A stretch of 32,283 nucleotides of DNA from Candidatus Scalindua arabica (GCA_018263435.1 JAANXD010000095.1:1-32283); one strand, 5' to 3'. Positions 1-32,283 are shown, counted from the first letter of the stretch. Notes: generated by a model from the letters alone, not told the origin. Program-made: numbers and translations.

Positions 1-350
1 CAGCACGTGCAGCCTCTTCAGCACGAGCAATCTCTGCAGCATGTGCAGCCGCCTTTTCATTTTCGATATTGACCCTGTCTAATGTTATTTTATATTTATC
101 ATCCACCTGAGTCAGGAGGTGGTTTACAGATACATCCATTCTGGATATAAATGGTTTTGGATAAATACCAATCCAGAAGACTAGTATTGTAATAGGCAGT
201 AATAATGCCCATTCTCTCATATTAATGTCTTTAAGTTTCCTATTCTCTGGATTTGTAAGCTTGTTAAACATAACTCGCTGAAACATCCACAGCATATAAC
301 ATGCAGAAAGGATTACACCTGTAGCAGCCAAGACCGCATAAAGTACATTA
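1..350 (-). pseudogene. nuoM: Inverted C-terminal fragment of a second nuoM copy
   Basis: Read on the minus strand this stretch is open throughout and encodes NuoM residues matching those of the plus-strand gene at 622-971 (YAVLA..GVILSACYMLW, then NMREWALLLPIT, then the start of the Ala/Glu-rich tail). It is cut by the window start at its 3' side and by an inversion junction near 350 at its 5' side, so neither start nor stop is present. Relative to the plus-strand copy the part at 1-223 differs at only two bases, while 224-350 is about 80% identical, with several amino-acid changes. It is therefore a paralogous or chimeric copy and not a simple fold-back of the same molecule. It may be the 3' end of a real second nuoM gene whose remainder lies outside the window, or an assembly join. 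Confidence 0.75.
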
Positions 351-971
351 TGCTTGGTATTTTTGTATTTAATATCCAGGGAATGGAAGGCAGTATACTC
401 CAGATGATCAATCACGGCTTAAGCACTGGCGCATTATTCTTGATTGTCGGAATGGTATATGAAAGAAGGCACACAAGGTTAATTGCCGATTTTGGAGGTT
501 TGACAAAAAAAATGCCAATCTTTGCGATCTTCTTTATGATTATTACATTGTCATCTATTGGATTACCCGGATTAAATGGATTTGTAGGTGAATTCCTGGT
601 CCTGGTTGGGGTATTCAAGACTAATGTAACTTATGCAGTACTGGCTACTACTGGTGTAATTCTTTCTGCATGCTACATGCTGTGGATGTTTCAGAGGGTT
701 ATGTTTAACAAGATTACAAATCCCGAATGTAGCATGCAGAAAGAATTAAATATGAGAGAATGGGCATTATTACTGCCTATTACAATACTTGTCTTCTGGA
801 TTGGTATTTATCCAAAACCATTTATATCCAGAATGGATGTATCTGTAAAACACCTCCTGACTCAGGTGGATGATAAATATAAAATAACATTAGACAGGGT
901 CAATATCGAAAATGAAAAGGCGGCTGCACATGCTGCAGAGATTGCTCGTGCTGAAGAGGCTGCACGTGCTG
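1..971. repeat. Large inverted repeat, arms 1-350 and 622-971
   Basis: Base p in the left arm pairs with base 972-p in the right arm. I compared the arms base by base: 2 mismatches over 1-223 against 749-971, and about 25 mismatches over 224-350 against 622-748. The spacer is 351-621. Homology stops around 351-358, where only CAAG/CTTG is shared, so the join looks like microhomology. The right arm is intact nuoM coding sequence; the left arm is the same coding sequence inverted. Confidence 0.85.
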
Positions 972-1054
972 CAGAAGCTGCTCGTGTTGAAGAGGCTGAA
1001 GAAGCTGCGAGTGCTGTTGAAGAAGACAGCGTAGATCCAATGCTAGAGGAATAA
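350..1054 (+). CDS. nuoM: NADH-quinone oxidoreductase subunit M, C-terminal part only
   Basis: NuoM is an antiporter-like proton-pumping membrane subunit of complex I. The visible 234 residues begin inside the family's conserved core (GMEGSILQMINHGLSTGALF, then VGMVYERRHTR) and cover the last membrane helices up to about residue 165. About 270 N-terminal residues of a normal 500-residue NuoM are missing, because the sequence upstream is an inverted copy of the gene's own 3' part; the ATG at 350 is an internal methionine, not a real start. The protein ends in a roughly 60-residue hydrophilic tail rich in Ala, Glu and Arg (repeating A-E-x-A-R-A), which is unusual for NuoM and probably a charged helix. 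nuoN starts 6 bp downstream, the expected operon order. Family assignment is firm; what is broken is the 5' end. Confidence 0.85.
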   Translation: MLGIFVFNIQGMEGSILQMINHGLSTGALFLIVGMVYERRHTRLIADFGGLTKKMPIFAIFFMIITLSSIGLPGLNGFVGEFLVLVGVFKTNVTYAVLATTGVILSACYMLWMFQRVMFNKITNPECSMQKELNMREWALLLPITILVFWIGIYPKPFISRMDVSVKHLLTQVDDKYKITLDRVNIENEKAAAHAAEIARAEEAARAAEAARVEEAEEAASAVEEDSVDPMLEE

Positions 1055-1060
1055 TAATTT

Positions 1061-2512
1061 ATGGAAATAGTAATACCACAATTTGATTTAAAAAGTATAT
1101 CGCCGATAATCATTATTACCATCTTTGCGATGATAATACTTGCGATGGATGTATTTTTTAAAAAGACGTTCAGGGATAGTCTGGGATATCTGACTTTTCT
1201 TGTTGTTGCTTTGACAGGCATGGTAGCCGGTACCCAACTGGGTGACACTGTATATTCATTCAGTAATATGTTTGTGGTAGATAATTTCTCCGTCCTTTTT
1301 AATCTTATTTTTCTGATTAGTACGGGTATTGTAATACTGTTATCAGTACGTTACACGATGCAAGAAGGTATTAACAATGGAGAATACTATACACTGATAC
1401 TGTTTGCCACTATGGGCATGATGTTGATGGCAGGTGGAGCTGACTTGCTGACTATCTTCCTTGGGCTTGAGATAATGTCTATTTCACTTTATGTTCTTGC
1501 TGGTTTCAGGAGAGATAGTGTTCGTTCAAACGAGGCATCGTTGAAATATTTCCTGCTTGGAGCATTTGCTACATGCTTCCTGCTTTATGGTATAGCGATG
1601 CTTTATGGTGCGACTGGTACTACGAACATAAAGGAAATTGCTGCTTTCCTTGCGAATAACCCATCATTGTCAAACCCAATGATAATAGCAGCCACATCTT
1701 TACTTGTCGTAGGGTTTGGGTTTAAGGTAGCATGCGTACCGTTTCATAAATGGACTCCAGATGTTTATGAGGGGGCGCCGACTGCTATTACTGCCTTTAT
1801 GTCTGTGGGGCCAAAGGCCGCCGCTTTTGCAGCTTTCGCAAGGGTATTCTTAGTGGCATTGCCTGATGTAGGACAGAATTGGTCAATAATATTATGGGTG
1901 CTTGCAGCCCTTACAATGACTGTGGGTAATCTTGTGGCCATTGCTCAAACGAATATAAAACGAATGCTGGCATATTCGAGTATAGCGCATGCAGGTTATG
2001 CGCTTATGGCCATTATAGCAGGTGGAGATTTTGGACCTGCAAGCTTAGTCTTCTATATGTTGGCATACACATTTATGAATCTGGGTGCATTTGCAGTGGT
2101 AATCGTACTTGGAAGAAAAGGTGAAGAGAACGCTAATATTGAAGACTACAGTGGTCTCGGATTCAAGCATCCTGTTTTAGCAGTAGCGATGTGCATATTT
2201 ATGTTCTCACTTGCGGGTATACCGCCATTTGTTGGATTTATTGGGAAATTCTATATCTTCAGTGCCGCTATTAAAAATGGGTTTATTGTTCTGGCTGTCA
2301 TTGGTGTGGTAAATAGCGTAATATCAGTTTATTATTACTTAAGAGTATCTGTCGTAATGTACATGAAGACGCCAGTACGCGAATTCTCACCGCTTTCACT
2401 CTCACCATTCATGATACTTGCCCTTATATTAACGGTATGGGGCACAATACAACTGGGCATATTTCCCGGAAAGATTATATCTCTCGTTCAGAATTCCTCA
2501 CTTTTGTATTAA
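1061..2512 (+). CDS. nuoN: NADH-quinone oxidoreductase subunit N
   Basis: This is the NuoN antiporter-like subunit of complex I, which carries one proton channel in the membrane arm. The 483-residue length is normal. It is hydrophobic throughout with about 14 predicted helices and shows family signatures: GLEIMSISLYVLAGF with the helix-5 glutamate, EASLKYFLLGAFA with its lysine, KVACVPFHKWTPDVYEGAP, and NIKRMLAYSSIAHAGY. It begins 6 bp after the nuoM stop and is the usual last gene of nuo operons, consistent with the long non-coding stretch that follows. No internal damage is seen, in contrast to nuoM upstream. Confidence 0.96.
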   Translation: MEIVIPQFDLKSISPIIIITIFAMIILAMDVFFKKTFRDSLGYLTFLVVALTGMVAGTQLGDTVYSFSNMFVVDNFSVLFNLIFLISTGIVILLSVRYTMQEGINNGEYYTLILFATMGMMLMAGGADLLTIFLGLEIMSISLYVLAGFRRDSVRSNEASLKYFLLGAFATCFLLYGIAMLYGATGTTNIKEIAAFLANNPSLSNPMIIAATSLLVVGFGFKVACVPFHKWTPDVYEGAPTAITAFMSVGPKAAAFAAFARVFLVALPDVGQNWSIILWVLAALTMTVGNLVAIAQTNIKRMLAYSSIAHAGYALMAIIAGGDFGPASLVFYMLAYTFMNLGAFAVVIVLGRKGEENANIEDYSGLGFKHPVLAVAMCIFMFSLAGIPPFVGFIGKFYIFSAAIKNGFIVLAVIGVVNSVISVYYYLRVSVVMYMKTPVREFSPLSLSPFMILALILTVWGTIQLGIFPGKIISLVQNSSLLY

Positions 2513-2838
2513 ACATTTCACAGAATATCCAATCATGTCAATAAGCATATCATAGTGCAGGTATGTAAGCATCTCATACGACATCACACATTTCTTTGTA
2601 AACCAAAAGGGGTAAAGACGTAAAATTGTACCAGGATGTAGTATTAAGCAAGAGTCGTACATGGAATATTTACCCTTGCTTCTATAGAAGCTCTGTAGTT
2701 AAAATATACTAAGTACTCTTATTAAGAGTTAATGCTTTTCATTTTTGATTGTGCTTCATAGTAATATGTACATGCCAGATATCAAGTAGCAGTTGAATTG
2801 AAGTATCGTAGTACGTGATTTTGGAGTGAGGTGTTTAT
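2513..2838. other. Intergenic stretch with two small dyads
   Basis: No gene of useful length is visible between the convergent nuoN and the LysM lipoprotein gene. It holds a perfect 14-bp palindrome, GCTTCTATAGAAGC, at 2678-2691, and a short hairpin ACTCTT-ATT-AAGAGT at 2715-2729 followed by a T-rich stretch, which might be a weak terminator for the nuo operon. Neither is strong enough to call as a defined element. Confidence 0.4.
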
Positions 2839-3972
2839 TCAGTATTGGGTGTATCCAATTTTATTTGTGTAAGAATTGAGAGGTACTATTAATATCTGTC
2901 CAACTATCAGTTCGTTATTGTCTTCAATTTCATCTTTGTTTTCTTCGTAAATAACAGGCCATTTCCTCCCGTCATGGTATAGTTCTGATGCCAGATTATA
3001 TAATGAATCTCCCCACTTTACCTTATAGACTGCTTTAGTGTAAAATTCTTTGTCCAATAATTTTGCATCATTTATATTTGACAGAACGGGTACATCCGGC
3101 AAGACTATATCGTGGCCAATTCTTAATGATGTATCCTTGATTTCAGCGTTGGCATACTTTATATTCTTCCACATTGAGCCTTTTCCGTAAAACTTTCTTG
3201 CTATCTTGAATAGAGTGTCTTTTGGTTGTACTTTATAATGTACAACTTTACTATTGCCAACATCTTGAATCTTAATGGTATAATTTGTCAGAACCAGGAC
3301 ATCTTGAGCCTCACATTCAGGGATATCCTTAACTAATTTTTTTGCAAGTGTGTCTGCGGTATCAGCTATAACCTTGTCTCTTACATTAATTGAACTTTCG
3401 ATAATTTTCTCCGGAATAGCGAATGGAGACATGGGTGGCGTGCCGCTATGGGTCAACTCTTCATGATTTGCTTTCCATATAGTTTTGGAGGCAAATGTGT
3501 CAACCAATTCCAACTCTGCACTTATAGCAATACGTGAGTGAACAACATAAAATAATTTATCACATTTTGTGATAGTTCCGTGCATTAGTGCGTCAGCTTC
3601 CAGGATCCTGCCGAGTTTATAATTTCCCATAGTGTTAATATCATCTGCATGGTATGAAGCCATTTTCAACCTTTGGTCAATTTGTTTTATCTTTATCAAA
3701 TCATATCCTTTCAGGCTCAGGTTACGAAAAACAGCTTCTCGCAATACTTTGGATATTTCCTCATTTTCTGATTGGTTTTCAAAAGGCAGGATTGCAATTG
3801 TTCTAATTTCTGACTCTTTTGGAACCATGCTGGTTGTTATTTCTGGCTGAGAGAATTCCTGATAGTAATTGCATGAGGATAGGGCTAAGAACAAGAGTAT
3901 CAAATTACGTTTGACAATTAATGTTTTCAAGCTGACTCGTGGTAAATAACTGTTATTAAACAATATCTTCAT
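2839..3972 (-). CDS. LysM-domain lipoprotein with DUF799/GNA1162-like N-terminal domain
   Basis: A 377-residue exported lipoprotein. The N-terminus has a basic segment, a hydrophobic stretch and a lipobox ending LSSC with the lipidated cysteine at about residue 34. Residues roughly 55-225 (IRTIAILPFENQSENEE.., then GRILEADALMHGTI) look like the putative lipoproteins of the DUF799/GNA1162 type, which share the fold of secretin-pilot and CsgG-like periplasmic domains. Two LysM peptidoglycan-binding modules follow: about 243-295 (YKVQPKDTLFKIARKFYG) and 315-365 (YKVKWGDSLYNLASELYHDG), both ending in the usual GxxIxxP. It probably anchors an envelope assembly to the cell wall, but the partner is unknown. 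It is transcribed alone, convergent with nuoN, with TTGTAC repeats about 210-245 bp upstream of its start. Confidence 0.85.
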   Translation of the reverse strand: MKILFNNSYLPRVSLKTLIVKRNLILLFLALSSCNYYQEFSQPEITTSMVPKESEIRTIAILPFENQSENEEISKVLREAVFRNLSLKGYDLIKIKQIDQRLKMASYHADDINTMGNYKLGRILEADALMHGTITKCDKLFYVVHSRIAISAELELVDTFASKTIWKANHEELTHSGTPPMSPFAIPEKIIESSINVRDKVIADTADTLAKKLVKDIPECEAQDVLVLTNYTIKIQDVGNSKVVHYKVQPKDTLFKIARKFYGKGSMWKNIKYANAEIKDTSLRIGHDIVLPDVPVLSNINDAKLLDKEFYTKAVYKVKWGDSLYNLASELYHDGRKWPVIYEENKDEIEDNNELIVGQILIVPLNSYTNKIGYTQY

Positions 3973-4181
3973 AAAAGTTATGATAAATTCATTAGACTAG
4001 TCAGAGTTATAAGCAGACAGATATACATTATAAATCGTTTTTATTAAATTTTCCTTAAAAAATGTAAATTCTTGATTAGTTTTGGTAAACTGTAATGAAT
4101 CTGTAATTATTTATTCGGGTGTTATTGAGAAAAAGATGTGTTTTGGGGGCTCATTTTGCAGAAGTTTTTGGAGATGAAATT

Positions 4182-4218
4182 GTACAAAATAAGTACAATA
4201 TGCGTATTTTTAGTACAA
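4182..4218. repeat. Three GTACAA (TTGTAC) direct repeats
   Basis: GTACAA occurs at 4182, 4193 and 4213, i.e. 11 and 20 bp apart, close to one and two helical turns, in an A/T-rich gap between two minus-strand genes. They lie just past the end of the J-domain gene and upstream of the lipoprotein gene. They could be an operator or a -35-like cluster; function is not known. Confidence 0.35.
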
Positions 4219-4252
4219 TTATTACCTTACAGGTATGTTATTAACTGAATGA

Positions 4253-5089
4253 TCAAAATTTATAGTTAAATAATCCTTTTGCACGTTTTATCACGTTTCT
4301 GTTGTGAGTTTTGAGGCGTTCAATCATTCTTTTCAACTCCATATGGGCAAGGATTCCTTGTTTTATAAAGTATTCGCCAATAGGGGGTTGCAGCTTTTTT
4401 TGCCTTCCGACAATGGCTAAGTGTTCAAAGTGAGTTATAAACCCATTACGTAGGGCATAGTCGCCGAATTGCTCCTTGTAATTACGTTCTGTCAAAATCT
4501 TTTTAATATCCTCTGATGTCAGGATTCCCCAATCCAGTGCTATTTTGCCTATGACTGGCCGGCGTTTTCTTTGCCAATAAACTGCATCGAATAAGGTTTT
4601 CCAGGAAATGAGGCCAGAGTAATATAAGAATTGACCGATTAATAACTCACGTCTTGGCACATTGCCGCTATAAAAACGGTCTGAGGGGCTCTTCTTCGTC
4701 ATTTGTGTATGCTTGTTATTTCTGACATTACCTGTATAAGAAAAGCCTGAAGCGCTCTTTTGTCTTGTTTGTGTGTAGCGATTGGGTCTTGTAGTGTTCT
4801 CTTTCCTGGGAGCTTCATTTCTTAAAATATGCACTATCCCTCCCTGAACAACTGAGCTTAACCTTTCGTAAGCCGTGATCACTGCTTTAAAACGATCGTC
4901 CATTGTATCTCTGTTTTCGCCAAGAGTACGGGCTCTGTCGGGATGTGTCTCAAAAGCTTTTTTTCTGTAGGCTGATTTAAGTTCTGTTGGTGAGAGGCCT
5001 CTTAAGAAATCAACACAATTGAAGATCTCAGGGCCAAACAACAAATAGCAATCATTGATTAGATTCGTTCTAGTTATCGTATATGCCAT
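4253..5089 (-). CDS. J-domain protein with four MshEN-like repeats
   Basis: A 278-residue cytoplasmic protein in three parts. Residues 14-80 form a J-domain with the Hsp70-stimulating HPD motif at 49-51, preceded by AYRKKAFE. Residues about 100-147 are a polar linker holding two imperfect copies of a 22-residue unit (starting TQTRQKSAS.. at 106 and TQMTKKSPS.. at 128). Residues 150-260 contain four repeats starting at G152, G181, G209 and G238, spaced 28-29 residues, with pattern G-x2-(L/A)-x3-G-(L/I/F)-(I/L)-x4-(L/I). The first repeat also has A169 and a closing Q173, matching the MshEN motif of type II secretion/type IV pilus ATPases, known in some members to bind c-di-GMP. A co-chaperone whose target choice may be signal-dependent is an inference. 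No DnaK or zinc-finger region is present, so it is not a classical DnaJ. Confidence 0.8.
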   Translation of the reverse strand: MAYTITRTNLINDCYLLFGPEIFNCVDFLRGLSPTELKSAYRKKAFETHPDRARTLGENRDTMDDRFKAVITAYERLSSVVQGGIVHILRNEAPRKENTTRPNRYTQTRQKSASGFSYTGNVRNNKHTQMTKKSPSDRFYSGNVPRRELLIGQFLYYSGLISWKTLFDAVYWQRKRRPVIGKIALDWGILTSEDIKKILTERNYKEQFGDYALRNGFITHFEHLAIVGRQKKLQPPIGEYFIKQGILAHMELKRMIERLKTHNRNVIKRAKGLFNYKF

Positions 5090-5204
5090 GATTATACCTT
5101 TTTAAATACTGGATTTTGTGTATAGATTAGCAAATAATATGCCAACAAAACCATACAGGATTTAATTAGGAATAATATAATTGAGACATAATACACAAAT
5201 TTAA

Positions 5205-6572
5205 TCAGGTCTTCAGCAGCTTAATCAACTCGTTGATACTGTCTTTAGCATCACCAAAAATCATCATTGTCTTCTTGTTATAAAAAAGCTCATTATCTAC
5301 TCCACTGAAGCCGGGACTTAAGCTTCTCTTGCATATTATTACACTTTTTGCCTGGTCCGCATTGAGGATAGGCATGCCATAAAGCGGACTGTCTTTATTA
5401 ACCCTTGCTGCCGGGTTAACAACATCATTCGCACCAACAACCAGTGCAACATCTGTATTCTGAAAATCATTGTTAATGTCACCCAGGTCGGAAAGAAGGT
5501 CGTAAGATACATTTGCTTCTGCCAATAATACGTTCATGTGTCCGGGCATGCGTCCGGCAACCGGATGGATTGCATAGCGTACGTTTATACCGTTGGTAAT
5601 AAGCGTCTTTACAAGCTCTTGCAAGGCAAATTGTGCCTGAGCGACTGCAAGACCATAACCCGGGATAATAATAACCGTCTGGGCACTCTCAAGCATCATT
5701 GATGCGTCCTCTTCAGTGTATGCAACAACCTTTTGCTTATCATCTTTCTTGATATCCTTTGAAATTGCTCCCACCGTTCCAAAAATAATATTAGAAATAG
5801 AACGATTCATGGCTTTACACATAATGCGGGTAAGTATCATTCCTGAAGCACCAACCAGAGCGCCGCAGATGATGAGGATATTATTAGAGAGCACGAAGCC
5901 GGTGGCTGCGGCTGCCAGACCTGAACAGGAGTTTAGGAGTGATATAACTACAGGCATATCAGCACCGCCAATCGGAATGACTAGCAAGATTCCAAGTATC
6001 ATGGCTATTGCGAGAATAGCAAGTAAGTATTCATTATTAACAGGACTAATTATAAACATAATTCCGGCAATCAGAAATAGCGTAAATATCAGTATATTGA
6101 GAAAGCGTTGAGCCTTGAAAACTACAGGAGCTGATTTGATAATCCCCTGTAATTTACCAAAAGCTACAAGGCTGCCGGTAAGCGTTACTGCGCCAACAAA
6201 AAAACTGATTATCATTGAGACGATGATATGGGTTTTTAGTCCACCTGTTAAACGATAGTACTCTGCCAGTGCTACAAAGGCAGATGCACCACCTCCAAGG
6301 CCATTAAAGAGCGCTACCATCTGCGGCATTGCCGTCATGCTGACTTTCCTGGCTATTATTGCGCCTATTGTACTACCAATAATCAGGCCTATAATAATGA
6401 AAGTGAAATCTATAATTTCGTTCTTAATTAGTGTTGCAATGATTGCAATGAGCATTGCTATCATTGCAAACAGATTGCCGCGGCGTGCAGTCTTTGGTGA
6501 ACTAAGATTTTTCAGGCCAAGAATAAATAATACGGATGAGAGAAGATATGCAAGTACAATTATTGTTTTCAT
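5205..6572 (-). CDS. pntB: NAD(P) transhydrogenase subunit beta
   Basis: PntB carries membrane helices (domain II) and the NADP(H)-binding domain III of the proton-translocating transhydrogenase, which uses the proton gradient to move hydride from NADH to NADP+. At 455 residues it is close to E. coli PntB (462). The first 270 residues are strongly hydrophobic. The C-terminal domain shows IIIPGYGLAVAQAQ, HPVAGRMPGHMNVLLAEA, VVGANDVVNPAAR and CKRSLSPGFSGVDNELF, all typical of the NADP site. It lies 20 bp behind pntAB in a pntAA-pntAB-pntB operon. In a low-potential autotroph it would supply NADPH for biosynthesis; that role is inferred. Confidence 0.97.
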   Translation of the reverse strand: MKTIIVLAYLLSSVLFILGLKNLSSPKTARRGNLFAMIAMLIAIIATLIKNEIIDFTFIIIGLIIGSTIGAIIARKVSMTAMPQMVALFNGLGGGASAFVALAEYYRLTGGLKTHIIVSMIISFFVGAVTLTGSLVAFGKLQGIIKSAPVVFKAQRFLNILIFTLFLIAGIMFIISPVNNEYLLAILAIAMILGILLVIPIGGADMPVVISLLNSCSGLAAAATGFVLSNNILIICGALVGASGMILTRIMCKAMNRSISNIIFGTVGAISKDIKKDDKQKVVAYTEEDASMMLESAQTVIIIPGYGLAVAQAQFALQELVKTLITNGINVRYAIHPVAGRMPGHMNVLLAEANVSYDLLSDLGDINNDFQNTDVALVVGANDVVNPAARVNKDSPLYGMPILNADQAKSVIICKRSLSPGFSGVDNELFYNKKTMMIFGDAKDSINELIKLLKT

Positions 6573-6592
6573 GTTTTAATGAATGGAACGTT

Positions 6593-6886
6593 TCAGCTTT
6601 CCCTTTTCTTCTTTTTAAACATTTCCAACATTCTGTCTGTAACCAGAAACCCTCCGACAACGTTAATTGTAGCGATTATTACAGCTAGTGTGCCAAGTAA
6701 CGTACAAAGAGTTGAGTGGCCGGCGCCTGCACTGATTAGCGCTCCTACCAGTGTAATCCCAGATATTGCGTTAGTGCCGGACATAAGCGGTGTGTGCAAG
6801 AGGGGCGGTACCTTCGTGATTGTCTCAAATCCTACAAAAACTGCCAGGACAAAGATATAGAGCGCTATCAGTAATAGATCAATCAT
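6593..6886 (-). CDS. pntAB: NAD(P) transhydrogenase subunit alpha-2 (membrane part)
   Basis: A 97-residue membrane protein corresponding to the C-terminal membrane segment of E. coli PntA. It has three predicted helices and family motifs FETITKVPPLLHTPLMSGTN and ISGITLVGAL. Its ATG overlaps the end of pntAA by 8 bases, which indicates translational coupling. Having it as a separate gene is the Rhodospirillum rubrum-type three-subunit arrangement. Confidence 0.95.
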   Translation of the reverse strand: MIDLLLIALYIFVLAVFVGFETITKVPPLLHTPLMSGTNAISGITLVGALISAGAGHSTLCTLLGTLAVIIATINVVGGFLVTDRMLEMFKKKKRES

Positions 6887-8030
6887 GTGTGTTTGTTCCC
6901 TTCTTCTGCAGAGCCTTTTTCACAATTTCATTTACGACTTCACCCTTGTATGTGACACACGAGTCTTTAGTAATTTTATCTTTAAGGTCGGGAGTACCGT
7001 CTTTTGTATTGTATAAATGTCTGAAGAATTGTGCAATGTTTCTGGAATACATTCTACTGGCGTCGATCGAGAGCGTTGATGGAAGGTTTATAGCACCGCA
7101 TATTGTGACTCCATATTTCTTAATGCTCCTTCCCGCTTCCGTAAGTTCGCAATTCCCACCTTGTTCTGAGGCTAAATCTATGATGACTGAACCCTTTTGC
7201 ATCTTTTTAACCATCTCTTCTGTTATCAGGACCGGTGCCTTCTTGCCAAAGACTTGTGCTGTCGTGATTACAACATGGTTTTGTGCCAACCTACTGCCAA
7301 TGATTTTGCGCTCATTTTTCAGAAATTCGTCTGTCATTTCCTTTGCGTATCCGGTAACTGTTTCAGCGTCTGCAACAACTTCCATCTCTACGAACTGTGC
7401 CCCAAGGCTCTCTATCTGCTCTTTAACGACAGGACGAGTATCAAATGCCTCAACCTTTGCACCAAGTCTGCGTGCAGTGGCAATTGCCTGCAAACCTGCA
7501 ACCCCGGCACCGATTACCAAGACCCTTGCCGGTGGAATAGTTCCTGCTGCAGTCATCATAAGAGGGAAGAATTTTTCAAGATGTTGTGCCGCTATCAGGA
7601 CTGCACGATAACCTGCAATACTGGCCATTGAACTTAGTGCATCCATGCTTTGTGATCGTGAAATACGTGGAATAAACTCTATGGCAAAACTTGTAATTTT
7701 TCTTTCTCTCATTAGCTTAATGAATTCAGAATCTAAAGCAGAAGAGAGAAAGCCAATGTAAATTAAACCACTTTTCATCATCTCAACTTCACGTCTTTGT
7801 GGGGGGCAAATCTTTAGAATAATGTCAACTCCTGAATAGAGCAGTTGTGGATTATTAACGATAGAAGCACCTGTTTGTTCGTATTCAGTGTCAGAGAAAT
7901 ACGAACCCTCTCCTGCGCCGGACTCAACAATTACATCATAGCCGTTCTTTATAAGCTGTGCAGCCGTTTTTGGGACAACAGAAACACGTCTTTCTCCCTC
8001 AGAAATTTCTTTTGGAATACCTATCTTCAT
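6879..8030 (-). CDS. pntAA: NAD(P) transhydrogenase subunit alpha-1 (NAD-binding domain I)
   Basis: A 383-residue soluble NAD(H)-binding subunit related to alanine dehydrogenase. It begins MKIGIPKEISEGERRVSVVP as expected. The RQD-loop region reads SRSQSMDALSSMASIAGYRA, and the Rossmann motif VIGAGVAGLQAIATARRLGA is followed by EAFDTRP, giving the NAD site. The C-terminal MYSRNIAQFFRHL is also typical. It is first in the operon and preceded at 8072-8099 by a plausible sigma70 promoter on the same strand. Nothing looks damaged. Confidence 0.97.
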   Translation of the reverse strand: MKIGIPKEISEGERRVSVVPKTAAQLIKNGYDVIVESGAGEGSYFSDTEYEQTGASIVNNPQLLYSGVDIILKICPPQRREVEMMKSGLIYIGFLSSALDSEFIKLMRERKITSFAIEFIPRISRSQSMDALSSMASIAGYRAVLIAAQHLEKFFPLMMTAAGTIPPARVLVIGAGVAGLQAIATARRLGAKVEAFDTRPVVKEQIESLGAQFVEMEVVADAETVTGYAKEMTDEFLKNERKIIGSRLAQNHVVITTAQVFGKKAPVLITEEMVKKMQKGSVIIDLASEQGGNCELTEAGRSIKKYGVTICGAINLPSTLSIDASRMYSRNIAQFFRHLYNTKDGTPDLKDKITKDSCVTYKGEVVNEIVKKALQKKGTNTHD

Positions 8031-8071
8031 TTAATGATAACACATAAATCAAATTGATAAAAGTAGTCAAG

Positions 8072-8099
8072 ATTATACCTTGATAGGATAAATAAACAA
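8072..8099 (-). promoter_or_regulatory. Sigma70-like promoter for pntAA
   Basis: On the minus strand TTGTTT (8099-8094) is followed after 16 bp by a perfect TATAAT (8077-8072), about 42 bp upstream of the pntAA ATG. It stands almost back to back with a candidate promoter for the divergent DUF1326 gene. Confidence 0.5.
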
Positions 8100-8128
8100 T
8101 TGCTTTTAATAATGACATCTTGTATATT
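8100..8128 (+). promoter_or_regulatory. Sigma70-like promoter for the DUF1326 gene
   Basis: TTGCTT at 8100-8105, a 17-bp spacer, then TATATT at 8123-8128. The start codon at 8182 is about 54 bp downstream, leaving room for a leader with the AGGAGG site. Confidence 0.4.
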
Positions 8129-8181
8129 TTTTGATGAGATGTTTTGATAACTATTTAATGAGACATAAACAGGAGGATTGG

Positions 8182-8868
8182 ATGTATTTAAAGAATAGAG
8201 GTTTGCTGATAGGCACAATAATATTTTCTATTGTCATCTGTATATCAGGTATGGCTTCGGCTAGCCCGTCATGGTCAATCGAAGGTGAATATTTTGAGGG
8301 TTGTACGTGTGATCCTGGCTGTCCGTGTTTATTTGGAAGTGAACCAACTCACAATAAAATGTGTATAATAACGGGTGTTTTTCATATTAAAGCAGGAACG
8401 TATGGGCAGTATAAATTAGATGGTCAGACGGTAATCGGGATAACGGACTTAACCGCCGGACCAGATGAGAATTGGATCGCCTTTTATATTAACGAGAAGG
8501 GAGCTTCTGGTGCTCACGGAATTGCACTGTTAGACATTTTCCAGAATCATGTCTTTGGTTTTGCAAAAGTCCCGTCAGATAGAACAACCGTAAGGTATTT
8601 GCCTGTACAGGTAGAAACAACTAAGTGGCGAAAGAAAGCAGTAGTAGCTGATAACTTAATGCTGGATGTGGAACTGTTGCGCGGAAAAGGAGACCCTGAA
8701 AAGCCGACACAGATTGTGAATAAAAACTTTGCAATATGGGCAATGGAATTCGACATGGTTCTTAATATGGGAAAGGCTGTCACTCACAGGTTCCATGATG
8801 GAAACCATAAGTGGAATTATGATGGGAGAAGTGGCTTTTCTACAAGTTTTAAATTTACAGGTAACTAA
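8182..8868 (+). CDS. Exported DUF1326 protein with CxCx3CxC cluster
   Basis: I choose the ATG at 8182 because AGGAGG lies 5 bp upstream (8171-8176) and because the protein then opens with a clean signal peptide (hydrophobic residues about 7-23, cleavage after ASA near residue 27); the longer frame starting at 8131 lacks both. The 228-residue product has YFEGCTCDPGCPCLFGS, with cysteines 41, 43, 47 and 49, the hallmark of the DUF1326 family, plus C61 (MCIITG). Family function is not established; the cysteine cluster suggests metal or redox binding. Many DUF1326 proteins lack a signal peptide, so export is notable. It is transcribed divergently from pntAA and is followed by a convergent PilZ gene. 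Confidence 0.9.
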   Translation: MYLKNRGLLIGTIIFSIVICISGMASASPSWSIEGEYFEGCTCDPGCPCLFGSEPTHNKMCIITGVFHIKAGTYGQYKLDGQTVIGITDLTAGPDENWIAFYINEKGASGAHGIALLDIFQNHVFGFAKVPSDRTTVRYLPVQVETTKWRKKAVVADNLMLDVELLRGKGDPEKPTQIVNKNFAIWAMEFDMVLNMGKAVTHRFHDGNHKWNYDGRSGFSTSFKFTGN

Positions 8869-8966
8869 TACCTTGATAAATTTCTTTTTGCCGATACGTT
8901 CGCTGCAGGTATTTCAAAAGTATGAAGGAGACTGGAGCTGATTAAATGTTTTAGAAATATGTAAGC

Positions 8967-9398
8967 CTATGCAGATTGAAATTGCATAGTAGTAAGTTTG
9001 GTGTTTAAAGTGGCATTGACAAATCTATCTATCATCTCTTTTTCGCGTTCTTCTATCTCCGTAAACGCAGCTGCGATACCAAATATAGATGTCTGAGGAC
9101 TCTCTTTAACGCGAGTGACAATTCCCTTACACTTAACAGGAACTGTAGATGTAGAGAAACCAATCCTTAAATCCAGGACTGTGCCGATTTCTATGTTGTA
9201 GCTGGAATTGAAGAATAAACCTCTGGCACTCAAATTGTTTACACCTACCATGTCCCAGTCAGAAGGCGGCAGTGCCTGACCTTTTTGAGGCCTGATTCGA
9301 AATCTTATAATAATCGGTTTCTCAACTCTCTGATACTTTCGCCTCTCAGAAACCTTAGTTATTGGAGTTCTATCTTGTTTTATTTTTAGCCTAATCAT
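8967..9398 (-). CDS. PilZ-domain protein
   Basis: A 143-residue single-domain protein. The c-di-GMP-binding signature is complete: R20-x3-R24 (RRKYQR) and N55-x-S57-x2-G60 (NNLSARG), spaced as in PilZ domains, followed by the beta-barrel (IGTVLDLRIGF, VKCKGIVTRV, FGIAAAFTEI) and a C-terminal helix EREKEMIDRFV. PilZ proteins are cytosolic c-di-GMP effectors acting on motility, polysaccharide or transport systems; the target here cannot be told. It is the second gene in the window, with the MshEN-like J-domain protein, that points to c-di-GMP signalling. Confidence 0.9.
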   Translation of the reverse strand: MIRLKIKQDRTPITKVSERRKYQRVEKPIIIRFRIRPQKGQALPPSDWDMVGVNNLSARGLFFNSSYNIEIGTVLDLRIGFSTSTVPVKCKGIVTRVKESPQTSIFGIAAAFTEIEEREKEMIDRFVNATLNTKLTTMQFQSA

Positions 9399-9793
9399 AA
9401 CTACCTCTTTAGCTGCAAAAATAGTAATTTACTTCGTATTAATTTGCAATTGATGTGCCAAGACAATATCAGCTAAAGCCAGTAGTTGCATCATGTTGTT
9501 ATAACAATACTTACGATTTATTAGTGATCTGGGCTGTATAATAATGTGTATTCTTTTCAGTAAATTGTACCCACATTTACAACAATAAATGACCAGAATT
9601 TACTTATTTCTTTAATGAAACATTGTTAAATAGTAACAGGTATGCAGTATGTTTTGTCATGGGAGCAAATCATACTTTTCAGTAATGACTTTCTATTGAC
9701 AGTCATAATTATTACCGTAATATATTAATCAGAGTAAGACCGTCTGGTTGAATCTATACACAAGTTAGGCCTCTACGAAGGAGTTTTTGTTAT
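9399..9793. other. Intergenic region upstream of cbiG
   Basis: This A/T-rich gap of almost 400 bp separates the divergent PilZ and cbiG genes. I looked for the conserved boxes of a cobalamin riboswitch, which would be expected before cobalamin genes, and did not see them. Only the promoter at 9696-9723 stands out. Confidence 0.5.
9696..9723 (+). promoter_or_regulatory. Sigma70-like promoter for cbiG-cobJ-cobK
   Basis: A perfect TTGACA (9696-9701), a 16-bp spacer and TAATAT (9718-9723), about 70 bp upstream of the cbiG start. An AAGGAG ribosome site follows at 9778-9783. Confidence 0.6.
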
Positions 9794-10579
9794 ATGAACT
9801 TGGCTTTAATTGCTGTAACAACAGGTGGTGTTAAGGTGGCGGAGCGTATTAAAGAAAATCTGAACGGAGATGTATCGGTATTCTTGCCTCAAAAATTGAA
9901 ACAATCGAAACTAACTGCAACTTACTTTTCAAAAAAACTTGTTGATCAGATAGGAGAGATATTTTCAGCTTACGATGGATTAATATTTATAATGGCTTCG
10001 GGTATTGTAGTACGTGTAATAGCGCCGTATATCGCAGACAAGCATACTGATCCTGCAGTTGTTGTGGTTGATGATGTGGGACGATTTGTCATAAGCTTGC
10101 TTTCAGGCCATGAAGGAGGGGCAAACAGATTAGCTCATAATGTTGCAAATATCCTTAAAACGGATGCTGTTATTACTACAGGAACAGAGGTGGAAAAGGA
10201 CATTATAATTGGTATAGGATGTAAGCGTGGCATAGGCAGTGCCGATGTTAAAGAGGCAATCCGTAATGCTCTTGCCGATGCTGACGTATCTGTTGACAGG
10301 GTCAGGTTGGCAGGAACTGTAGATTTGAAGGCGAATGAAGAGGGTTTATTACGTGCCCTTGAAGAGTTGGATATTCCATTAAGGGTGGTTTCAAGAGCTG
10401 AGATTGAAACTTGTGCAAAAGATTATTCTAAATCAGGTTTTGTTATAGAGAAGATTGGAGTGGGGGGTGTATGTGAGCCGGCAGCCCTTATTTCAGGAAG
10501 GAAGACAAAATTAATATTAAAGAAGCAGAAATATCCGGGAATAACAATAGCAATAGCGCAGGAAAACTTTATGTGGTAG
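9794..10579 (+). CDS. cbiG: Cobalt-precorrin-5A hydrolase, compact form
   Basis: CbiG opens the delta-lactone of cobalt-precorrin-5A and releases acetaldehyde in the anaerobic cobalamin route. Residues 1-145 match the N-terminal domain (MASGIVVRVIAPYIADKHTDPAVVVVDD, then VISLLSGHEGGANRLAHNVA, ITTGTEV). Residues 148-260 match the C-terminal domain (IGIGCKRGIGSADVKEAI, VSRAEIE, VCEPAAL). At 261 residues it is about 90 shorter than Salmonella CbiG (351): the middle segment that normally joins the two halves is essentially absent, VITTGTEV running directly into IIIGIGCKRG. The reading frame is intact, so this is a natural compact form rather than a frameshift. The stop overlaps the cobJ start. 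Confidence 0.92.
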   Translation: MNLALIAVTTGGVKVAERIKENLNGDVSVFLPQKLKQSKLTATYFSKKLVDQIGEIFSAYDGLIFIMASGIVVRVIAPYIADKHTDPAVVVVDDVGRFVISLLSGHEGGANRLAHNVANILKTDAVITTGTEVEKDIIIGIGCKRGIGSADVKEAIRNALADADVSVDRVRLAGTVDLKANEEGLLRALEELDIPLRVVSRAEIETCAKDYSKSGFVIEKIGVGGVCEPAALISGRKTKLILKKQKYPGITIAIAQENFMW

Positions 10580-11289
10580 GGATTGGTCCGGGCAATCTGG
10601 AGCACTTGAGCGTCAAGGCTGTTGAGGTCTTGAAAGGCTCTGACTGTATTATTGGGTATAAAACATACATAAATCTGATAAAGGAATTAGTTGAGGGTAA
10701 GGAGGTAATTATGTCAGGGATGCGTGCGGAGGTCGAGCGTGCTACTCTGGCTATTGAAAAGGCAGAATCAGGAAATGTTGTTTCTGTTATCAGCAGCGGT
10801 GATCCGGGTGTGTATGGAATGGCAGGCTTAATACTGGAAGTCGCGAAAAGCGGCAAACAAAAGATACCGATCGAGATTGTCCCGGGTATTCCATCTGAAA
10901 ATGCAGCAGCAGCTCTTTTGGGTGCACCTTTAATGCATGACCATGTTACCATAAGTCTGAGTGACCTTCTAACATCATGGGATGTAATTGAGAAAAGGAT
11001 TGAGCTTGCTGCAGAAGGAGATTTCGTAGTTGTCCTTTATAATCCTAAAAGCTCTGAGAGGAAATGGCAGATTGAAAAGACGATTAAGATATTATTGAGC
11101 AAAAAACCATCAGGTACCCCAGTTGGTATAGTCAAAAGCGCTATGCGTGAGGGGGAATCATTAGTAATTACTACCCTTGGAGAAGTGTTGGAGCATTCGA
11201 TAGATATGACGACAATACTGATAGTAGGAAATTCTACAACATTTGTTTATGATAATTATATGATAACACAAAGGGGTTATAAAGTTTGA
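10573..11289 (+). CDS. cobJ: Precorrin-3B / cobalt-factor III C17-methyltransferase
   Basis: A SAM-dependent tetrapyrrole methyltransferase (CobJ/CbiH) that methylates C17 and contracts the ring. Motifs are VGIGPGNLEHLSVKA at the N-terminus, ISSGDPGVYGMAGL for SAM binding, IVPGIPSENAAAALLGAPLMHD, and LYNPKSSERKWQIE. The length of 238 residues is normal. GTG at 10573 is the only ATG/GTG/TTG in the frame after an upstream stop at 10474-10476, so it is the likely start; it overlaps the cbiG stop by 7 bases, showing translational coupling. The open frame upstream would also encode KLY, a common start of these proteins, so a non-canonical ATT start (10510) cannot be excluded. Anaerobic context favours the CbiH reaction. 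Confidence 0.93.
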   Translation: MVGIGPGNLEHLSVKAVEVLKGSDCIIGYKTYINLIKELVEGKEVIMSGMRAEVERATLAIEKAESGNVVSVISSGDPGVYGMAGLILEVAKSGKQKIPIEIVPGIPSENAAAALLGAPLMHDHVTISLSDLLTSWDVIEKRIELAAEGDFVVVLYNPKSSERKWQIEKTIKILLSKKPSGTPVGIVKSAMREGESLVITTLGEVLEHSIDMTTILIVGNSTTFVYDNYMITQRGYKV

Positions 11290-12080
11290 TACTAGTGATG
11301 TCCGGGACTGAAGAAGGAAGGGAAATAGTTGAAAGACTGAATGAGCGAGGAGTAGACGTAGTTACAACAGTAGCCACAGAATACGGACACGAAATCTATG
11401 AGAAAATTGGTTTAGGGCATCTGTGCCTTCAGGGAAGGCTTGACATAACAGGCTTGTCTGGACTTATACATGACAAAAATATTAAAACCCTCATCGATGC
11501 AACTCATCCCTATGCAGCTCAGGCGTCTCTGAATGCAATAAAGGTGAGTGAAGAGTGTGGTATTAAGTATATCAGGTTTCAGAGGCCTTCCACAGTTTTG
11601 GACTCAGCATGTACGGATAAGACGGATATAAAAGAACTTGAGTCAGTACATTTTGTTAAGAATGTGGATGAGGCCGTAGAGTGGTGCCGTAAATCAGATA
11701 GAAAAAATATATTATTAACAACCGGTTTCTCCTCTGTCGAAAAGTTCGTGAAACTAAAGGATGAGAAAAATATTTACATCAGGATGCTGCCGATGCCTGT
11801 GCCTATTGAACAATGTGTTAGGATGGGTATTAAATCGTCAAATATACTAGCTCTTCAAGGGCCTTTTACACTGGAACTTAATAAGGCAATCTTCAATCAG
11901 TATCATATAGATGTAGTAATTACTAAGGATAGCGGCAAGACTGGTGGTGTCCAGGAGAAAATTCAGGCTGCAATGGAGATGGGAATAGACACTGTGGTAA
12001 TTAAAAGGGAAGAGATAGATTACCCTGTGATATGTTCATCAATAGACGAAGTATTCTCCATGTTGGGAGTGGAACAGTAG
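11286..12080 (+). CDS. cobK: Precorrin-6A / cobalt-precorrin-6A reductase
   Basis: CobK/CbiJ reduces the precorrin-6A ring with NADPH. The 264-residue length is usual. It begins ILVMSGTEEGREIVERL and carries LQGRLDITGLSGLI, TLIDATHPYAAQASLNAI and the C-terminal VVITKDSGKTGGVQEKI, all family hallmarks. The start is TTG at 11286, sharing four bases (TTGA) with the cobJ stop, so the three genes are one tightly coupled operon. No further cobalamin genes follow; the operon ends at a short repetitive stretch. Confidence 0.94.
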   Translation: MILVMSGTEEGREIVERLNERGVDVVTTVATEYGHEIYEKIGLGHLCLQGRLDITGLSGLIHDKNIKTLIDATHPYAAQASLNAIKVSEECGIKYIRFQRPSTVLDSACTDKTDIKELESVHFVKNVDEAVEWCRKSDRKNILLTTGFSSVEKFVKLKDEKNIYIRMLPMPVPIEQCVRMGIKSSNILALQGPFTLELNKAIFNQYHIDVVITKDSGKTGGVQEKIQAAMEMGIDTVVIKREEIDYPVICSSIDEVFSMLGVEQ

Positions 12081-12081
12081 A

Positions 12082-12153
12082 CACGAAGTGCACGAATTAA
12101 CACGAAGACCGTGGACACCCTGTCTGCCGACAGGCAAGGAATTGCACGAATTA
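12082..12153. repeat. CACGAA repeats around a small hairpin
   Basis: Directly after the cobK stop, CACGAA recurs four times; TGCACGAATTA occurs near 12089-12099 and TTGCACGAATTA at 12142-12153, with ACACGAAG at 12081 and 12100. Between them lies the hairpin CCTGTC-TGCC-GACAGG at 12119-12134. It does not have a T-run, so it is not a normal terminator. It looks like a small dispersed intergenic repeat. Confidence 0.5.
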
Positions 12154-12310
12154 GGTGGTTTCGGCAGTAGAAAAGAAGATTGGAACGCTAAAGTAGAAGT
12201 AATTGTTTTATTGGATTAAAAACTTTGTAAAAAAACCATTATTTTACTATGATATGACACTATGTATTACACAAACAGCAAAATACTTAATTAAATGAGA
12301 GGAGTTGTTA

Positions 12311-12844
12311 ATGAAAGGTATAGTGAAGGTCAAAATGGTTTTGACTGTTTTCTCTATGATATATATTTTCTTTGCAGGTATTGAAGGTTTCAAATGGGAA
12401 ACAGCTTATGCTCAACACACCGATGTCTTTAATCTTTATCAAGACAAGGTTCCCGGTAAAGAAGAGCGTATGAGAGATATAAAACCTGATGCACCGGAAG
12501 CGGAATGGATTGAAGTAGAAGATAACTATAAATATGAAGTTTCAGTAGAAAAAGGTAAATTCGAGGCAAAAGAGCTTACAATGGCAGACATAGAATTGTG
12601 GGAGATTACGGATAAATCACCTTTTGAGTGGCACCAGGTGGATTATTACCTTGAAGGAGAGATAAGGGAAACACACACGAGAACCTTTGGTAAACAAAAG
12701 TGTGACCGTTTGAGAAAGGGTACACTGTTCTGGCTTAAGGACGGTAAAAAGTGTGTTTATTGGACAAAATGGACAACCTGGGATTGCAGGCCTGAAGGTG
12801 AACGGGATACTGCAACGTATATATACCCTGATGACAAGCCCTGA
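12311..12844 (+). CDS. Secreted protein of unknown function
   Basis: I take ATG 12311, preceded by GAGAGGAG at 12297-12304. The 177-residue product has a basic start, a hydrophobic stretch (about 8-26) and a likely signal-peptidase site after TAYA near residue 36; the mature part is acidic and polar. It is rich in aromatic residues near the C-terminus (GTLFWLKDGKKCVYWTKWTTWDC) and has only three cysteines (KQKC, KKC, WDC), all in the last third. I do not recognise the family. It stands alone between the cobK operon and the peroxiredoxin gene. It could be a periplasmic or anammoxosome-lumen protein, but that is a guess. Confidence 0.8.
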   Translation: MKGIVKVKMVLTVFSMIYIFFAGIEGFKWETAYAQHTDVFNLYQDKVPGKEERMRDIKPDAPEAEWIEVEDNYKYEVSVEKGKFEAKELTMADIELWEITDKSPFEWHQVDYYLEGEIRETHTRTFGKQKCDRLRKGTLFWLKDGKKCVYWTKWTTWDCRPEGERDTATYIYPDDKP

Positions 12845-12887
12845 AGCTTATCTCTAAGGAAATTAAATTAAAATATTAAATTTACTA

Positions 12888-12934
12888 TTGACTTACAAAG
12901 TGAAAAATGATATTTTCTAATCTGTAATGATTAC
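12888..12934 (+). promoter_or_regulatory. Promoter and small dyad upstream of peroxiredoxin
   Basis: TTGACT (12888-12893), a 17-bp spacer and TATTTT (12911-12916) form a sigma70-like promoter. Just downstream GTAAT-G-ATTAC (12924-12934) is a perfect 5-1-5 dyad that would sit near the transcription start and could be an operator, loosely reminiscent of Fur/PerR half-sites. The regulator is not known. Confidence 0.45.
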
Positions 12935-12973
12935 TAATTAGAAATTGCTATATTTTATGAAAGGAGAACCGAT

Positions 12974-13576
12974 ATGAGTGTATTAGTTACTAAAGAAGCT
13001 CCTGATTTTACGGCTGCGGCTGTATTGTCGGATGGTAACATCAAGGAAGACTTTAAGCTGTCTGATATGAAGGGAAAATATGTTGTACTTTTCTTCTATC
13101 CGCTGGATTTTACATTTGTGTGTCCGACGGAGTTGATTGCTCACGATAAACGAATTGAAGAATTTAAGAAACGAGACGTAGAAGTTGTCTGTGTCTCTAT
13201 AGATTCACAATTCAGCCATTTTGCATGGCGAAACACGCCTGTAGAAAAGGGTGGTATCGGAGCAATTAAGTATCCCATGGTAGCGGATGTTAAGCACGAG
13301 ATTGCGCGAGCTTATGGGATTGAATTTGCCGATGCAGGGATTGCATTGCGTGCATCATTTTTGATCGACAAGGACGGTATAGTTCAGCATCAGGTAGTTA
13401 ACAATCTTCCTCTCGGTCGCAATGTAGATGAAATGCTTCGTATTGTTGACGCCTTACAGTTTCACGAAAAGCATGGTGAAGTTTGTCCTGCGGGCTGGCA
13501 GAAGGGTGAGGATGGTATGACGCCGACAGCGGATGGCGTAGCAGGCTACCTTTCTTCACATTCAGAAAAACTTTGA
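12974..13576 (+). CDS. Typical 2-Cys peroxiredoxin
   Basis: This AhpC/Prx1-family thiol peroxidase reduces H2O2, organic peroxides or peroxynitrite. The peroxidatic cysteine is C50 in FYPLDFTFVCPTE, and the resolving cysteine is C171 in GEVCPAGW. The length is 200 residues. A GGIG loop is present at 93-96, close to the GGLG of oxidation-sensitive Prx, but the C-terminus reads GYLSSHSEKL and lacks the partner YF motif. A good ribosome site (AAAGGAG) lies just upstream of the ATG. The rubrerythrin-like gene follows 68 bp later with its own ribosome site, and the pair makes an oxidative-stress module. No AhpF-type reductase gene is nearby. Confidence 0.95.
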   Translation: MSVLVTKEAPDFTAAAVLSDGNIKEDFKLSDMKGKYVVLFFYPLDFTFVCPTELIAHDKRIEEFKKRDVEVVCVSIDSQFSHFAWRNTPVEKGGIGAIKYPMVADVKHEIARAYGIEFADAGIALRASFLIDKDGIVQHQVVNNLPLGRNVDEMLRIVDALQFHEKHGEVCPAGWQKGEDGMTPTADGVAGYLSSHSEKL

Positions 13577-13644
13577 TTGTTATGCTAATGATTAATTATA
13601 GAATCCCTTAAATTAAAATGTAATTATAATTTTGGAGGCAAACA

Positions 13645-14064
13645 ATGGGAGAACTGACAAACGAGAACGTTCTTGGTGTTGCAAAGGGCAGTGAAGTAGA
13701 GGATGCAGTAAAAGCGAACTTTCAGGGTGAGACTGCTGAGGTTGGTCTTTATCTTGCGATGTGCCGACAGGCACAGAGGGAAGGACTCCCGGAGATAGCA
13801 GAAGCATTGAAATCTATTGCCATGGATGAGGCATGGCATGCGGCTCGCTTTGCAGAACTTAACGGGTTAATAAGCGAATCTACGAAAGAAAATCTGGAGA
13901 AAATGCTTGCGGGTGAACAGGGAGCTAACAAGGGTAAAAAGACAGCAGCCACAAAGGCTAAAGAGATTGGAATAGATGAAGCACACGATTTGTTCGATGA
14001 ATCCTCAAGAGATGAAGGACGACATGCAAGGACTCTTGAAGGTCTACTGAAAAGATATTTCTAA
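13645..14064 (+). CDS. Rubrerythrin-like diiron protein without rubredoxin domain
   Basis: A 139-residue ferritin-like four-helix protein. Carboxylate and histidine ligands are visible as E29 ([13 protein letters not shown]), E62-x2-H65 ([12 protein letters not shown]) and E124-x2-H127 ([13 protein letters not shown]), with further acidic residues E112 and E119 in the third helix. Known rubrerythrins use such a diiron centre to reduce peroxide. The C-terminal Cys4 rubredoxin domain is absent; the protein ends KRYF just after the last helix, so electrons must come from a separate protein. TTTGGAGG precedes the ATG. It lies downstream of peroxiredoxin and is closed by the terminator at 14096-14137. 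Confidence 0.93.
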
Positions 14065-14095
14065 GCAGTAGAAAACACAAATATACACATTGAAG

Positions 14096-14137
14096 AGGAC
14101 AGGAATTTCTTCTTGTAAGAAAGCCCTGTCCTTTTTT
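14096..14137. terminator. Rho-independent terminator after the rubrerythrin gene
   Basis: AGGACAGG (14096-14103) pairs with CCTGTCCT (14125-14132), the inner loop can extend pairing (TTTCTT/AAGAAA), and a T-run follows. It lies between convergent genes, but the T-run favours the plus strand. Confidence 0.85.
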
Positions 14138-14149
14138 ATTGATTATTGA

Positions 14150-14350
14150 TTAACTGAAGTCTCTATCCATCACGGTCTTGCGTCTATCTGCCTTTGCATT
14201 CTCGATTGCCTGTGCACATAAACTGCGAATGATATTGGACAAGGCAGGTGCAACGTTAGCAGCTGTACTCATTCCCGCCGTCGAACGAATGTGTTTCTTC
14301 AGCTTAGATGCAACCACCAGTATTTCATTTCCGTCATTAGAATCGCTCAT
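14150..14350 (-). CDS. Small histone-fold protein with shortened alpha3
   Basis: A 66-residue protein with the histone-fold pattern: helix 1 at about 9-24 (EILVVASKLKKHIRS), long helix 2 at 29-54 (TAANVAPALSNIIRSLCAQAI), and the signature RRKTVMDRDF at 57-65, matching the R-K-T-(V/I)-x2-x-D of archaeal histones such as HMfB. The chain ends at residue 66, where archaeal histones continue for another 8-10 residues, so helix 3 is a stub. This resembles bacterial histones of the Bdellovibrio Bd0055 kind, which are dimers that bind and bend DNA. An AAGGAG site 8 bp before the ATG supports expression. A DNA-binding architectural role is inferred from the fold. Confidence 0.82.
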   Translation of the reverse strand: MSDSNDGNEILVVASKLKKHIRSTAGMSTAANVAPALSNIIRSLCAQAIENAKADRRKTVMDRDFS

Positions 14351-14470
14351 AATATTCTCCTTATTGAAAAAATCTAAAATTATTTACTGTTTAACACTAA
14401 GGTTCTATAGCACTAAACATAATATAATAAAATCATTAATATATTGAAGGAACTGACGCCTCTTGCTTAT

Positions 14471-14794
14471 TCATGCGATGGATATTTTGGTGATGGGATA
14501 GGTAACATGCGCCCCTCTGCTATCTTTTGCCTGTACATGAGTCCATGGTTCATCACCATCTGTCATTCTTACAAAGTGAAAAGGTGATGGTTGTCTCTGT
14601 TTAGGCCCGGTGCCGGGATTTACTATAAGATTAATTGTTAATATATTTTCATTGGTTGCATGTTCCTCATCCTGCTCGGCAACCACTTCGTCATCAAAAG
14701 CGTCGACCATTATGATTCCCTCAACCTTCAGGAATTTAGTTTTTGCTCTTAAATCCCATTCAGCTTTTATTATCTTGATTTGCAGAGTATCCAT
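14471..14794 (-). CDS. Conserved-looking protein of unknown function
   Basis: A 107-residue acidic protein with no signal peptide or membrane helix and no cysteine. Its pattern is beta-rich: alternating hydrophobic strands (FLKVEGIIMV, NILTINLIV, HVTYPITKISI) around an acidic loop DAFDDEVVAEQDEEH. I do not recognise a family. The ATG at 14794 has no good ribosome site. It shares strand and direction with the histone gene about 120 bp downstream, so the two might be co-transcribed. Frame and composition look like a real gene but the start is uncertain. Confidence 0.6.
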   Translation of the reverse strand: MDTLQIKIIKAEWDLRAKTKFLKVEGIIMVDAFDDEVVAEQDEEHATNENILTINLIVNPGTGPKQRQPSPFHFVRMTDGDEPWTHVQAKDSRGAHVTYPITKISIA

Positions 14795-15004
14795 AAGGTC
14801 TATTACTTTGCTTATTAAAGAAAATTAAACACCTGATCTTGCAGGAATATAGAAAATACATTAACAGATACAGAAGTAATTGCAAGTCTAAATAGCTATG
14901 ATGCTAGTTTAAAATTTAATATTTAGTAATGATTTTAAGTGAGTTTTGTTATAGAATAAATATTATGTAAAATAACTTGTATCAAACATTGTAGAAGGGA
15001 GAAC

Positions 15005-16144
15005 ATGATGTACGTTACTGGAATTGGCAGGACAAAGTTTGGAGTTCTAACAGAAACTATGCCGGAACTGATATACCAGGCAATGTATAATGCCATTAAC
15101 GATAGCCCGATTGCAATTGAAGAGATAGGGGCCGTTTACGTCAGCAATTTTCTGGGTGGGCCATCAGAGAAGCAATTGCATCTGAACTCTGTTGTGTCAA
15201 GTTTACTGCCTGAGTTAAGACTACCGATTATTCGAGTTGAGACTGCCTGCGCATCAGGTAGCAGTGCACTCTTTCAGGCCATAATCGCTTTGTCACGATT
15301 CGAAAATATTCTGATTGTGGGTGTAGAAAAGATGAGCAATGCGACTACTGAGGAGAGTTCTCAGAACCTTGGAATGGCAGGTGATCGAACGGCAGATCAG
15401 ATGCAGGGATTGATATTCCCCGCACATTATGCCCTGGTTGCCCAACAACATATGCAGGAATACGGAACAACCCATGAAGACCTGGAATTAGTTTCATTCA
15501 AGAATCACTGCAACTCCAGATTGAACCCGTTAGCTCATTTCAGTCATAAGGATGTAAGCCGTGAAATGATAAAGAATGCGGCAGTTATAGCTTCACCTTT
15601 GAATTTGTTTGACTGTTCACCCATGTCAGATGGGGCGGCGGCTGTCGTAATCTCAAAGAATAAGAAGAGCGATCGTGATGTGACGATAACCGGATCAGCC
15701 CTTGCTACCGATCACATTTCTTTATCACATCGAAAGGAACACACCTCTCTGGAGGCGGCAAAAGTAGCCAGCAGAGAGGCATACGAACTGGCGGGAATCA
15801 CTCCCGGTGACCTTGATATAGTGGAGGCCCATGATTGTTTTACCATAAACGAACTAGTGGCCATGGAAGACTTGGGAATATGTAAACCTGGTGAGAGTAA
15901 AGATTGGGTTAGAGAGGAGAGAACAGCTATCAAAGGAGACATGCCTATAAATACTGACGGAGGTTTAAAGGCTGACGGTCATCCTATTGGGGCTACTGGT
16001 CTTGCCCAGGTGTTCGAAGTTGCTACTCAGCTGCGGGGTGAAGCAGGCAAGCGCCAGGTAGATGGAGCTGAGATTGGCCTCACGCACAACATTGGCGGTG
16101 TTGGTGGGACAGCTGTAATACATATTCTTGAAAGGAGGAGTTAA
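15005..16144 (+). CDS. SCP-x-type thiolase (acetyl-CoA acetyltransferase-like)
   Basis: A 379-residue thiolase-fold enzyme of the SCP-x/archaeal type. The nucleophile is C82 in RVETACASGSSAL; H276 in EAHDCFT and H326 in DGHPIGATG complete the active site, and the C-terminus NIGGVGGTA lacks the second cysteine of classical thiolases, as is usual in this subfamily. Such enzymes make or cleave 3-ketoacyl-CoA by non-decarboxylative Claisen chemistry; in archaea they form a complex with a DUF35 protein and HMG-CoA synthase. Two tandem ATGs (15005, 15008) follow AAGGGAG; the second has the better spacing. The next gene starts 1 bp after the stop, and its ribosome site lies inside this gene's end, so they are translated together. 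Confidence 0.93.
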   Translation: MMYVTGIGRTKFGVLTETMPELIYQAMYNAINDSPIAIEEIGAVYVSNFLGGPSEKQLHLNSVVSSLLPELRLPIIRVETACASGSSALFQAIIALSRFENILIVGVEKMSNATTEESSQNLGMAGDRTADQMQGLIFPAHYALVAQQHMQEYGTTHEDLELVSFKNHCNSRLNPLAHFSHKDVSREMIKNAAVIASPLNLFDCSPMSDGAAAVVISKNKKSDRDVTITGSALATDHISLSHRKEHTSLEAAKVASREAYELAGITPGDLDIVEAHDCFTINELVAMEDLGICKPGESKDWVREERTAIKGDMPINTDGGLKADGHPIGATGLAQVFEVATQLRGEAGKRQVDGAEIGLTHNIGGVGGTAVIHILERRS

Positions 16145-16145
16145 C

Positions 16146-17252
16146 GTGGTATATGAGTGTGAAGGTTGCCATAAACATTGGTATTATGACGTTAAAAAAT
16201 GCATCTTCTGTCAGGGGGACGTTAAGGAGGTGGAGTCAAGTAAAAGTACCGTCAGGGGATTCACCAGGATTGAGATTCCGTCTCCGGGGCATACAAGAGT
16301 TCCATATTGTGATCTTTTGCTGGAGGATGAGTATGGAAACTTTGAAATAAGAAAATCTTTCTCTGATCATGAACTGGGAGAATTAATTGAGGCTGAGCCG
16401 AAAGAGTCTAAAAAGGTGGCCAAGAGTAGAACGGTTGGAATAGTTGGTACAGGAATAATGGGTAGTGGTATTGCACAGATTTGTGCCCAAACAGGGTATC
16501 ATGTAATAATGATTGACAGACATGAAGATATTGCCAGGAAAGCGCTGACAAGGATCGATAAAGCACTTTCTAAAACATTAAAGGAAGAGTTGAAACAGGA
16601 AATTCTTGGCAGGATTAAGATAACGGCAAACCTTTATGAGTCTGAGCATGCAGATCTTATGATAGAGGCGCTGACAGAAGATATGGAACTCAAGAAGGAG
16701 GTGTTCAGGGAATTGGACAATGAGTGCAATGTTGATACAATATTTGCAAGTAACACCTCATCACTTTCTCTAACCGAATTATCTCAGGCTCTAAAGGATC
16801 CCGGCAGATTGGTAGGCCTTCATTTTTTCAATCCGGTACCGAGAATGAAGCTGGTTGAGATTATAAGGTCAAAGCACACATCTGATGCAGCTGTTGAATA
16901 TGCGAAGGAGGTTGCATTCGAATTGGACAAAACACCCGTATTTACCGGTGATGCACCGGGCTTCATAGTTAATCGTCTTCTTCTTGTATTCTTAAATGAA
17001 GCAATGGATAAACATGCCGACGGTACTTCCACTGCAGAGGACATTGATAAGGCAGTGACATTGGGACTTAATCACCCCATGGGACCATTAGCACTATCAG
17101 ATTTAATCGGTCTTGACGTATGTAAGGCTATTCTAGATGTGTTGTACGAAGGATACAAAGACCCCAAATATAAACCATGCAAAACACTCTGTGAGATGGT
17201 TGAGAAAGGCAATCTTGGAAGAAAAACTGGTGAGGGTTTTTACAAATACTAG
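16146..17252 (+). CDS. DUF35 zinc-ribbon/OB-fold fused to 3-hydroxyacyl-CoA dehydrogenase
   Basis: I choose GTG 16146, with AGGAGGAG at 16133-16140; the ATG at 16128 lies upstream of this ribosome site. The 368-residue protein has two parts. Residues 3-80 are a DUF35 module: rubredoxin-like ribbon C5-x2-C8 and C19-x2-C22, then an OB-fold (RGFTRIEIPSPGHTRVPYCD). After a Lys-rich linker, residues 96-368 are a complete 3-hydroxyacyl-CoA dehydrogenase: Rossmann GIVGTGIMGSGIAQ, ASNTSSLS, catalytic H226 in GLHFFNP, E238, and DAPGFIVNRLL. It would reduce (or oxidise) 3-ketoacyl-CoA/3-hydroxyacyl-CoA with NAD(P)H. DUF35 proteins normally stand alone and bridge thiolase and partner enzymes; the covalent fusion to a dehydrogenase suggests direct hand-over from the thiolase upstream. 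I do not know the fusion as a common architecture. Confidence 0.92.
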   Translation: MVYECEGCHKHWYYDVKKCIFCQGDVKEVESSKSTVRGFTRIEIPSPGHTRVPYCDLLLEDEYGNFEIRKSFSDHELGELIEAEPKESKKVAKSRTVGIVGTGIMGSGIAQICAQTGYHVIMIDRHEDIARKALTRIDKALSKTLKEELKQEILGRIKITANLYESEHADLMIEALTEDMELKKEVFRELDNECNVDTIFASNTSSLSLTELSQALKDPGRLVGLHFFNPVPRMKLVEIIRSKHTSDAAVEYAKEVAFELDKTPVFTGDAPGFIVNRLLLVFLNEAMDKHADGTSTAEDIDKAVTLGLNHPMGPLALSDLIGLDVCKAILDVLYEGYKDPKYKPCKTLCEMVEKGNLGRKTGEGFYKY

Positions 17253-17263
17253 GAGGATGTTAA

Positions 17264-18625
17264 ATGGGTGACAACGAAAATCTTGTTGAAGATATTTCAG
17301 GCAAGATTAAAACCGGTGAGATACAGCCCTGGAAGGCAGAGTCGGTTTTACTGGAAGAATACGAAGCAAGTGCTCCTGAGCATTTTCGTACAGCGGCCTT
17401 GAGCAGAAGAAAGTGCATAGAGGAATTATCCGGCTTCAAGTTCAATTATTTAGAACTGCCGGAAAAACCTTACCTGATGCAATGGCGTTGTCCAAAGGAT
17501 AACTCTATATGGCATCTGGAAGCCAGAGATACAGACACTGTCTGTACTAATTGTAGTTCCGCTCTGGAACCTTTTGGAACTGATGTAGATAGATTTCGGC
17601 CACTGGTAAACAATTATATCGGAGGTAGAGAAGAATACTACTCCTATGCCGGCCAGGTAAAGGTCTTTGGCGATATAGACAAAACATTTACTAATCTATT
17701 GGCCTATGGTCCCGGGTTTGGGTCTATTGGGATCAGTGTGGGCTGTTTCAGGATTAATAAATTAGGGGGCGCAGAGGTGAAGGTTGGCAAGTGGGCAGGC
17801 GCTGCGCGCAACTTAGGATATGTTTTTGAGTGTGAAGAGGAACGTGAGAAAGCAGTTGCTGTAGCAAAAGAGTTTTTACCTGTATTGAGAAAAGAGATGG
17901 AGGAAAAATATCTTGCAGAATTCAACGGAGGAATATATGAGGTTGAGTTTGTAAGAAGACAGCATCACGGACAGTTTTATATCTACATCTGTTTTTATAC
18001 CAGATTTGAACATGCTCGTGGACATGGTGATACGTCCTCTGCTGTAGGATATGCCAGGGGACGTATGGATGCAGAATTTACCGAGAAGGGCGTTGCATAT
18101 ATACAGAGCCTCATTGCCATGGGATTTGATGGAGACCTGAAGCAGTCACCTCGAAACCGTCGAGGACGTTATGTTTCCGCCCAGGTGAAGGTTCCAATAC
18201 CCGCTTACGAGAAAATGAGCAAAACCGGTATCGATAAATTGCTGTCATATATGGAAATTGACCGGCAGGGGGTTATGCAGGAACAGGGAGGGTTCGTTTA
18301 CTCAGGGATGGGAGGGGAAATTATTCCTGCACTTTACCGGGGAACCAAAGTTAACCCGCGCCCGTACAATGTTTCATGCACCGAAAACGTATACGTAGAG
18401 ATCAAGGGAGAAGATGTAATCTTCGGGGTAGAACTGCCTAACCTTGAAGTAGGTGCCACCTCAAACAGAGAAGGGCCGATCTGTCCGACAGCCAGAGAAG
18501 TCCTTAAGTTTATTGGCATAGGTACATCAAAGGAATTTGCTGCAGCCGCAGCCGCTATAACACTGGCGGGAGAGTTCAACTTCGCATTGCTACACCTGCG
18601 TGGCGAAATGTATGTTGGTAAATAG
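17264..18625 (+). CDS. Divergent HMG-CoA-reductase-like protein
   Basis: A 453-residue protein 11 bp behind the dehydrogenase fusion, with AGGAGG before the ATG. Resemblance to class I HMG-CoA reductase is seen along its length: the N-terminal helix pattern (GEIQPWKAESVL.., then ALSRRKCIEELSG), GHGDTSSAV at 253-261 in place of GDAMGMN, VEIKGEDVIFGVELPNLEVGA at 378-398, PICPTAREVLKFIG at 405-418 and the helix AAAAAITLAGEFNFAL. Differences are large: the catalytic Glu motif ATTEG appears as AYGPG, the Asp of GQDAAQN is not evident, the C-terminal active-site His is absent, and only a Lys (K293) may correspond. There is also an insertion with C76, H84, C94 and C97 that could bind zinc. It may have a new substrate or be non-catalytic; true mevalonate synthesis looks unlikely. 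Confidence 0.72.
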   Translation: MGDNENLVEDISGKIKTGEIQPWKAESVLLEEYEASAPEHFRTAALSRRKCIEELSGFKFNYLELPEKPYLMQWRCPKDNSIWHLEARDTDTVCTNCSSALEPFGTDVDRFRPLVNNYIGGREEYYSYAGQVKVFGDIDKTFTNLLAYGPGFGSIGISVGCFRINKLGGAEVKVGKWAGAARNLGYVFECEEEREKAVAVAKEFLPVLRKEMEEKYLAEFNGGIYEVEFVRRQHHGQFYIYICFYTRFEHARGHGDTSSAVGYARGRMDAEFTEKGVAYIQSLIAMGFDGDLKQSPRNRRGRYVSAQVKVPIPAYEKMSKTGIDKLLSYMEIDRQGVMQEQGGFVYSGMGGEIIPALYRGTKVNPRPYNVSCTENVYVEIKGEDVIFGVELPNLEVGATSNREGPICPTAREVLKFIGIGTSKEFAAAAAAITLAGEFNFALLHLRGEMYVGK

Positions 18626-18707
18626 CAAATGCCATAATGGCAGCAAAAAAAGTGGATCGTGAATTTGTGTGCCAATGTGGCAGAAGTACTGATCTCACTG
18701 TATTTCG

Positions 18708-18736
18708 CGTAAGTTTTTTCTTATATATTGCTTACG
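18708..18736. promoter_or_regulatory. CGTAAG/CTTACG dyad upstream of the sigma54 promoter
   Basis: CGTAAG (18708-18713) and CTTACG (18731-18736) form an inverted repeat with a 17-bp A/T-rich spacer. It lies 35-63 bp upstream of the -24 element, so an activator or repressor could bind here. Which protein would do so is not known. Confidence 0.35.
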
Positions 18737-18770
18737 TAAATTAAAATAGTACCTTATCTTATAAAATAAG

Positions 18771-18787
18771 TTGGCATTTGTTTTGCG
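18771..18787 (+). promoter_or_regulatory. Sigma54 (-24/-12) promoter
   Basis: TTGGCATTTGTTTTGCG fits the RpoN consensus TTGGCAC-N5-TTGCA: GG and GC are separated by exactly 10 bases. The predicted transcription start near 18798 leaves a leader of about 29 bases before the receiver gene at 18827. It implies control by an enhancer-binding activator. Confidence 0.65.
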
Positions 18788-18826
18788 ATTAGAACGACTT
18801 AATATTTTACCTGTGGATAAGTAATT

Positions 18827-19225
18827 ATGATGACACTATTAAAACGTGATAAGGTTCATTATAAGATTTTAATTACCGATGATGATGATGATTGTCGATT
18901 TGGCTTGAATGAAATATTTGAACCTGAAGGCTATACGACATACCTGGCGAGTTGTGGGAGAGAGGCTGTTGAAATTGCGAAGCATGAATTATTACATTTA
19001 CTGATTTTGGATGTACACATGCCTGATTTTAGCGGTTTCGAAACATTTGAATTCATAAAGGAAGAAAAGAAGATACAAATTCCGTGTATTTTTGTATCTG
19101 CTGATACCTCCAAGTCTCTAAAGTTTGAGGCAATTGAGGCAAATGCCTATACCTTAATTTCCAAGCCAATAAACAAAGAGATCATAAAATATGCTGTAGA
19201 GCATTCACTCGAAAAGTATTATTGA
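18827..19225 (+). CDS. Stand-alone response-regulator receiver protein
   Basis: A 132-residue CheY-like receiver domain without an output domain. The acidic pocket is D18-D20 (ITDDDDDCR), the phosphorylation site D62 (LLILDVHMPD), the switch Ser S91 (CIFVSAD) and the conserved K113-P (LISKP). No histidine kinase gene is in the window. It sits between a sigma54-type promoter and groES (52 bp gap), so it is probably transcribed with groESL. It may act as a phosphorelay intermediate or bind a partner; the target is unknown. The ribosome site is weak. Confidence 0.92.
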   Translation: MMTLLKRDKVHYKILITDDDDDCRFGLNEIFEPEGYTTYLASCGREAVEIAKHELLHLLILDVHMPDFSGFETFEFIKEEKKIQIPCIFVSADTSKSLKFEAIEANAYTLISKPINKEIIKYAVEHSLEKYY

Positions 19226-19277
19226 AAGTAGATTCTAAATTATTGAGTTAATCAATTCATAGAAAGGATGACAAATC

Positions 19278-19565
19278 ATGAAGACAAAACCGTTAGGTGA
19301 AAAGATTCTGGTAAAGAGATTTGAAGCGGAAGAAAAGACTGCCGGTGGTATTCTGTTACCGGACGCAGCCAAAGAAAAGCCAAAAGAGGGGAAAATTATT
19401 GCACTAGGTGATGGTAAATTGCTGGATAGCGGTAAAAGAGCAAAGTTTCAGGTCAAAAAAGGGGATAAAGTAGTCTTTACATCTTATGCAGGAACCGAGA
19501 TTGATATTGATGGTGAAGAATACCTGTTAATGTCAGAGGATGATATTCTTGCTATAATTGAATAA
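19278..19565 (+). CDS. groES: Co-chaperonin GroES
   Basis: The 95-residue 10-kDa chaperonin that caps GroEL. It shows PLGEKILVKRFEAEEKTAGGILLPDAAKEKP with the mobile loop, and the roof hairpin and C-terminal EYLLMSEDDILAII. AAAGGA precedes the ATG. groEL follows after 13 bp. I searched the upstream region for a CIRCE element (TTAGCACTC-N9-GAGTGCTAA) and saw none, so HrcA control is unlikely here. Confidence 0.98.
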   Translation: MKTKPLGEKILVKRFEAEEKTAGGILLPDAAKEKPKEGKIIALGDGKLLDSGKRAKFQVKKGDKVVFTSYAGTEIDIDGEEYLLMSEDDILAIIE

Positions 19566-19578
19566 TTAGGAGAACAGA

Positions 19579-21177
19579 ATGGCTGGTAAAAAGGTACTGT
19601 GTGGTCATGATGCCGGTATGGCCATAAAGAGCGGGATAAATAAATTAGCTGGGGCTGTCAAGATAACGATGGGGCCTAAAGGAAGAAACGTAATAATTGA
19701 AAAAAGCTTCGGCTCTCCTACAATTACAAAAGATGGTGCAACCGTTGCGAATGAACTGGAGTTTGAAGACATATATGAAAATATTGGCGCACAGCTGGTA
19801 AAAGAAGTTGCATCTAAAACAAGTGATGTTGCAGGTGACGGTACAACTACTGCAACTGTGTTGTCCGAGGCAATATATACAGAAGGCTTAAAGTGCCTTG
19901 TGGCCGGGTCGAATCCGCTGGGAATTAAGCGTGGAATCGAAAAATCGGTCGAAGCTGTTATCAATGAGCTTGTAAAGATGAGTATCAGTGTCTCAGGGAA
20001 GAAAGAAATAGAACAGGTGGGCACGATTGCGGCAAATAATGATCGGGAGATCGGAAAACAGATATCTGATGCCATGGGTCAAGCTGGCAGGGATGGCGTT
20101 ATAGCAGTTGAGGAAGGTAAGGGACTGGACACTACGGTGGAGTTAGTTGAAGGAATGCAATTTGAGAAGGGGTATCTATCTCCTTATTTTATTACTGATA
20201 CGGAGAAGCTTGAGGTTGTTTACGATGACCCGTATATTCTTGTCCATGAGAAAAAGATATCTGCTATAAAGGATCTTTTGCCTATAGTGGAAAAGGTATC
20301 ACAATCAGGAAAGCCGTTATTGATAATTGCTGATGACATGGATGGAGATGCCCTTACGACTCTGGTAGTCAATAAGATGCGGGGGACATTGAAGTGTGTG
20401 GTAGTAAAGGCGCCTGAATTTGGAGATAAACGAAAGGCTGTGCTTGAAGATATTGCCGCGTTAACAGGCGCTAATGCAATATTTGAAGATTTGGGGGTTG
20501 GATTGGATACTCTTAAGTTGTCTGATCTGGGTGGAGCTAAAAAGGTTGTTATAGATAAAGACTCTACAATGATAATCGAAGGTAGTGGCTCAAGAAAGGA
20601 AATTCAGGGCCGAGTCGAACAGATAAGAAATGAGATTGAAAATTCTACTTCAGATTATGATATAGAGAAATTGCAGGGAAGGCTGGCAAAATTTGCGGGT
20701 GGAATAGCGAAGATTAACGTTGGTGCTGCAACAGAGGCAGAGATGAAGGAAAAGAAGGCACGCTTAGAGGATGCGATGCATGCTACTAAAGCTGCTGTTG
20801 AAGAGGGAATCCTGCCGGGAGGAGGAGTAGCACTTTTAAGGGCAGAAAAGGCCTTAAAAAAGCTGGAAGCAGAGCTTGATGAAGATGAGAAGGTTGGGTT
20901 AAACATCATACGAAAATCCCTGGAAGTGCCGCTCAGGCAAATAGCAGAAAATGCCGGGCTTAACGGGATTTTAGTTGTTCAAAAGGTAAAGGAATTAGAA
21001 GGTAACTCCGGTTTTGATGTTGCTAACGAAAAGTATACTGATATGGTTACGGCAGGTGTGATAGACCCGACAAAGGTTACAAGATCGGCACTTCAAAATG
21101 CAGCAAGTATTGCGGGGTTGTTACTGACAACAAACGCTATTGTTAGCGATGCTCCGGAGGAAGAGGAAAAGAAATAA
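19579..21177 (+). CDS. groEL: Chaperonin GroEL
   Basis: The 60-kDa chaperonin subunit, 532 residues. ATP-site motifs are present: [31 protein letters not shown], and [13 protein letters not shown] near 412, with the stretch [21 protein letters not shown] near the C-terminus. It ends DAPEEEEKK, without the Gly-Gly-Met repeat tail that most GroEL rings use to line the cavity. DGATVANE replaces the usual DGVTVAKE. Both differences suggest a specialised or second GroEL copy. The operon closes with the strong terminator at 21221-21253. Confidence 0.98.
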
Positions 21178-21220
21178 AAATGAAGTAGACGTTGAATTAA
21201 TGTAAGAAATTTTATATTAT

Positions 21221-21253
21221 AAAAGCCATCTTTGCAAGAAGATGGCTTTTTTT
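21221..21253 (+). terminator. Rho-independent terminator after groEL
   Basis: AAAAGCCATCTT (21221-21232) and AAGATGGCTTTT (21239-21250) form a perfect 12-bp stem with a 6-base loop, running into seven T residues. Confidence 0.95.
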
Positions 21254-21282
21254 ATTCCAACTAACATTAGTTTCGCTACGAT

Positions 21283-21804
21283 ATGGACTTAAAACAATTG
21301 GGCAGAGAAATAATTGAGACATCGTATAAAGAGGGAGAATTTACATTAAGCTCCGGCAGGAGTAGTTCATATATATTCGATAAATACGCATTTGAAACCC
21401 GTCCAAAACTGTTGGATGCTATTGCAGAGGGCATGGGGAAGATGCTTAATAGTGATGTTACGAGAATAGCCGGGATGGAATTGGGTGGTGTACCTCTTGC
21501 AACTGCACTATCTCTCAAGACAGGCCTGCCTTTCGTTATTGTAAGAAAGGGTAAGAAAGGGTATGGTATTGATCGTCCAATAGAGGGAGACCTGATTACT
21601 GAAGACAGTGTTGTTATTGTTGAGGATATTGCAACAACCGGTGCACAGGCGTTACTGGCAGCAGAGGCTGTCGAGGAAGCTGGAGCAAAAGTATCGAGTA
21701 TTCTTTATGTAGTTGACAGGGAAGAGGGTGCAAGAGAGGGGATTGAGAGTGAAGGTTACAGATTTGAAGCGTTGTTTACAAGGTCAGGATTGGGTGTGGG
21801 ATGA
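21283..21804 (+). CDS. pyrE: Orotate phosphoribosyltransferase
   Basis: PyrE joins orotate and PRPP to give OMP in pyrimidine synthesis. Residues about 16-27 (YKEGEFTLSSGR) and 63-70 (AGMELGGV) are substrate-binding stretches, and VVIVEDIATTGAQAL at about 109-123 is the PRPP-binding motif. The 173-residue length matches the short PyrE type. The ATG lies only 30 bp after the groEL terminator and lacks a ribosome site, so the mRNA may be leaderless or start within the terminator region. The stop overlaps the purB ATG (ATGA). Confidence 0.93.
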   Translation: MDLKQLGREIIETSYKEGEFTLSSGRSSSYIFDKYAFETRPKLLDAIAEGMGKMLNSDVTRIAGMELGGVPLATALSLKTGLPFVIVRKGKKGYGIDRPIEGDLITEDSVVIVEDIATTGAQALLAAEAVEEAGAKVSSILYVVDREEGAREGIESEGYRFEALFTRSGLGVG

Positions 21805-23261
21805 AGAAGAAAAAGAAAATAAATAGTAAATATGATAAATACCAGAGTCCACTGGCCGAGAGATATGCCAGCGAAGAGATGAGCTATAATTTCTCAGATC
21901 AATTGAAATATAGTACTTGGAGATCACTCTGGATTGCGTTAGCAGAAACAGAAAAAGCGCTTGGGGTTAAAGCAATTTCACGAAAGCAGATCGATGAAAT
22001 GAAGAAATTCCGGGACAAGATAAACTTTGATGCGGCAAGGAAACATGAAATCAGGGTGAAACATGATGTAATGGCACATGTTCATGCATTTGGTGATCAG
22101 TGTCCTGCCGCAAGTTCGATAATTCATTTGGGTGCAACAAGTGCATTTGTACAGGATAATGCGGATTTGATTCTCATGAAAAAAGGTATGAATATCCTGA
22201 TGAAAAAACTTGTTAATGTTATAGATGCACTGGTCGTCTTTGCCAGCAAAAACAAAAACTTGATTACTCTGGGGTACACACATTATCAGCCGGCTCAACT
22301 TACGACTGTTGGAAAAAGGGCATGTCTGTGGATGCAGGACTTTATTCTTGATATAGAAGATCTGGAGAACCGGATAGATAATCTAAGATTCAGAGGCGCT
22401 AAGGGTACAATTGGCACACAGAACAGCTTTATGGCTCTATTCAATAGAGATGAAAAAAAGGTAAGACAGCTTGATCAGCAGGTATCAAAAAAAATGGGGT
22501 TCGATAAAATCCTTCCTGTTGCAGGCCAGGTTTATACCAGAAAGATTGACAGTCAGATTTCAGATGTTTTATCGGGTATTGCTCAATCTGCGCATAAGTT
22601 TGCAAATGATCTCAGACTTCTGCATAATTTGAAAGAGATCGAAGAACCATTTGGGAAAAAGCAGATTGGTTCTTCCGCCATGCCGTATAAACGAAACCCA
22701 ATGCGTTGTGAAAGGGTAACCGCTTTGGCCCGGTACATAATTTGTGATGGAGTGAATACAGACCTGACGAGTGGGGCACAGTGGTTTGAGAGGACACTTG
22801 ATGATTCTGCAAACAGACGGCTTGTACTGCCGGAAATGTTTATTGCGACTGATGCAATGCTGGATATTGTTCTTGGTGTTGTCAGAGGCTTAACTGTTTA
22901 CCCAAAGGTGATTGAGAAGCGTGTTAACGAGGAATTGCCCTTTTTAGCCTCGGAAAGTATATTGATGGAGGCCGTAAAAGCAGGTGGAAACCGGCAGAAA
23001 CTCCATGAAAAAATACGTAAATATTCAATGGAGACTATTACGCTTGTCAAAGAGAAAGGTGCGGATAATGATTTTATGGAGCGAATCAAAAGAGATGAAG
23101 ATTTTGCAATAATTAAAGGCAAGTTATCTAATATCTTAAATCCAAAGAATTTTATTGGCAGGGCGCCTAAACAGGTGACTGAGTATAACGCAGAAGTTGC
23201 CAGGCCTCTGCTTCGAAAGTTCAAGAAACTGCTTGGCGTGAAGATTGAATTCAAGGTGTGA
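21801..23261 (+). CDS. purB: Adenylosuccinate lyase, eukaryote-like type
   Basis: PurB removes fumarate from SAICAR and from adenylosuccinate in purine synthesis. At 486 residues it is about 50 longer than common bacterial PurB and matches the length of the animal enzyme. Signatures are LGATSAFVQDNADL, TLGYTHYQPAQLTTVGKRA, the catalytic-loop signature SSAMPYKRNPMRCER, and WFERTLDDSANRR followed by VYPKVIEKRVNEELPF, which read almost as in human ADSL. It overlaps pyrE by 4 bases and thiE follows at once. The lineage may have acquired or kept this type; Planctomycetes are known for scattered eukaryote-like proteins, but descent cannot be decided here. Confidence 0.96.
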   Translation: MKKKKKINSKYDKYQSPLAERYASEEMSYNFSDQLKYSTWRSLWIALAETEKALGVKAISRKQIDEMKKFRDKINFDAARKHEIRVKHDVMAHVHAFGDQCPAASSIIHLGATSAFVQDNADLILMKKGMNILMKKLVNVIDALVVFASKNKNLITLGYTHYQPAQLTTVGKRACLWMQDFILDIEDLENRIDNLRFRGAKGTIGTQNSFMALFNRDEKKVRQLDQQVSKKMGFDKILPVAGQVYTRKIDSQISDVLSGIAQSAHKFANDLRLLHNLKEIEEPFGKKQIGSSAMPYKRNPMRCERVTALARYIICDGVNTDLTSGAQWFERTLDDSANRRLVLPEMFIATDAMLDIVLGVVRGLTVYPKVIEKRVNEELPFLASESILMEAVKAGGNRQKLHEKIRKYSMETITLVKEKGADNDFMERIKRDEDFAIIKGKLSNILNPKNFIGRAPKQVTEYNAEVARPLLRKFKKLLGVKIEFKV

Positions 23262-23263
23262 AA

Positions 23264-23953
23264 ATGGCGATAAGCTCAAACAAGGGATTAGGATTTATAT
23301 TGATAACTAACAGGAACATCTGCGAAGCAAAACTTGTTGACATAATAAGCCAGGCCATTGATGGGGGTGTTGAAACCGTTCAGTTGAGGGAAAAAGACCT
23401 GAGCAGTGTTGAATTATATATTCTGGCAAGAGAGATTCGTGAAATAACAAAGAAGAAGGGTGCGAGCCTGATAATTAATGACAGGGTTGATATAGCGCTT
23501 GCCGTTGATGCTGATGGTGTGCATCTTGGCTGGCAGTCTTTGGACATAGAAATAGTTCGAAAGATGATAGGACATGATAAGTTGATTGGTTTTTCTGCCC
23601 ATAATCTACAGGAGGCAGAGAAGGCAGAAAATTCAGGTGCAGATTACGTTACCATCAGCCCAATATTTGATACAGCTAGTAAAGATTACTCTATAGAGCC
23701 GTTGGGCACTGAGATAATAGGAAAGATCAAGGAGGAAATAGATATTCCGGTTATTGCGTTGGGTGGTATCAACGAAAACAACATAAGCAGTGTTCTGGAA
23801 AACGGTGCTGATGGTATTGCCGTTATATCAGCTATACTTCAATCTGAAGATCCTATGCAATCTGCAAGCAGGCTTTACAAAGAGATTAAGAAGAATGAAT
23901 CAAAGTCAGAAGAGAAAATATTAACCGGGAGGGAAGATGCAGCTATTAACTAA
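23264..23953 (+). CDS. thiE: Thiamine-phosphate synthase
   Basis: ThiE couples HMP-PP and thiazole phosphate to thiamine phosphate. The TIM-barrel motifs are VQLREKDLSS, LIINDRVDIALAVDADGVHLGW, ADYVTISPIFDTASKD (usually GPxFxTxTK) and IPVIALGGINENNI. I prefer ATG 23264, 7 bases after AAGG, over the overlapping GTG at 23258. It has 229 residues, about 15-20 more than usual, as a polar C-terminal extension that overlaps the start of hisI by 17 bases. It is part of a pyrE-purB-thiE-hisI operon. Confidence 0.93.
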   Translation: MAISSNKGLGFILITNRNICEAKLVDIISQAIDGGVETVQLREKDLSSVELYILAREIREITKKKGASLIINDRVDIALAVDADGVHLGWQSLDIEIVRKMIGHDKLIGFSAHNLQEAEKAENSGADYVTISPIFDTASKDYSIEPLGTEIIGKIKEEIDIPVIALGGINENNISSVLENGADGIAVISAILQSEDPMQSASRLYKEIKKNESKSEEKILTGREDAAIN

Positions 23954-24317
23954 CTTGAAATTTGATGATAAAGGCCTTATACCGGCTGTTATTGTTGACG
24001 TAACTGATAACAGGGTTTTAACACTGTGCTTTATGAATCAGGATGCACTGGAGAAGACTATCGAAACAGGCCAAGTACATGTATTTCGTCGCTCAAAGAA
24101 TAGATTGATGCTTAAGGGGGAGACTTCAGGCCATACACAGTCAGTAGAAGAGGTTTTCTTTGATTGTGAGGGTAAGTCACTCGTTATAAAGGTTAAACAA
24201 AATGTTGCTGCCTGTCATGCCGGCTATATGTCGTGTTATTACAGGAAGTACAACGATAAAACCGATAGTATCGAAATAATAGAGGAAAAGGTCTTTGATC
24301 CGGAGAAGACGTATTAA
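23937..24317 (+). CDS. hisI: Phosphoribosyl-AMP cyclohydrolase
   Basis: HisI opens the purine ring of PR-AMP in histidine synthesis. The 126-residue single-domain form lacks the HisE part. It shows MLKGETSGHTQSV, the zinc cysteines C77, C93 and C100 (DC.., AACHAGYMSC) and the closing YYRK. The acidic stretch that is commonly DCDxD reads DCEGK here. GGGAGG lies 6 bp before the ATG, inside the end of thiE. It is the last gene of the biosynthetic operon. Confidence 0.94.
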   Translation: MQLLTNLKFDDKGLIPAVIVDVTDNRVLTLCFMNQDALEKTIETGQVHVFRRSKNRLMLKGETSGHTQSVEEVFFDCEGKSLVIKVKQNVAACHAGYMSCYYRKYNDKTDSIEIIEEKVFDPEKTY

Positions 24318-24341
24318 GACCTGACAGTAGTCAGAAATTAC

Positions 24342-24377
24342 TTGCAAAGGATATTATCAATTGTTATATTCATAACA
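24342..24377 (+). promoter_or_regulatory. Candidate promoter overlapped by a dyad
   Basis: TTGCAA (24342-24347), 16 bp, then TTATAT (24364-24369). The -10 lies inside the inverted repeat TGTTAT-ATTC-ATAACA (24362-24377), which could be an operator for the lipoprotein gene at 24435. Confidence 0.35.
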
Positions 24378-24434
24378 TATAAATATATTTATCTTTACTA
24401 TAAGCAGGTCAGAAATAGTGGGGGAAAGCAAAGC

Positions 24435-25124
24435 ATGAATAAAATTATCAGTCGTTACGGACTCGTGTTTTTGGCTTTATCGGTCTTTTTGGTACAGGGA
24501 TGTGCTGAAGTGAGCGAACTAAGGAAACTTAATAATCGTCAGGCAATTACTATTCGCGATCAAATGTCTGAGCTTGATAAGTTAAGGACTGAAGTTGATT
24601 CTGCTAATAAAATTAACAGGGCATATGAAGAACGTGCACAGTCTGATGAGGAAGTAAAGAGAAGGCTTCGTGCTGATTTAGAGAACCTTGCAAAATCTAT
24701 TGGTGGTGGTGCTGTAGTCAGGGATACAATAGAAGGCCCTGTGATTCAACTTCCTGAGACAATTTTATTTAGTTCAGGTCTAGCCAAGTTGAAGTCGAAA
24801 GGTGAAGCTGCTCTAAAGAAGATTGCTGCACACCTAAATGAAAGACCTGATGCTTTGGTAAGGATTGATGGCCATACAGATACTGATCCAATAGTTAAAT
24901 CAAAATATTTGTGGGATTCGAATCATCATTTATCGGCAGGAAGGGCATTGAGTGTTTTGCAATATCTTGTTAGTAAAGAAAAGATTGATTCGAAAAGGAT
25001 ACACATAGCAGGTTATGGTCCAAACAGGCCAATCGCCTCCAATGCTACCAAAAAAGGTAAGGGGAAGAATAGAAGAGTTGAATTTCTCATCTTGCCTCCT
25101 GCAGCTAAGACAGGTAGTGAATAA
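24435..25124 (+). CDS. OmpA/Pal-family peptidoglycan-associated lipoprotein
   Basis: I start at ATG 24435; the frame is open from 24342 but only this start places the signal sequence at the N-terminus. The 229-residue protein has a lipoprotein signal (hydrophobic 9-20, lipobox VQGC with C23), a charged heptad-like helix at about 25-80, and an OmpA C-terminal peptidoglycan-binding domain at about 95-222: IDGHTDTDPI, LSAGRALSVLQYL, IAGYGPNRPIASN and KNRRVEFLI, with the conserved Asp and Arg. It probably tethers outer membrane or cell envelope to the wall. No Tol genes are nearby. Transcribed alone ahead of resB. Confidence 0.92.
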   Translation: MNKIISRYGLVFLALSVFLVQGCAEVSELRKLNNRQAITIRDQMSELDKLRTEVDSANKINRAYEERAQSDEEVKRRLRADLENLAKSIGGGAVVRDTIEGPVIQLPETILFSSGLAKLKSKGEAALKKIAAHLNERPDALVRIDGHTDTDPIVKSKYLWDSNHHLSAGRALSVLQYLVSKEKIDSKRIHIAGYGPNRPIASNATKKGKGKNRRVEFLILPPAAKTGSE

Positions 25125-25244
25125 CATAGTATTTTTAACTAATTAATTTGAATTTAAAACACTTCTTACAAAACTTAAAAGCCTTGCTGCTATAAGTAGT
25201 GGAAGATGTGCTTGAATAAAAAGAAGGTATTACAGTAAGGCAGT

Positions 25245-27119
25245 ATGACAACGGTAGCAAATTCACAAAACAAAAAGGTAAAAAATGATAGTAGCACCTG
25301 GCAGTTTTTATGTTCTGTTAAGCTTGCCGTTATCATTATAATCATTCTGGCAGTTGCATGTATCCTTGGTACGCTAATTCTTCAAATGAGGCCGCCTGAA
25401 GATTATGTAAACAGATACGGTGAAGGCCTTGCGAAATTCTTTTCGGCAGTTCAACTCACAGATATATTTCATTCCTACTGGTTTTCATTTCTTCTGGTAT
25501 TGTTGTGTGTAAATCTGGGTTGCTGTACGGTAAAGAGGTGGCGTAATACCGTCCTCCAGATAGGCTTCCTGGTCACACATATCAGCATAATCATGATACT
25601 GATTGGTTGTGTTATCGATATGATGCTGGGAGAAAAGGGTGGTGTGAATGTTTATGAGGGAAAGTCTGTAGACTATTACCTGAATCGTGCTGATTACAGG
25701 AAGATACCTTTAGATTTCAAGGTATATTGTGACGACTTTATAATAGAAAGACATCCACCGAATTACAAATTACTTACCTTTGTAAAAAACAAAGAGCTGG
25801 AAAAATTTATTCCGCCAAAAGTAGGCAATAAAATTAAAATTCCGGGCTCTAACTATGCGGTCACGGTTAAAGATTTTTATCCGGATGCAGAATATAGAGC
25901 GGAACCAATTAATACGTCCAAAGAGCCAAATAATCCCGGTATATATGTTCAAATGCTGGAGTCTAACCACGTTACTGCTGAAGGCTGGCTTCTTGCAAAA
26001 GACCGTAACTGGTATAACGATCCTAAACGTGATTTAAAGATTGAGTACCTGTGGGCAGATAATGACGACGCTTATGAGAAGCTTGCTAAGGCTGCAGGGG
26101 AAATCGCAAAGCCAACGCTGGATGTTGTTATAGAGGGAAAGAATATTTCCAGGAGTGCGCCGGTAGAAGTAGGAAAAAGCATATCGATTGACGGTACTGA
26201 ATACGTGGTTGAGATTAAGCAACTGGCGCTTGATTATGCTGAAAGGGATGCACCATTAAACGAGCAATCTTCAGATAATCCGGCTGTAAGAGTTGAGATT
26301 AACGGCCCACAGGGTAAAGAAACCCGTTGGACATTCTCGAAGTACCCTGATTACTGGGACAAAGCCCATCAGGCAAAATACAAGGATGTTAAGCTTACGT
26401 GTTATGTTCCTGATAATTTCTCTCAAACTGCAAATAGTTTAAGGATAGTCCAGAATAAAGATGGAAAGCAGACACTTTCATATCTTAGCAAAGGTAAGCT
26501 GGTCAGTATTACAGATTGGGAAGTTGAGAAGAGATATGATATTGAAGATACAGGACTGCAAATGAGAATACTAAAATATTTCCCTTCGCATAGCATAAAA
26601 AAAGAGGTTGTTGAGAGTACCGGTAGCCATGAGGGTCATAATCATGGGCCCGGTGAACATATAGGCACACCTGCAATATTTGTTGAAATAGAAGGCCCCA
26701 GAGGTACAGTGGCAGATTGGATGCTCGCAAATAATCCGCCAAAATGGTATCCTGATAAGAACTTTGCGCTTTTATACGAACAGGCTGGTATGGCGATAAA
26801 AGATTATAAAAGTATACTGAGAGTTGTTGAAGACGGAAAAACTGTAATGACAAAAATTATTGAAGTTAATGACCCTTTGAAGTATAAAGGATATGTATTT
26901 TACCAGTCAAGCTACGATCCTGAAGGGGAGAGATACACCGGGCTTCAGGTAACCAGAAATCCCGGTCTGATAGTGGTATATACCGGATTTATTCTTTTGT
27001 GTATAGGTGTTGTCTTTATCTTTTATGTAAAGCCGTTCTTAAGACGAAAATTGAAGAAAGGGCAAAAGGTAGAAGAATATTATTCAGAAGATGAGATCGC
27101 TGCTGAGCATATTGAGTAA
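25245..27119 (+). CDS. resB: Cytochrome c biogenesis protein ResB (CcsB/Ccs1)
   Basis: ResB is half of the system II heme-delivery and cytochrome c synthase complex. Of 624 residues, three helices lie near the N-terminus (about 22-45, 75-95, 103-127; the third has the conserved His in LVTHISII) and one near the C-terminus (about 575-600), with a long extracytoplasmic domain between. The closing part YKGYVFYQSSYDPEGERYTGLQVTRNPG is a strong ResB signature. A His/Gly-rich stretch, GSHEGHNHGPGEH, lies in the soluble domain near residue 465. The CcsA gene follows 93 bp later. Abundant multiheme cytochromes in anammox-type cells would need this system; that link is inferred. Confidence 0.94.
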   Translation: MTTVANSQNKKVKNDSSTWQFLCSVKLAVIIIIILAVACILGTLILQMRPPEDYVNRYGEGLAKFFSAVQLTDIFHSYWFSFLLVLLCVNLGCCTVKRWRNTVLQIGFLVTHISIIMILIGCVIDMMLGEKGGVNVYEGKSVDYYLNRADYRKIPLDFKVYCDDFIIERHPPNYKLLTFVKNKELEKFIPPKVGNKIKIPGSNYAVTVKDFYPDAEYRAEPINTSKEPNNPGIYVQMLESNHVTAEGWLLAKDRNWYNDPKRDLKIEYLWADNDDAYEKLAKAAGEIAKPTLDVVIEGKNISRSAPVEVGKSISIDGTEYVVEIKQLALDYAERDAPLNEQSSDNPAVRVEINGPQGKETRWTFSKYPDYWDKAHQAKYKDVKLTCYVPDNFSQTANSLRIVQNKDGKQTLSYLSKGKLVSITDWEVEKRYDIEDTGLQMRILKYFPSHSIKKEVVESTGSHEGHNHGPGEHIGTPAIFVEIEGPRGTVADWMLANNPPKWYPDKNFALLYEQAGMAIKDYKSILRVVEDGKTVMTKIIEVNDPLKYKGYVFYQSSYDPEGERYTGLQVTRNPGLIVVYTGFILLCIGVVFIFYVKPFLRRKLKKGQKVEEYYSEDEIAAEHIE

Positions 27120-27212
27120 AACATACTATACGGATAGAATTTCGAATTTAAATTATAAATTGATGATAATTAGTTCTCATTTAACAAAATAAAAAAGAGA
27201 GGTGTGTTAGTC

Positions 27213-28097
27213 ATGGATTTCACGCTGAATATTACTTATTATGTCTATATTGCCGCTATAGTTGCTTACATAGTCAGAGAAGTTTGGAGGGCGAAAACCT
27301 TACGTTGGATCGCCTTTGGTGTGTTTACGGGCGGCTTTGTATTAAATACTATACTGGTAATTACAAGATGGTTTGAAGCAAATCATGCACCGATGTCTGA
27401 CAAATATGAATCTTTTGTCTTCTTTGCCTTTACTATTGCCGGTGTGTACCTGATTATGGAACTTGTTACGATATTTATTGCTCGTGTACATGAATCTCGT
27501 CTGGGTATTGTTGGTGCACTGCAATCTCTTTTGGCGGTCTGGATGATACACTCTGCATTGAATACTGACAGTACTATAAAAGAATTACCTCCTGCGCTTC
27601 AGAGCAACTGGCTGGTCGTGCACGTAATAAACTATTTCGTATCTTATTCTGCCCTGAGTATATCATTCACTGCTGCAATAATTTACTTGATATATAGAGC
27701 AATATATCGTGGAAGAGCACAGGAAATAGTTATGTCTGGTTCTGACAGTCAATTAAGAAAGGACGTAACCTTTGACAAATTAGCCTATATTTCCGTCACC
27801 ATAGGTTTCCCGTTTTTAACCATTGGCTTAATTACAGGTTCGATCTGGGCAAAAGGGGCATGGGGCACGTATTGGGGATGGGATCCGAAAGAGACGTGGT
27901 CTTTAATCAGCTGGCTTGTTTATCTCGCTTATCTACATTTACCAATGATTTTACCCAAGACAAAGATAAAGAAGACCCTTGCTCCTATTATACTCTCAAT
28001 AGTACTGTTAATCGCTTTCCCCGTAGTCTTGTTTACATTTATGGGTATGCATAAACTTCCTACTGCTTCAGATAGTGACCATATTTATGCAGAATAG
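27213..28097 (+). CDS. ccsA: Cytochrome c biogenesis protein CcsA (ResC)
   Basis: CcsA, partner of ResB, exports heme and presents it to apocytochromes. ATG 27213 is chosen because GAGAGG ends 10 bp upstream; GTG 27204 would sit directly on that site. The 294-residue protein has about eight hydrophobic helices. The tryptophan-rich heme-handling WWD motif is clear (GAWGTYWGWDPKETWSLISW), and flanking histidines are H in VVHVINYFVSYSAL and in YLHLPMI. It ends normally with HKLPTASDSDH. Confidence 0.94.
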   Translation: MDFTLNITYYVYIAAIVAYIVREVWRAKTLRWIAFGVFTGGFVLNTILVITRWFEANHAPMSDKYESFVFFAFTIAGVYLIMELVTIFIARVHESRLGIVGALQSLLAVWMIHSALNTDSTIKELPPALQSNWLVVHVINYFVSYSALSISFTAAIIYLIYRAIYRGRAQEIVMSGSDSQLRKDVTFDKLAYISVTIGFPFLTIGLITGSIWAKGAWGTYWGWDPKETWSLISWLVYLAYLHLPMILPKTKIKKTLAPIILSIVLLIAFPVVLFTFMGMHKLPTASDSDHIYAE

Positions 28098-28267
28098 GCC
28101 TCGGAATAGTATTTTTTGACTTGTGTTAGGTTCCAGTATTTTTCTTTAGAAATGTTTAAAGGTTTTGCCCGGACGACATTAAAGTAAAGGAAAACTCCGT
28201 AAAAGAGTTTGTTTATCATATCTCCGTAATCACTCCTTTAACAGGAATTTCATAATTTTGCAAAGCA

Positions 28268-28289
28268 GGGGCGTACTAAAATGCGTCCC
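28268..28289. repeat. GGGGCGTA hairpin
   Basis: GGGGCGTA (28268-28275), a 6-base loop, and TGCGTCCC (28282-28289) form an 8-bp stem with two G-T pairs. It lies just before the acylphosphatase start and has a GC-rich composition unlike its surroundings. It looks like the remnant of a small dispersed palindromic repeat. Confidence 0.4.
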
Positions 28290-28302
28290 TACATTCTTAA
28301 GA

Positions 28303-28584
28303 ATGATGTCTAAAGCAAGATTGCATGTCATTATCGAGGGACGAGTTCAGGGGGTCTTCTTCAGGGCTACTACAAGAGAAGAGGCATGCTCATTAGGTCT
28401 AAGCGGTTGGGTAAAAAATTGTTGGGATGGAAATGTTGAAGCAGTCTTTGAAGGTGAGAGAGATAATGTTGAGCAGGTTTTAAAATGGTGCCGGAAAGGC
28501 CCACCGGGAGCAATGGTTAAAAATGTTGATGTGACTTGGGGTGATGTAACTGACGAGTTTGATACATTCTCAATAGAATATTAG
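28303..28584 (+). CDS. acyP: Acylphosphatase
   Basis: Acylphosphatases hydrolyse acyl phosphates. The active-site motif GRVQGVFFRATTREEA gives the phosphate-binding Arg (R21), and GWVKNCWDGNVEAVFEG gives the catalytic Asn (N39). With ATG 28303 the protein has 94 residues, the usual size; the frame's earlier TTG at 28258 would add a stretch encoded by the repeat hairpin. A second ATG lies at 28306. The ribosome site is poor. A GTG-started PLP-protein gene follows. Confidence 0.93.
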   Translation: MMSKARLHVIIEGRVQGVFFRATTREEACSLGLSGWVKNCWDGNVEAVFEGERDNVEQVLKWCRKGPPGAMVKNVDVTWGDVTDEFDTFSIEY

Positions 28585-28598
28585 ATAAGGAATTTATT

Positions 28599-29357
28599 GT
28601 GGTTGAGCAGAGCAGTGAATTGAAGACTGTTAAGAAGATAATAGAAAAAAATCTTACGGAGCTGCAAGAGCGTATAAATTTGGCCTGCTCACGCTCTATA
28701 TATAAGCAGAAATCGGTTGAATTAGTAATATCAACAAAGTATGTAGGGGCTGACATTATAAGAATACTATCTGAGTTGGGTGTTTCATGTATAGGTGAGA
28801 ATCAATTACAGGTTACTGAGAGAAAAAGAGAAGAACTGAATGATCTGGATTTAAGCTGGCATATGTTTGGCCACCTTCAAAGGAATAAGGTTAAAAAGGC
28901 TGTTCGTATCTTTGATTTGATACATTCCGTGGAAAGTGTGACTCTTGCAAAGGAGATAAATAAGGAATCTGAAAAGCTAGGTAAGAGTACGAGGATATTA
29001 GTAGAGGTTAATGTAAGCGGTGAGGAAACCAAGTACGGTCTTTCTCCCGAAGAGACTATTCCTTTCATGCGCGAAATAAATAATCTTGAAAGTATTAAAG
29101 TAGAGGGTTTAATGACGATGATGCCCATTGTAGATGATCCTGAAACATGCAGACCTATGTTTAAGGGACTGCGTGAATTGAGTGAAAGAATCAGAGACGA
29201 AAACATTCAGAATGTTGAGATGAATATTCTGTCAATGGGAATGACTCAAGATTTTGAAGTTGCAATAGAAGAAGGTGCAAATTTAGTTCGTGTTGGATCG
29301 GCAGTATTTAAAGGGATACAAAACAAAGACATTATTTTGCCATTAACAACTAAATGA
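28599..29357 (+). CDS. YggS/PLPBP-family pyridoxal-phosphate homeostasis protein
   Basis: A 252-residue PLP-binding TIM-barrel protein (YggS, YlmE, PROSC family), involved in PLP balance, with no firmly known catalytic activity. PLP lysine K47 lies in ELVISTKYVGAD. Other signatures are IGENQLQ (usually GENYxQ), WHMFGHLQRNKVK, VNVSGEETKYGLSPEE, VEGLMTMMP and SMGMTQDFEVAIEEGANLVRVGSAVFKG. The start is GTG 28599 after AAGGAA. Paired with the DUF167 (YggU-type) gene, the same pairing found in many bacteria. Confidence 0.94.
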   Translation: MVEQSSELKTVKKIIEKNLTELQERINLACSRSIYKQKSVELVISTKYVGADIIRILSELGVSCIGENQLQVTERKREELNDLDLSWHMFGHLQRNKVKKAVRIFDLIHSVESVTLAKEINKESEKLGKSTRILVEVNVSGEETKYGLSPEETIPFMREINNLESIKVEGLMTMMPIVDDPETCRPMFKGLRELSERIRDENIQNVEMNILSMGMTQDFEVAIEEGANLVRVGSAVFKGIQNKDIILPLTTK

Positions 29358-29370
29358 TCTGCCGGAATAG

Positions 29371-29652
29371 ATGGTTAAGATAAGAGCAACGGATGGTGGG
29401 CTAGTTATATCTGTTAAGGTGCAGCCAAATTCCAGTAAAGACCGGGTGATAGGGAAATATGCTGACCAGATAAAGATTGCAGTTACCGTAGCACCAGAAA
29501 AGGGTAAGGCAAACAAGGCCGTAATCAAACTGTTTGCCAAATGGCTGGGCATTAAGAGTTCAGATATTCAAATAATATCCGGAGAAATGTCAAGAGACAA
29601 AGAACTGTTTATAAGAAACATTACAGAAGAAGATTTGTATAAATTAATTTAG
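29371..29652 (+). CDS. DUF167 (YggU-type) protein
   Basis: A 93-residue small protein of the DUF167/UPF0235 family. It reads ISVKVQPNSSKDRVIG, VAPEKGKANKAVIKLFAKWLGI and IISGEMSRDKELFI, covering the complete domain. Function is not established. It starts 13 bp after the YggS-type gene, so they likely form an operon. Confidence 0.93.
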   Translation: MVKIRATDGGLVISVKVQPNSSKDRVIGKYADQIKIAVTVAPEKGKANKAVIKLFAKWLGIKSSDIQIISGEMSRDKELFIRNITEEDLYKLI

Positions 29653-29706
29653 TTTAGTAATCAATTTTGTTTTCTTAATTTTAATACATTGCCGATATTG
29701 TAAGAC

Positions 29707-32280
29707 ATGAGTTATAAAGATACTATCAATTTGCCAAAGACAAAGTTTTCCATGAAGGGAAACCTCGTTCAGAGAGAACCTGAGTTTCTTAAGAAGTGGG
29801 AAAAAGATGGCCTGTACGCTCAAATACGAAGCGCCAGGGCGGGCGCCAAGAAATTCATTCTCCATGATGGGCCTCCATACCCTACAGGAGACCTCCATAT
29901 AGGAACAGGATTAAACAAAATACTGAAAGACATGATTGTTAGGTTTTATACCATGAATGGGTATGACGCCCCGTATATACCGGGCTGGGACTGCCATGGC
30001 CTGCCCATTGAACACAGGGTATTGCAGGAACTGGGTTCAAAGGCTAAAGAGATGGAAAAGATTGAGATTCGCAAGAAGTGCAAAAAATATGCTGAAAAAT
30101 TCGTAAAGGTGCAGATGAAGCAGTTTAAGGCACTAGGGGTATCGGGCGACTGGGAATCTGCCTATCTAACATTCACACCTCAATACGAAGCAGGTATTAT
30201 TGAGGTATTCGGGAAGCTTGTTGAAAAAGGATACGTCTACAGAAGTCTGAAACCCATACATTGGTGTATGCAATGCGAAACTGCGCTTGCTGAGGCAGAA
30301 CTGGAATACCATGATCACACCAGCCCTTCAATTTACGTCAACTTCAAACTGATAGATACTACAAAAGATAAGTTTGATGGACTCCAGGATGAAGATGCTT
30401 ATATGCTGATATGGACTACTACTCCATGGACATTGCCGGCTAACCTTGCTATCGCACTACATCCTGAATATCAATACACAGCAGTAAGATATATAAATCC
30501 AAAGACACAAAAGAAGCAGGTCTCAATTCTGGCAGAAGATTTAGTGGATTCGGTCATGAACCGGCTTGAAATAGAGAATTACAAACGTTTGGGTACGGTC
30601 AAGGGCAGTTCGTTGGAAGGGTTGAAATATCAGCATACTATTATGAGGCGGGAAGGGGCTGTAGTACTGGCAAATTACGTAACCCTTACTGACGGAACAG
30701 GGTGTGTGCATACTGCTCCAGGCCATGGACAGGACGATTACCAGACAGGCTTGAAATATGACATGCCGATTGTAAGCCCTGTAGATGCCTCTGGTGTATT
30801 TACAGAAGAGGCGGGGGATTTTGCCGGGCAGAATATATATGACGCAAATAAATCAATAACAGACAAACTCGATGAGTTGGGTCTTTTATTGCGTATGGAC
30901 AAAATAGGCCACTCTTATCCTCATTGCTGGCGTTGTAGGAAACCGGTGATCTTTCGGGCAACTGAACAGTGGTTTGTAAACATGGATCATCAGGATCTCA
31001 GGAAGAATGCATTAGCTGAGATAGAAAAGACAGAGTGGATACCTCAATGGGGAGAAGTAAGATTATCAAATATGATAAAGGATCGCCCTGATTGGTGTAT
31101 CTCCAGACAACGCTCATGGGGTGTGCCTATACCTGCTTTCTATTGTAACAGTTGCAAGGAATCACTCCTGGATGTGAAAGTTGTGAACCATGTGCGCGAT
31201 ATGTTCCTGCAGCATGGTGCAGACAGCTGGTTTTATAAAGATACGAAGGAGTTCCTGCCGGACGGCACAAAATGTCCGAAGTGCAGCTCTTCTGACTTTG
31301 AAAAGGAGAACGATATCTTTGACGTATGGTTCGAATCAGGTTCCAGTCACAATTCTGTAGTGAAGAAGCGGGAGGAATTATCTTTCCCTGCGGATATATA
31401 CCTTGAAGGAAGCGACCAGCATCGAGGCTGGTTTCAGCTCTCTCTGCTTCCTTCAGTTGCGGCATGGGGTTGCGCGCCATTTAAAGCAGTAATAACTCAC
31501 GGTTTTGTAGTAGACGAGCATGGTAAGAAGATGTCTAAGTCGCTTGGCAACTTTGTATCGGTCGGAGACGCCCTGAAGGATATGGGAGGGGACATCGTAA
31601 GGCTCTGGACATCTTCCATGGAATACAGAAATGAGATGAACACTTCTCACGATATTATTGCAAAGTTATCAGATTCCTACAGGCGTATCAGGAATACATT
31701 CAGGTATATTCTTGGCAATCTATTTGATTTCGATCCAAAGCAAAATTCGGTAGAGTACTCCCAACTGTTGGAGATTGACAGGTGGGCGCTTCACAAGACA
31801 GAGGAACTCATAACCGCAATAACATCTGCTTTCAAATCATATCAATTTCACCGCGTTTATCATATTATTCACAATTTCTGTGCGGTTGAGATGAGCTCCT
31901 TCTATCTGGATATTCAGAAGGACAGATTATATACCTTTTCGAAGAATTCTATTGAAAGACGTGCAACCCAGACCGTTCTTCACAGGATAAATTCTGTGTT
32001 GGTAAGGCTCCTTGCCCCAATCCTGGCCTATACCTCTGAAGAGGTGTGGCTGGAGATGATACATGATGATGACAATATCACATCTGTGCACCTGTCTGAT
32101 TGGCCGGTTAATAATGACAAGTATATAGATAAAGAGCTTAACGATAAGTGGGAAAAGATTATCAAGATCAGGACGGATGTTGCAAGAGAGTTGGAAGGAA
32201 TGAGAGCGTCTAAAAAAATATCTCTCCCTTATTTGAAGAATCCAGAGGCTCTTCGCTTACACTTACATCTGAGACTATAA
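29707..32280 (+). CDS. ileS: Isoleucyl-tRNA synthetase, C-terminus missing
   Basis: IleRS charges tRNA-Ile. The class I signature lies near residues 62-66 (DLHIGTG, a HIGT variant of HIGH), the KMSKS loop near 607 (GKKMSKSLGN), with the CP1 editing domain between (WTTTPWTLPANLAIALHP, DGTGCVHTAPGHGQDD) and WCISRQRSWGVPIP before KMSKS. The anticodon-binding helices follow. The frame stops at 32278-32280 after 857 residues, about 70 short of the family's 920-940, so the end of the C-terminal region and any zinc-binding tail are absent. The final 20 residues (ISLPYLKNPEALRLHLHLRL) look only partly like the family, so the 3' end may be frameshifted at the seven-A run near 32213, or joined wrongly at the window edge. 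Confidence 0.9.
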   Translation: MSYKDTINLPKTKFSMKGNLVQREPEFLKKWEKDGLYAQIRSARAGAKKFILHDGPPYPTGDLHIGTGLNKILKDMIVRFYTMNGYDAPYIPGWDCHGLPIEHRVLQELGSKAKEMEKIEIRKKCKKYAEKFVKVQMKQFKALGVSGDWESAYLTFTPQYEAGIIEVFGKLVEKGYVYRSLKPIHWCMQCETALAEAELEYHDHTSPSIYVNFKLIDTTKDKFDGLQDEDAYMLIWTTTPWTLPANLAIALHPEYQYTAVRYINPKTQKKQVSILAEDLVDSVMNRLEIENYKRLGTVKGSSLEGLKYQHTIMRREGAVVLANYVTLTDGTGCVHTAPGHGQDDYQTGLKYDMPIVSPVDASGVFTEEAGDFAGQNIYDANKSITDKLDELGLLLRMDKIGHSYPHCWRCRKPVIFRATEQWFVNMDHQDLRKNALAEIEKTEWIPQWGEVRLSNMIKDRPDWCISRQRSWGVPIPAFYCNSCKESLLDVKVVNHVRDMFLQHGADSWFYKDTKEFLPDGTKCPKCSSSDFEKENDIFDVWFESGSSHNSVVKKREELSFPADIYLEGSDQHRGWFQLSLLPSVAAWGCAPFKAVITHGFVVDEHGKKMSKSLGNFVSVGDALKDMGGDIVRLWTSSMEYRNEMNTSHDIIAKLSDSYRRIRNTFRYILGNLFDFDPKQNSVEYSQLLEIDRWALHKTEELITAITSAFKSYQFHRVYHIIHNFCAVEMSSFYLDIQKDRLYTFSKNSIERRATQTVLHRINSVLVRLLAPILAYTSEEVWLEMIHDDDNITSVHLSDWPVNNDKYIDKELNDKWEKIIKIRTDVARELEGMRASKKISLPYLKNPEALRLHLHLRL

Positions 32281-32283
32281 ATA

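Follow-up and report, generated by a model that had tools for sequence, protein, structure and literature searches.

Does an operon that combines a thiolase, a zinc-ribbon-bearing 3-hydroxyacyl-CoA dehydrogenase and a protein with the predicted fold of HMG-CoA reductase (HMGR) encode a new route of carbon-carbon bond formation, and what would its third protein contribute? The original prediction was a channelled reductive elongation of acyl-CoA, perhaps closed by a thioester reduction and linked to ladderane fatty acids and alcohols.

Organization of the operon

The operon lies on a 32,283-base contig, the whole of which was analysed and is called the window here, from a Scalindua-type anammox MAG of 2.69 Mb. 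It consists of three co-directional genes at positions 15005–18625 (plus strand, as for all features below unless stated), with spacers of 1 bp between genes 1 and 2 and 11 bp between genes 2 and 3, so that the tight spacing originally described was recovered exactly. Gene 1 (15005..16144) codes for a predicted thiolase of 379 aa, gene 2 (16146..17252) for a fusion of a zinc ribbon with a predicted 3-hydroxybutyryl-CoA dehydrogenase (368 aa), and gene 3 (17264..18625) for a predicted HMGR-fold protein of 453 aa. The GTG codon at 16146 is most likely the start of gene 2, since AAAGGAGG is found directly ahead of it; it follows the thiolase end at 16144 after the 1-bp gap. An alternative start obtained from ORF calling, TTG at 16128, overlaps the thiolase gene and is less likely. 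No HMG-CoA synthase gene was found in the operon or directly next to it, and neither a mutase nor an acyl-CoA ligase adjoins the operon.

Comparison with two relatives gave dN/dS values of 0.04–0.09 for all three genes (0.08–0.09 for gene 3), which indicates strong purifying selection. Among 62 genomes of the anammox order, an identical set of 11 carries genes 2 and 3, both at full length. Together these results indicate that the association of the three genes is more than chance. The trio is also kept together where the neighbourhood differs (loci L022, L023, L087 and L026), in agreement with the earlier view of the genes as one unit. Upstream of the operon, a divergent ORF of 107 aa (14471..14794, minus strand) that belongs to no known family is a conserved neighbour in genomes of the Scalindua type as well as in genome G275. 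Whether this ORF is part of the unit is uncertain, because it persists also where the operon has been deleted.

Distribution within and outside the anammox order

The 11 carriers are mostly Scalindua, together with Anammoxibacter and one other lineage. Counted by family, full-length gene 3 was present in nine of 17 genomes of the window's family, and in 1/33, 0/9, 1/2 and 0/1 genomes of the others; in one further genome (G329), genes 1 and 2 are cut by the contig end. The families that lack the operon include, judging from kinship, well-known ladderane makers. Several Scalindua have lost the operon by deletion, and four records retain remnants of it at the same place beside groES/groEL. In one of these loci (L035), residues 4–41 of gene 1 are joined directly to residues 352–444 of gene 3, a clean internal deletion. 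The three-gene set seems to be horizontally mobile.

Outside the order, gene 3 was found without adjacent genes 1 and 2 in two Thermoplasmatota (73–75% identical) and seven Aminicenantes (43–50%), and the genes surrounding it in these two groups are unrelated. Evenly drawn samples of 149 and 293 genomes from the phyla of the Aminicenantes genome G338 and the Thermoplasmatota genome G336 yielded no new members; gene 3 is rare outside the anammox order, on a contig scan that used two exact peptide patterns and could pass over more distant members. The archaeal copies were judged not to stem from contamination, since two MAGs have the gene at a shared position, flanked by PUA and LSM genes of archaeal type, and the silent sites are saturated.

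The thiolase

The gene 1 product matched Pfam Thiolase_C_1 (E 8e-48), with PRK06064 as the closest NCBIfam model, and its nearest solved structures are 7YVY and 6ESQ (E 2e-73 against chain A of the latter). The nucleophile C82 (in ACASG), HDCF at 276–279 and GHPIGATG with H326 are all present, and C82, HDCF and GHP are invariant in 12 sequences. HDCF is the motif of SCP2-thiolases, whereas the related aldolases carry YDCY or YDHF (PMC12329534). From these residues, gene 1 is predicted to be a true thiolase of the SCP2/archaeal type with an intact catalytic centre. Its best relatives in G336 and G338 adjoin HMG-CoA synthase, the one in G336 within a synthase-thiolase-DUF35 operon, which bears out the assignment to the kind of thiolase that works with these two partners.

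The archaeal acetoacetyl-CoA thiolase/DUF35/HMG-CoA synthase complex of Methanothermococcus (6ESQ) shares with the operon the kind of thiolase, a zinc-ribbon partner and acetyl-CoA chemistry. It differs in that the operon has no HMG-CoA synthase, its 3-hydroxyacyl-CoA dehydrogenase carries the partner domain as a fusion, and the OB half of that domain is not recognisable. Benzoylsuccinyl-CoA thiolase BbsAB (7PXP), from an anaerobic pathway, likewise pairs a thiolase with DUF35, but its thiolase is only distantly related to gene 1 (E 2e-49) and it has no dehydrogenase fusion.

The dehydrogenase fusion and its zinc-ribbon extension

Gene 2 matched the Pfam families 3HCDH_N (E 2e-57) and 3HCDH (E 9e-34), confirming the dehydrogenase part of what had been described as a DUF35-tethered enzyme. 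Residues S205, H226, E238 and N276, and the Asp after beta-2 that marks the NAD type, are invariant in 11 sequences. The features of an (S)-3-hydroxybutyryl-CoA dehydrogenase, namely GxGxxG, the NAD-type Asp and the catalytic Ser/His/Glu/Asn, are all present, and the protein is accordingly annotated as a putative 3-hydroxybutyryl-CoA dehydrogenase with intact catalytic residues. The nearest solved structure, the clostridial (S)-3-hydroxybutyryl-CoA dehydrogenase 6AA8, matches over the whole catalytic domain (48–49% identical in the Foldseek alignment) and shares all catalytic residues. Unlike 6AA8, gene 2 carries an N-terminal extension of 95 residues.

This extension begins with a C-x2-C ... 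C-x2-C zinc ribbon (16158..16211; C5, C8, C19 and C22), which is invariant in 11 of 11 fusions and is followed by an OB-like stretch (16233..16388) for which a DUF35 identity is suggested by position. For the DUF35 label, statistical support was obtained for the ribbon only. No Pfam DUF35 match was obtained for gene 2 even at E 10; the search by Pfam, by hmmsearch of PDB sequences and by AlphaFold was negative or uninformative, and the N-terminal domain was modelled with a pLDDT of about 25. Against a profile of seven DUF35 proteins, the extension scored above 60 shuffled controls. When the DUF35 profile was enlarged, only the zinc ribbon contributed to the match (E 2e-5 for the ribbon by itself), and sequences in which the ribbon was kept and the remainder shuffled scored about as high as the real one. 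The hhalign score of the OB half was 12.3, compared with a mean of 11.0 after shuffling, and lay within the shuffled range. The extension is probably DUF35-like, perhaps a shortened DUF35, with statistical support that covers the zinc ribbon. The architecture points the same way, since the zinc ribbon comes first, a thiolase is adjacent and no other protein with a recognisable PF01796 domain was found in the window's genome. For the last reason, the fused ribbon is also the only candidate partner for the thiolase.

Fusions of DUF35 to an acyl-CoA enzyme that docks a thiolase-fold partner are known from Shy-Sal and ChsH2-Ltp2 (PMC11321319, PMC12329534). The steroid hydratase-aldolases Shy-Sal and ChsH1-ChsH2-Ltp2 resemble the operon in having such a fusion (here with a probable DUF35) beside a thiolase-fold gene. 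In gene 2, however, the fusion partner is a dehydrogenase and not a MaoC hydratase, and the residues of a true thiolase (HDCF and C82) are kept in gene 1. It is plausible that a tether and a dehydrogenase have taken the place of HMG-CoA synthase, although the OB half, with no detectable DUF35 similarity, speaks against a tether. A tether fused to a dehydrogenase would suggest another way of linking a thiolase with the enzyme that follows it.

An HMGR-fold protein with altered catalytic positions

Gene 3 scored just below the gathering threshold of Pfam HMG-CoA_red (E 7e-6; 25.7 against 27 bits) and far below that of the NCBIfam HMGR model (22.2 against 441.8 bits). The profile of the gene 3 family matched 6HR7 (E 1.1e-11), and Foldseek placed the gene 3 model (mean pLDDT 80) on 6HR8 (E 4e-17, probability 1.0). 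TM-scores of about 0.45 reflect poor global superposition, so that the fold assignment is based on the E-values and on the agreement with the sequence profile. On these grounds gene 3 is predicted to have the HMGR fold, as first proposed. With HMG-CoA reductases (PF00368; 6HR7/6HR8, human 1DQ8) it would share the overall fold, the order of motifs and the N-terminal helices; it differs from them by an additional three-cysteine insert and at the positions of the Glu, Lys, Asp and His residues that we take to be catalytic in HMGR.

In the profile alignment of 16 members to 6HR7, a sequence alignment of distant relatives by which the residues were mapped without a solved structure, these positions are replaced in 16 of 16. 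The Glu position (17711..17713) is Pro in the window's protein and Thr or Ala in relatives (P/T/A150), the Lys position (18137..18139) is an invariant Leu (L292), and the Asp position (18353..18355) is an invariant Asn (N364), which was repeated in an independent alignment. The position of the C-terminal His is Glu or Lys throughout, and the small domain carries a conserved RGHG(D) in place of DAMGxN, the NAD(P)-binding cofactor motif. K293, one residue after the lost Lys, is kept and might take over one of its roles. As all of these HMGR residues and DAMGxN are replaced in every relative, an HMGR-type hydride transfer by gene 3 is unlikely, and the final thioester reduction that had been suggested finds no support.

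The family has nevertheless preserved much else. The insert (17489..17554) contains invariant C76, C94 and C97 and an acidic residue at position 79 (D in the window's protein, D or E throughout the 16-sequence alignment), and is probably a metal site. Many charged and polar residues are invariant, including a Lys and an Asp, and RGHGD, DGDLK, SGMGGE and VNP are conserved motifs.

That gene 3 serves as a replacement HMGR of its archaeal host was ruled out for G336, the single genome inspected on this point: this closed Thermoplasmatota genome carries a separate and complete class II HMGR with the motifs EESS, DAMGAN, LADKR, GND and GHM.

To our knowledge, the HMGR fold is known for a single reaction, that of the statin target. 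No paper was found on the trio, on an acetoacetyl-CoA route in Scalindua, or on HMGR-like proteins of the gene 3 type. While the thiolase-dehydrogenase part varies a known theme, the surprise lies in the HMGR-fold family; if the assignment is true, the fold has been reused in a strongly conserved family common to anammox bacteria, Aminicenantes and archaea, which lacks the catalytic residues of HMGR.

Metabolic context and proposed role

In the window's genome, no second thiolase was detected above family-level noise (the remaining weak matches are of the fatty-acid synthase type), and no further dehydrogenase of the gene 2 kind at E<=1e-20. Two enoyl-CoA hydratases are present and an acyl-CoA dehydrogenase was not found. 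From this gene content, the operon appears to be the only visible entry point to C4-CoA compounds. That no clear downstream user of 3-hydroxybutyryl-CoA was found among these enzymes counts against the role proposed next.

The most likely role of the operon would be to interconvert acetyl-CoA and (S)-3-hydroxybutyryl-CoA, in one direction or the other. As suggested by the intact catalytic residues, the thiolase would interconvert two acetyl-CoA and acetoacetyl-CoA, which the dehydrogenase would then reduce with NADH to (S)-3-hydroxybutyryl-CoA. The zinc-ribbon domain, probably a shortened DUF35, would keep the dehydrogenase docked to the thiolase and thereby draw the unfavourable condensation forward. 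The HMGR-fold protein may then handle the 3-hydroxyacyl-CoA by another chemistry, or may be a CoA-binding partner. We give about an even chance to this reading as a whole, a horizontally mobile acetyl-CoA/C4-CoA module made of a tethered thiolase-dehydrogenase pair and an altered HMGR-fold protein. A more far-reaching version is put forward tentatively: gene 3 would be the first of a new family of enzymes that have the HMGR fold and a chemistry other than thioester reduction, based on the three-cysteine metal site and RGHGD, DGDLK, SGMGGE and VNP, and would complete a channelled three-enzyme C4-CoA pathway in anammox bacteria in which the zinc-ribbon-tethered dehydrogenase replaces HMG-CoA synthase. 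Gene 3 may, however, not act on the product of genes 1 and 2, as it occurs without them nearby in archaea and Aminicenantes.

The reductive direction is considered somewhat likelier than the degradative one. Operating in reverse, the dehydrogenase would oxidize (S)-3-hydroxybutyryl-CoA to acetoacetyl-CoA and the thiolase would cleave this to acetyl-CoA, while gene 3 fed in or activated a C4 substrate. Both enzymes are reversible, the same pair closes the anaerobic degradation of acetone and butyrate, in Desulfotomaculum arcticum a DUF35 protein is part of the acetone cluster (PMC8084838), and the two enoyl-CoA hydratases would fit. Against this stand the genome's lack of an acyl-CoA dehydrogenase and of any mutase or acyl-CoA ligase beside the operon, and this alternative is possible but on the unlikely side.

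It is more doubtful that gene 3 acts without catalysis, as a scaffold that binds CoA or as a regulator for the thiolase and dehydrogenase. That HMGR catalysis is lost throughout the family, and that gene 3 is retained together with genes 1 and 2 in anammox genomes, would agree with such a function, but nine genomes beyond the order have the gene on its own, and its many invariant polar residues and three-cysteine site resemble an active centre. Less probable again is an acyl-CoA oxidoreductase whose active site has been rebuilt (from K293 with the invariant RGH and SGMGGE, for instance) and which would yield aldehydes or alcohols, 1,3-butanediol among them: the kept fold and the invariant Lys, Asp and charged residues are outweighed by the replacement of the whole catalytic set and of DAMGxN.

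The ladderane reading, a channelled elongation with a final thioester reduction, could draw on the operon structure and a plausible tether, but it is highly improbable given the absence of the operon from 32 of 33 and nine of nine genomes of two anammox-order families, its deletion in several Scalindua, the copies of gene 3 in Thermoplasmatota and Aminicenantes, and the loss of HMGR catalysis. From its distribution across the order and beyond, which matches the scattered occurrence that the original prediction had named as its refutation, the operon is not a ladderane lipid pathway, and one candidate is removed from the ladderane question. On distribution, this reading could be rescued if many lineages that lack the operon made ladderanes by another route.

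Upstream of the three-gene operon (15005-18625) lies a divergent ORF of 107 aa (14471-14794, minus strand), for which no Pfam match was found. This ORF is conserved beside the operon across Scalindua-type genomes (64-86%), and in genome G275 it again adjoins the operon, despite a different neighbourhood. Loci from which the operon has been deleted still retain the ORF.

Remnants of the operon were detected at the syntenic location, next to groES/groEL, in other Scalindua-type records (L033, L035, L088 and L089), and in one form of these relics the start of gene 1 (thiolase) is fused to the end of gene 3 (HMGR-fold protein). The L035 contig, PBZW01000054.1, is filed under Neomarinimicrobiota NP141; it is syntenic with Scalindua over about a dozen genes, mostly 83-100% identical, and is evidently a Scalindua contig misplaced in another MAG.

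In each of two Thermoplasmatota genomes (L024 and L025), archaeal genes surround a homologue of gene 3 (17264-18625) that shares 73-75% identity with the protein of Scalindua. The presence of this Scalindua-like gene in Thermoplasmatota is an interdomain transfer.

In the genome to which the window belongs, co-directional genes for an OYE-type flavin oxidoreductase, an enoyl-CoA hydratase and a FabG-like dehydrogenase (L103; G000:C1, around 40404-44114) constitute a possible partner pathway for a putative C4-CoA product.

Elsewhere in the phylum, an HMG-CoA reductase homologue of a distant member (L003, genome G143) has an unusual VEKRATRR where DKK is usual.
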